64,000 bases of DNA, taken from NCBI GenBank assembly GCA_027922465.2, contig BQMF02000423.1, positions 186,001-250,000 of the forward strand. The letters are read 5' to 3'. The notes below the pieces were generated by a model, which searched no databases, was not told where the DNA came from, and saw only the letters and a program-made list of their open reading frames with translations. Both the position numbers and the translations under genes were made by a program. Source of the stretch: Turritopsis dohrnii (lineage: Eukaryota > Cnidaria > Hydrozoa > Anthoathecata > Oceaniidae). Shown here piece by piece: positions 1 to 64,000 of the stretch. How positions within the stretch are numbered: the first letter of the stretch is position 1; the number at the start of each line of letters is the position of its first letter.

Positions 1-88
1 TATAATATACTGTCAATTTTCCTTACACAAACAACAAACGTATATATATATATATAAATCAAAGCACAATCCAACAAACAATCTGTAA

Positions 89-618
89 GGCCGATGGAAA
101 TTTTATTTAGTTTACCGTCACTTAACTGCTGAAAATGTCATGCGGCATGTTTTAATTATTCATTATTCATTAATTTTGTTCTAGTGCCATACATAGTCGG
201 AGAACACATCAAATACGGCATTTTGCATTATTAACAAATTAGGTATTCCGCAAAGTTGGCTTTTTCAGCATGTATCTGATAGAAATCGAAGCCATAACTC
301 TATTATTCCAAAACGCTGCAAAAATTAATGTCTACTTTGATTACGTAATGGAATGTCAAAATTTCCCTACATTTATTATACGGAACACTCTGGGGAAGTC
401 ATTAGACGCACATGGAAGAGCAACTACTTGGACATTTTGAACCGGGGATACGACGGTCGGTGGTGGGCAAGCAAATGAAGTGGATGATGTATTATTCTTG
501 CTAAATTGTCATTTTGTATTGAAATAATGAAATCTTGTAAAATAATGAACTTTTTTACGCGGGCACTTAAAGTGATGCGGGCGGGTGACGCTAAACTAAT
601 ATAAAATTTCCATTGGCC
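89..618. mobile_element. MITE with TAA target duplication (PIF/Harbinger-like)
   Basis: The ends are inverted repeats: GGCCGATGGAAATTTTAT on the left and, read from the other strand, GGCCAATGGAAATTTTAT on the right, with similarity continuing about 15 bases inward. TAA lies directly outside both ends (86-88 and 619-621), the usual target of PIF/Harbinger elements. No coding potential is visible in its 530 bases, so it is a non-autonomous copy. The superfamily is inferred from the TSD alone. Confidence 0.75.
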
Positions 619-949
619 TAAATCAAATCAAACCAGAACACGAAACTTCTACTTTCAGCTTTTTAGTGATTTGGTTATGGATGTGTAGTCTATTTTCAGT
701 ACCGAAATCTGTTGTTTTTTTCATTTGGGATTTACAATGGTCATTTTTATCAAATAATAAATAATGGGTGTGCACATATTTTTTTGAACAGAAATGTTAA
801 TTCTGAATACTTGAATTCAATTTTATAAATTGTCACTTTAAGCCTATATATCTCTTTTTCGAAAATAACTCTTCTGTCCAAATTTGAAGTGCTAGTTTGA
901 AGTGCTTTTAATTGCTTTTGGTAGTTATTTGCTTATTCATTTATTTAAA

Positions 950-1099
950 ATAATTTAAAAACATAAAAATACATGACTAAGTTTCATGCATATCGCAATC
1001 ATCAGATGTATAAAATTTTATATATCTATATTTTATACATTTGATGATTGCGATATGCATGAAACTTAAAGTCATGTATTTTTATGTTTTTAAATTTTA
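950..1099. repeat. long near-perfect palindrome
   Basis: Two arms of roughly 65 bases (about 950-1016 and 1030-1099) are reverse complements with very few differences, around a loop of about 13 bases. The RNA or single strand would fold into one long hairpin. It may be a snap-back MITE or a relic of an inverted duplication. No target duplication was identified. Confidence 0.8.
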
Positions 1100-1105
1100 G
1101 ATAAA

Positions 1106-1729
1106 TGAGTATTTACTTTGACTCTACTAACTGGTATTGAGTTCTTTGCCAATATCTTTCTTATGGTTTTAGTTATTTGCTTATATATATCTACCTTAAT
1201 ATATACTTCAGTATTGAAATTTGGTTTGACATTTTCTTTTCTTTTTAAAATCTGTATACAAATTTGATTCTATAATGTTGTAAGATAGTTTTATCTGAGT
1301 TACAAAAAGCAAGTGCAAGTGTCTTCTGATGAATTACATTGTTTTGTCGTGATTTATGGTATAAAGGATGTCAAGCTTTTTTTGTCATGTTTTTTTATGC
1401 TAAAATTGCCTTACACATTGGTGCGGTTGTTGATAATTAGTTGTTTAAGGGAAAGTATTACTCAGCAAAATTTATAAGAGAAACATTATCATTTGACCAT
1501 AAACATCTTCATTTTATAATAAGTTCAAAATAAGTTGTTTTGTGGTATTAAATTCAATTCTACCCTGATTAGTAAGGACAACATTTTTATCTGAGTATGA
1601 CATTGATGGTATACCATTGTAGTTATTTAATGATGCATATTTTTCTTATGGTTATCAATGTACACACAATAATTGGCAAAAGTTTCACAACTTTGGGGAA
1701 ATATATAGTCGCATTTTTGCGAATCTTGT
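1106..1729. other. no recognisable gene
   Basis: AT-rich sequence with no long open frame on either strand and no terminal repeats that I could pair. Probably decayed mobile-element DNA. Confidence 0.4.
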
Positions 1730-1870
1730 TTATTTTTCAAAGTGACCCTCCACTGCTTTTCTCTTTACTTCATTTAAACTATCATCCTCACTCACTTCAA
1801 CAAATCTTGAACCACCGCCATTGTTTACTTTCACAAAATTAAGTTTTCTTCTTAATGAAACCGTTGCCAT
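1730..1870 (-). CDS. small ORF with a mobile-element-type motif
   Basis: A 46-codon frame starts at the ATG at 1870 and stops with TAA at 1730-1732. It contains NGGGSRFVEVSEDDSLNEVK, which resembles a short domain (basic start, GGG-S/T-R core, acidic end) seen repeatedly in proteins linked to cnidarian and mollusc mobile elements. It is probably one exon or a fragment. The function is unknown and the resemblance is from memory only. Confidence 0.3.
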   Translation of the reverse strand: MATVSLRRKLNFVKVNNGGGSRFVEVSEDDSLNEVKRKAVEGHFEK

Positions 1871-2479
1871 TTCACTTGCACTTTTCTTGTTTTACCAGAT
1901 GACTTGCTTGCTTTCTGTTTGGACAACCTTTGGATTTCGATTTAATTCTTGAAGGTAAACCTTAAGCGGTTCTCCGTTTTTCTTTCTTTTTCTGGTTGAT
2001 TTTCTATATCTTCATCATTGTTTCGTCCGAAAATCGTTAACAGATGTTTCGATTGAACAAATAGAAAAATACAAACATAATAGATAAACTGGCCGAGTAA
2101 ATATATCAATAGATGCTATAACAAGATGCAGGTAAAACAGACACAAACAAACCGAACGAATATAAACTAGCATAAACTAATAAAAAGTATATTTACATTG
2201 TGACTTGTGCATTTAACAATGTATATTAGCCACACCTTGTCTGTTCTGTTCAATTGCCCAATATTCGTTTTTGCATTGTCCAAGGTTCGTTATATTACAA
2301 TGTCCAATAGAACGTCCAATTCAGTTTTTATGAATTTTTACTAGTTTTTATTTCAATATTCACTAGAACAACGAATAGAATTTCATGTGTGAAAACACTC
2401 CCAACAAGCAAAGTTCATTCAATCAGCTGTAGCGACAACAATCAGTCATTGAATGGGTCATTGATCAGTCATTGATCCT
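1871..2479. other. no recognisable gene
   Basis: AT-rich stretch with short homopurine tracts and only short open frames. No feature could be supported. Confidence 0.4.
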
Positions 2480-2790
2480 GGATTTCTGTACAATAACTCC
2501 GATAACTGACGAGTCCGTCTTCACCTTGCATGGTTTTCGAATCACGAGGGAGTTGCCAATCACCTGTATTTTAGTTTGAAAAGTACCAGGTCCCCAAATT
2601 TTATGTTTCTGTTTGAATGTCGACCAATCAGATGTTCATTTACCAGGTTGACCACCTCGAAGCAGACTGTTTGTAATTCGCAGAATGATAGGACTTGTTC
2701 CCCAATTGAAGCACTAAGCTTCCTTTGACTGATTTGATTAGTGCTTCGGAGCCATTCTAGACCCATGTCTGCTCCAAATTCCTTCAATTT
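2480..2790 (-). pseudogene. BEL/Pao-type integrase C-terminal fragment
   Basis: The minus-strand frame 2787-2560 carries ASIGEQVLSFCELQTVCFEV followed by NLVNE and IGRHSN. This is the order found near the end of BEL/Pao retrotransposon integrases, where an ELQT..FEVANLVN segment precedes a proposal-site IGR motif. Downstream residues in a neighbouring frame look like the small C-terminal integrase domain. No LTRs, RT or protease are present, so this is a short decayed fragment. Family assignment rests on motif recall. Confidence 0.45.
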
Positions 2791-2810
2791 GTTTTGATCC
2801 AGTGATGACG

Positions 2811-2918
2811 CTATCTTTCATGTAAGAAACAGTTATTGGTTGAATTATCACCCTGACTTGAAGTGGATTGTTGGTTAGAGAAATATTTATCTAATGCATT
2901 TTTTAATATATTATCCAT
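2811..2918 (-). CDS. 35-codon hypothetical ORF
   Basis: A short frame begins at the ATG at 2918 (MDNILKNALDKYFSNQQSTS) and ends with TAG at 2811-2813. It is polar and could be a first exon of a lost transposase. Nothing identifies it further. Confidence 0.15.
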   Translation of the reverse strand: MDNILKNALDKYFSNQQSTSSQGDNSTNNCFLHER

Positions 2919-4256
2919 TTTTTTGCTAAAAACAAATAATGCAAGTATTCAACGCAAATAAGACTGCAGTGTATAGCATATCATCAAACAGTACAAAAAC
3001 TACACCCCATAAAAACAAAGTCCCATTATAGCAAACATTATTGAATACAAAGTTATGTAATGTTTTCAAGCATGACATTTTTATTGAACTGGGTGTAGTT
3101 GCAACTTGTCTGACGGCGAACAGAGAGTGTCAAACATACAACCCCAACTGTTGCGCCAGTTAAAACTTGAAATACTTAGAAAAAATGAAGACTTGATTAT
3201 AATTGTTATTATAATTTAAAAAACAAAAACAGCTATATATACAGGGTGGGCCAAAAAAACCCGGCCCCCTAAAGAAACATTATAACTCAAAACAAAGTAA
3301 AGGTAAAAACATGGTAAGAAATTTTAGGACTGTTTTTTAACATATCCAAAACAACTTCGAAAAATATTTGGCTGTAAAATGGAATATTAAAGAAGGTATG
3401 ATTAATTATCGGCCCCTTACTGAATATTCAATGAAATATTTTTTACTGAATTTGACGTCAAAAAGTTAGTGCAATACTCACGTATAATTAACTATGCACT
3501 TTTCTTTTTTCTTTTCTTACCTTTTATTTTAACAATTTAATGTCTTCTTCTCAATATAGAGGAATTTACGGTAGGGCAGAGTTGCCCCTAAAACTTTTTC
3601 CGCCATTCGTGTACATACTTTACCGAATGCCTTTATTACGAATTTGCCGAATGAGATTATTTCAGTCAATAATACTGTACCGAATACTTTACCGAATGCG
3701 TTCATTACGAATTTGCCGAATGAGATTATTTCAGTCAATAATACTGTCCTGAATGTAATGGTCTACTGAAAATCAGCTATTTGTGCTCCAATAGAATATA
3801 CTTTGCAGAGTTGCGTCTATTTTTCAGTATTGCCTTATTTTTTATGTATTTGTTGTGTTTGCGTTCTGTGATAATGTTATATCTTTTTGAGAAAGAGGGT
3901 CGTTAGCACAGAAGAAGAAAATATTTGATACAGTTTTTTCATATTGTCAAAATCGTACATATTAAATCTAAATAAATAGAGCGTTATAAAACTGCAGACA
4001 GACCTAAAAAGTTAAACATAATTGAAAAACACCATTTCAGTTTGACTTTAGCTATGATTTCAACTGATTACAGATATTAAGGGAAAAAATTTCATGAAAC
4101 CTTGCAAGAGTTGTGTTTTTTTGAATCAATTGTACAATTGTGAATAATCATCTTAAATATACTTTGACGGTAGTCTTCAGAATTAGAAAATGCTTTCAAA
4201 GAACTGCCTATAAAAAAACATTCAACAATATTCAGTGTCATTAGCGAAGCAAGTAC

Positions 4257-7200
4257 TTAACTTGTTGATAATTGATAAGCATAAAAACAGCAAAGAACCC
4301 CACAGCTCCTTGAGTCCGTTTGAAGAGAATAATCTTCCGAAACAATAGTGTCAATCTTCTTTCCAAATTTTTCATAAAAAAGATGTTGGGCAGCCTTTAT
4401 TTGACCATGTGTTGGTTTCGACATATTGGTCATTGGATCAAAATGGATCAGCTGTCTCTCATTTACTTTAATTGCCAGAAGAGTCCAATGTGTCTAATCA
4501 GAATAAATTGAGAGATATGAAGTCATTTTCTTTAATGTCATTTTAAAATTTTATTAAAGTTTGTGAAACAAATATAAAATACCTGAGATTGGTTGCATGG
4601 TATCATTACTAGATTCACAGCTGAAAGATCTTTATTTGCCCCAAGAAGTCGCAATGATGATTTTCTTGTCATCAACATTAACGATTCCGTGCAACCTACA
4701 AACAACATTTTTTGAAACTTCTGGCTGATTTTATGAGGAAACCCATCGATAATTTCATCGGATAACCAACCAGTTGCAGAATGAGGCTTCTTTTCATTGC
4801 TTAGGAAGTTTACCTGTAGACTTAGCAAGGACGAATAATAAATATTGATAGCACCACTATCAAAAGTCAGCATCAAATCTTCTGGTTTTGCACTCAACCT
4901 CGGAATGATTGGCATCCTTTTTGGTGTAGATTTCAGCATCTTAGTCAACTTAGCATAGTCAATTTGGGCTTTTTGCGATGGCTTGGCTGTTGATTTTTTG
5001 GTTCGGAAAAACTTTGTTTGCAGATCGAGTTTTTCATTTGGGGCAAAGCTTTCAGCTGGATGTATTGATGTCATTTCAGCCGTAGCTCTTTCTTTCAGGT
5101 TAGTAACTGCATCACATTGCTTGATTAAATCCTCCAGCTGGCGGTTAATGCGTGCAATGTGAAGTCTTTTCACATTTTGATCTTCACACATTTTCAATAG
5201 ATCCTCTATGTTCCCTTTGAGTCTCTCCTCTTCTGTCTTCCTAACATGGGTCTCTTGAAACGGTTCTTGGTGGAATAATTCAGGCTCAGCTGTCTCCACA
5301 GGTGAATCATATTTTGCTTTATCGATGTACTCATGTAAAGACTGAACCTTGTGAATGTGCTTACAAAGTGAATCACGATCATCACAGCTGCATTTATAAA
5401 TATGCTGACAAAGGCCCTTGCAAGTAATGTGCACACACCTGCAAATGAAGAAAACATAATATTACATTTATTAATACGGATTCATAAGAGAGACATGACA
5501 GTATTCGTTTGCAAATTGTTTTTAAGCAAATTCGTTTGCCAATTGTTTTTAAGCAAATATTGTAAATGATTTGATATTGTCAGAGAAGGAATTAATCTTA
5601 CTTTATCGAACAGTCATCGTCATCACACTTCTCTTTGATTTTCGACACAGTATAATGAATAACTTTGTCACTTTGAGACTTAACTTTCCACTCATGAAGT
5701 TCTTTTGAATCTTCAACATCCTCGTCAGGAATTTTCAAACCACAAACATGCCTTGCCTCCAGTGTGAGACATTTCTCTTAAGGATAGTAACAAGATTTGC
5801 GGATGTGCCTGAAAGAAAATTTAGGAGGAGATAAATAAATTAACGAAGTAAAAAAGGCAATACCCACTGAAAACCCAGGTTGAAAAAACATCTGCACAGT
5901 TAAATTCGTATTTACCTCCAGTAATCTTCTTCTTCAATATTGAGCAATAGATTAACCAGGTCATCGATTCTTTTGTTGATTTTCCAGTTCATAAAAAATG
6001 TTTTCAGGCGGTTCTGATATGATTCCACAAACATATTGGTATCCGTATTTGCGTGTTCAACATTTCTATGGCACATTGCCCATTGCATTGTTCGATTTAA
6101 ATAATAATCTTTAAAATACTTGAGAAATTGTGGCGCAGATTTTGAGTATTTTGACATGAAACAGTTGAGTAGAATCAAAAATTCTGCTTCATCTTTTTCT
6201 CCACTCATCACAAGGAGGGCATTATAGAGGTCATTCTGTACAGCATTTGGTGCAAGACCTAACTTCCTTCTCCAATTTCGATGAATCTGCCACTTGCATA
6301 AAAGATGCCGCGTATTTCCGAAAACCAATCTGATGGCATTCCATCCAGAATTGTCGTCATCTGTCATCACACAATTTATAACCATACCTGGCGGTGATCT
6401 TGCACGAATTTCCTGTAAAAAGGGTCTCAACACCAATTCATCAGCATGGTTTGATATCAAATGGGCCACAGGATACCCTTTACCAAATTCATCTGGCACA
6501 ACAATGTTGGTCAACGGAAATGCGTATTGATTAGTTTTATGTGTGGAATCAATACATACCACCCTTTTTGCTCCATTTATGAACATTTCTAACTGTGGTT
6601 TGGTCTGGATGGCAAGGATAAATAAATCCTTTGAAAAATTCAGGTTGTTGTATTCCTTCAGACCGGCTATCACATCTTGACCTTGTGGTTTGTAAACCAA
6701 AATCGGATTGAAGGTCTCGGTCTGCATTAGTTTCTGCACCAAAAGGAAAGTGGATTTGCTGTCGTCTGGATGAAGCCTTCTTCTCTTTGTTATGTTTCGC
6801 TTCATATCCAAGAAAGACGACTTTTGAATAAAATATGCTTTGGATATTTTCAAGTTCTCTTCTCTTTTATTACGAGATGCCAAACCGTTTCTCAAATCTT
6901 TGTACATGTCTTGAACTGGCACACCAAGAGATATTTTAGCCTTTATGTCAGCTTTGACTGAAGCAGGCATTGGTTGATGCTTGGTGTTTTCTAGACTTGC
7001 TTGATGACTGTGGGTACTGATATATGTAACCGTTATGATGCCACTCTCTAGAGATTGGCTCATAAATACTCTTGCTGGACAGAACTGTCCTGTTTTGACA
7101 GAGCCTCTTTTAAATATCCTGTTCGTCTTCCTTAATTTTTCCCCTTTCTTTCGATGCGAATGTAAAGATCCATCATGTTGGAAAAAGAAGTATTTTTTGA

Positions 7201-7915
7201 TAGACTTCTCTGTCTTCGTGTCTCCTTGTTGCTTCGAGATTTTCTATCCTCCTTTTCTTTCCAAGCTTCAAAATCCCTCATGTTTGAAAACACAAGCTCA
7301 ATTTCTTTAAACACGACGTTGCGCATCTTCCTTTGGTGTTCTAAAAGGCTTGTTCTTTTATGAAATTTTTCTTCGCAACCAGGATAGCTGCATTTTTGAT
7401 GGAAATGTGTTTCTTCTGATAAACACGCATGTTTTAATTGAAGGTGTATCCTCATTTTATTGCTTCTTGTGTAAGAAGCCGGACATTTCGGACAACGGAA
7501 TTTGTTTTCCGCACCTTTTTCAATTTTACAATTATTATCAGGATCGGCACTGAAAAGAAAAAGCTTTTGTTAACTGTTATTTTATGAAGCATTTGTAAAT
7601 AAATTCAAATATCAGTTAAGCATACTTTTCATTTGCTTTATGTTTGATGGCTTAGCGCTTAGAACTCTTGTGTCAGCAAGGTTGTTTTGACCTGGACGAA
7701 AAAAATAAAATGAAATTTTTTTAGAATATTCATCTGTTCTATCTATCTGTTTCCCGCACCCAAACATTTAATAGAATTTGCTTGCCTTTCTGTTTATCAG
7801 GACTGGATTCTTTAACTCGATCATCACTATCATCAGATACATCATCAAAAGCTATGATATATGACACCACATCATTCATATGAACAAAATATACTCGGAA
7901 TGCATAACCAGTATA
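4257..7915 (-). pseudogene. MULE transposase fused to C2H2, SWIM and Ulp1-like protease domains
   Basis: Predicted exons on the minus strand are 7786-7915 (open at its 5' end), 7626-7691, 5916-7549, 5602-5808, 4582-5438 and 4257-4493. In order they encode C2H2 fingers (FRCPKCPASY...H.QLKH), a FAR1/FLYWCH-like stretch (KTGQFCPARVF), the MULE DDE core (VCIDSTHKTNQ; VMTDDDNSGW with CKWQIHRNW; NMFVESYQNRLK), a SWIM finger (CSCDDRDSLCKHIH) and a C48/Ulp1-like protease. The protease shows THWTLLAI (His), IHFDPMT (Asp) and LQTDSRSCGVLCC (Gln, Cys). The last four exon junctions keep frame exactly. Damage: a frameshift near 7200-7230, an in-frame TAA at 5778-5780, and a 5' end cut by the insertion at 7916. 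One intron seems to use a GC donor (7784-7785). Acts on MULE termini; the protease role is unknown. Confidence 0.8.
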
Positions 7916-8082
7916 TGTGACTGTCCAGGGGATTTTGATAAAGGCGGATTTCCACTAGGCGAACTTTTTCGCGCGACGCAACATTTTTCGATGCGAAAGT
8001 TTCGTCGACGAACAAAATTTGATTTCCACACTTTCGCACATTTTTGGCGCGTGCACTGATACAAATTAGTTTGTAAGTAAAC

Positions 8083-9348
8083 ATGAAGGTAAAGAAACTA
8101 CTGCTTCTCAAAAAAAAAATCATTATTTTAAGATTTTGTCAGCAGTTATTAATAACAGAACACCGAAGCAAAAAACGTATGTGGGTCCGAAAGATATACC
8201 AAGAAAGACTGCAAAAAGGTGAATTTCATCTTTTAGTGAAGGAGTTAATGCTGCATGACCAGGAATACTTTTTAAAAAATTTTCGAATGACACCATCAAT
8301 TTACGAAGAATTATTGGCATATATTGCTCCATCCATTGAGAAGGAAAGGAACGCAATGAGAGATCCAATTGGTGCGAGTGAGAGATTGGCAGTAACATTA
8401 CGATATCTCGTCACTGGAGATGCTCAGTGCACGATTGCCGCAAGTTATCGAATTAGTCCTTCCAGCGTATGCAGAATAATCGGTGAAACGTGTTCTGACA
8501 TATGGACATCATTAAAAGAACGTCATTATATGGACGTACCATCAGATGAAATAAAATGGAAACATGTCGCAAAAGAATTTGGTGATATATGGAATTTTCC
8601 GCATGTTGTGGGAGCAATTGATGGCAAGCACGTTGTCATGCAAGCTCCTCACAACAGTGGGAGCGAATATTTTAACTATAAAAAGACACATAGTGTTGTT
8701 CTACTAGCAGTCTGCAATGCAAGATACGAGTTTTTAATGGTTGATATAGGAGACTTGGGAAGGCAAAGTGATGGCAGTGTTTATAATAACAGTAATCTTT
8801 TAAGAATTCCAGGCCCAGAGAAGCTTCCGCACTCCGAATACGTGTTACCCTATGTGTTTGTAGGCGACGACGCTTTTGGACTGAAAACTCATATGATGAA
8901 GCCATTCTCTAACCAACATATTTCAGTTGATCAGAGAGTATTCATATACCGACTGTCAAGATCAAGGAGGACAATTGAAAACACATTCGGAATAGCAACA
9001 TCAAGATTTCGTATATTTCGAAGACCAATCATTGCTGATGTTAAAAAAGTGATAAAAATAACACAATCAGTAGTAGCACTGCATAACTTCCTGATGAAAA
9101 AGCAGGACAAATGTAATAACAGATATTGCCCTGTTAACTATGTTGATTCAGATGGGCCGTTAGGTTTAAGACCTGGTGATTGGAGAAGTGAAAGTTCCGA
9201 TTGTTCTGGATTGGTCAGGATGTCACAAGTATGTTCCAACAACTATTCAAAGGATGCTAAAGCAGTTCGAGAGACTTTCAAGGAACACTTTTGCTCTGCT
9301 GAAGGAGAACTTGAATGGCAAACAAGAACTGTAACCCGAGTGGTTTAA
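8083..9348 (+). CDS. PIF/Harbinger DDE transposase (HARBI1-like)
   Basis: An uninterrupted 421-residue protein, typical length for the family. The N-terminal third has the MWVRKIYQERLQKGEFHLL segment and helix-rich RMTPSIYEELL region. The catalytic DDE core shows Asp in VVGAIDGKHVVMQAPH, Asp in LGRQSDGSVYNN and Glu in SRSRRTIENTFGIATSRFRI, so all three acidic positions are intact. It cuts element ends in the nucleus and in this superfamily needs the Myb/MADF partner for nuclear import and end recognition. The start is the first ATG of the open frame. Likely still coding, although its partner gene is broken. Confidence 0.92.
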   Translation: MKVKKLLLLKKKIIILRFCQQLLITEHRSKKRMWVRKIYQERLQKGEFHLLVKELMLHDQEYFLKNFRMTPSIYEELLAYIAPSIEKERNAMRDPIGASERLAVTLRYLVTGDAQCTIAASYRISPSSVCRIIGETCSDIWTSLKERHYMDVPSDEIKWKHVAKEFGDIWNFPHVVGAIDGKHVVMQAPHNSGSEYFNYKKTHSVVLLAVCNARYEFLMVDIGDLGRQSDGSVYNNSNLLRIPGPEKLPHSEYVLPYVFVGDDAFGLKTHMMKPFSNQHISVDQRVFIYRLSRSRRTIENTFGIATSRFRIFRRPIIADVKKVIKITQSVVALHNFLMKKQDKCNNRYCPVNYVDSDGPLGLRPGDWRSESSDCSGLVRMSQVCSNNYSKDAKAVRETFKEHFCSAEGELEWQTRTVTRVV

Positions 9349-10242
9349 ATTCATGGCTAGCAATAAACCAGAAACTAATAAAAATGCTTCCTACTCAAAA
9401 ACTTTCATTATACTGTATATCATATTACAGTTGTCCCATTTTCACTTTAGCAAGTCGTCTCTTTTGCACTGGTAGGTCCTTCAGAATGGGAATCAAGCTC
9501 TTGCAAAACAGTGAATCTTCGTCTTTGTCTTCTTCTGTCATATTTCTTATTGCATTATCACATTCAGCAAGAGATTTCGTTAAAACTGCTTCAACTGAAG
9601 AACTCTTTTTCCTTTTTGAGGCAGGAGGTATGTTAGTGAATTCACATGATGACGACAAGGATAATGGACTATGTAAGGGGGAAATAAGACTTAAATCTTC
9701 TGGGGGTGTTGACGAAATGGCAGATGGAATGTTAATAGTAACATTACTCTCTGTGGCTTTGTTGGCACTTTTTTCATGAAGAAAATGCATCTGATCAAAA
9801 TACTTGCATTTTGGCAGTGATGATGCAGCAGCACCAGAGCGTGATTTACTCTTCCTTCTATCTAGGCAGGGGCGGATACAGGATATTTATTGACTATGTG
9901 AAAATTAGTGTTAAAAATGTCGCCCACCATGGTTGGGCGACGAAGAAAATTTTTGAGAATTTAAGGCGTTAAACGCCCACAAACGCATTTTCAGGTTTCA
10001 ATCCAAAGGCACTGAAACTGAAAAGTTATTTCTTATTATTGTATCTTTGATATATTATCAGCTTTACAATGAATCATGATAACTAATAAAAGTAAAATAG
10101 TAAGCTCATGGGATAGGAAATCTTCATTACCATAACATTTGTTCCTTTAAGATTAAATTCAACACATTCACTTTCATAGCACAACCGTTTTAAAACAACT
10201 GCTTTATTAAGGATGTTCAAAGAAGAAGTTAAACTTCCAATG

Positions 10243-10672
10243 TTAAAAATAAAGTAAGCGATCTTTCTGGTTAAAAACTTGGGTGAACAGTGCAAATAGT
10301 TTTGAGTTCTTTGGTGTATAAATAGATTGAATTGGTGTATTTATGACTGATGATAATGCTAGGACACATGCAAGTGATGAAAAGGTTCCTGCTTCACTAT
10401 TGGTAATCGCTTCTTATTTGAATACATCAATGAGTTTGGATTCATTATCTAGAGAATCGGTTGACGAAAAGTGAAACATTGTTTTGATCATACTCAACTT
10501 GTTGGAAAACATTGTAAATTTCTTTGCCATTTTGTCAATCATTGATTTATACTTCTCCCAGTGAGTTACAAGTGCAATTGATGTGAGGAGTCTTAAAATC
10601 AGGTGAAGGCTTTCATTACCCATCAAAGACTTGGAAATTGCATTATATAAACAATTTCCATTGGCAGATACC
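10243..10672 (-). pseudogene. OTU-like cysteine protease fragment inside the hAT
   Basis: The exon starts after an acceptor (GCTTTTAG) at 10673-10674 and reads VSANGNCLYNAISKSLMGNE, the OTU active-site region. The Cys is kept but the usual preceding Asp is Asn. The frame runs to a TAA at 10414-10416 and continues open beyond it to 10243 with a matching second half (SLACVLALSSVINTPIQSIY), so this is one exon with one nonsense codon. Related OTU/vertnin-like proteins occur in several animal mobile elements. Substrate unknown; probably dead. Confidence 0.6.
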
Positions 10673-10824
10673 CTAAAAGCAATACATAAGAAAACATTTG
10701 GCATGCATTTACATTTTGGCATCTGAATTTCTTGATTTTCAAAGTCTTCATATCATGTCAATCTGTCCCAGTGTTAAAATTTTGTGCCAAATATATATGT
10801 TTTTAAAAATACATCATCTTAATA

Positions 10825-10965
10825 AATTATATACATACAAAAAACAAAAAATTGAAATATATATATATATATATATAACCAAACAAGCTGTTGTTTTTAT
10901 TGTTGTTTTTATACCTATCCAGCTTTTAACCTTTTAGTATAGATATATAATATATATATAATAAA
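10825..10965. repeat. AT dinucleotide microsatellites
   Basis: Two runs of alternating A and T (about 10858-10876 and 10942-10961) in the hAT interior. Simple-sequence DNA with no coding meaning. Confidence 0.8.
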
Positions 10966-11009
10966 CTTGTAAGCCTTGCATTTCAAAGACGAGATGTATA
11001 ATAAACCAT

Positions 11010-11290
11010 AGAAGTCATATTTTAGATATTTCGACAATCACATGTCTTCATTAGTAGAGTGTATGTACAAGTAAAAATTGAGGCGTATAAATATAGAGAA
11101 AAGCTAAAAATCATTCAAGTGTGAAAAATCTGGTAAGCGATAATGTTGAAAAGAAATCTGAATAAATAAACGAAAATAGGTCCCAACAGAAAAACTAAAT
11201 TGTGTTAATCACTGTCCAAAATAAAAGTAATAACCAACGAAGGAGAGCTTGCCACACTCTCATATATATATATAGAATAATAGAATAATA
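11010..11290 (-). repeat. possible Penelope-like 3' remnant
   Basis: On the minus strand the stretch ends in TAATGAAGACATGTGATTGT followed by CGAAATAT. This matches the style of Penelope-like 3' tails, including the copy at 56265-56302 in this window (GATGATGGCCTCCGCTAAGA then CCGAAATAT). No GIY-YIG or RT residues are readable here. Assignment is weak. Confidence 0.3.
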
Positions 11291-12095
11291 ATAAGTTCAG
11301 AGAATATATATAATGGTAAATATACAAATTAAACAATACCAAATTTATAAGAACTAGCTTTTAAATTACATAAAAATAATAAATACTTATCTGTTATGTT
11401 CTGTAAGTCATTGTCTTGTATAAGTCTTTCTACAAAACAAAAAAAAAATAGTAGTGGTACTATTTAGTGGAAGGGTCAAAAAAGGAAGGAGATAATATAA
11501 TACAAAGTCATTCTAGTAATTTTGTTTGCTGAAACATGCCTGGAAAGATGTAAATACTCAATTCATCTATAAGCTAGCGTAATTCCACATAATACCTCCT
11601 GCTGCAAACAGTAACAGATAAACCATGGAGCATGCTGTTTAAGAATTTCATTTTCATTCATTGTCAAAACAATATTGTCAAAGTGCAAAAATCTGTGCAA
11701 AAGGTTTCCTTTATTATTATTATGACCAGGTTTAATAGGGACCCTTCTTATCAATGGTTTTTTTATGTACTTACGTTTGATTTGTCTCACTGATTTCAGT
11801 ATAAATTTATCTAAGAACATGGATGATCAAAAAACATGTACAACAAATGTTGAGGTATTTTTAGAGGTGAAATGTTTCATCCCAGTTACACAATTTCCTG
11901 CAAGTTTTCCCACATTTTCCCTGAGATAAATGAGACATACTCGAAAACAAATAATACTACACAAACTTCTTCTACCAAACTAGAGAAAAGGACATACAAA
12001 TTTATGACATGTAACAGCTAGTGGCCAGAGTAGTTTACTTTCATAAGATATTTTAAATAACAACACAAGACAAGACATAAAAGAAATAGACTTAC

Positions 12096-12372
12096 ATAAT
12101 CGGTTTAAGCTTTTTGGTATCAATAACTTCCATATTTTCTTTCTCAATAATAGCTAATGCCTGCGTATCAATCGAAAAGTTGTGTATAGTTTGTGTTTTT
12201 CGCTGTTTGTGTTGTTTCTCTAATATGTCTGTATATCTTTTTCTCATTTGTTCTAAGCTTGATTGCACACCAAGAGTAGAACTTGTTTTTAATAAAATCT
12301 GCAACCGGTGAAGATCTGCCTTAATATTGAAATCATTCGGAATTATCCGCTGTTTTTTTCTTTTTTTCCATG
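12096..12372 (-). CDS. unidentified exon-like open frame in the hAT
   Basis: A lysine-rich frame (IIPNDFNIKADLHRLQILLK ... YTDILEKQHKQRKTQ) ends at a consensus donor (GTAAGT at about 12094-12089) rather than at a true stop. It looks like a coiled-coil exon. I do not recognise the family. Confidence 0.25.
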
Positions 12373-13458
12373 TTCAAGATATACAAGTTGGATGACTTTG
12401 AACGGAGAATAATCTCTTTGAAGCATGTGATAAAGTTAAAGTTTAACTTGATTATTAAAACCGACAGTGAACAGATTCAGCATTTCGGCTGAATAAGTAA
12501 GCAATAAGTAGCACGAAAACTGTTTTATGATAACAAATGCACGAATTAGCGTTGTGAACTTATCAAAACTTTCACTCACTTTCACAAGGTCTTTCCTCGA
12601 TTATCTAAATGGGCAATACGAAATCCTCATCAGTTGATTGGGTAAACAAGCAAGCAACAGTGATGTTCCTTGTGAAAGAAGAGACGTGTAAACAATCACG
12701 AAAAGTATACTCCCCCGGGGATGGCTTTAAAGTAGTACAGAAGCCTCTTAATCGTATTTGCAGTTTATATGGAGGGAGAGAGAATCAGCAGTGAACGTGC
12801 TGGCGCAAAAACGCCTTCTATTTTGTTTCCTCTGTCTGGCCGCCCCCAAGCTTGGCCGTATTGGTTCGGTTGTTTGAGGCGCACGTTATTTTTTCTCGCT
12901 TTTCCGTATCCATAGATAACTTTTCGATTTTCTCCTAGTCAAGGTGAATGGAAAGCGCTAATATAAAATTTACGAAACAAAAAATGACCTTGTGAAGTCA
13001 CAACTTTCACAAGGTCTGTATCCGCCGCTGCTAGGCACTTCTTTAATGAATCTTTGAGATTTTTTAGCTGTTTTTGAAGAAAATCCACTAAAAATGAAAT
13101 TGAAATTGTTTTTCCTGTTGCTCATAAACACCAAATTTTAAGCCACTGCAAAGCATTAGAAAGTCTCACCATCCTTTCCAAATATGACAGACAACCGCTT
13201 CCATGAATTTGTCTTTATATTGCGATCTTTAAATGTTGGATCGTTAACGTCCCAGAGACTTCTTAGCTCTCTCACAGCTTCTATAAAAGCTTCCTTGTCA
13301 AATTCTCTTGGTTCATGCTCCTGCAGTTAAAAGAAAGTTAAAGTGAAATAGACAAAGCACTAACGGGTTATTCAATGTTTTGAGAAGATTAATTCACTTC
13401 AAATTTTCATTTGTATTAAACTCTTATTCAGTATACAAAGTCAGATCGAGAAAATAAA

Positions 13459-15700
13459 TCTTATTATACTAATTTTCTTTGTGTGTCACTTTTATTTTAG
13501 AGAGTGATATATTTGGTTTTTCTTTAACGGTCAAAACCTTCTTATTTTTTCCCTTTTCGTCGTAAAGCCACGCAGAGCTGAGAGCGTTTTTTTGATTTTC
13601 CGCGATTAGTATATGCTCCTCCGTTTTGTTATTTTTGGTTTGCGCAGTGGAAATCAGCCGAAAAACGTCTTTGGAGGAGTGCGAGCAATGCAATTTCTTC
13701 GTTCGAAATTTGTCAACGATCATTTCGTGAGCAAGAAACTTCTGTTGTGAGCTTGACGAAGAAACACAGGTTTGTATACATGCTGATTATTAAACTGTTT
13801 ATTGTTGAACTATTATTGTATCTTAGATTATTAAAAGAACAGGAATTGCATGCGTAAGTGATTAGTTGTTTGTTTACAATGTATGGTGAGAATACAGAGG
13901 AAGTGCAGTGAAGTTTTTAAAAATTGGCTGTGCAGAATGAACGAACAGGTCTGTACGAAAGTATTATTATAAAACTTTTAATAAGATTAATTAAGATTAA
14001 CTAATAAGATTAACTTTTAATAGATTAATAAAAGAACAGGTGACACATTCATAAGTAAGTTATGTATGTATTTTAATGTTTGTTTACGTTTTAGCTATCC
14101 AATATCGCTATACAGAAGAAAATGCAGTGAAGAAGTTTAGAACAAAAAGATGTTTATTTACACGACGGTAACGAATGGTTTTAATTTCAATTTTAAGTTT
14201 GTTTTGAATTATTAATGTGAAAGAGTGTAAGAGTCAAACGTAATTCAATCGTTTGGTTGAAAGCTGGATGACAGCGAACGTTATGGAGCAACGAAGGGGG
14301 AGCGCAGTAAAAATTTGTTTTGGTAACGCGCGCCATTAGTTAGCAAAGAAGATTTATTTAACAGATCAAATTAAAAATGGTTCTCATGACTGTGGAAATG
14401 GGGAACGTGTCATGCTGTCTTATCTCATCTCAACCATGTCTGCTTTTTATTAAATTTCACTGTATATTTTATTGACGATGTTTGGTTGCTTTGGTGCCTG
14501 TCTGTCATTTATATCTTTTGCTTTTGTTTGCTTCAATATGGTTGTTGCAGTAAGTGTGGATTCTAGCTGTTCTTCACTGAAATCTTTTTCTTTTAGGTCA
14601 GAAAAGAAAAGGTGTATAACCATTAAAGAAATGAAGCAGATGGTTAAATTATGATGTTGTGAGGGATAGTTAAGAGAAGAATGGATTATGTATTTCATAA
14701 ATTCATTAATTATTGCTGTGATGTGATATGACTACTAACTCTAACTGTGCTACTACAAATAAGAAGCATTGCATTGCATTGCTGGATGGATTCTTATATT
14801 TTGTGATGATTACACATCATTTTGTGTTATGGTAATTGTTTACGTACTATGCCTGGGTACTATATAAGTTTCGCATTATGTTTTACTGTTGTTACTTTTT
14901 ATCTTTTCGGTATTAAATTATGACTTTGGTAGGGCATTTCATTGTTTCAATTATTTTTATTATTTTGATGTTTGGCTGTGTATCCCACGTTAAAAGTCTT
15001 AATGTAGTTCAGCTCCAGTGTTGAGTGTTGAACCCGTATTAACTTATAGGATTGGTTGATTTTATAGACTTTCCAATCAAAAGCTTTACAAATTCTGTCA
15101 TTGAATTTGTGTTTTTAATTAATTATTTTTAGGATAAATGCGTACATGAATTTACTTTTTGTTTTTTGTTTTGTTTTTTATTTCAACTATTTCATAGTAT
15201 GATTATTTTTTTCTGCATTTTTATACAATTGAAATATTTTTTAGGTAAGATTAATAATAATAAAACAGCACGTAAACCGTTAAAGAAATGAAACTCATGG
15301 TTCTTATCATGATGTTGATGGTTTTGGGAAGAACAGATTGTATATATATCATTTCAAAAATTCATTAATAGTTGCTGTCCAATGTAACTTCCGCACAAAA
15401 GAAACACAGTTAGAAGGTATCGATTTGTTTTCAATTCACATTTTGTAATATTTATTATGTCTTATGTATTATGTCTGGGTAAATGGTTTTAAATATTTTT
15501 ACATTAAAGTTACTTCTCTTCTGCGTATGAATATATATATTCTGAGCCATGTTGCTATTTGTTTCTGTTTTAAATTTTCTGAATGTAAGAAATGAATTAA
15601 GAAATTAATGCCTGAAAAGAAACTTTTGCAAGAGTTAAATTCTGCGACACAACGCATACTGAACATGGCTGGCGAGCGACGCCACCTGGGATGAGTTGCG
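13459..15700 (+). mobile_element. Helitron-like sequence with clear 5' end
   Basis: It starts with TC after an A (TCTTATTATACTAATTTTCT) and shares the box CACTTTTATTTTAGAGAGTG with the other Helitrons here. A degenerate 3'-type motif (GGCGAGCGACGCCACCTGGG) is near 15670-15690. The right boundary is approximate. No ORF. It lies in the first intron of the Harbinger 1 MADF gene. Confidence 0.55.
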
Positions 15701-15752
15701 ATTCTAAGATTTATTTTTTCTTCACGGGGTACGTACACGGGAATGGTGGATA

Positions 15753-16275
15753 TCTTATTATAATAATCCGTGATTGTGCATACCACTTTTATTTTAGAGA
15801 GTGATATATTTAACTAAATTTTACGTAGGATTTCCTATATTGGCCGCGTAAAGCCACGTGGAACGCTTTTTTCTCTGTAATGACGTCAGATTCTACTGAA
15901 TCATTGATTTGACGTCAGTTTTTTTATCAGTACATACAACAACGTTTATACGCTTCCACACGGGATTTGAATAAAAGGATCATTTTCGAAATAAAAGCCG
16001 GTAAGAAATGTTTTACCTCAAATGCATGTTCATTTTCGAAATAAAAACTGTTTTGCCAAAAATGTATGTTAATTGCGGGCGTCACAACACAAGATGAACA
16101 TATGGTCGGTGAGCGACGCCGTCTTGGTGGCTATACGCGTACGGTTTGTATGGTTTATACGCGCGTACACGGGATTAGAATAAAGGGATCATTTTCGAAA
16201 TAAAAACCGATAGAAATGTTTCACCTGAAATACATGTTGATCGTTGGCGGCGTGCGACGACGCCTTGGCGTCTAG
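15753..16275 (+). mobile_element. short non-autonomous Helitron
   Basis: The 5' end is TCTTATTATAATAATCCGTG after an A. The 3' end has the stem GACGCC/GGCGTC and finishes CTAG before a T. This gives the A|T insertion site, TC start and CTAG end with terminal hairpin that define Helitrons. It is 523 bases with no coding sequence. Confidence 0.75.
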
Positions 16276-16894
16276 TATATAATAAATCAAATCAAAACAT
16301 TCAATAAGGAAACAATTTTCTTATGGATTATGTTCAAAAATAAAAATATGTATCCCCCCAAAACTGTCTAATTTCCCTGAAATTCTTGTGTAACTCCTAG
16401 TTTTAAAATGTAATAATAACAGTGCAGAAAAAGATATTTACGTCTGACAATATCTCGTCCCTGTCTTCACTTGGTGATACTTCTTCTTGCTGAAGACACT
16501 GCTGTGACTGTGATAACTGTTGTTGCTCTATTACTTGACGATATAAATCCGAATTGATTAAAGCAGTTAGCGCATCATTATCAGAGGGATTTCCATGTAA
16601 TTGCTGTACAAAACTGTGTAACTGTGACACATGTTCTGCTGCCATTTTGACTACTGTGTCTTTGCATAAATATGTTTCTTTAATGCTGAACTAGCAAATT
16701 TATAACGCTTTCATTGGTTAGCGAACATTTTCACAGCGAAAAAGTTGAAATGGTTTCTACTTTTTTTTTCGTCGAAGTCGATCGCCGAACGATTCTCAAC
16801 ATTACGCAATAATGTTACTGTGCATGCTTAGCGGCGAATAAGTTCGCGTCGTGCGAAAAAGTTCGCCTAGTGGAAATCCGCCTTAACAAACGAT

Positions 16895-17115
16895 AAAACG
16901 TTTTTTAAAGAAACGTTTAAATGTTGCAAAAACAATAGAAAAAAACGTTTAAAAACATTTTTATAAAAACGTTTAAACGTTTTTGCCAGAAGTCAAAAAC
17001 GTTTCAAGAATTCGAAAGAGAAAACGTTTAAACGTTTAAATAAAACGTTAATGCAGAACATTAAAAAACGTTTAAACGTTTTATCATTAAAAACGTTTTT
17101 ATTGTTAAAAACGAT
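16895..17115. repeat. AAACGTTT/AACGTTTAAA palindrome cluster
   Basis: About ten copies of AACGTTT or its extended palindrome AAACGTTTAAACGTTT occur in 220 bases just inside the left end of the TA-flanked element once Harbinger 1 is removed. A smaller set sits at 18175-18240 near its right end. Symmetric subterminal repeats of this kind commonly serve as transposase binding sites; that role is inferred. Confidence 0.85.
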
Positions 17116-17119
17116 GCTT

Positions 17120-18140
17120 CATAATAAGGAGCTAAAGAGCTCTTGCTTCGGCTGCTATTAGGGAACTTACGAAGGTACGATGGCAACGTGGGCGACAACG
17201 TTAAAGATATTCATCTTCAATGAATCACAAAAGAGCAGAAACTATACACACACTTATTGCATTGAGCAAGGAAGACGGAGCTATAGGCCGGTTTTCACAT
17301 CGTTCGCTGTCGTCGCACGTATAAGCGAACTAATTTTTGATTTAGAATTGAGTTGAGTTGAATAAAGTGGAAACTGGCCTTTAGTTGAAATTTTCGGGAG
17401 GTTTAACTTCAGCAAGTCGTACGACCGCTGCCGTTGATTGGGTGAATCAAAATAATGTGAGAGTCAATCGCCCCAGAACCTGAAAACATTATCAAAATGA
17501 AGTCCATAAAGATAACTAAAAACGTTACCAAGTAATTTGATTAACAGTGGATCTTAATTTTGTGAAAGAGAAATGTCTCTTTAAACAGAGAAATTAAGGT
17601 TTATCCAGATCTGTTTCTATAAAAATTAGCCGTTTTCAACTACTTTCACTGAGTGAAAATACATCTTTACGAAAATAAACATAAAACTTTTCCCCTAGGA
17701 TTTACAAAAATAGCAATTCTATCAAATTCGTTCTATTATGGAATCAATAGAATTATAGCGGACGGTTTCTATTTGTGGAAACTTTGAAAACAGCTGTTGT
17801 TTCTTTAATCTTTAAATGAATGAGAACCAGGTAATCAATGTATTCTAATATGCTTCCATGTGCTACTACCTGCAAATGCATATTTAAAAAAGTACACACT
17901 TGAAGAATATTGACGTCATTAAAATAAATCAAAACAAAAGAACGCACCTTGTTCATTCATGAAGTAAAAGATGAAAAGTTTTTTAATTATAACTGGTTTT
18001 AATAACGAACTTTCCAAAAATGGCACATACGAATGTGATTATAAACAAACCGCTGGACACTTATTCAAACGAAACTTGTTTACGTTTGCAGGAGAAATGC
18101 AACGATACCAAAATCGGCTGGACGGTTAAAGTTGAAAATG
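17120..18140. other. non-coding interior of the TA-flanked element
   Basis: No supported ORF, and no similarity recognised to other parts of the window. Confidence 0.5.
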
Positions 18141-18267
18141 TTTTTTGTGAAAAAATGGATTAATGTAAAAACATTTTTTATAAAAAGGTTTTTCAACAAA
18201 ATGAAAAACGTTAAACATTTTTAAACGTTTTATGGTTTGTTATCAAAATCCCCTGGACAGTCACATA

Positions 18268-18400
18268 ATAAGTTAACATCCCACCTTCTGATTGCAGGAG
18301 ACTCGTCAAACGCTTTATTTCATCATGTTTTTTAACTTTCTTTGGTGAACAATAAGGCTCATTATCGTCGCTTGAAACTGAAACTACGTAAGTGGGGAAT
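18268..18400 (-). pseudogene. possible 5' exon of the MULE gene
   Basis: A minus-strand open stretch reads SSDDNEPYCSPKKVKKHDEI and then KRLTSLLQSEGG up to the insertion point of the TA-flanked element. It is acidic then basic, like the segment on the other side (AFDDVSDDSDDRVKESSPDK). The frame across the insertion site does not join cleanly, so this exon is tentative. Confidence 0.4.
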
Positions 18401-19313
18401 GCGTATGTTAAATTCGCAAAGATAAATAGTGTCGCTTTATATCATAACAGTTATTCATATTATGATACATGAACAGTTTCGTGTAAATTGGACCTTATGT
18501 GAGAAAATAATATCTTTAAAAAATATATTGATCTTTTATTGTTACTTATTGTTTCTTGCTTTGATTTCCTCATCCATCAAATTTATCTTATCCGTTCTGG
18601 AACAATGATTTTCATTTTATGGAAAAACATTTTCCAAATGTTAGTAGTGTGTGCAAATATGTGTAAGTATAGCACACTAATGTTATCAGTATTTTCTTCA
18701 AAATTATATTTGAACTAACCTGTGACTACATGAAGACATTCTACATGATGAAATTCGAACGTCAAATCAAATACAAAATATTTCTTCGATTTTAAGAATA
18801 TCTAAATTTCTAATAATCATACCTATATTTTCGTCCAAAGCTAGCTTGAAATGTTCATTCTTTCTTTTTTTCGTATTCTTATTTTCGTATTTCGTATTTT
18901 TAATAATATCCATATTCAAAATATTCTACAGTGTTACTACAAAAATATTTTCACGCGTTCTTCTTCTACGACCAACTGGTCTAATAATATCGCACGTTTT
19001 CTTTTTTTTCCCCGCGCGCACAAATTACAATTGCGACATCCTACAGCCGCCCAGCTGGCGAGATGGCGTATTTTGAACCGCCCAGACGGTAGGGGCAACT
19101 CTGCCCTACCGTAAATTCAATATAGAGGCTTCTTTTGGAGTTCAGTAAACAAAAGATCAACAGACATGGCGCCAGTCACTTTTTTCAGTCAACAAAGTTT
19201 GTGTCTACTAAAATTTTCTTTCTTTATTCTTTTTTCTTGATTTGTTAATCTCTTTTGTTTGTGTTTTGTAACACTTATTGTTTGTCTTAGTTTAAGATTA
19301 GATTAGTAAAATC

Positions 19314-20333
19314 ATGCCATTTTCTTATGAAGATAAAACATTAATTAAACAAATTCGTTTGGAAAAAGGTTGGGGAAGAAAGCATATGATGTCAGAGTTT
19401 CCAAATAAAAGTTGGAAACGCACTGCACTTGCTGACCTTTTGCAAAAAATTGATCGAAGGGGAGATGTTCAGAGAAAGAAAGGTAGTGGTCGACCAAAAA
19501 GTAGGCGAACTGAAGGGAACATTGAAAGCGTAGAAGAACTCATATTGAGTCAAGAAGAGGCAGGGTCACACAATTCTCCAAGAATTATTGAAAGGAACAC
19601 GGGAATACGAAGATCTACCGTAATGAAAATTGTTAGTGAGGATTTGAAACTAAAAGTTTACAAACGATTGAAGGTATAGAGATTGTCTAACCTAAATATT
19701 GAACAAAGAAAAATACGTTCTGCTCGTTTATCCAATCGTTGCCCTTTACCCCATGATGTAAAGAAAATATGGTTTAGTGACGAAAAGAAATTCACTGTAT
19801 CAGCGCCTGTTAATAGCCAAAATGATCGGGTTTACACGTACAGTGACAAAAAGAGAAATGTTTCCCCCAACCGGTTACTAAGAGGAAATTCAACTTTTTC
19901 CCAATCTGTTATGGTATCAGCCTTCGTATCAAAGCTTGGAAAAGCTCCAATTGTCTTTGTGGAAAAGGGTGCAAAAATGAATGCTACATATTATCAAAAG
20001 ATCTTGCGTAGTCAATTACGAAATATTCGAAAAATGTCTGGCAAGCAGTTCAGAATCCAACAAGATGGGGCAAGAAGTCATACAGCTAAAACCACGTTGG
20101 ATTTTTTGAGGAAGAATGTTCCCGATTTCATATCGAAAGAAGATTGGCCAGCTAATAGTCTAGATTTGAATCCCTCAGATTATTCTATTTGGGGAGCATT
20201 AGAACAACTTGTGTATCGATCAGGATATGAAATTTTTGACACCGAGTCATTAAAATCTGCAATAAAAAAAGCATGGCAAGCTCTACCGCAAACTTTGATT
20301 AACAAAGCAATAGATCAATGGCACAGTCGTTAA
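19314..20333 (+). pseudogene. Tc1/mariner DD37D transposase with one nonsense codon
   Basis: A single frame of 340 codons interrupted only by TAG at 19677-19679, in a position where CAG would fit. The N-terminal half has paired helix-turn-helix features (PNKSWKRTALADLLQKIDRR; GSGRPKSRR; NSPRIIERNTGIRRSTVMKI). The catalytic triad is Asp in IWFSDEKKFTV, Asp in QQDGARSHTAK and Asp in DWPANSLDLNPSDYSIWG. There are 37 residues between the last two, the maT spacing. It would cut at TA sites using the 30-base TIRs of its element. Confidence 0.9.
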
Positions 20334-20396
20334 TCTTGTTGTGTGCAAAATGAGGGAGGTCATATCGAACATATGTTCTCTTGAATTATATATTTA

Positions 20397-20959
20397 CTAG
20401 TATCCCGGGTAAAAACTTTTTACCGAACTTAACTTCGAAAAGGGGATGGGTCAAAATCGCCTTTCCCGTGAACGATCCCCGTGATGAAAATTTCAATTTA
20501 GGAATTGGAAACGGAAAATGTAACTATGTTGTAGAGCTCGAAAAACTGATCAAAAAAATGTATGGGATCGTTTCGCTACGACCAACCGTTAGAGAGATAT
20601 CGCTGATCAAAGATTTCGATGACGTCATATCCGCAGTACCAAACAAAATTTAGGCCCAAATAATGCGTCACCCCATCACCCGTATTGCGGACCCCAAAAA
20701 ACGTCAGTTATCCCTATTGGTTCTCGAGATATTTCCCCAAAAACGTCGCGTTCGATTGTGGATGCAATGCAATGAATCCCCGTGATCATAAAAAAACTGA
20801 CGTCAAATGATGCCACGTGCTTTTGGAATGATCGTGAAAAAAGTGTCTCTCGCCTCTACGTGGTTTTACGCGCACATAAGAGGACGATGACCGTAAATTT
20901 AAACTAAATATATCACTCTCTAAAATAAAAGTGGTATGCACAATCGCGGATTATTATAA
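20397..20959 (-). mobile_element. non-autonomous Helitron copy A
   Basis: On the minus strand it ends with hairpin GGTAAAAAGTTTTTACC, then CGGGATACTAG before T. It shares over 500 bases with copies B and C. Its 5' terminus lacks the first five bases (TCTTA) and abuts the CTAG of the autonomous Helitron directly. No gene. Confidence 0.75.
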
Positions 20960-21225
20960 CTAGTATCCCGTGTAAAAATTTTTTACGGGCTTTAATTCTG
21001 AAAGTGACGTCTCAAAAACGGTGTTGAAAAATGACACTCGCCACTCATGTTCAGCCTGCGTTGTGTCATTGGTAAAACATTTGTGAGCATTTATCTTACA
21101 TTACTTATTATGTAATACAAAAGTACAATAAAATATGTTCATCAGAAAAGTGTATTAAATATTTGCTACGACATTTAAACAGCCATTTCATACATCATCG
21201 AACTTCAAACTAAGTTTGGAATTGT

Positions 21226-21606
21226 AAACTAAGCTGACAAAACCAAGCAATGAGATGGCACTCCATTAATCAGATCTGTAACCCAGTGTGCAAAATCGTC
21301 TAAAAATCACTGTGACGGAGAGCATTCTTAGTGAAATTGTGTGTAGATTTCTATAGAAATGCACTCCTTCGCAGATATTTTTTAATAAATGTGTTGACTG
21401 GGAAAGAACTAAAAATATGTATTTTCCAAATTGGAAAATTGGAAACTAAGCTGACAAAACCAAGCAATGAGATGGCACTCCATTAATCAGATCAGTAACC
21501 CAGTGTGCAAAATCGTCAATAATCACTGTGACGGAGAGCATTCTAAGTGAAATTGTGTGTAGATTTCTATAGAAATGCACTATTTCAGATATTTTTTAAT
21601 AAACGT
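21226..21606. repeat. direct duplication of about 165 bp
   Basis: The segment 21226-21392 is repeated at about 21442-21606 with small differences. Both begin AAACTAAGCTGACAAAACCA and end near ATATTTTTTAATAAA. It lies in the non-coding 3' region of the autonomous Helitron. Confidence 0.8.
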
Positions 21607-21609
21607 ACT

Positions 21610-23080
21610 ATAAATATTTTCAAAATTGTAAAATTTCTGTTCGACACTAATTCAACAATAATTGATAATAATTGATCAATGACAATAATTGATCGCCATC
21701 CATGGTCAGCATGCGTCCGGTTCACGAAAAATTAAATTAAGGAATTGGGTCCAAAAACTGATCAAAAATGTGTGGGATGGTTTTAACCCGGGTGAAACGT
21801 TTTCGAAAATGCTGACTATAAGGTTAAGCAAAAAATGTCATAGAATGATCAACAGGAACATAAATTCACATGAAAAACTGTTGACAATACTACACCAAAA
21901 AAGTATCCTAAGATAGCATAAACAAACAAATAAATAAATAAACGAAATGAAGGTTATCTTTAATCACTTTTGCAAAAGTGTATATCGACTTCGTTAACAG
22001 TCCTCAAATGCGTTTCGATGGTTTAATCCATTTATTCTTGGAAATAATAATTCTCGGTAGCGAGTGCATTGCATCTACGTACGCATGCAGTTGGAATTAT
22101 CGGATCTTCCGAAAAGTGAATTTTTAAAAATTGATGACATATTATTCGTAAGAGAAACCAAAGAATCTAAAAAAATAAATAAATAAAGTTAAGGTTGAAT
22201 TTAAAATCCGAAATGTGCAGCCGACATATATCTTTGAACTAAACTTTCATTCACAATTACCTTGACAATGCTATCTAGACTACAGCAGATACGGTTATTC
22301 ATAGGATACTGTCAAAAAAGGTTTTTCCCATGAACTACCAACACCAAGTTGACCTCAATACTATACTAAAAATCTAAAGAATCTGTATAAATATAAGTTA
22401 AAGATAATGAATTATCATCTTTTGTTTGTGTCAGCAGTTAATCAATTTTGTTAGTTAGGAAAGAAGATATGATTTATTTATTTACAGTTCGCTTTGTTAT
22501 TAATAAACAGCTGCTCGTTCCCAGCCAATTTCTCAATTGTTCTATTTCTGCTGACATCAGCATATTCCATTCATTATCTTTAACACACAGACAATAAGCT
22601 CTTTTTCCTCAATAAACTAAATGAACTAACTTTAAGGAATAGTAATCTCTCAAACTGACAAAGAAGTTTTCTCTTAAACCATAGCCTGTAATGTCATTTC
22701 ACAAAACATAGTGAAATAAAGATCAAAGAAAGTACGTAACAACTTTTATTCCAACTAAAAACAACAAATATTAACATATACAACGATGGTATGGAACTAC
22801 CATACACTGACCGTGAATAACTGATTAAATACCCTATGTTAGAAGAAGCTCTATAGTTTATTAGAAAAAGGAATTTCTACACCTTGTGTAACAGAATCGA
22901 TCTAAGCAAAAACAAAATTCTTAAAACACCTTATTAATGGGCAATGGGCATTAATCAACCATTCACAGGAGCATTTATTTAGACTTCTACCAGCCAAAGA
23001 TGTTTTCCAAAACGCAGAAAATTAACTTTAATGAAAAAGCTTGAGCTCTATGTACGGTAGTTCCATACCATATAAAAACT
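21610..23080. other. non-coding 3' region of the Helitron
   Basis: AT-rich with only short frames. AATAAA-like signals on the minus strand (for example near 22975) could end the transcript of the micro-exon gene. Confidence 0.4.
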
Positions 23081-23121
23081 CAACTATCTAAAATAAACAT
23101 TCTCAACGAAAAAATTTGTGT

Positions 23122-24513
23122 TTAACCCCGAATATTTAGGGATAAATGTTTTTTTTTTGATTTTTTTGATTTTTTTTTGTAGGGGGGACGGAACCCTTTG
23201 TGGTCTCGCCCCCCATTTTTTTTCCACACCCAGAACGCGCGGTTAGACCGCGGTCCTGGGTGGGTTTTTCGATACTGGTTGAAATCTTTTCGGGTCACTA
23301 TAATGTAAGAACAAAAAATGATTAGTAATAATTTAAGATTTAATTATTAATAGGTATCAATTAAAGGAATTACCACATAGACAGATATACTATTGACGCT
23401 GAGAATTAATATCTCCAAGAACAAACTCAATTGAGTTTTAACAGAAATATTTGTGTTACTTACAGTGGGTAGCTTGTTTAGCTTCCTTTTGTTCTAAAAA
23501 AGACAGCGAGGCATTAATTAACGAAATTACCACATAGACAGATTAAAAATGTGCTATTAAGGCTGAGAATTATTATATCCAAGAATAAATTCAATTGATA
23601 TTTATCAGAAATTTTTGTATTAGGGAAAAAATCCTTACTCTCCGAATTTTGGGTAGATGTTGTTGCTATAATATAAAAGAGAAACAGTATAAATACTACG
23701 TCTGCCAAAGTGCATTCACAGATCAACAGACTAATACGATGTTTTATGTAAAACAATTTATAACTCACAACTGCTGGGATCTTTAGCATCTAAACAGAAA
23801 GAATATTAGTAAGAATATTTCAATAGTGAACATGATAAGAGGTAACATGTATTAGAGAAAGAATCCTTACTTCTCAAATTTTGAACAGAAGTTGTTACTA
23901 TAATGGTAATAAGAGAAACAGTATAAATCACTTCATCTGTCAAAGTTAAATACATGTATTTAAGTAAAATGTTAAAAAGGAAAATATCAAACCATTTTCT
24001 GCAGCATTCCCTATGAATAAAATATAATGAAATTACAATAACATGACTGATAAGCAAAACTTGGCTGAATGAAAATAAGAAGTTACCTTCCCCCAGTAGA
24101 CCCTTCTCTTCTGAAATGAAAGGAGTAATTTAACATTCACCAATAGTAATTCTAAATGACACTAATGGTATTCTATTGAAGCAATAATTCCTTTTACCTT
24201 TGGGTGTTATTTCATCATTCTCTAAAATATAGAAGGTATAAATAGTCTTTTCTTTTACATTATTATATTTACAGTTTTATTTTGAAAACTTACCAGGTTC
24301 TTGAACTCCATCATGAAGCACTAAAATAGAATACATACTCAAATGGATTTATACTGCATTTAATAATTCCAATATATTGGAAAGCTCTATATACTTACTG
24401 GCTTCATCAGTTACATTAGGACCTGAAATAAAACAGTGAAAAATTAATTTTGTATTCAAAAACAACAGTATAAAAACATATAAAAAGCATTTACCTTCAC
24501 GTGCCACTGCCAT
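23122..24513 (-). CDS. predicted 11-exon micro-exon gene in the Helitron
   Basis: Minus-strand exons: 24495-24513, 24399-24422, 24294-24320, 24198-24221, 24087-24110, 23993-24010, 23871-23897, 23769-23789, 23639-23665, 23464-23493, 23122-23297. All nine internal exons are 18-30 nt, multiples of three, and phase 1 at both sides. Each has an AG acceptor, nearly always T-rich, and a GT donor (mostly GTAAGT-like; the sixth, GTTTGA, is weak). Introns are 72-166 nt. The sum, 417 nt, gives one open frame of 138 residues. It starts MAVAREGPNVTDEA, is acidic, then Ser/Thr/Gln-rich, and ends strongly basic with Trp and Gly (RAFWVWKKNGGRDHKGF, then KKKSKKSKKK). An acceptor-like TTTTTTTAG lies 29 bases before the ATG. 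No family recognised. It could be a host gene captured by the Helitron or a Helitron accessory gene. Confidence 0.65.
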
Positions 24514-24689
24514 TTTTTTTTTTTATTATAATTTTTAGTTCACTAAAAAAAGAAACAACTTAGAATTAATTTTCACAAAGGTAAAAGGATGAATGCCCTG
24601 ACTTTTGGTTCATGGATGGTGCATGCAAGAACTTTTCATATAATTGTTATTGCCACAAACAAAATTAAGATGCAAGAGACGAATGCATG

Positions 24690-24765
24690 CACAACCCATG
24701 GTAACAGAGTACACGACGTGAACGTAAGTCATTGGGACTTGTACTCCGCCTAAAAAACAAACATA
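24690..24765 (-). other. segment conserved between Helitron copies
   Basis: After an acceptor-like GTTTTTTAG the minus strand reads GCGGAGTACAAGTCCCAATG and more. A close match lies in the Helitron fragment at about 47633-47685. It sits between the RepHel stop and the micro-exon gene. It may be a 3' UTR exon or processing signal; its role is unknown. Confidence 0.45.
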
Positions 24766-25143
24766 CAGAAATAAACTGTTTTTTAGGCAAAATAGTTAAG
24801 TAACTATAAATGCATATCTTTACATCCATATTCAGCATTGCAACAAAGAAAATGTCATTGAATTAACAAATTAACACTATAATATCAATCATTAACAGTT
24901 GAGCAACAGACACTATAGGAAAACTCATGACAGTATATACTACGATATAAAAGTCATGACGCTATAGAGGAAAAGCTGCTTTTAAACAACTGCAATGCAA
25001 ATCACTCCCAAATGAGTGACGATACGATCAATGTACAACCGGAAACTGATATTTTTACTTTTCCGGTATCTTTGAAACTCATAATCCAAATCCTTTGCAC
25101 ATACCAAGTATATAGATGAAAACAAAAGATATGCAGAATTAAG

Positions 25144-28100
25144 TTACTGTAATACTTGTGGAAAGACAACATTTTGAGTATACATCTTTCCATTGATATA
25201 ACCTTGTTTCCCAGTAGCAGCAACTTTGATTTTCACATTATCAAATGCCTTTGCTCTGGAACATGCTACATATAGTTGACCATGAGAAAAGCACGGTCTC
25301 TGCAAAAACAAACCAATTTTATCAAATGTTTGACCTTGACTCTTGTTAATAGTGAAAGAGTAGGCCAAACGGATAGGCAATTGTCTGCGTTTCAATATAA
25401 AAGGCATACCTGTATCTGAAGGTGACAGTTCAACCCTAGGTATGAAAATGATTTCTCCAACTGCTGACCCTGTCAAAACTTCAGCTTTAATGAAATTATG
25501 AGATAATTCACGAACAATCAAGCGGGTGCCATTACAGAGACCTTTTTTGATGTTCAGATTCCTCAAAAGCATAATAATAGCCCCAACTTTAAGTTTCAAA
25601 CAATGTGGAGGCATACCCGAAGGTGTTATGCTGTTCAGAAAATCAAGCGGATAATTTTGCCGCTCATCTTCATTGTCACATACCACTTCATCAGCACTGT
25701 AATAACAAACTGCCTCTCCTTGCAATCTTTCCAACACCTCATTGTTAATGATCAATGATTGCTCGTTTGTTGGTGTCAGAATGGCTGTTGAGGCGTATTC
25801 GTGAGGTTCCAATCCGTCATACATCACCGATATAATTGAAGTGTTGTGGGGAACAACGCAACAATCAGGGATTTCGATAGAACCCTTAGCCGGTTCATTT
25901 TGTTTTGTTGGCAGTTCACCATTACCAAGTTGTAATAACCAAGCACAGAATTCTTGTTCTTCCGGCCTGGCTCTCATGTTCTCAGTAAGTGAGTATTTTA
26001 CCACTGATGCCCATATAGCAGAACTTGTCAAGCAAACTTCAATAACATCAGTTGGCTTTGCTTTCTTCACAACTGGCAGACACTGACGAAAATCTCCACC
26101 CCATAAAAGTACCTTTCCACCAAAAAGTGCGTCACTGCCGCAAATGTCACGAAGCAGTCTGTCGATAGCATGAAAAATGTGCGTAGAAACCATTGTGGCT
26201 TCATCAATCAGAAACAGGTCAATACTGCGAAGGTATTCCGCATGTTTAGATGTCGGCGTTATGTTACATACACTGTTTTCTAAAACAGGAACAGGCAATT
26301 GAAATAAGGAATGCAATGTACAACCACCAAATAATAAAGTGGCTGCAATACCTGTGAATGCAGCAGTAGCAACTTTCCAACCTCTGGCTCTACATGCTGT
26401 AATAACATAGTTATATGTAAATGTTTTACCTGTGCCAGCTGGTCCATCCAGATAAAATAATGTTTCAAGTTGTGCTAAACCATTGCGCACATTTGAAACA
26501 GCAGACAAAATCGCATCTGCAACAACTAACTGCTGTTCGTTAAGCTGAGGCCTTACCTGCTGGGCCCTGTCAATGTAAATATTCACATCGACTTCTTCCT
26601 CAGGGATCTGCTGAACCAATTCTGGAAGATTAAATTGTGTTAACGACATACCAAATTGTTTTAGGACATTATCAATGTAACCCAAAAGCCTTTGCTCTGC
26701 TTGAGCAACAGCCAATGTTCGAGCGTAGTCCTCACACAGATGCCCCTTGAATGTATTCCACAACTCGAGAGGATTGGAGGGTTCGCAGTGTGTCAAAATC
26801 GTGACAAACAGTTGTCTAAGCTGTTGAGGCATCTGAAAGGTTGATGCTTCTTCCAATGTATTGTGCCACTCTTCGTCATCTTGTAGAAGAGCTCTGGCAG
26901 TACACGCTTCTCGGAATGTGTCGTAAACCACTCCATCAAAAGTACGCAGATATTCGAATAAAGTAGCGCCTGGAACATGCAGCAACAAAACTCGAAGGAA
27001 AAATCGTTCTCCTTCTGACGGTCGTGCATTATATAACCGAGCGACTATAGGCTTTAATGTTCTTTTTCGTTTTTGCCATTTTTTCTCTTTGCCATGGAAG
27101 ACATAATGATACGGAATATCTGAGTAAAGATACTGCCGAGCATCAGGATCTTCTACATTTAGTTTAAACCATGCTGTAAGGTGACTATCATTCAATGCCC
27201 CTTCAGCAGCTTCCTCTTCTTCGCCAGCTCTAAAATAAACTTGATGACGATCAGGTAAATGAACAGCTAATCGCTTAATAGTATGCGATTTTTCATGCAT
27301 AGAGAACTCAAATATTCTCCATAATGCTTCGGGCGCACTAACATATCGAGCATCCAGAAACGTTTTTATTTCGTCATGTTCCAAACGTTCATTAATCTCG
27401 ATATTAGCACGATCATGTCCTTTGTAAATGTATTTAAAGAGATACTTTACACTTTTGATTGTGGTACATGCTTCCAAATTGATATGAGCATTATACTTCT
27501 TGGACAACCACGGACAGTACGGAACTACCCATTGATTATCTAAGTCCACATTTCTTACTCTCACTGTACGGCCATTGTTACGTCTGCGATACAGTGGATA
27601 CCCATTTGCATTCATTTGGGTTGCTTCACAAAATCGTTTTGGGAAATCCTTGGTGCAGTTGCCATCATCTCCCATACAAACTGCATTAGGGTTAGCATTC
27701 CCACAGGGACCATGAATCATACATGACTTGATGATATTATGAAGTTCAGGTTCCTGTTCAGGATCTGGTATTTCAGCAGAAATTAAGCTGTCGATGTCAT
27801 CAGCATTACGCAGTTTATCCTCTTGTGCTAAATGGATAAGAATATGAGCATGAGGTAAAGAACGTTTCTGAAATTCAATAACATACAAATGGGAAATGGC
27901 TTTCCCCAAAACACCATTTTTATTAATGTCCTCCAAAAGTGCTTTTAATTTCAAATTGAAAACACGTGTAATCAAACCAGGACGATAATGTGCAGGCTCA
28001 TTATCTAAGTTTTCTGTGATTTCCTTCCATTTTGGATTACAGGTAAATGTGCAAAACAAATCCGGTTTGCCCATTTTAGTTACCATGGCCATAGCATCTT

Positions 28101-29654
28101 GATAATTCTGTTGCATGGCCCTTGGACCACCCTGAAAAGAAGAAGGAAGAATCACTGGTCTGCCTGCTTGAAGGCCACGGTTTTCTGCAACATTTTCAAG
28201 ATAATCAATGAGCCCTTGATATTGCTCAACCCGGAAATTACCCTGATTTCGACGAATGTAATTAAGACGGTCGGACTCAACTTTGCAGTAACAATCTTCA
28301 GCAAATTGTTGAAGTAATCTTTTACCTTTTAAGATGGGGCTAAAAGCATCTCTAAATGCAAATCTATAAGTATAATATTGCAACATGGTAGTACGACAAT
28401 GCTGGCCTGTTGCATATTCTGCTACATGAGGAATGTGAGAACTCCAACCCAACTCTCCTCTTGGAAAAAATACAGTATACACCATTGGATCAAGATTAGG
28501 TGAATGAACAGGCAAATCCTGCAATGGTCTATCTCGAGGGTAAACAACAATGTCTCGAGCCAATGGTGGTGCACCATCTTCACCAACTAAAACAGCAGCT
28601 ACTTCATCATGATGAGGTAGATTGTATCGACGCCTGTCACCACCACTTCTCAAGTGCATTCTAACCTGAAAATCAAAAGCAAATTATCAAAAGCAGTTGA
28701 AAGATCAGTCTTTAGTAAATATCTATTTCCACTTACCTCAGATGGGCGGCGATTTTGTTCATTTGCGCAACGCAGTTCCTCTGCTTCTACCTCACTCATG
28801 TGTTTATAAGCAGCTGCATAAGGACTCTCCCGTAAAATGATATCTTGCAAAGTTTGCATGACTTCCGGGGAGCAACCTTGATTTTCTGGTCTTGCCATTC
28901 GCTCGTTGAATGCATCCATACCATCATAAATATATAGTTGACCATATGATGGAGGAACACCCGGCGGTGGGTGTAAATTACCTGTTCGGTGACATACCTG
29001 GCCATTGATACGAAAAACTGGTGGACCACGACCTGGTGGTACAGCCAATTTCGCACCCATAGAAGCAAAAGCAACCGAACTGTTAAACTTTCGAATATTT
29101 TCTTGAAAGTTCTTTGCTTGATTGTTATCACCTACTAAAAGATCTTTAAGGTCATTAGGATAATAAATGTTATCTAAATGAACTTTACCATTGTGACAAC
29201 ACTTAAAATTAGTTTCCTCAGCAAACATCCTGGCACCACAAAACTGACAGACTTTGTCCATGGCACCAAGATAGTGTAGCTCAGGTAGTTGGTCTTGCCG
29301 AGCAACACGATGCAAGGGTTGATTAGCACGCCTAGCCCTCATGCGATGGACATTTGCATTTCGACGGGCTATTCTTTGACCGTCACCTTCAATTTGACGA
29401 TACTGAACACGTCTTTCAGCATTATTGATTCGAAGTCGTTCATTTTCTGATGCGACATGCCGAATATCTGGTGGTTGAATATTAATGTTTTGCTGAAGCT
29501 GTTGCCGCCTTGCCTCAGCCACATCCTCATGTGCATGCCGACGCTGAATTACAGAGCGTATTTGCTGCTGATCAGGTGGCTGGAGCACAAACTGACCATT
29601 CCTAAAAACTGCTTGGAAGCCAGGAATAATATTAGTGCCTCTTATATTAAACAT
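25144..29654 (-). CDS. Helitron RepHel protein (HUH Rep endonuclease-PIF1 helicase)
   Basis: Two exons, 28737-29654 and 25144-28665, joined across a 71-base intron (GTAAGT...TTTTCAG) give 1479 residues with no damage. The first ATG (MFNIRGTNIIPG) follows an acceptor-like TTATTAG. The N-terminal zinc-binding motif is CQFCGARMF...CCHNGKVHL. The Helitron N domain and Rep core have the HUH pair in SLPHAHILIHL (near residue 579) and the tyrosines in VKYLFKYIYKGHD (near 714-720). The PIF1-type helicase shows Walker A DGPAGTGKT, Walker B LFLIDEATM, GGDFRQCLPVV, FTINKSQGQTF and LYVACSRA. Rep nicks and joins the ends and the helicase unwinds during rolling-circle transposition. It looks functional. 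Confidence 0.95.
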
Positions 29655-29699
29655 CACAGAGTTTAGAAACACTAATAACAAAAGAGAAAGAAATAGCTA

Positions 29700-30709
29700 C
29701 CAACTGTGAATAAACAGCACAAATCTAGGCAGAAGCATAAGGAAACTAATACAAAATAAAAAGAAATGTCGAAACTGTGATAATAATCTTCAACAAACCT
29801 TTCTATCTAAGAAGAACTAACTTCTTCTTTTGAAAATAAACTGGAAAAAACGAACCTGGAATGCAGATAAAAAACGTGTTAGAAGACAGAAAGAGCAATA
29901 GGTTTTAAACATAAACAAAGGATAAACAGTTCTTATAAACAAAGGATAAACAGTTCTTAGGAACGCTGGGGATAAACACGGAAAACCGCCGTAAAGTTTA
30001 CCATTTTTAAATTATTATGAAAACAAATAAAGAGATCTCACCTCGTTGACGTATATTTTGCAAGTATATATAAACAAAACCTGTCTCTCGATCATCAACA
30101 GGGCAGCAACCACAACAAACTGTACAAACAGAATGATCTATTTAAAAAAATAATCATCATGCATTATCCAGTAAGTAGCCTATTTTTAAATTTTAAACAA
30201 ACGGTTTACCTAAATCTTTGGAAAATACAAACAATGTATACAAACAATATATTGTTTCGCAAGCGTCCTTACTGGAAAATTAAAAATTAATTTGTTTATG
30301 TTCTGAACGAATTGGTTGCTATAGTTTGCCCGATTCTGGAAAACAATTTTGATTGGTTCAAAAGCATCACGTCAATCAAAACAATCAAAATAAATCAAAA
30401 TAAATGCGCATTGTATAGGTTTCCCGAAAGAAACGTCACACTTAGATGACGTATCATGTATACGTGTATGCTGATTACGTAACTTTAAAAAGTGTCTCTC
30501 GGCCTCTACGTAGTTTTATGCGCATTGTGTTGGTCTCCCGAAAGAAACGTCACACTTAGATTACGTAACATAAAAAAAGTGTCTCTCACCTCTACGTGGT
30601 TTTACGACGAAAAGGGAAAAAATAAGAAGGTTTTGACCGTGAGAAAAAAACAAATATATCACTCTCTAAAAGAAAAGTGGTATGCACAAAGCGAATTAGT
30701 ATATATAGA
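29700..30709 (-). promoter_or_regulatory. Helitron 5' non-coding region
   Basis: About 1 kb upstream of RepHel, with no ORF. It holds two tandem versions of a segment AAGTGTCTCTC.CCTCTACGT near 30488-30600 and the family box ATATATCACTCTCTAAAA next to the 5' terminus. Presumed promoter and 5' transposition signals; inferred from position. Confidence 0.45.
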
Positions 30710-31274
30710 CTAGTATCCCGGGTAAAAACTTTTTACCGAACTTTACTTCGAAAACATTAGGTCAAATCCACTATTTCCCGTGCACGTACCCCGTGACGAA
30801 AAAATAAATCATAGAATCGCAACTCAAAAGTGTACCCATGTTGTAGAGCTCGAAAAGCTGATCAAAAAAGTGTATGGGATCGTTTCGCCACGACCAACCG
30901 TTGCGGAGATATCGCTGATCAAAGATTTTGATGACGTCATATCCGCAGTACCAAATAAAATTTAGGCCCAAATGATGCGTCACCCGGTCACCCGTATCGC
31001 GGACCCCAAAAAACGTCAGTTATCCCTATTGGTTCTTGAGATATTTCCCCAAAACGTCGCGTTCGATTGGGGATGCAATGCAATGATTCCCCGCGATCAT
31101 AAAAAACTGACGTCAAATGATGCCACGTGCTTTTGGAATGATCGTGAAAAAAGTGTCTCTCGCCTCTACGTGGTTTTACGCGCACACAAGAGGATGATGA
31201 CCGTAATTTAAAACTAAATATGTCACTCTCTAAAATAAAAACCGGATGCACAATCGCGAATTAGTATAATAAGA
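30710..31274 (-). mobile_element. non-autonomous Helitron copy B
   Basis: Read on the minus strand it starts TCTTATTATACTAATTCGCG after an A and ends with hairpin GGTAAAAAGTTTTTACC and CTAG at 30710, which touches the TC of the autonomous Helitron. It is 565 bases, very similar to copy A throughout. No gene. Confidence 0.8.
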
Positions 31275-31525
31275 TTTATTTTTTACTGAATTGGAAATGC
31301 TTCTGTAGTCGTAACGTCAAATTTTGTTTGATGGTGAATTGACACCTTGATGAAGAAAAAGTGATTTATCCTCTTTTCTGTTATTCTTTTAGCCGCCAAA
31401 TTTTCCATGTTATTTTGAAATATAAAGAAAAGCATGTGTTTGAATTTTACTTACGTTTCCATGTTGACTTCGCTTTAAGCTACAATTTTTCGGTAGGGGG
31501 CCGGGTTTTTTTGGCCCACCCTGTA

Positions 31526-32390
31526 GCTATTACATGTTCTTAGCTGTTATTTCACAGATTAATGTCAAACAACTTACCAGACAAGATTTATCATCACTTA
31601 CACTGTTACAGTGTACAGTGCTGCAAGTTACTTAGCCTTTCCTATATATCATACGAGACTTACAAATCAATTGATCAAACAAGAAATCAATGGTGGTAAA
31701 AAAAGATATAAAACTCAGCAGCCATTTTGTCAAATAAAGACTCCTTAGAAAGCCAGATAAAGCATAATACCAATATAAGTTCTAGTTGCTTGCTCTGCCT
31801 TTGATAAAAACTTAGAACAATGTACATCTTGGATCTCTTTTACAAAACTGAAAAAGCTCTGCCAAGGAGACTGCCACCATGCTCAAGTACATAGATTTTT
31901 CTAAAAACGTTTTGTTTTTTTCCCCGAAAGTGAACAAGTTATTAGGAAGTAACGTTAAAGTTTGGATGGAAAAAATTCACTTTTCAGGAAAAATGAAATA
32001 ACTTAGAAATGACCCTTTTACAAAAAATAATAAAAAAGGGTTTTTACTCACATCTTCTGTGATTCTATCAAGAGTGGAATGAACGCTGGAAACTGAGTAG
32101 TTTTGTAAAGGAAGTCGCTTTTGTGAGGATGGGGTTGTACATTTTCCAAGCCTCCTAAATTGTTACTAGTATTCTAAATTTTCTAATAACATTAATACCA
32201 TTTGATAGCTTATAAAAAATGCTTTCCAATTTTGCAAACATTTTTTTCTTTGCATAAAAATTCCAATTTGCAATAATTACACTCATAACTATACTGTAGC
32301 CTTAACATTTACTGTTACATTACAAACAGCACCTATAATTTTCGACATTTGACTTTTAGGCATAATACCAGTTTTTTTAATAAAATGCGT
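31526..32390. other. no recognisable gene
   Basis: Right flank of the mariner element. Only short frames on both strands and no terminal repeats paired. Confidence 0.4.
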
Positions 32391-32930
32391 GTTGCAATTA
32401 AGGATTTTTCCAATCAATTCAAACACTCAATTTCGTTAGGTATTGGTTGACATGGCACAGCTTCCACAAATGCTGATGGCAAGTGACACAAACATACGTT
32501 TTCCCATTACAACTTGATAGGTCAGTAAACAGTGGGAAAAATTTATATTTGTGGCATTGCCTTTTAAACACATTCACTGTTCTATGATAAAGGGATCGGC
32601 TGCAAACAACACAGACATGGTATGGTCCCTGGTATATTTAAGCTTTAAATTTAGAAACACAATCTACATTTTCCTGATGACTCCTCAAAGCTTTTTTTCA
32701 TTTTATCATCATGTTTTGTCAATCCTATGCTTAATACATATGGAACACGCTTAGAATTTCTATTTTTAATTTTTGAAACTTCAGTAGATTTTCTTTTTCT
32801 ACATTGAGTATTTGGAGAATCTGCTGCATTTCTCTCTCTACATTTCTTTCCCTGCACTTAGTTTGTTCAACAATATTTTTCTTTCTATTCCAATCTTTGC
32901 CATCTTTGTCATTTTGAAGATTTTCCAAAA
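32391..32930 (-). pseudogene. DUF6570-like fragment
   Basis: The minus strand reads GPYHVCVVCSRSLYHRTVNV and then FPLFTDLSSCNGKTYVCVTCHQHLWK, with pairs of cysteines in CxxC knuckles. This layout (basic head, GPY.VCVVC, YVC.TC) is typical of the DUF6570 region found with PIF1-like helicases in mobile elements. Upstream frames (KRKSTEVSKIKNRNSKRV) fit the basic head. There are stops and a frameshift near 32420. Identification is from memory of the family. Confidence 0.5.
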
Positions 32931-33191
32931 TAACATCTTCAAGAACGTCTACACAGATGGTTTGTATTTGAAAAGGGACACAAACATTAGTTTGATCAAC
33001 ATAAATTTTAGTAATGTTGAGAAACCATCAGCAATTGACTGACCAAATATATCTTTACTGTGTGAATCAAACAAGAAAGTAACATTTCAAACCCTATCAC
33101 AGAAATGCAATATCCTTTGATAAAAAAAAATGGAAGCACTTCTGACTTGATCTTCTGAAGTTAAAAAGCCATAAAGATCTCCATTACTTAA

Positions 33192-34000
33192 AGGGATTCC
33201 TGCGTCCAAAATGATATTTTACTAATCAGACACAATCCATAAAACAAACCCAAAAACATAATTATTAAAATTTGCTTTCGTTTCGTTGTCCCTAAATAAC
33301 AAATTTCTTTCATGAAATTCTGGCCGCCATTACATGCTCGCTGCTTCTCTTCTTCGAATGATTTTTAAAAACTCGCTCCAAATCTCTTGAAACTTGTGAC
33401 GTAATAGGCAAGTAAGAAATTAATTACCGCCAGTGAAAGCCAGGTTATATTTCCAGCCCTGGTAGTAAAAATTACTTTCAGAAGACGCTGTTTATTAAAT
33501 TTCTTCATTTTTTCTTCACCACTGCCTCGTGTAAAAACATGCACAATTTAAAAAACATTTTCTTCTGAAAAACCAAGAAAATAATAAACATTTCATCATC
33601 GCGGTACTCCATCGCAAGATCTTAAACATGTTTCCCGACGTTAGCTTGGCTTTATTATGGAAACTGCTGATGGAGAGTAAGAATTTTAAACCAAGTTTGT
33701 AAAAAATACTTGAAGATAGCTTATTATCCCGAATTAATGTTTCTTGTATATAACATTATTGTGGCCAACTTTGACTATACCTACTTATTTCGTCACAAAC
33801 AATTTGAGGTCTGGAGCGACAATAGCGAATCGAGTCGAGAAGATAAGCAAAGATGGCAGTGAAGAGAGTGGGAAGCTTGTGTTTTGAGTGAAGGATATTA
33901 TGAAATCTCTTCACATTTGGTATAAATGTTTAACAAAACTTTGTTTCTCGGCATAATTACTGTTTATTGCTTGAATATCATTTTGGACGCAGGAATCCCT
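33192..34000. mobile_element. TTAA-flanked MITE (Kolobok- or piggyBac-type)
   Basis: AGGGATTCCTGCGTCCAAAA at the left pairs with TTTTGGACGCAGGAATCCCT at the right, and TTAA stands outside each end (33188-33191 and 34001-34004). It is 809 bases with no ORF. TTAA with an AGGG start suits Kolobok better than piggyBac. Confidence 0.8.
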
Positions 34001-34145
34001 TTAACAAGCTACATCCATTATTTAAGAATCTTAACAACATATGACCAGCAATATATGATAATATCGATAAAGCTATTGAGTTGAAGGATGTGGATGTGAA
34101 CTGAGCGAAAAAGTCCCTGAATAAAGTTAAGAAGCTTATTTTTAA

Positions 34146-35408
34146 AGGGGAATCAAACCCAAATATTTTTTTTCATTAAATCCACTTGTCAAGCCATAAT
34201 TTTATTAGGAAAAATAGAAAAATTCATTGAAAGTGCTTTTTTCCTATTTTTTTTCTCTTATGATATGGTCCTCTAACTTTGTTGAAAAAGTTAACAGAGG
34301 AGATTTCGTGATGTACATTACGCTCAACACATTTTTCTGCTCTCCGTCATTATGATTTGAGTTAAGAATGGATTATTTTTCATGTCTTATGTTTATTGCG
34401 ACAAAAACGGGTGGCACATGTTATTGATATCTAAGTTACTTACAGATCGAAAAACAGCATGTATTGTTTTATATACACTAAACAAATGGTTTGCTATATG
34501 TCTTTTCTCAGAATGACGAAAATTTACATGAAAATGTTTTTGATTTTTTGTGGTAAAGTCTCATAAATCAACAATGAATGTTAATCGATAAAGCCTGTGA
34601 CAAACTGTCTGAAAATTCATTTTCCAGGTAAACAAAAATCTAATTATTGTCCGTGTAGGATCTACTTCACCACTCATGTCCTAATCTTTCAAAGTAGTGT
34701 ACCCATGTTGTACGTGGTCGGTAGCTTGTGTAAAGCATTTGCCTAGGAACTAGTAATCTAGAGAAATACTTTTTAGAAATAGACTAGGCCTTATTAGAAA
34801 TTCATATTTGTTTATTTTTTTGAATGCTTTTGGAGGAACGACAAAGTATGAAGACAGACATGGAACAAAAAGAAGATGTAAAAATAGTTAAAAATGCATT
34901 ATTTACACCTTAATTACTTATTTACGTAGGCAGATTTTTGAAATTTTGATGACAGCGTCAATATCTTTTTACGGCTGTTTCCAAAATCATTCTGTTCTAA
35001 GTGTTTTGAAGTCTGAATGTGAAATGGTACACTGAACATTTATCATGTTTATCATTTAAAAGAGTTGCATTCTCCTGACAGCATTTACATTCGATCAACT
35101 TCAAACAAATTTTTTTAGACAGCACCCTAAACTCTTAATTTCTTCATCTTCTTTGTAAATAGTATCAGATATCTTTGGTGATATTCTCTGTTTCACTGTT
35201 TATCATCCTTATCACTTCTCTATGATCAAGCGAAACCTAAGCATAATACACATCATATCTTGTGACTGCGGCTTCTGTCTTGGACCTCAGCGCTAATGTT
35301 TTTGGGTTCAATTATGATGAATTACGAAGTGAAAGAAGATTATTTTTAGTCTCAAACAAGTTTTATTTTTATTAATTTGATTTTTTTTTCTGAGGGTTTG
35401 ATTCCCCT
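34146..35408. mobile_element. TAA-flanked MITE
   Basis: AGGGGAATCAAACCC at the left and GGGTTTGATTCCCCT at the right are inverted repeats, with TAA outside both ends (34143-34145 and 35409-35411). It is 1263 bases with no credible ORF. Harbinger-type by target only. Confidence 0.65.
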
Positions 35409-35552
35409 TAAAACATCTCAAACTAATAAGACTCAAACATAAAAGAAATAAAAAACATGTTTAAAATTAAGCAAAAGCTTTTTCATCACCAGTGCATATG
35501 AAATGTTACTATGTTACATGTTTGGGTTTCATATATATATATTCAAGTTGAC

Positions 35553-36524
35553 GGCATATAAGAAAAGTGAGACCTGATACCCTTAGTGATACCCGAGACC
35601 CGATACCCTAATACCCGATACCCTGATACCGATACCCTATGTCTGAGACCCGAGACCCGATACCCTAGTACCGATACCCGAGACCTGAGACCCTATTTTT
35701 CAATTTTTTAATATGGTTAATTATCATGGGGAAAAATTGAGATTTAACATGAAATTCAAACAAGTAGTTGATTTATTACATAAATGTTCCACTATACATC
35801 TATACATGTCGCTTTCAAAATTCTTAAATGTTGCTGACTCAAGAATGGTTTTAAATCTACGGGAACTACTATCATACTTGCATGGAATAATTTATTTCGG
35901 TTGCCCAAACAAGCATGGTTGAAATGATAATAAACTTTTTTGAACTCGTTTGAAATTGTTGGCTTTTTAGTTTGTGGATCTACGTATGTTCGTTTTGTTT
36001 TTGACACTACGATCAAGTTTTTCACGTCGCCGATTAAAGCATCATTTTCAAACTTTCCTCCGCAACCGTAACAAGTTGCTACATTTTTATGAGCTAGACT
36101 CAAAAGGTACAACACATAACCATTATCTGCAGGGGCTGGTGGAGCTGACTCTTGCAATGTTGTTGTAGATGTTGGTTGATTCGCAGTAGATGCCATTGTG
36201 AAAGGTTGGGATGATGAGGTAGATGATGGAGTGGTAATAATTGTGCAATTAACTAATTGTTGCGTTGCTAAAGATGTTGTGATCGGTGGGCTAAAAGTTG
36301 GATTTACCAAATTGGTGATGGGAATTTTTTTAGCATTAGCAGGCCCCTTCCTTCTCTGCGTCGCTTTGATCTTTTTCTTGCCAGCGTTTTTTATTATCTA
36401 TCTCATCGAAAAAAAATCAAGGTATCGGGTCTCGGTACTAGGGCATCGGGTCTCAGGTCTCAGACATAGGGTATCGGGTCTCGGGTATCACTAAGGGTAT
36501 TGGGTCTCACTTTTCTTATATGCC
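35553..36524. mobile_element. small MULE-like element with telomere-like TIRs
   Basis: The outer ends GGCATATAAGAAAAGTGAGA and TCTCACTTTTCTTATATGCC are inverted repeats, and the 10-base sequence TCAAGTTGAC lies outside both (35543-35552 and 36525-36534). Each TIR, about 120-140 bases, is built of degenerate GATACCC and GAGACCC units. The TSD length suggests a Mutator-type element. Its interior holds one gene on the minus strand. Confidence 0.75.
35792..36310 (-). CDS. Cys-zinc-type protein in the telomere-like TIR element
   Basis: A 172-codon frame. The first 60 residues are Ser/Thr/Pro-rich linker. The rest is a compact domain: CYGCGGKF, LIVVSKTKRTYVDPQTKK, KKVYYHFNHACLGNRNKLFH and VPVDLKPFLSQQHLRIL. 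Cys-x2-Cys plus H/C pairs suggest a zinc-binding fold of the kind often seen in cnidarian and mollusc mobile elements. The open frame continues upstream of the first Met through a basic segment (KNAGKKKIKATQRRKG) to about 36385, so the true start may be an earlier exon. Probably binds the element's DNA; function not established. Confidence 0.5.
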   Translation of the reverse strand: MVNPTFSPPITTSLATQQLVNCTIITTPSSTSSSQPFTMASTANQPTSTTTLQESAPPAPADNGYVLYLLSLAHKNVATCYGCGGKFENDALIGDVKNLIVVSKTKRTYVDPQTKKPTISNEFKKVYYHFNHACLGNRNKLFHASMIVVPVDLKPFLSQQHLRILKATCIDV

Positions 36525-36796
36525 TCAAGTTGACTATATAAAGCGTGGTTCACACGAGTCATAAAGTTGTTCTAATCGTATTGCGCATAATGAAATTTCG
36601 TAAGTTTATTCCCGTGTGAACGTCAGCAGGTACCGAATAAAGTTATGAAAAGTGATTTTAGAACAATTTTAGAATAACTTTTGATATCAAAAAGTTTTCA
36701 TTTTAAATTTTATTCTAGAATAACTTTTGTACCCAAAGTGGGTTTTGTCAATATTTTATAAGGAAAGATTTACTTTGAGCGAGTTTTATTTTCAAA

Positions 36797-37825
36797 ATGG
36801 CAGATGAAGGAAAGAAAAGAAGCCGAAATATTATGCCAAGTGAGGAAGAAAAACTAGCTGAGGAAGTCAGGCTTTTCCCGGCTATATACGATAAATCAGA
36901 CCCTGCTCATAGGGAAAGAGATGTAGTACAGAATGCGTGGGAAGCAGTTGCAACAAAGTTAGAATTTGCTGAGAATGGTAGTTGACTTTTATAATAACGT
37001 TATGCATTACTTTTAAAATTGTTGTGGGCAAAATGTGATGAATTTTTTGCTGACAGGCTGTTTTCATGACATAATATTTTTGCTTTTCTAGGCACCAAGG
37101 CTAAACAGCTGTTCGAAAATCTCAAAAAAAAGTACAACAAAAAAAAGAAGGACTTGAAAAAATCCAAAAGATCTGGAGCTTCCTTGCACGAAGTTCAAAG
37201 AGCAGAAAATTCGATGGCCACTTATAGATACTTAGCTTGGTTAGATGATTTCTTGGCGCTTAGGGATGGGAAGTCAAATTTACCAGATACTGATTCTTAT
37301 AGAGATTGTGAGGATGATGAAAGCGAGAATATGGAGAAAATTGATAATAATGATGATGTATGTGACGATGAACTTTCAATTTTAATGGAAAAGAAATCTC
37401 ATGAAAGTTATGACACAAAAATACCAGGAAAAAAAAGAAAAATAACAAACAAACAAGAGGATGATGAAAGAGCAATAGAGTTGGCTTTAATTAAAAATGT
37501 AAACAAGGCATTGGAGAACCAGCAAACTAATAAAGATGATATGGTTGATTTGTTTTTAAAATCACTTGGTGCAGAGATAAGAGAGTAACCTAAGTTGGAT
37601 CAGCTAAAAGCCATAAATGACATTCGCCAGGTAGTTTTCAGATACAATATCAGCGGTTATGAAAGGCCTTGTATACGACCTACGATGAGTTCACCAACTA
37701 TGAGCGCCACTCCCGATATAAACTCCCCCTCCCCGTTATCACCAATCCAACATTATGGTCCATATATGAGTGAGCTGATGCAATATGAGAGGGATGCAGA
37801 GACAAATGAAAATAAGGAACAATGA
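36797..37825 (+). pseudogene. MADF/BESS partner gene of Harbinger 2 with one nonsense codon
   Basis: Exons 36797-36977 and 37092-37825 join across a 114-base intron (GTAGTT...TTTTCTAG). The N-terminal part is a MADF domain (EEEKLAEEVRLFPAIYDKSD ... NAWEAVATKLEF | KQLFENLKKKYNKKKKDLKK). An acidic linker follows, and a BESS-type helix MVDLFLKSLGAEIRE. A TAA at 37586-37588 interrupts the BESS region, and the same frame stays open afterwards (KLDQLKAINDIRQVVFRY) to 37825. A truncated 225-residue form would keep the DNA-binding MADF part but lose the protein-interaction tail. Confidence 0.85.
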
Positions 37826-37938
37826 GTTTACAGACTTTTTTTCATAACTTTTTCATTCATTACTGTAAACTTACTGCACATAAGAGATGGATAGAACAAA
37901 CACAAGCCTGATACTATTTGTAAATAAATTATCTTTAG

Positions 37939-39358
37939 TTAAGTTTTTTTTGTACGGCGGACGTGATCTAACTGCCATGACAAACTTCCTTCTTCTGAGT
38001 TTACATAACTTTTCAAATTTTCACGCATACGAATAGCGTCAGCTGTATACCTGGATCCTCTTATGTTTTGCACCTTTTGAAAACAGCAAAATTTTCCTTC
38101 ACTTTCAATGTCAGATCTCCAATGTCCAGGTCTAACTTTGCCGGTAGAATCTTCCGAGTCGACGAATCCTTGCGGCGAATAAAAAGCATTATCTGTCAGC
38201 CGTAAGTAGTTATGTAAGGCCAAACATGCTAAAACATACTTCTCGGCATTTTCAACTGACGACTTGATGGGTTTGTGAAAGATTCTCCATCTTGAACACA
38301 AGATACCAAAAGCATTTTCTATCGTTCTTCTTGCACGAGAATGCCGATAGTTATAGACCTTTACATCCTCCATTAATAATGGACCAGCGTATGGTCTCAT
38401 CAGCCATTTTTTCAGAGGAAATATTTCATCCCCTAGCAGGTAAAATGGTAAAGGTTCATTGAACCCATTGTGTGCTTTACTCCTTGGCAGATTGAGAAGA
38501 TCATCTTCAAACATCTGACCCATCTGTGAGTGCAGAAGCACACCACTATCGTTGTTACTACCGTACTGTCCCACGTCAAAAATGGAAAAGCAATAGTTTG
38601 CATCGCAAACAGCAAGCAGAACAAGGCTGAAGAAACCTTTGTAATTGAAATACTGCGAGCCTGTATGCTTTGGGCATTCAATTCGTACATGTTTACCATC
38701 AATCGCTCCGATTACATGTGGCATATCCCATCTACTTTCAAAGTTTTCCGCAATTTTTAACCAGTCGTCTTCAGTTTGTGGCGGAGTTAAGTATTCTGCT
38801 AGCAAAACTTCGTAGATTGCCGTACAAGTTTCACTTATAATTTGTGATAGTGTTGATTTACCAATACGAAATGAGTAGCAAATTGATTGCTGAGCATCGC
38901 CAGTTGCCAGAAATCGAAGGGTTGCAACCAGCCGTTCTTCCGCGGATATTGATTTCCTCATATTAGTGTCTGCTTTTTGGATAAAAGGACCGACTTTCCT
39001 CAAAAGATTTTCAAATCTCTCAGGTGACATTCTGATGTACCTATATAATAACAAGAAAAGTTGGTCTACATCATTTTTCTGAATTTCAGAATCTAACAGT
39101 TTTTTTTATTTTTATAGAGGATTCTTTCCCAAGATGAGTTTATCCTCAAACAAACAAAACAGTAAAACTATACCTGAAAAAATATTCTCTATCACCTAAC
39201 TTCATCTCTTGGAATAGTTTATGGTAGTCTCCGTACTGCTCCCTCTTTTCAAATATTTTTCTCACCCACTTTCTTTTTTTTGACTTTTCATTTTCATTAT
39301 CTCTTCGCCTTTTCCTTGAGCGAACTAGAAGAAGCGTTCCCAAAGCGATATTCTCCAT
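37939..39358 (-). CDS. PIF/Harbinger transposase of element 2
   Basis: Exons 39174-39358 and 37939-39040 (intron 133 bases, GTATAG...TATATAG) encode 428 residues with no damage. It has basic N-terminus (SRKRRRDNENEKSKKRKW), KWVRKIFEKREQYGDYHKLF, and a DDE core with Asp in IGAIDGKHVRIECP, Asp in NNDSGVLLHSQ and Glu in RARRTIENAFGILCSRW. The start at MENIALGTLLLV avoids reading into the TIR. With its partner gene broken, this copy may depend on MADF proteins from other copies. Confidence 0.92.
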
Positions 39359-39873
39359 CTTATCTGTTTTCATAACTTTATGTCTTGAAGTTTCCAGTGT
39401 GAACGTCAACAGGTACTTACGCAAATTATGCTCAAGTATTTATCGTAAATATATTCAACTAGTTTTTCATAACTTTATGCCCCATGTGAACCAAGCTTAA
39501 GAAGCTATATACAGCTATATATAAAACTCACTGATCGAGAATCTTGGGCTGCTGTTAATGAGTATTTGACGATTATAGCATTTAAATCGAGGTATTAAAT
39601 TTCTAAGATCGAGAAAAAGAAGCGGTTAAGTAGTGTTTAAAAGGTGGAGGATATTTTGCAGAAGAGAAGGACATTTTGCGAGGATTTGTTTAGTTCTCAA
39701 CGAACGTTTCTTATGAAAGAATTAAAATTTTCTTTAATTTTATTTATTCATTAACAAATGGAGTTTTTCTGTGTACACTATGTGTACGTTGAGAACAGAG
39801 TCCAAGGTAATTATTAGTTTCTTCTATAAATTTTCTTTTTTATCTTAAAATATGTTTGATGTCTTAAAATATA

Positions 39874-40436
39874 CAGTAGACTCTCTCTATCTCGAACCTC
39901 TCTATCTAGAACTTCTCTCTATCTCGAACAAAAATCTTGGTCCCGTCAGACAATTTATCTCTCTTATTTATCTCGAACTTTTTTCTTACAAAATCTTGGA
40001 CCCATTGAATTTTTTCTCCTTCTACCTCAAACTTCTTCAGACATGAAGACCTTTTTACACTGAAAATCGAATAACCACTTTCAATCTAATTTTTTCAAAG
40101 GTCGAATTCAAGCAAAAGACTGTTTTTCGTGTTTCTCGTTGTTAACAAAATCCTTTTATACAGTCTTGAGGTGAAGGAGAAGCGAAGAGACTTCCGAAAA
40201 GGAAACTTGTCTATTACTCATTAGGGATGAAACAGCAGAAGGCTTCAGAGAAATATGGCATCTTAAAAAATACAATTTCCACGTGGATGAAGAACAAAGC
40301 TAAAATTATCAAAAGTTCGAACAGCAACATACCGCATCACGTTCCAATAAGGTTCGAGTCTGTGATTACAAGGACAGAGACCAGGCTATTTTCAAATGGT
40401 TTACTGTCTTGGCGCGACAAATAGAAAAGAAGGTAA
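39874..40436 (+). pseudogene. pogo/Tigger-like 5' end with CENP-B-type HTH remnant
   Basis: The left terminus CAGTAGACTCTCTCTATCTC follows TA and is succeeded by several copies of CTCTATCTCGAAC, the characteristic pogo/Tigger subterminal pattern. Then QQKASEKYGILKNTISTWMK is the first helix-turn-helix of a pogo transposase, and DQAIFKWFTVLARQIEKK in another frame is the second, CENP-B-like one. The DDE domain and right terminus are missing, so it is truncated. Confidence 0.7.
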
Positions 40437-40489
40437 AATAGATATTGCTTTTTAAAATTTTTATTTCGTATAAAACAACATTTACAGAG

Positions 40490-40640
40490 TATGGTTAAAA
40501 CTAAATCTGCTGCTTTTTCAAAATCTCCACCATCAACTTTTTCCCTGATAATCTTAGTACACAGGGGAACCTGCATTTTATCATCATCTCCAAGATTAAC
40601 TGCCTTCCCAAACAGTTATGTCACATTTTGCAACTTGGTC
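40490..40640 (-). other. short open fragment, unidentified
   Basis: The minus strand reads LFGKAVNLGDDDKMQVPLCT and then KIIREKVDGGDFEKAADLVL. It looks protein-like but no family is recognised. It could be an exon of the same element as 40761-41480. Confidence 0.25.
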
Positions 40641-40760
40641 AGCACGGAGAAAATAGAATATAGTTTTAGCAAATTTTCTATTTTCTCCTAAAGGCAAATG
40701 TCCAACTAGTTTTTCATGTTTTTTAACGGTTACAGCATACTCCTCTACAGGGATTTGAGG

Positions 40761-41480
40761 TTACATTTCTCCAATTAGTTTTTCGTGTTGGAATGGTATC
40801 CGTTGGAATGGTATCCACAAACCTTTGTAAACATGGTACCCTTTGATGTAGGAGGTATTTTCGATGGTACACAGGACAACAAGTTGTATATTTTCTGTCA
40901 ATTTGATCTCTTGCCCCTTTATCTTCACAGTGTCTGGAACAACCAGAGCAGGGATATTTTCCGTCAAATGAATTTCTAGCCCCAGTAAGTTTACAGCCAT
41001 GGTGTTTGTAAAATTTTGCTGCACGCCACGTACTTCACATGGAGTGTTAATCAATTGACCAGGTGTTAGTTTTGATAATTCTGCAATCTTAACAATGGCA
41101 TCTGCTGACAGTCTATTATCATATTGAAAATGAACTGTATCAGGATCAACTGATCTCAAGCTGGTGTTCTGGTTGATTACAATGTCCGGTCTTTTGTTAT
41201 TAAATTTGGATATCTTTATTGGACTTTAAGTGGTTTGATATTCAATCAATTTATTGCGTCTTTCCTAATGGAAACATACACTTTGGTGGCTCTTTTTACC
41301 TCTTGAACCATGAAATTAAAATAAACTTTGCTCAACATTTTTGCTGTTTTCACTGCTGACACATTGTAAATGTATCCAACCAGTCCATCATCAAATAAGA
41401 TAACTTTCACACATGATAAAGGCACATAGCAAGTTGAAATATCGTGAATAATATATCTGTGTTTTCAATGTTTTATAAGA
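40761..41480 (-). pseudogene. possible OB-fold (RPA-like) mobile-element protein
   Basis: The upstream part (about 41250-41470) reads CVKVILFDDGLVGYIYNVSA and FNFMVQEVKRATKVYVSIRK. The downstream frame (41159-40761, 132 codons) reads ELSKLTPGQLINTPCEVRGV and then repeats of a LGLEIHLTEN/GQEIKLTEN segment. The pattern of beta-rich segments resembles RPA1-like OB-fold proteins carried by some animal transposons. A frame break lies near 41220. Assignment is tentative. Confidence 0.3.
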
Positions 41481-41519
41481 TAACCTTAATGTAGTGGTAA
41501 TCAAAATGGTGGAGGACGA

Positions 41520-42277
41520 ATTATTTAGGCAATTGGTTCGTACTTAATTTATACATATCTGTCTCAAAACTGAGAACAAATTAGAAAAAAAATACAGCAA
41601 ACATTTTAAAACAAATCACATAGAAACTCATAATATTACCAAATATAGAAAGTACATAATCTCATGTAAACAAAAATGGTATCTCGGCTGCGTGATTAAC
41701 AGACAAGAAGAGGAAAGTTACCCTTAGCAGATACAGAACATATTCAAACTTTGTGTAGAAGAAAAAAGAAAAAGAAATGTGAAATGTGCTGCCAATTATA
41801 CAAGTAGAGAGCCATAATGTAACCATATTTCCCAAGGATTTTGATTTGTGTCTGCTTTTATTATCACATATCTGTCGTCCTCCTCCTGTTGTTTGCTCTG
41901 TTCTATCCACATTTTGCTATTGTGCAGTTTTATTTTCATTTTGAAACTGTTTATCCCTTTCTTATATGACGTGAGCATGTTACATTCATGTTTACGAGTT
42001 ATATTACATGTTAAAATCTTTCCTAGGTTTATCGGCAAGAGCCCCTAGCTGCACTCCTTTTAATTTGAGTCTTAATCCGTTCAAATTCACCTAACCAGCA
42101 AATCAGCCACACCAACCCTTTTTTGCAGCTACTCTGCTTTGAAGTTTCCATTATTCTCCATTTCTTGCTCAAAAGACCTTTTTATTATTGTTTTTAGCCT
42201 TTCCTATGTACATTTTATAAAGTAGGTCCACATCAGTGCACACGCACTGCCTAAATTTTAATACATTCTTTACCAAA
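41520..42277. other. no supported gene
   Basis: Contains an 80-codon lysine-rich minus-strand frame (about 41796-42038) that I cannot identify and do not trust as a gene. Confidence 0.35.
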
Positions 42278-43226
42278 TCTATATACTAATACGCGCTGTG
42301 CATACCACTTTTTCACGCTTTCACTCTCTAAAATTTCGGGTCGTTTTTGCGGTCACTTATTCATAATGGAGTGTCAGACCACGGCGGTTAATATTTTTCT
42401 ACGATTAGTATAGGGGAAAACATTGCATTGCATATAATCGTTTCAAATGTTTTGATTATTCGCGAGATCAAGAAACAATAGACAACAACGAAAGTATTGC
42501 GCGAAGATTTATTTATGTTTTTAGGGTAAGTACGCTTTAGAACCTTTTTGTTTGTTTGTTTTGTTTTTCTTATAGTATTAATAGGGTTTCTACGTCATTA
42601 CTTTCAAATCATACGCGATTGAGGAAATGAATATCATTGTTTTTAATCATGAAGCTCTGGATTCGTAAAGAAAATCGCAATTGTTTACGATTCACATTTT
42701 GGCACTTTTACGACTTTCGCGTTTGGCCTTTATTTACATTGGGGTGTGGATTCCATAAACAGTTACAGCGATTTTAATCTTTTTGTTGTTTACCTGTACG
42801 CACAATTTATTTTTACTACTGCATATATATCGTATCGTGAAAGATTTATTACGAATATGTTGATGTGTTTCGGATCTTCTGATTAAAAAGTTTTTTGTTC
42901 ATAACTCCAGTGTTGAACTAAATATGCTTTAGCCGGAATATACCTAGAGATTTTTAATTAAAAGAGTGAAGAGTGTTTTTTTCTGTATTGACGTTAGATA
43001 TCTTTAATCAAGGGGAACCATTCCATTGCATCTTCAATTTAAAAAGTGAATAAAGTGGATGCACAGCGCGTATTTTTATTTTTGATGAATTAAAACCAGT
43101 GTGCTACACGCTGTTCTACACGGGATACTAAATTCTAAATTTCTACATCCAAACTTTATCTTTATCATACCAAAATTCATTATACTAAGATTAAAACCTG
43201 TAAAAACTTTTTACACGGGTTACTAG
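42278..43226 (+). mobile_element. non-autonomous Helitron, complete
   Basis: Starts TCTATATACTAATACGCGCT after A and ends with stem GTAAAAACTTTTTAC, ACGGGTTACTAG, before T. The 5' box GTGCATACCACTTTTTCACG matches the other Helitrons. It is 949 bases with no ORF. The plus-strand orientation is opposite to copies A-C and the autonomous Helitron. Confidence 0.85.
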
Positions 43227-43474
43227 TAAATAAATAATAATAAAGCAGCCTGGAGCTGCGAATTCAGCGACAGCAGGTATTATTGGATATTTCAGCTTGA
43301 AATAAATTCAAAAATTTAATGCGTTTGTCGTAAAAGCATCATATACAAAGATGAAGGAAGCTGAAAGATGGAAATCTTTAGATGTTTGCAGAAACAATTC
43401 ATGATTCAAAATGGTTAATTTCTTCTCCAAAAATAAATATATACTATATTGAAATACAACTAAAAGTCTGACAA

Positions 43475-45090
43475 ATGCAGATGCTTTTTTCTAACAAACA
43501 TAAAAAAATGGAGCGGAAGACCTTGCTCGCCAGGTTTTTAATCACCGCACAAAAACGACCAGAACTCAACTTGGAAGAGAGCTTTGGAAATTATGAATTC
43601 TCAGTGGTTCCAAAATCACTTTTTTCCAGTGATGGTCAGCCATTAACCTGCACTGATAAGTCATCAGTTCTTCATCACATTGAAGAACTCGCCAAAACAA
43701 ACAGCACCAATGACGTCAACCAAAATCACACTGCTTCCGATGACCAACGAATCATGATAATCGATGGCATGGCTGCAGTAAACCAAATTGGGAAAACTAA
43801 GGAAATCCAGACTTGTAGCGTATGTTTTACCTTTATATATACCTAAATTGTATGAATTAAATTTTCACAAATCCTTTTTCCTAAATTTTCTTTCAGGATT
43901 TTGCACAATCATTCATTAGTCGTTGCATTTCGATTGGTAAAGATTGCAGTGAACTCCACATCGTTTTCGACCGTTATATACATGGCTCATTGAAATCAAG
44001 AACACGTCAGCATCGCACTTCGGGAAAAGAAGTCCGATACAAAATTAACGACGAAACAAATATTGCCAATACTAATATGAAAGCGTTTCTATCGCACATT
44101 GACACCAAGCAAGAATTGACGATCTACCTTGCGATGAAGGCCATCAAAGAGTTTAACAGGATTGGTATCTCATTTCTGATAACATACGACACCAAGTCCG
44201 TTACGAACATACCAGACCTTGCTGTTGAAATGAACATCCATGACCATGAAGAAGCTGACACACTTCTCATACTCCACGCAATTGAAGTTTCTAGAAGATC
44301 TCCTTTTCATGAGTGCATCATTTACTCCCCAGATACGGATGTCTTTCTTCTTCTCATCCACTATTATCCGCAGTTACCACTTGCTACCAAGTTCCAAACT
44401 GGTAGAGGAGATCAGAACCGCACTATCAACATTGCCACATGTTATGAAGCATTAGGACCTTCGAGAGTTTCCGCAATTCTCGGCTTCCATACCTTCTCTG
44501 GTTGTGATCAAACTGGCAAGTTCTGCGGAAAATCGAAATCAACCTGGTGGAAAGCATTCATAAAAAGCAATGACCGCCCATTGAGAGCACTCGCCTCTTT
44601 AGGCTTGTCAGAGCCTCTTCCAAGTCTTGAAACACTGGAAGCTTTGGAATCTTTTGTTGTTTTTATTTATGGGAAGAACCGACCCCAGTATGTTCAAAGT
44701 CTACCAAAACTGCGCTGGTACCTATATTCAAAATTCCAGACAGAAGCAGAGAAACTACCACCAACAATGTCAGCGTTGAAGTACAAGATCTTTTGTTGTC
44801 ATTTCGTTTCTTTAGTCTTGAAGCGCTCACATGTTCCTATGCAAAATCTTCCTGCACCAGAAAACTACGGATGTGATAGAGAAAATTATGCCTTGATTCC
44901 AATCATGACAGATAGCCTCCCTGCTCCTTTGGCGTTGATCGAACTGAGCCTTTGTAGTTGTAAGAGCTGTAGCACAAACCGATGCTAATGTCGAAAAAAT
45001 GGGTTTTCTTGTACAGATATCTGCAAATGTACTGATTGCGAAAATAATGAAGAAAATGATGAAACTGGATTAGATGAGGACTTTGAGTAG
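43475..45090 (+). pseudogene. PIN/FEN-like nuclease-type mobile-element protein with one nonsense codon
   Basis: Exons 43475-43819 and 43897-45090 (intron GTATGT...CTTTCAG, 77 bases). Landmarks are GNYEFSVVPKSLFSSDGQ, MIIDGMAAVNQI, LHIVFDRYIHGS, NIHDHEEADTLLILHAIEV, CIIYSPDTDVFLLLIHYYPQ and LGFHTFSGCDQTGKFCGKSK. Spaced acidic residues (DRY, HEEAD, SPDTDV, SGCD) match a PIN/FEN-like metal-binding nuclease layout, in a family abundant in cnidarian and insect genomes and generally repetitive. TAA at 44986-44988 precedes a Cys-rich tail (NGFSCTDICKCTDCENN) that stays open to TAG at 45088-45090. Upstream exons may have been displaced by the adjoining Helitron. Confidence 0.65.
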
Positions 45091-45925
45091 TTTTTTAACC
45101 GATAGTTTTAATATTCTGTTATTAATTTCGCTATTTCCCTTTTATAAACGTAACCAGCAGATTAGTAAATCCACAAGATTTAGTTTGGTTGCCTAATTAT
45201 TAGTTGGAAAGTCAATTAAAAATACCGATTTTTGACATTTTCGGGGGTAAATTTGCGATATGCCCCCGGTTACGATGCGTTTCCCGTAGAAATATTTGTT
45301 CAAACTTTTCCAAGGAATTTTATTATTGAAGATGGATCTTTTTCATGAGTGAAAATCGTTTTTTTCTGCGCTAATAAAGAAAAACGAAAATTTTAGTATT
45401 TTCCGGTGGTAAAAACATAAATTTTCCCCGATTATTTTCAAGATACCAGTAATTTATTTAAAAGTTAATTGCTTAAAATAGCTTTCGTTGTATTTATTTT
45501 ATATTTCAATAAGAAAAACGAAGTAAATTTCATTTACTGCCTAAATTTTTAAAGAACTACCTATTTATAATAAGTTTTTCACCCCCTGTCTCATTTAAAT
45601 TTAAATGGTCTGTATCTCCCTATGGGCTAATTTTAAACATATGGTTTCTATATCATTTTTGGTATATTTTTGATGTTCTTTCTAATGGTGGTAAAATTTT
45701 TGAGATTTCGTTCCAAAAATTTTTTTTGTTGGTGGCCACCTGATGACGTCATATCACGTGATCAGGGGAGGTTCAAAAATGTAACCCTATTTTTTTGGAA
45801 CCTTTTTCCCATTAGGAACACCTTGAAACGAAAAGTATGCTTTTAACATGCTTCATGGAACGGGATTACATTTGAGCCCTCACTAATCCTCAGGAAGGAC
45901 AGTCGAAAAAAACCTGCAGCGCTAC
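45091..45925. other. non-coding 3' region of the PIN-like element
   Basis: No ORF. There is a mixed palindromic patch around 45745-45775 (GATGACGTCATATCACGTGA). The boundary with the Gypsy fragment is near 45895-45930. Confidence 0.4.
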
Positions 45926-45929
45926 TGGC

Positions 45930-47455
45930 AATCGACAGACAACAACTACGTGAAGAAAAATCTTACCTTGGAAAGAGTAAATACATTTTACATGCAACCC
46001 CTCAACACCAAAGAAACCCATGATCACTGGATCACACATCTCCGCAGAAAAGTCAAAGACTACGAGTTCGGCAATGAAGCCATCAAACTCGTAGTCACGT
46101 TACATACACAATCGGAGAAACTCCAGTCTGCCATAATTCAAAAGGACATGGATTTAGCGAAAGTAGTGTCATCAGCCAGAGCACTCGCTAAACAGGAAAT
46201 TAGATTTATTAAGGACAACCCCATAACTAATGATGTCGCCAGTTTTAGCGGTGGAATACACGCCGTAAAAGACCCAGTATATGCAGTATATGCAGTATAT
46301 GCACAAACAAGGAGAAACACATAAAATGACCATAAATCAAAAACGTTTGAGATTTGTAAGTACTATAGTGACATAATGCCATATCACGGACGATGTAAAG
46401 CGTGAGCAGTCACATGTAACTACTGTCAGAGTGGAGGTCACTTTGAGAAGGTCCACAAGCAAAAACAGAAAGCAGTAGACACTGTCGAAGAGGGTGACAG
46501 TGTGGACATGAGACGCATGACAGCTGGCACAGGTCCACCAGTCATCCTCGACAAAATTGCAACAAATTGGCCCAAGGCAGCAGATCCACCAAAATCCTAC
46601 CAAAGCATGACCGTTATCATTACAGTGCACGCCTCCCCAATGTCCATGAAAGTGGTCTCTGGGACGGAGGCGAATATTATCTCCGAAGCATCATACAATC
46701 AGATGACACCACAACTGCAGCTCCAGTCAATCACAAGTCACATACAGACTTTGCGTAACCAAGTTTATTTGTATGGACTGCCACACTTAACTATTGTAAC
46801 TGATCACAAACCTTTACTGCCACTCTACAACACCTATCCCAAGGATCCGCCAGCTCGAATCCTCAAGCACAAGCTGTGGATCCAGGGCTATAATTACCAC
46901 CTAGTCTATGAGCTCGGCAGCACCATTACCAGTGACTACCTATCTCGACACACTGACTCGCAGAAAGCACAGGATTGTCAGGAGACAGAATTATTCATAG
47001 ACACAGTTGACGATGCAAATCTTCCTCCTGCACTTACGATAGAGGAACTAGCTAAAGTGCCAGCACAGGACTCCATTACCGAGGCCCTGCTGGATACGTT
47101 GCTCAAGGGCTACATTATCCCAGAAAATCGCATAACGCTCACACCCTACAAGCAAATTTTCCCAGAGCTCACAATACACAAGGACATCATCTTGAAGGGC
47201 ACCTGCATCCTAATATCACCATCCCTGAGGAAAAAGGCAGTGCAACTAGCACGAGGGACACCAAGGCCTAGTGAAAACTAAGCAATATGCTAGGCCACGC
47301 ATGTGGTTCCTGGGATGGACCAAGGAATTACGGAAGCTGTTGATTGTCGTCAACACCAAACAGCAAGAGCCCATCAAATCTATACCACTACCCAAAGGAC
47401 CATGGACCAACCGGAGAGCTGACCTATTCCAAGTCGCGAAAACAGTAATATAATA
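45930..47455 (+). pseudogene. Ty3/Gypsy internal fragment lacking the RT domain
   Basis: A gag-like segment (HWITHLRRKVKDYEF; ALAKQEIRFIKDNP) is followed by a damaged zinc knuckle (CNYCQSGGHFEK, last Cys missing). Then comes a protease-like piece whose catalytic region reads VVSGTEANIISEA, without the Asp. After about residue 80 of the second frame the sequence jumps straight into RNase H and integrase-zinc regions (TIVTDHKPLLPLYN; YNYHLVYELGSTITSDYLSRH; RKKAVQLAR), with the reverse transcriptase deleted. Frameshifts follow in the integrase. No LTRs found. A dead, internally deleted copy. Confidence 0.75.
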
Positions 47456-47559
47456 GTTTAAAAAATTAATGTTTTACTCTGGGACAAATCAACAGGGCTT
47501 CCAACATTTGCAACAGACATTATTATTAATTTATAGAACTAAATGAAGAAAAAACAAAA

Positions 47560-48118
47560 GTAAAAATCATGGAGAGATAATACGGAGCATGCCCTGAGTT
47601 GCTCACAAAGTCTCCTTCAGGAACATTTCATGGTAACGGAGTACATGGCAAGAGCGTAAGTCAATGGGACTTGTACTCCACCTAAAAAACAACAAAATAT
47701 ACAAACTCTTCATTAGGTACTAAGTTGCCAAGCAACAATGATTTCAAGTGAACATACCAAATGTTAATAAGCCACAACAACAACAACTACTGCTGTAGCC
47801 ACTACTGTAGGTATTTAAACTACACTTATAATAAGCCCCAACATCAATCAGTTGCTGACGTACAGAAGAAGCCACAACAACTCAACAGCAGCCACTACTG
47901 TAGGTAGTTAACGTTATCATATTATTAACTGCATAGGCCACAACAATCACGACACGTGTGGAAAGACAACATTTTGAGTATACATTTTTCCATTAACATA
48001 ACCTTCCTACCCGTACTGGCAACTTTGATTTTAACATTACCAAATGCTTTTGGCCTTAACTGGCAACATACAACTGTCCATGTGAAAAACTAAGTCTCTG
48101 CAAATACAAACCAATTTA
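47560..48118 (-). pseudogene. Helitron RepHel 3' fragment
   Basis: The sequence 47950-48118 matches the C-terminal coding end of the RepHel gene (25147-25320), and 47633-47700 matches its downstream region (24700-24765). Indels and stops are present. A decayed copy of the same Helitron family, in the same orientation as the autonomous one. Confidence 0.7.
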
Positions 48119-48502
48119 TGCTGGTGCTGGAGCAACAGCATCCTCGCTACCTGCTAAACAAGAGGACCTTATTTCTTTGTAAAGATATTCTTTATGATCT
48201 GTTGACAGTCCTGCTGGTATTATTTCAAGTGGGGTATCTTTAGAAATGATGGCATGTTTCTTCAGCAGCTGCAAATATTCACACTCTGAATCGAGGGTTG
48301 TGCTGCATTTTACGATTCCTGGTTGCCTTTTGTTCATTGTAAAGTACTGGTAGTTGGTGATGTTTTCAATTTTGCAAAATATTTTGCTGCATGTGTTTGA
48401 CCAGTCATGAGTTGAAACCATGACTTCACCATCATGTCGGCCTACTAGCTCAGCAACGTTACATGCTCCACTCTTGTCACAGGCATTGGCGATGTCATAC
48501 AA
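48116..48502 (-). pseudogene. 3' part of an uncharacterised mobile-element gene split by the LINE
   Basis: A 128-codon open stretch: YDIANACDKSGACNVAELVG, RHDGEVMVSTHDWS, LLKKHAIISKDTPLEIIPAG and YKEIRSSCLAGSEDAVAPAP, then TAA. It has no proper N-terminus because the LINE 3' tail begins at 48503. The missing upstream part appears at 59060-59269. Widespread multi-copy family in aquatic invertebrates (DUF7869-like, from memory); function unknown. Confidence 0.5.
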
Positions 48503-50329
48503 TGTTCAATTCAATTCAATTTATTTGCCAAAGATTACATGATTGACGACTTATAAAAGGCTAGGAACCCTACCCCATATAGTCGAGACTAATCTCAGGT
48601 GGCTTCCTGAGTATAACAAAATACAACAAAAAATTTTGGAAAAACAAAAAAAGCAAAACAAAAATAAAAAAAATAAATAAAAAACAGTTTCATAGAATAA
48701 ATTAAAATAAAATAATGCCAGTAACCTGTATATGGTCAGGTAAGAAAAATCTTAGTAATTAGCTTAATAGTGATGATTTAACAAGTGATTTAAATTTACC
48801 ATAACCAAGCATGGAAAGGTTTGTGTCACCATGCTGCATTTGAAGAACATTCCAATTGAGAATTGAACGATAACGAATTGACTACAAACCATACAAAGTA
48901 TTTCTGACGAAAGGTCTAATTTGAATTCCAATTGAATGACCCCTGGTTCGCTGAGACTCACTAAGGAAACTTAGACCAAGAGTTTCTTGAATACTTGAGC
49001 GAGAGGTTTTGTTAAGACTTTGATGTACAAGATTTAGTCTGAGAAAAAACGGTATCTTTAAACTCAAGCATTTTAAAAGCTTTAAACAGAGGTTTAGTGT
49101 GAGCAAGAAAATGAGTGAGAAATAAGTCGGATGCACTCTTTTGTTGAAGAAAGATTCTTGAAGAGACAGAAGGAGATTGACCCCATACAAGAGCAGCATA
49201 ACTTAAATATGAATTAAAAAGAGCATAGTAGATTGAAGTAAAAATACTAGGAGGAAGATAATGTTTGAGAATGCTGATGATTCCATTAGCATGACTAAGT
49301 TTAGCACTAACATTGGTTAAATGAAAAGAAAAAGAAAGCAAGTCATCAACAATCACCCCAAGATATCTAACATGTGATTTAAATTTAAGTTCAGCGCCAT
49401 TCAGGATCAATCTAATGTCAAGATGGACTGTTTTTCTAGGATTCTTAAAGAGGAGGGCTTTGGTCTTTGCTATATTCAAAGCAATTTTGTTTGCATTCAG
49501 CCAATCTACCAGCTTAACCAAATCATGATTGATTTGATTTTCTAAGATCAAAGGACTCTGATCAGAGTATAAAACACTAGTGTCATCTGCAACAAGACAG
49601 CATTCGCCAAATTCAAAGGCATTAGGGATACCATTTATACATATTAGAAAAAGAAGCGGACCAAGGACAGAGCCTTGAGGTACACCATATTCAACATCTA
49701 GAGAAGATGAGACATTATCAAGAATAGAAACAAACTGCTTCCTACCAATAAGGTATGAACGAAACCATTGATTAGTGATACCCCTAACTCCATTAAAATT
49801 AAGTTTTGCCAGAAGAATTTCATGGTCCACAGTATTAATAAATATCCCACAACTTAGCTCACCAAGATCAAGAGCGGATCGTATTTGCTCTGTAAGATTA
49901 CAAGGGCGTGCACAGTGGAGTATTTGGCTCTAAACCCAAATTGATTTTAAAAAAATAAATTGTTTGTATCAAAAAAAAAGATGCAAGTCGTGAATGAACA
50001 AGTTTCTCAAATATTTTGTCAATATTTGAGAGTAGAGAGATAGGACGGCAATTGGTCGCATCAAATGGAGAACCTTTGTTTTTGAAGACAGGAATAGCTT
50101 TGGCGATTTGAAAAAAATTCATTAAAATGATTATAAAATAAATTAGGATCAGATGTTTCATTACCATTGATATTTAGAGTTAAGCTAGTGGAGGCACTTT
50201 TATTACGAATATTAATTATATCTTATATGCCATTCCATATCTTTTTAGAGTTTTAGTATTGTTAAAGAAATATTTTTTATAATAACTAAGTTTACTTAAT
50301 CGTAAAAGAGAAACTGTATTATTTCTATA
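48503..50329 (-). pseudogene. LINE ORF2 3' half: reverse transcriptase and tail
   Basis: RT motifs on the minus strand in order are AIPVFKNKGSPFDATNCRPI, SLLSNIDKIFEKLVHSRL (50100-49990), then YGVPQGSVLGPLLFLICING and CCLVADDTSVLYSD (49700-49560) with both catalytic Asp kept. The thumb and C-terminus follow in shifted frames. It ends in a 3' UTR and short tandem tail of TTGAA units (on the minus strand) at 48503-48520. That tail type and the PHD-EN-RT order suggest a CR1/L2-clade LINE. Several frameshifts and stops; inactive. Split from its 5' half by Helitron C. Confidence 0.8.
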
Positions 50330-50965
50330 CTAGTATCCCGAGTAAAACCTTTTTACCCAACTTAACTTCGAAAACATTAGGTCAAATTCACCATGACCGT
50401 GTATGTACCCTGGGACGAAAAAATAAATCATAGAGTTGCAACTCAAAAGTGTAGCTATGTTGTAGCGCTTGAAAAACTGATCAAAAAAGTGTATGGGATC
50501 GTTTTGCTACGATCAACCATTGCAGAGATATTGTTGGGAAAGATTTTGATGACGTCATAGCCGCAGTACCAAATAAAATTTAGGCCTAAATGTTGCGTCA
50601 CCCCATCACTCGTACCGCAGACCTAAAAAAACGTCACTTATCCCCATTGGTTATATTGGGGATGCAATGCAATGGTTCCCCGTGATCATAAAAAAAACTG
50701 GCGTCAAATGATGCCACATGCTTTTGGAATGATCGTGAAAAAAGTGTCTCTCGCCTCCACGTGGTTTAACGTGCACATAAGAGGACGATGACGGTAAATT
50801 AATTATCCAGTAACTTCTCGGAGAGGAAGGAGCATTACAGATAAGTACAGATTCGATCTTCTGCTGTGTACAAAGAATGATACCAAATCGAAACTCTTTG
50901 TGACTATCAAACGTATAGATGAGTTGCAAAAAAACTAAAAACTAATAACCTAAAAAGAGCATCAA

Positions 50966-52353
50966 ATGAAAGAAAGGTCATCGAAGGAACAACTGCGTCA
51001 ACAATCCATAAAACCTATAACACTATGTCAAGATGAAATCCCACAACATCACAAAGAGTTACTTGACCTGGGCCCGAAATTTGTACCAGTTCAACCACAT
51101 AAACCATACATGGACATTATTTCAAAAACTGAATCTACGGCACTAAAAATATTCTACGATAAGAAAGACGATACTAAAGCCATGAGACTTCGCCAAGCTG
51201 TACTGAGAGACTTAAAAATGGCAAAACCACCAAAACACAATCTTACAAGAAATCAGAGAATCGCTTTAAAAGAACTGAAAGCTGACGATAAAATTAAAAT
51301 ATATCCATACGACAAAGGAGCTGGACTTGTGCAAATTCCGAAAGCCGAGGCTATACGAAAATTAGAAGAACAAATCGGGAACACCAAAATTATTGAAAAA
51401 CATCCAACACCTACCTTTACGAGAAAGTTCCAAACAGCACTCAGAGAGCTTAATAAACAAGGAAAATTCACAAAAACAGAATACACACAGCTTTACCCAA
51501 GCGATCCAATACCACCACGGATGTACGGGGCTATAAAAGCACACAAACGAGAGAAAGACTACCCTATGAGAGTTATCGTTTCGACAATTGGAACACCGAG
51601 CTACAAAACATCTGAATACCTCGTAAAGATTATTCAACCAACCCTCAACAAAAATAACATAAGAATAAAAAACGCTCAAACATTCGTAAACACAGCAAAA
51701 ACATGGTCAATTGAAAAAGACGAGATTCAAGTGTCATACGACATAGTGAATTTATACCTGTCCGTACCAGTGAAGGAAGCAATTGATATTATCATTCAGA
51801 TCCTATCAAAAGATAATGAACTGAAAAAACGAACCAAACTAACTCTTTCAGATATAAAAACTCTGATAGAACTTTGCTTATCAAAATGTTACTTCCTTTG
51901 TGAAGAGAAATTCTACCTACTTGAAAATTCAGCACCGATTGGTCTAGCACTAATGGTTGTCATGGCTGAGGTGTTCTTACAATACCATGAAACAACTGCA
52001 CTGGAACAAGACCCACCTGTTGCACCGAAATCATATTTAAGATATGTTGATGATAGTCATGCCAGATTCAAAGACCACCAAGAATCCATTGTGTTCCAAA
52101 ACATCCTAAACCAGCAAGACCCTCATATACAATACACCATTGACGTAGAGGACGAAAATAAATCCTTACAGTTCCTAGCAACAACATCACAAACAACAAC
52201 GGCAAATACGAATACAAGATCCATCGAAAAAATGCAATCACAAATGTGCAAGTAAAACCACACTCTGGACACGACCCTAAAGTTCTAAAGAGAATATTCT
52301 CCGAGCTTACACAATTTGTGAAAATCAACACCTTCAAGAAGAAATCAATTTTC
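50966..52353 (+). pseudogene. Penelope-like reverse transcriptase
   Basis: It reads LLDLGPKFVPVQPHKPYMDI, PYDKGAGLVQIPKAEA, PPRMYGAIKAHKREKDYPMR, VSYDIVNLYLSVPVKEAIDI, ENSAPIGLALMVVMAEVFLQ and SYLRYVDDSHARF. The YVDD catalytic box and the D of SYDIVNLY are intact, as is the Penelope-type IGLALM.VVMAE motif 4. The frame breaks near 52190, where the next frame continues (HRKNAITNVQVKPHSGHDPK), and again near 52300. The N-terminus is missing or displaced. Harbinger 3 is inserted at 52356, in the region between RT and endonuclease. Confidence 0.85.
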
Positions 52354-52585
52354 TAAAGGCCCCATTACACACGAGATTTTTGAAAAGAATTCATGAAGAA
52401 TTTCTTAACTCTTTTGTCATTCTTCCTTAATTCTTCAATGTTTTACACGCAAAGATTTTTAAAAGATTGATCTTTGTTAAAAGTAAAACCAATTCTTATG
52501 ATGGAATTCTTTTATAAACTACAAGAGAGAATTTATCTTTCTTTTCTAGAAGCACAGGTTATAGAAAGGAGCTCTTAAAAACAAA

Positions 52586-53938
52586 ATGGATAGCGACGAT
52601 GTTATTCTCGTTGCTTGTGCCACTATAACTCTGGGTTGTGCTATTGAAATGCATTCTGATTGGTCAAAAGTCGGTAAAAAAAGAAAACGGAAGGTGTGGA
52701 TGAAGGATTGGCTTCGGGAGAGGGAGTCCAAAGGCGCCTACTCCAACATTCTTCAGGAATTACGCCTACGAGACCAAGAAAACTTTAGAAAATACTTGCG
52801 TATGAATACAACAACTTTCGAGGTAATTTTTTTTAGCGATTTTGATACGCTTAATTTTATTTATTTTTAGATGCTGGTCAATGAAATCGCACCAATTATC
52901 ACAAAGAAAACAACATTAATGCGTCGACCAATCGACCTAGAAATCAAGCTTGCCATTACTTTAAGGTTTCTTGCAACTGCAGAGTCTTATGAAAGTTTGA
53001 TGTATCAATTCAGGGTTCACAGCAGCACCATTGCAAAATTTGTTCCATTTGTTTGCACCAAAATTTATGAAACATTCAAGGAAAGATTTATGAGATTGCC
53101 AAATACTGCAGAGGAGTGGGAAATAATTGAACATGAAACACACAGAATGTGGCAATTTCCAAATTGTATTGGGGCTGCTGATGGAAAGCATGTATCAATG
53201 ATTCATCCCTCAAATAGTGGCTCTGAATTTTATAATTACAAGGAATTTTTTTCGATAGTTTTACTAGCAATAGTTGACTACGATTATAAGTTTGTTTTTG
53301 CTGATGTTGGCTGTCAAGGCAGAATTAGTGACGGAGGAGTTTATCGAAATAGTTTCTTCTATCGTGCCACCCAAGAAAATCTCCTAGATCTTCCACCCGA
53401 TAAGCCTTTGCCTTCCTCGAATAATCCATTTTACGACAGTGAAAATTCCGAGCCAATGCCATATGTTTTTCTTGCTGATGACACATTTCCACTAGGCAAG
53501 CACTGTCTCAAACCCTATGCACAAAATGGCTTAACACCAATCAAACGAATTTTTAATTACCGTTTATCAAGGGTCCGCAGGGTTACAGAAAATGCTTTTG
53601 GAATATTAACAAATCGATTTAGGGTTTTCACTACTAAAATATGTTTAAATCCAGACAAAGCCACTATGATCACTTTGGCAGCATTGGTGCTACACAACAT
53701 GCTTCGTCAGCATTCTTATGAATCCTATACACCGGAAGGTTTCATCGACTTTGAAACAGAAGTTGGAGATGTTGTAGGAGGAGAATGGAGAGATGGAAAC
53801 ATTGGGGAGTCCGTATTCAAAAGTTTACCGAAAAGCGATACCCGCAACGCTTCGAAGAACGCCCAGCTTATTAGAGATTCCTTTGCTAATCATTTCTGGG
53901 GACCTGGTCAGATTCCCTGGCAATGGAAAATGCTTTGA
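52586..53938 (+). CDS. PIF/Harbinger transposase of element 3
   Basis: Exons 52586-52822 and 52871-53938, joined over a 48-base intron (GTAATT...TATTTTTAG) in phase 0, give 434 residues without damage. It has basic VGKKRKRKVWMKDWLRERES near the N-terminus, then a DDE core with Asp in IGAADGKHVSMIHPSN, Asp in QGRISDGGVYRNS and Glu in RVRRVTENAFGILTNRFRVF. All catalytic positions are present and the length is normal. Likely active together with the convergent DNA-binding partner. Confidence 0.92.
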
Positions 53939-54058
53939 AGATACCTGAGACAAAAGAACTCTAGAGTTTTTACATGCAACAGTGTAATATATTTGATTTA
54001 CTAAATAACCAAAGAATAAAATGTCTTTAAAAAATACAAAATATACACGTGTCCTTTT

Positions 54059-54120
54059 TTAAAATCCGTTATATGATCCAGAATAACTACCATTTGGTGA
54101 ACTCAAAGCCGAAAGTGGCG

Positions 54121-54158
<38 letters not shown>

Positions 54159-55332
54159 GCAAATGAATTATTATAGGCTGGATTCATAGGAGATGAATAG
54201 GCCATTGGTGGTTCCATTTGTGGAGTGGATGATAGCGCCTTTACCTGTCTTTTACATCTTAAAACCATTTGTTGCAGGGTAATCTTTAAATCATCCTTCA
54301 AGTCGCATTCTGGTATAGCCTTTAATTGATCGATTAAGCATTTACCAAAGGTTTCATCCGTGTTTTCGTTATTTTGGGGGACATGTGAGTTTTTGTTCGA
54401 GATTACAGATTGTATTGCTGTTGCAGCTGGGCTCATTATTTTTTGCAACTCTGTTTGATTGGACAAGACTATTTTCTTCGACGATTTGGCGGAAGGGCGT
54501 TTTGCATTTACATACGGCGTGTCATCGTCTTCTTCAATAGCATTACTTTTGGTTTTTCGTGGCGTAAAAGCATCACTTACAAATTCTAATTTTTCATAAA
54601 ACTTCCACACACTCACATAAACGTAGTCACTACCAGCTCCGCTTGTTTTTGAACCTTCCGTCATCCTTCTTTGGCCGCCGTAGTAATTTTTTAGGTCTGT
54701 AAGTTTTTTTGTAATTTGCTGTGTTGTAGCTTCAATATCACTGTCTTTTAGAACTCTTCCTATAGCTTCCATAGATTTTTGACGCAGATCTCTATTGAAA
54801 TACGATCTGTTCTTGGTGTTATAAAGGTTCTCGTGCTGCGACCAAAGTTCTATCAAAATTTCAACCTCCTCGTCCATCCAAGACCGAGTTGCATCATTCT
54901 TTTTTTTCGTCTGACGTTGCTTTTTGGGTTGTTGACTCTTCTTTCCAGTCGGATATTGTTCAATATCCAGTCGTTTTCCGTAAAACGTCATCTCCGTTGT
55001 CCTCCGTAATGTCATCTTCATTCAATTTCTCGCCAGTGTCCTCTTCAATCGCCCTAGAATAACAATAGCAATAAAAAGGAATAAGTATACATACTCTATT
55101 TTTGTAGAAAGAGACTTGATTTATTTTCATGCAAGTTAGGGTACATTTATGTTAATAAAATTCCAATTTATTAAAAATTACTTACTGGTTATTATCTTCC
55201 TGTCGCTGTTGTTTTTCATAACTTTCTCTCAGCCTCTGATATTGTTGCTGGTGAAACAAATAATCATTTTGCATTTGATCCTGCGAAGGCTGGGATTCAA
55301 TATCATTCACAACAAATCTGCTACCTTCCATT
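54059..55332 (-). pseudogene. Myb/SANT-MADF-like partner gene of Harbinger 3
   Basis: The main frame 55021-54059 encodes a trihelix-type domain (RSWMDEEVEILIELWSQHEN ... QQITKKLTDLKNYYGGQRR), a nuclear-type linker, a C-terminal helix (LKDDLKITLQQMVLRCKRQV) and a Pro-rich tail. A first exon (about 55181-55332, MEGSRFVVNDIESQPSQDQM) has a good donor GTAAGT, and an acceptor TTATTCTAG lies near 55054. However, the frame joined this way meets a stop near 54970, so there is a one-base shift or an alternative start at 55021. The Pro tract is encoded by a run of about 34 G on the plus strand. Confidence 0.75.
54124..54157. repeat. poly-G tract of about 34 bases
   Basis: An uninterrupted G run on the plus strand inside the coding sequence, where it encodes polyproline. 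This is an extreme homopolymer in an AT-rich genome, prone to slippage and to G-quadruplex formation. Its exact length may be uncertain in the assembly. Confidence 0.95.
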
Positions 55333-55609
55333 TTTTTTTTCTTTCTCTTTATCTCTCGACTTCTGTGTTCTGTTTTTTTTCTCTCTTCTCTTCATATTCG
55401 CGCATGTTTTGCCTCGTTTTTTTGTACACATTTTGCATTTCTATAGCTTTTGACGTCATTCTATTGTTTCGAATTCTTCAACAAGCTTCATAAAATCAAA
55501 TCGATTCGAAATACACGTAGAATGAGAGAAGAATTCAACAAGAATACAGGAAGAATGCAGAATTCTTCATGAATTCTTTTCAAAAATCTCGTGTGTAATG
55601 GGGCCTTAA

Positions 55610-56228
55610 AAACATGTTTCGTTGAAAATGGTTACGAAGGAAAGGAACTAATAAAGATTAAAAATGACTTCCTTAAAAAACGAGAAAACCAAACCAACAC
55701 AAAGAACCAACATCAAGACCAACAAGACCAATTAACCAACGTCGTAACACTACCATGGATACCTGGATTGAGCCCAAAATTGAAAAATACGTTTCGGAAA
55801 CATGGATACAAAGCACTTTTCAAGAGCAACATCAATTTGAAAACGATGTTAACGTCCAAAAACAAAAGCAAACTACCAAACTATAGCCACGTGGGAGTCT
55901 ATAAGATAGATTGTAAATGCGGAAAAAAATACGTTGGCGATTAAAACAGCACGCAAAGTCGATCGAGGATAAAAAGTGGGACTCTTCTGGCATTTCCTAC
56001 CACGCAAAAACATGCAGCCAAGGATATGAATGGGATTCAGTAAATGTTCTAAAGTTAGAAGATAAAAGATTTGACCGCAAAGTGCGAGAAGCATTGGAAA
56101 TCCAATTCCACGAAACTTCCCCGCGTAATGAGCAAGGCCTTAACCAAGACGATGGCAAATACGTCACAACAAATTTCTGGAAGCCGATGTTTTCATACCT
56201 GTGGGAGAAGTCATTGTATTTACATTGA
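55610..56228 (+). pseudogene. Penelope-like GIY-YIG endonuclease domain
   Basis: It continues the RT frame with TCFVENGYEGKELIKIKNDF, LPWIPGLSPKLKNTFRKHGY and then GVYKIDCKCGKKYVGD, the GIY-YIG core with the Penelope-type cysteine pair. A stop and frame change follow at about 55942, after which RRLKQHAKSI-like sequence (IRWRLKQHAKSIEDKKWDSS, CSQGYEWDSVNVLKLEDKRF) completes the domain. In these elements the nuclease nicks the target for reverse transcription. Broken here. Confidence 0.8.
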
Positions 56229-56528
56229 CGTCAATTTTTGTAAACAAATTTGTAACGGTTTTTAGTCTGATGATGGCCTCCGCTAAGAAGACCGAAATAT
56301 AACTTAAAAATAAAAATAAATGTGAAACAATTCATAAACACGTCATTCTATCTTAATAAACGTTCACATAAAAATGTCGCTAAAAGAATTGATAATACAC
56401 AGCTATGGAGCTGATACCTACATACAAACCAACAAACTAAAGCTTGAAAAGAACAAGAAAGCGAAATTAAAGAATCGAACCATCTTCCTGCAAAAGTGGT
56501 ATTCACAAAGCGGATTATTATAATAAGA

Positions 56529-58006
56529 TATTTTATATTGGTTATAGAATGTTGAAGTCAGCGGTAATTTGTGTTAGTAAAATTTATAAAACATCGAAAA
56601 CACAGATATTGTAAATCATTATATTTCGATTACCTATGTGTCTTTATCAAGTGTGATATATTGGTTATAGAGTTCAGCTTAACATTTAAAAAAAGAGTTA
56701 AAAAGCCACAATCTGGCATGGCATGCATGTGCCAAGGCTTACTCTTGACTTGTTCTTTGGTAAGCTTTTTTTTCTTCAATACGATCCACTAGAGCATTGA
56801 TACCTTCAAGCAGAGTGGTGAGAAAAACACTAGGATTATTTTTGCAAATTTTTAAACGAGATTTCCAATCAATGGCTAAAAAATCATGTACAAAATTCTC
56901 CTGGTCAAAAGATTTCTAGTCTTTGTAAAATTTGTTCTTGACTTTGGAAGAAAAATCAGTTTCTATGATTAAAAATTGTGGCAAATGATCTGATATGCCA
57001 ATGGTTAAGTTACCACTAAATGCAGGCAGGTTAGGAAAAGGGAAAAAATATATTATCAATGGGAGTCTTCATTGTTGTTGTGGTTCTAGTTGGTAGATAG
57101 ATAGAAGGAGAAATAAGCCCAGATGAAAGAATATCAAGAAACTGTGAAACGTCATTATCTGATTCAGATTTCGAAAGATCACAATTAAAGTCCCCAAGTA
57201 AAACAATGCGTTTACCTTTTCTAAGAGACTTTCGAACTTTGAAAAAAATTCTTGAAGTGTGATAAGATGAGGATGGTTGTAGATACAGCCAACCACAACA
57301 TTAGACCGACCCTCAAAACACAGTTACACAAAAGTAGATTCAAGACTTCTTGGAATATATATTGAATCAGTAAGATCTTTGCGGGTTTAAACACTAGACT
57401 AGTACAGATGTATAAACCAGTACCCCCTGCAGAAGCTTTGGTTGGATTTCAAAGAAATTAATACCCCTGGATTTCTAAGTTTTTAAGAAATGAAAGTATT
57501 TAATATCTGAGTCCCAGAGATTGGCATAACTAAATTATCAACATGTTTAGAAAGAGAAGAAATATTAAGATAAAAAAAAGAGAGGTCAGAAGGTTTAAAA
57601 TTAGTTGAATTGAATTCTTCAATGTCAAAATATTTAAAGTTATAGGTAAGATAGGGAGTCTCATCCTCATCAATGTAAACTGTTCAAGATTTGCGATATT
57701 TGAAAAAGCTTTCACAAGCTTACGAGTTCCAGGATTCAAATTTGTGAAGTTGTTTTGATCACAGTCAAACATTGAAAAGCTTTTCCCAAAAGGAAAGATC
57801 TCAGAGCAGCATTTGAGACAAAACCAGTCCTCATTTTCATCTGACTTAATAATCAAATCAAAATCTCTTGAAGACAAGAGATTGCAATTAGGATGAACCC
57901 AAAGATTACATGAATTACAAAAGATTGCATAAGAGCCATTATTGATGTTTTTCTCACAAATAGAGCATGGGTATTTAGGTTTCTTACCTTTGCTTTTACT
58001 TGGCAT
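56529..58006 (-). pseudogene. LINE ORF2 5' half: PHD-type finger and APE-like endonuclease
   Basis: The frame 58006-57530 starts MPSKSKGKKPKYPCSICEKN and has a C4HC3 PHD-like finger (CNSCNLWVHPNC ... WFCLKCC). Further down, in shifting frames, an APE-type endonuclease is visible: VGCIYNHPHLITLQEFFSKF, a GDFNCD box near 57190 and GISDHLPQFLII near 56995. A linker continues to the Helitron C insertion at 56528. The RT half is at 48503-50329. Multiple stops and frameshifts make it inactive. Confidence 0.75.
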
Positions 58007-58349
58007 TAGAAAAACGTGTAGAAGCGTTTAACTTGAGAATGAAGCTTGAACTTTTATCGATAACAATGGGACACGTACATAAGAAACAAAAAAACAAATG
58101 CAAATAAACACATACAAACAAGAGATGAGCATCGAGCCTTAATCACAGCTATGAGTACCATTATTAATTATTTGTACAAAAAAACTTGTACAAACTCATA
58201 CAAACTCGTGCTAGAGAAAAAAAGAAGCGTGAAGAAAAATAATAAAGAAAGGGTGTATATCATCAAAACTACGCAAGAAGCAGTTGGGAAGGTTACGATG
58301 CTATTTCTTCATCATCAACATCATCAAGAAAATAAAGTGTGGAAATTGT

Positions 58350-58965
58350 TCAAAAAGTTCTGAAATATGTTTTATTTTCAACTAAGGTGATTTTTCGCTG
58401 AGTCTGACGGTGACAAGCCGTAGAAGTTTGAAAACGATTTATCATGTAGGACTTTTTCAATTTTCTGGCTTGAAACCAGATATCTTTGTACGGTTTGCAT
58501 AAATTTTCATTAATGTAAAGACTCTTATGGGAGACTCCTAAAGAGTTGTGTGCTATATTCTTTAGATTTTTGCAGTTATTTTGAACAAGAATGGCCTTTT
58601 TTCTGTTTACAAATCGCACAATCGTTCTTTTTGGAGGCTTTAATTCTTTCACTTTAGGTAAACGATGACATGCTTCTATGTGATTTTTTTTCTAGAACGA
58701 CACCAATATGCTTCAAAATACTGATTACTGCATTTTCCAGATCTTCATCGATAAAATTTTCGTCAATCCCTGAAATTTCGATATTGCTTCTGCAGTTGTA
58801 CTGCAGATATTCCAGATTGTTAATTGTAATATTTTGCTGGTCAATTCTGTGTCTCAAATTTTCATTTTCTTGGCAAACAACTTCAATTTTTGATTTTAAA
58901 TCATGCATGAAGGATTGAAGTTGAACTTGTAATGGTTCTTTAAAATATAATTTAGCAGCTTCCAT
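58350..58965 (-). pseudogene. LINE ORF1 (coiled coil plus RRM-like)
   Basis: Reads FMHDLKSKIEVVCQENENLR HRIDQQ as a coiled coil, then NLEYLQYNCRSNIEISGIDE and, after a one-base shift in an A-run near 58690, EACHRLPKVKELK and RTIVRFVNRKKAILVQNNCK. This is the coiled-coil, RRM and C-terminal layout of LINE ORF1 RNA-binding proteins. It lies 344 bases upstream of ORF2 on the same strand and is probably part of the same LINE. Confidence 0.65.
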
Positions 58966-59059
58966 TTCGCTATGAAGGAAGGTTTTTACGAAAGAAATTT
59001 CAGTGCCAGAGTATATAGTTAAATAAATTAGGAATATTTAAAAGAGACTTTGAATAATG

Positions 59060-59269
59060 CTAGAAAACAAAAGAAGTAGTCATAGTACTTTCCATGTGAA
59101 ATTGCTTGAGTAAGGATGTAATAACTAACCTATCACAACTAAACTTGGTATGCCCAACTGCCATGAAGGAATATTCTATTCGTTCATGGAGACCAACTAT
59201 TGTCCACCACAATAGGTACCACATAAAGAAGTTGTTTTTATTTTGACCCGTTGCAAATAAAATTATCAA
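59060..59269 (-). pseudogene. 5' part of the uncharacterised mobile-element gene split by the LINE
   Basis: Reads ATGQNKNNFFMWYLLWWTIV, GLHERIEYSFMAVGHTKFSC and DRLVITSLLKQFHMES. The GQNKN, GLH..IEYSF and GHTKF blocks belong to the same family as the fragment at 48116-48502, where they normally lie directly upstream of the YDIANA block. Together the two pieces bracket the LINE. Confidence 0.55.
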
Positions 59270-59289
59270 ATTACCATCAAATCAAATAA

Positions 59290-59387
59290 CTTAATAAAAA
59301 GAATTTGTTGTTTTTTAGATACTATATGCGACATTAAAAGGACAGCTCACCCACACAGTTGGTGAGCGACGCCGCCTTGGTGGCTAG
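59290..59387 (+). mobile_element. Helitron 3' terminus (second family), plus strand
   Basis: GGTGAGCGACGCCGCCTTGG followed by TGGCTAG and then T is a Helitron 3' end with a short GCC/GGC hairpin. The 5' boundary of this copy was not found, so only the end is annotated. Confidence 0.6.
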
Positions 59388-59494
59388 TTTGTCACTTATT
59401 TTGAAGCGCAACTTTTTCTGAATGAAAATAACAGAGATAGCAAAGGAAAATAGGTTCATGAAAAAGATAAAACACTTTATGATATTAAGGTATA

Positions 59495-59540
59495 CTAGCC
59501 GCCAAGGCGGCGTCGCTCGTTGCCCATGTCCACCTGCTCT
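59495..59540 (-). mobile_element. Helitron 3' terminus (second family), minus strand
   Basis: On the minus strand CGAGCGACGCCGCCTTGGCG and GCTAG end at 59495 before T. This copy extends to the right; its 5' end is not identified. It faces the plus-strand terminus at 59387 with 107 bases between. Confidence 0.6.
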
Positions 59541-60389
59541 GTATCACTGTATCAACAAACGTCAAATTTCCTTACCTTATAAACGGCTCATACAACTTGT
59601 GTTCAACCAGAAGAAGATTCGAAGTCACAACCTCTGGTAAAACCAATCTTTTATCAGTGTAACAATACACTCAAAACGTATAGAGAGAAAACTTCAACTT
59701 TTTATTAACTTTTGTTTTAAAAAAGTTACGCGCTCTAACGAGGGTGCTATCAAATGTAAGGGGGAAATGGTTTCTCTTCTTAAAAAGATCACACGGGAGG
59801 AGAGAAAAAAAGGCACGAGCTAAATGAATAAAGTGAATAAAAAAAAACGTTCAATCTGATTAAAATAGATTAAAAGAAATCGATTAAAACAAATTAAGAC
59901 AACTATTATGACAAAAGCAAAAAAAAAATATTTTGTATCATGATACTCTTTTTTTTACCTATCGGTTTTTAAACATTTTGATTCCTCGAAAAAAAGTTCA
60001 CCCGTCTCAGACAGTCAGGCAAGGATACGTTAGGATACACTGACTGGTAAACCGCACATGCTGCCACGTTCTGCCACTGCTGCTTTATGTCCAAAACGTT
60101 TAATCAGTTAGTTTCTTTGTATTTAGTTGATGTATTGTTTTCAAAGCTAAGTCAACGTGGTCCTTGGAATATAAAACTAACAATAATAATAAAAACAAAA
60201 GGTTATTCCTATCGGTTCACCAGCCAAAAAAGTCACGTTCAATTAGGGTTGCAATGTATTTTGCTTCGAACCCATGTTCGAACTCATGTTCACACTAAAA
60301 AAAGAAATAATTTCTCTCACAACTCAATCTAGCATTTTGCGTGACTTACAAACAACAGCCGGAGAATTGGCTATTAATTTATAGGTATG
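59541..60389. other. no recognisable gene
   Basis: AT-rich, with purine-rich runs and no supported coding frame. Possibly the interior of the minus-strand Helitron. Confidence 0.35.
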
Positions 60390-61065
60390 GTTCCAACGTC
60401 TTCGGTTCACCATTTCCGACTCCTGGTAAGATGCCAAGAAGCATTATACCAGAATTACATTTTCGCAATTCAGGAATGAAATTTAACACTTGCACAATGT
60501 AAGGCCACATGGAGTATTGTATCCCTATTGATTTGAAAGGATACATCCCATTAGTGCAAAAAGATAATGCTAAGCCAAATTCGCCCTTGAAAAGCCCGTC
60601 TTTGCCAAACCAGGTAACACGCTATAATGTTGTGTCTTGAACATCGCAAATTATTGATGGCAGGGTTCCCAAATCAATTTGCTAAAACTGTCTTGATAAT
60701 GCATCAGTACCGAATATCTGAGCCAGTCGAGGACCAAGTGGAAAGTACGTAAAATTTCTTTGCGATGTTTTATTGGCCTTATAATGAGGTTCTGACCATT
60801 CTTTTCGAAATAGAACACAGCCATTTATGCAGACGTCACATCTTTCTAGCGGTGCCAAAAAAGGTTTTAAAATGGCCATTGCATCCGCGTATGATTCTGG
60901 GATATCATTTGGCTTTGGAAGAAGTAAAGTGTGGTCTGTCCGAAATGATTCTGATAAAGCCTCTTTTGAATAATTCGGATATGATACCAAAGAAAGAACT
61001 TTTATTAATATTGCCTTGAAGAAAAACTTTCCAAATTTGGTCCAAATTTGACCCAAATTGTCCAA
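60390..61065 (-). pseudogene. EnSpm/CACTA-like transposase fragment
   Basis: The upstream frame reads YADAMAILKPFLAPLERCDV, CINGCVLFRKEW and NFTYFPLGPRLAQIFGTDAL. After a stop, FGLALSFCTNGMYPFKSIGI, QYSMWPYIVQVLNFIPELRK and IMLLGILPGVGNGEPKTL follow in order. These blocks match the Tnp2-type transposase of CACTA elements (cysteine block, FxYxPLGPRL, DGxxPF, YSMWP, GIxPG). No termini are seen, and stops separate the blocks. Confidence 0.7.
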
Positions 61066-61458
61066 TTTTAGTCAAGTCTGACAAAATGACTGTCAACTTC
61101 GAAATCAGCACCTTGTCTAAATTTCCCAATTTAGTCAAACCTGTCTTAAATTTCTATTCCTTTTGTCTATTCCATTCTGAATTGACAAACAATTCTAAAT
61201 CCGAACGGACTTTCTGAAAATGACGAAAAGCTGTGAAAGAGATAGATAGAATGTGTAAATCAAATAATTTCCTATGCTATAAGCGCGGAAATTGAATAAT
61301 AAAAAAAATAGAATACTAAAGGACATCTTTTTCTCCGATCTGCGTCTTTGAATTTTTCGCTCACCAGGCTGTTTGCCAAAGAGTGCACATGTTTCAATAT
61401 TTAAAACGTGTGCCAATGTATTGATAAGGAGGCTATGGGAAATGCAAATTGTGGATGC

Positions 61459-61724
61459 CTATAAATAGCGTACTCCAGTTCAAATCATTGCCAGCAAATA
61501 GACATAGCAAATAAACAATGCAGCATACCACGACATTCGTGAAAAAGGATTCAGTAGATGAGAGCTATCTGAACAGCCTGAATAGGGAAATCATTGACAT
61601 GTATAACAGCTATGTTTGGACAAATGCAAGTGTGTGGACCGGCAGAATTCCTCCTCATGAACAGGAAATGTTTGAGATGTTGAAAAAATACTTAATGCAA
61701 TTGTTCTTGTGTCTATGGTGCTAG
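61459..61724 (+). CDS. small ORF behind a TATA-like box
   Basis: CTATAAATAG at 61458-61467 lies about 50 bases before an ATG at 61518 that opens a 68-codon frame (MQHTTTFVKKDSVDESYLNS ... YVWTNASVWTGRIPPHEQEM). No family recognised. The TATA-to-ATG spacing is plausible, but a single short frame is weak evidence. Confidence 0.25.
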
Positions 61725-62770
61725 GGAGACTAAGGCTGGAGGGACGCCAGAAAGGGGGTGGCAGCAATCATCATCAAGGGGTTATACAACTCCTGATTAC
61801 TTAAACAAATCCTCTGGACCACATTGCATGCTCATGGTGAGTACAATGTATTGAATGTTCAAGTGGAATTTTTTAAATTTCCAATTATCTACATTATTAA
61901 TGAAAATGTGCTTTTGATCTTGATTTAAAACGTTATCGATGAAGGAAATAGAAAGAAATGAGCTTAAGGAAAAGGAGGACCTCCCAAGAAGATCACCTAA
62001 CCAAAGAAGGGAGACAAAATTTAAAGAAGCAACATCTACTATTATTACTATTAATATTTTGATGCAAACAAATAGGCGTTTTCCCTTGTATCTTTAGATA
62101 ATCAGAAAACTAAAATTAAGAGATTTATCACAGACTACAACAAAAATCTGACATAGATTGAGCTGAAAAATAGGAGTGGGTCACTATAGTGATAAAATCA
62201 AGTAACTATAAGCAGTTCCTTGTTAATAAATTTAAATATGCCATCTTCTATTACTTTTAACCATGTGATATTGACAAGGAACATTTGATCTGTGAATTAG
62301 CAGCCAACTCCAGAATGTCAAAAAGCGACATACTTAAACCCGCCAAGGATATCAATATTGGAGATATTGAAGCGACGACATGCAATAAGCTGGAGTTTGC
62401 AGAGATAGCCAGTTTTCGAACAAACAACGAAGGAGAGTTCTATCAAATAATTGACTCCAATGGAACAGTGAAGAAGGCACTGACGATTAAGATTATCACA
62501 TTATTAAAGGAGTGGTTCGGTTAAAAAATGAAAATTTTAAAATTTGCCGATAGTTATTCATTTTACGTAACAAATTCAAAATCCTGTAAACAAAGTTCAT
62601 TAATTATTCATAAACCCTATTAAAAGCTTGATCTTTCCATGTTCTTTTAAATTGCTTTTAACTGTACCTTTTTGCTGACGTCACACCAGCACTTTCGTTT
62701 TTTTTTTTTTTTTTCAAAAGATGTTTGTGTGTGAAGTTAAAATAGAAAAAGTATTCCACAAGGTTTATAA
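61725..62770. other. mostly non-coding, one unidentified short frame
   Basis: A frame at 62285-62524 (SKSDILKPAKDINIGDIEAT; FAEIASFRTNNEGEF) looks mildly protein-like but has no recognised motif. A poly-T run of 16 lies at 62699-62714. Nothing else supported. Confidence 0.3.
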
Positions 62771-63424
62771 ATGATTTCTGAAAAATGTCAGATGAAGAAA
62801 GTTACACAGAAGAAAACTTTTTTTAACCCAGATGGGGGTTCTAGTAGAAATGAGGCAGACTCAGAAGAAGAGGAAAGTTATGATGAGCTCAGAAAAATGA
62901 TGGAATGTTTTAGTCCTTATATGTTTGAGCCGGAAAAAGAGATTTCAAGTTCATCACCTTATGAAGACGAAAATGGAATCACTAGTGATGTATCCATTGA
63001 TAACGAAGCAAGTGAAAATAAACGCGTTGGGAATCTTGAATGGTGTATATGCTTTAATTGTTGTAGTGAATCAAGAGAAATTGATTGTCTTTGTTGTCGA
63101 GAGGTTGACGCACTTCATAATAAATTTGATGATGCTACAAGAATGAAATGTATAACTGAATCTTTAGAGTATAAAACTCTTTGTACTAATGAATTAGTGC
63201 TGACAAATGTTTTGACTGGGCTACATGAATCAAGAGGGGATTTCTTACAGGAAAAATGCTCCAACCGATCGTTAAGATATGCTGCATACAAACAATTCAT
63301 TTGCTGGGTTTTTAAAAATCTTGGTAAAGGAAACATTCCGTCTTGTGTTTTATGGAGTATAAGAAAGATGTACCCGGAATCAGACGGAAGGTATGTGCTA
63401 TTTTCAGAAGGATCAAAGGACTAG
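62771..63424 (+). CDS. P2X7 cytoplasmic-domain-like protein
   Basis: A 217-residue intact frame. The N-terminal 90 residues are acidic and Ser-rich. From about residue 88 the Cys-rich block LEWCICFNCC...REIDCLCCREVD, then CITESLEYKTLCTNELVLTN, SNRSLRYAAYKQFICWVFKN and LGKGNIPSCVLWSIRKMYPE follow the P2X7 intracellular ballast domain. There are no transmembrane segments, so this is not a receptor. Stand-alone copies of this domain are multiplied in cnidarians. It is convergent with a Kolobok-type transposase tail 50 bases downstream, suggesting it may travel with that element. Confidence 0.75.
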   Translation: MISEKCQMKKVTQKKTFFNPDGGSSRNEADSEEEESYDELRKMMECFSPYMFEPEKEISSSSPYEDENGITSDVSIDNEASENKRVGNLEWCICFNCCSESREIDCLCCREVDALHNKFDDATRMKCITESLEYKTLCTNELVLTNVLTGLHESRGDFLQEKCSNRSLRYAAYKQFICWVFKNLGKGNIPSCVLWSIRKMYPESDGRYVLFSEGSKD

Positions 63425-63479
63425 TTCAACACATGTAATGTTTCAGTATTCCATTTTTTTTAATTCGTGTAAACTTTAA

Positions 63480-64000
63480 ATATAACTATCTAAATCTTGT
63501 TAAATGATTTTTTATAATGTCTAGTTTGTCTGGTTTAGGTGTTTCAGCAATATTTTTCGGAAGCATTGGAACCTTTGGTTTTTCTAGTTGCCTGTCTTCT
63601 TTTGCGCAGTTGATTGTTTCGTTCACCATTCGATGGAGATAACTTCAGTCTTTCTTTTCTTTGAGTGGTTTTGATGACCAGTTTTTGGTTATTTTAGAGT
63701 AGTTGACATTGTATCTTTTCTCCCCTGTTTGTGTCGTAGCCTGTTTGAGATCACTCCCTTGATTAAAGTCCATTACTGCTAGCTGACTTCGAATATGCAT
63801 TTCAGTATAAGAAAAATGCTGTCGCTTAGGTGCCCATTTGTTGTACAGCGAATGGTATACTTCCAGCACTCCAGTGTCGCTAAATTCAGTCAAATAATGC
63901 AGATCATTCAAAACACTTTTACTAAGGATGACTTTTTGTAATGCTTCAAAAGCTTCCGAATTTGGTAAAATCCATTCTTTTCTCTCTTTTTAGGCCTTAG
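63480..64000 (-). pseudogene. Kolobok-type transposase C-terminal part, runs off the window
   Basis: The minus strand reads EWILPNSEAFEALQKVILSK, SVLNDLHYLTEFSDTGVLEV, YHSLYNKWAPKRQHFSYTEM, HIRSQLAVMDFNQGSDLKQA and YSKITKNWSSKPLKEKKD. The T..LE.YHS..NK..PKR and R..LA..D.N blocks are characteristic of the C-terminus of THAP/Kolobok transposases. A TGA at about 63645 precedes a further related stretch (NETINCAKEDRQLEKPKVPM), so the tail is damaged. The catalytic N-terminal portion lies beyond the window. Confidence 0.6.

Follow-up and report, generated by a model that had tools for sequence, protein, structure and literature searches.

The minus strand of the window (the whole 64-kb stretch of DNA analyzed here) carries, at 24513-23122, a predicted spliced gene that, judged from its sequence, is almost certainly real and that very probably serves a family of Helraiser-like Helitrons as an accessory gene. 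Nine internal micro-exons of 18-30 nt, all in phase 1-1, join a 176-nt last coding exon to give a frame of 138 codons (Table 1); the exon total of eleven refers to coding exons only. In the titles and the opening parts of abstracts of openly accessible papers, no micro-exon gene was reported for a Helitron; next to the accessory domains described for Helitrons in the passages considered below, the gene represents a new type.

Structure of the micro-exon gene

Micro-exons supply 222 of the 417 coding bases (stop codon included) and the last exon supplies 176, i.e., most of the coding sequence lies in very small, symmetric internal exons. T content is 20% in the micro-exons and 44% in the introns. 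Two acceptor-like sites lie 5' of the ATG, one close to exon 1 and the other in the spacer that separates the gene from RepHel. The weak donor of exon 6, GTTTGATAT, retained its GT in 30/30 copies, and after the lysine tract the frame of the window copy differs from that of many other copies. The initial annotation had proposed this eleven-exon structure within an autonomous Helitron; its coordinates, exon lengths, phases, 176-nt last exon and 138-codon frame were all reproduced exactly, and the Helitron looks autonomous, with an intact Helraiser-like RepHel on the same strand.

Table 1. Features of the Helitron and of its predicted micro-exon gene (positions in the window).
Feature	Position	Strand	Details
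Helitron, about 9.75 kb	20960..30709	-	5' end TC (30709-30708); 3' end at 20960, with an imperfect hairpin and then CTAG
Frame with N-terminal RepHel exon	28650..29681	-	matches Helraiser residues 17-305, E 3.3e-42
RepHel intron	about 28737-28666	-	donor and acceptor read in the sequence
RepHel main exon	25144..28659	-	intact 1171-aa frame; Helitron_like_N and PIF1 helicase (Pfam)
Non-coding spacer between RepHel and micro-exon gene	24690..25143	-	acceptor-like TTTTTTTAG (AG at 24751-24750); conserved block 24787-24697
Coding exon 1, ATG	24495..24513	-	19 nt; in-frame stops directly 5'; acceptor-like AG at 24544-24543
Micro-exon 2	24399..24422	-	24 nt; splice model and copies
Micro-exon 3	24294..24320	-	27 nt; splice model and copies
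Micro-exon 4	24198..24221	-	24 nt; splice model and copies
Micro-exon 5	24087..24110	-	24 nt; another in-frame acceptor 3 nt downstream
Micro-exon 6	23993..24010	-	18 nt; weak donor
Micro-exon 7	23871..23897	-	27 nt; duplicate partner of exon 9
Micro-exon 8	23769..23789	-	21 nt; splice model and copies
Micro-exon 9	23639..23665	-	27 nt; duplicate partner of exon 7
Micro-exon 10	23464..23493	-	30 nt; position varies among copies
Last coding exon	23122..23297	-	176 nt, stop codon included; encodes a basic domain that is conserved, T-R-x-x-F-x-x-Y-R-K-x-H-P-G...W-x-x-N-G-G
Candidate poly(A) signal, AATAAA	22974..22979	-	one of five such motifs listed

Since every internal exon is symmetric, any one of them could be skipped without loss of frame. 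The symmetric micro-exons might therefore exist for the sake of alternative splicing, giving many protein variants per Helitron as has been proposed for schistosome micro-exon genes (MEGs), and a subfamily that has lost an exon is indeed still in frame. However, the retention of AG and GT at nearly all exons is equally expected under constitutive splicing, and exon symmetry may stem from growth of the gene by exon duplication; we consider it unlikely that the generation of isoforms accounts for the architecture.

The host Helitron

Pfam searches, together with Helraiser matches in both exons, identified the HUH Rep and the PIF1-type helicase that characterize a Helitron, and the RepHel main exon matched Helraiser (7lcc_A) with 1146.6 bits over 7-1170. 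The ends likewise agree with those of a Helitron (5' TC, 3' hairpin and CTRR, insertion between A and T): the element has a 5' TC, a 3' hairpin and CTAG followed by T, although few copies bear on the 5' end. The 100-base stretch that contains the 3' hairpin folded only somewhat better than shuffles (z -1.74). Among six places fetched for other 3' ends, CGGGATACTAG was exact in four and carried one change in a fifth. A further Helitron-like start followed directly in four of the five, an arrangement that the window also shows. Similarity continued beyond CTAG in several copies and ended at CTAG in L076. The 5' end was present in two of six fetched places (L077 and L081), and in L081 similarity began at the TC.

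Non-autonomous Helitron-like elements, 79-89% alike, occupy 20387-20959, 30700-31269 and 50315-50802, two of them adjoining the autonomous element end to end. Because such elements adjoin both of its ends, the true Helitron unit could be longer than Table 1 indicates. Its 3' non-coding part also holds two direct repeats of about 170 bp, 94% alike, at 21220-21606.

The micro-exon gene has the same orientation as RepHel and begins about 630 bp past its stop; the spacer between the two is itself strongly conserved. Across 26 of 30 copies, mean pairwise difference was 0.009-0.013 in three stretches of the spacer vs. 0.079 at RepHel synonymous sites, i.e., about eight times less. The conserved block of the spacer was also kept in six divergent copies that were aligned and in a decayed relic. 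RNA folding of the block gave z values of 0.20 (window) and -2.51 (relic), and for either sequence a branched hairpin can be drawn. The relic itself (47560-48117, minus strand) belongs to a more distant Helitron, in which a RepHel C-terminus with stops is followed by the block and then by a stretch that is possibly the counterpart of micro-exon gene exon 1.

Copies of the gene and linkage to RepHel

Copy searches were performed on one genome (435.9 Mb, 891 contigs). A search with the gene region found 362 candidates, of which 40 were scored and yielded 57 matches. The 30 best copies, among them that of the window, were read. In all 30, the lengths of exons 1-9 were identical; GT was present at 266/270 donors of exons 1-9 and AG at 238/240 acceptors of exons 2-9. 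Exon 10 was more variable, being 30 nt in 26/30 copies, absent in one and a longer stretch with an added unit in three. The frame was open through exon 9 in 29/30 copies, and the RepHel C-terminus lay upstream in 29/30, in some with frameshifts. When copies at least 99% alike were merged, the 30 were reduced to 17 clusters, and the lengths of exons 1-9 were kept in 17/17. Exon frameshifts as frequent as intron changes, which the initial annotation had named as evidence against such a gene, were not seen; rather, no indel type was found in the 211 nt of exons 1-9 vs. 15 in the 664 nt of introns 1-8 over the 30 copies (one-sided p 0.016).

Linkage was also followed from RepHel. Of 3407 candidates, 39 full-length RepHel copies were scored, that of the window being one of them; the others were 95-98% identical, and 29/39 had no stop. 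In 36/39 scored copies, the micro-exon gene followed downstream in the same orientation at a distance of no more than 4 kb, as judged from 150 last-exon places and 5 of the 57 DNA places. One of the remaining three has a divergent gene copy, bringing to 37/39 the copies that carry the gene, and two hold its 5' part only: one ends after exons 1-2, and the other keeps exon 1 with the rest deleted. Thus, at least the start of the gene was present behind RepHel in 39/39. The last exon on its own gave 150 scored matches of 785 candidates, with 56-96% identity to the 72-aa query. In some cases a single insertion may have been assembled as two loci, e.g., L053 and L054, which lie at nearly the same offset on two contigs, and L019 and L020, which are 99.98% alike.

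Looked at from the gene, RepHel was not found upstream of two (L023 and L066) of the 38 copies checked. L023 (contig C347) is a gene copy 90% alike over 1297/1461 bases that has a different spacer and no RepHel upstream. These two copies, the lack of any family match over the cut-off for the gene, and the capture of host sequence described for Helitrons (PMC6431247) would be in keeping with a passive cargo, i.e., a host micro-exon gene captured once and merely carried along. Cargo, however, would be expected to decay, whereas this gene was present in 37/39 scored RepHel copies with its frame and splice sites kept, and it is common to subfamilies whose last exons are only 50-67% identical to the query. 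Moreover, no single-copy host gene was seen, RepHel having been checked for part of the 150 last-exon places. We therefore regard passive carriage as improbable. Between the two origins that the initial annotation had left open, an accessory gene of the Helitron gained ground as a family-wide trait, whereas a one-off capture lost it. The micro-exon gene looks like a working tool of the transposon.

Subfamilies and the gain and loss of exons

Eight divergent copies have a last-exon domain 50-67% identical to the query, and RepHel lay upstream in seven of them with 94-98% amino-acid identity. Gene models were built over L001-L068; the anchor was present in 67/68, 44 models were distinct, and some were plainly wrong (L010, L038 and L047). 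With no multiple-of-three rule imposed, 353/381 internal exons in these models were multiples of three (shuffles 145/448). Most subfamilies have nine internal exons. Ten were found in L028-L030, which have an added exon, eight in L057 and L060, and seven in L061-L063, while the better models of the L064-L068 group have six or seven, a number on which two model sets disagree.

Exons 7 and 9 are duplicates that include flanking sequence, and the intron that follows exon 9 is found again downstream of exon 10. In one subfamily (L044, L045 and L050-L054; seven places, two of them perhaps one locus, of which three were aligned), exon 7 has lost its acceptor by deletion and exon 8 has a broken one, for which the model uses an internal AG to yield a 12-nt exon; the frame is kept. 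Micro-exon units were thus duplicated together with introns and lost through splice-site decay, with the frame intact. Frame and splice sites recurred even where exon DNA was only 57-75% identical. Across seven representative models, 34 columns were invariant, the majority of them within the last-exon portion. Much of the sequence of this orphan accessory gene changes while its exon architecture persists, and its many copies in one genome amount to a natural experiment on how a micro-exon gene grows, diversifies and loses exons.

Selection

Rates were compared over 26 of the 30 copies, four having been dropped. The initial annotation had suggested asking whether synonymous sites evolve faster than nonsynonymous ones, and they do: mean pairwise pN/pS was 0.039/0.099 in exons 1-9 and 0.013/0.079 in the last 300 RepHel codons, the nonsynonymous rate of the micro-exon gene being about three times that of RepHel. 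Introns (0.014-0.055) varied less than the synonymous sites of the gene, and variation in the DNA after the gene (22900-22000) was 0.077-0.115. Since the introns and most of the spacer are slower than synonymous sites, something non-coding is also constrained.

Variants found in at least two copies numbered 12 synonymous, 18 nonsynonymous and 0 stop in the micro-exons (N/S 0.44, p 0.024) and 61/37/1 in RepHel (N/S 0.18), indicating that the micro-exon gene is under weaker constraint than RepHel. Singletons, in the same order, were 7/16/2 (N/S 0.75) in the micro-exons and 104/352/17 (1.00) in RepHel. Over the 17 merged copies, shared micro-exon variants were 8/14/0 (N/S 0.51, p 0.10), which is not significant; when L010, L012 and L023 were also dropped (14 merged copies, L015 having already been merged), they were 8/12/0 (N/S 0.44, p 0.06). 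The singleton N/S of RepHel fell from 1.00 to 0.45 in this 14-copy set, and the former value therefore owed much to a few decayed copies.

Comparison of the window with L061, which belongs to another subfamily, gave pN 0.195/pS 0.667 for the last exon and pN 0.387/pS 0.646 for the micro-exons, vs. pS 0.116 and pN 0.004 for RepHel; the RepHel values of two pairs with L064 were discarded (L064 has a frameshift). Purifying selection at the codon level is thus clear between subfamilies and modest among close copies, and the weaker signal among close copies is offset by the linkage to RepHel, the keeping of the frame and the signal between subfamilies. Selection on the protein does not by itself account for the pattern, because pS of the gene is also high (0.667 vs. 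0.116 for RepHel), and exchange of RepHel or of the micro-exon gene between lineages is likely. Within duplicate units, exons were less alike than introns (67% vs. 91% and 58% vs. 85%; p 0.005 each). This contrast is small and points only tentatively to faster evolution of exons than of introns. Intron and synonymous rates together suggest slow introns rather than fast synonymous sites.

The slow spacer and introns and the modest codon signal among close copies could also mean that the region acts as a DNA or RNA structure in which small exons are incidental. We consider this very improbable, since indels spare exons 1-9, nonsynonymous change is below synonymous change between subfamilies, and a frame with splice sites recurs at exon DNA identities as low as those given above.

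Test for a chance assembly of splice signals

A chain test was run with simple splice matrices and with cut-offs set at the lowest values among the nine exons, a choice that is partly circular. It found 9 open symmetric micro-exons in the 1.46-kb region, while the longest chain elsewhere was 3 (64 kb, both strands) and 1000 shuffles gave at most 4; at the second-lowest cut-offs, the gene region gave only 4, elsewhere 2 and shuffles 2. The loosest cut-offs yielded 15 candidate exons of 12-45 nt in the gene region, 10 of them symmetric and open. At acceptor -1.5/donor 1.84 there were 9 candidates, all symmetric and open, which corresponded to eight of the nine exons plus the alternative-acceptor form of exon 5.

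A spliced-path finder that imposed no multiple-of-three rule, and whose composition term was derived from the micro-exon gene itself, returned the same exons with a score of 108.9, vs. 23.2 for the best of 200 shuffles. Paths were found in 195/200 shuffles and averaged 2.3 exons; 145/448 of their internal exons were multiples of three, and 17/195 paths consisted of multiples throughout. Without the composition term and exon penalty, the path gained an extra upstream exon, and a 66-nt exon replaced exon 7. AT-rich DNA abounds in AG and GT and the best path changes at these two places once the composition term is off, but a chance joining of splice-like signals by the reader has a negligible probability, since neither the shuffles nor the remainder of the window yielded such a chain and the structure was kept across copies (30, or 17 after merging).

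Protein product and proposed role

The predicted 138-aa product has 12 acidic and 3 basic residues among its first 45 and 2 acidic and 20 basic among its last 58, in agreement with the acidic-to-basic modular protein described at the outset by the initial annotation. It contains no cysteine, and its N-terminus, MAVAREGPNVTDEA, shows by eye no hydrophobic stretch such as a signal peptide would have. Searches with the protein and with a family of seven gave no match over the cut-off in Pfam and no match in PDB. Weak hits were taken as chance: Polysacc_deac_1 (E 0.051) and Protamine_P2 (0.26) in Pfam, FYTT at 0.017 and a PHROG at 0.0016 in one of seven members each, and PDB entries at 1.9 and 5. 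A single-sequence model of the last exon predicted two helices (mean pLDDT 72) and gave no PDB fold match. Viral contigs held no relative of the 138-aa protein, RepHel, a 25-base pattern or the family alignment; bacterial and archaeal genome contigs (pattern and alignment) and plasmids (DNA) likewise held none, and these collections say little about animals. As Pfam (over the cut-off), PDB and fold searches gave no match, any function ascribed to the gene is an inference.

We favor, as the more probable account overall, an accessory gene of the Helitron that codes for a small protein with an acidic and a basic half. The gene would probably be transcribed downstream of RepHel on the same strand, either as part of the RepHel transcription unit or from a promoter of its own in the conserved spacer. 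Some cnidarians trans-splice, and if the host does so, the micro-exon gene could be a second cistron. The spliced product would be a small protein whose N-terminus, encoded by the symmetric micro-exons, is acidic and probably disordered and whose conserved C-terminal domain is basic. This protein may be nuclear, its basic domain binding nucleic acid or chromatin, and it may aid transposition or blunt host silencing. A nuclear, nucleic-acid-binding helper is put forward tentatively, and an arms race of the product with host silencing is more doubtful. Phase-locked micro-exons might allow the variable half of the protein to be rebuilt as exons are duplicated or dropped. On a reading that we hold to be speculative and rather unlikely, the micro-exon cassette would be a device for evolvability, its units being duplicated, diverging and being dropped, so that a protein for anti-silencing or host adaptation is remade, perhaps with combinatorial isoforms. 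The variable half of the protein would then be remade while the replicase stays almost constant, and, if this were true, the gene family would to our knowledge be the first transposon-encoded micro-exon gene family.

Comparison with known systems

Helraiser is not known to encode anything besides RepHel. The RepHel described here is related to that of Helraiser over nearly its whole length, and the two elements share a 5' TC, a 3' hairpin and CTAG, but the present Helitron family adds a second, multi-exon gene. Accessory domains described in Helitrons and Helentrons include RPA, OTU, AP endonuclease and a VTD deubiquitinase (PMC6431247; PMC9741609). These, too, are extra functions carried by autonomous rolling-circle transposons; they are, however, recognizable and mostly lie within the RepHel protein, whereas here a separate, orphan micro-exon gene is found.

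Schistosome MEGs, as outlined in three sources, have most of their coding sequence in very small symmetric exons and show exon duplication and high dN/dS (PMC10526429; PMC4350168; PMC8293314). The likeness to MEGs that the initial annotation had drawn holds for the architecture but not for the kind of gene: MEG products carry a signal peptide, which is not evident here by eye, and the present gene lies in a transposon. MEGs are, moreover, described as apparently restricted to platyhelminths (PMC4350168), and the COX1 of this genome (contig C880) does not read as that of a flatworm. A good reading is obtained with TGA=W, AGA=R and ATA=I, a code that we take to fit a non-bilaterian animal; provided that the contig belongs to the host, the latter is likely a cnidarian. 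On the same contig (L069 and L070), COX1 occupies two frames that meet at one point and are followed by unrelated-looking, GC-rich frames, possibly an assembly fault or the end of a linear genome.

Aphid bicycle genes have many micro-exons, nearly all of one phase, and very fast protein evolution; their exons are phase 2, their products have CYC motifs, they are linked to salivary glands and gall formation, and the parts of the source considered here do not describe them as transposon genes (PMC9168663). The internal exons of the present gene are phase 1, not phase 2. The CYC (Cys-Tyr-Cys) motif is likewise absent from its cysteine-free product, and on these two grounds the gene does not count as a bicycle gene. 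The gene brings together two puzzles, namely which functions some animal Helitrons require in addition to RepHel and why genes built of micro-exons turn up repeatedly in fast-evolving families.

Other features of the window

Three open DDE_Tnp_4 transposase frames, which we take to be Harbinger-like, and a MADF/Myb-like frame occupy 8083-9348, 37939-39054, 52871-53938 and 54059-55021. The MADF/Myb-like frame adjoins the third DDE_Tnp_4 frame and contains a 34-base G run that reads as prolines. A tandem repeat of the GATACCC/GAGACCC type lies at 35569-35696, with a related array on the opposite strand nearby (36421-36490), and a frame at 62771-63424 matches the P2RX7_C domain.
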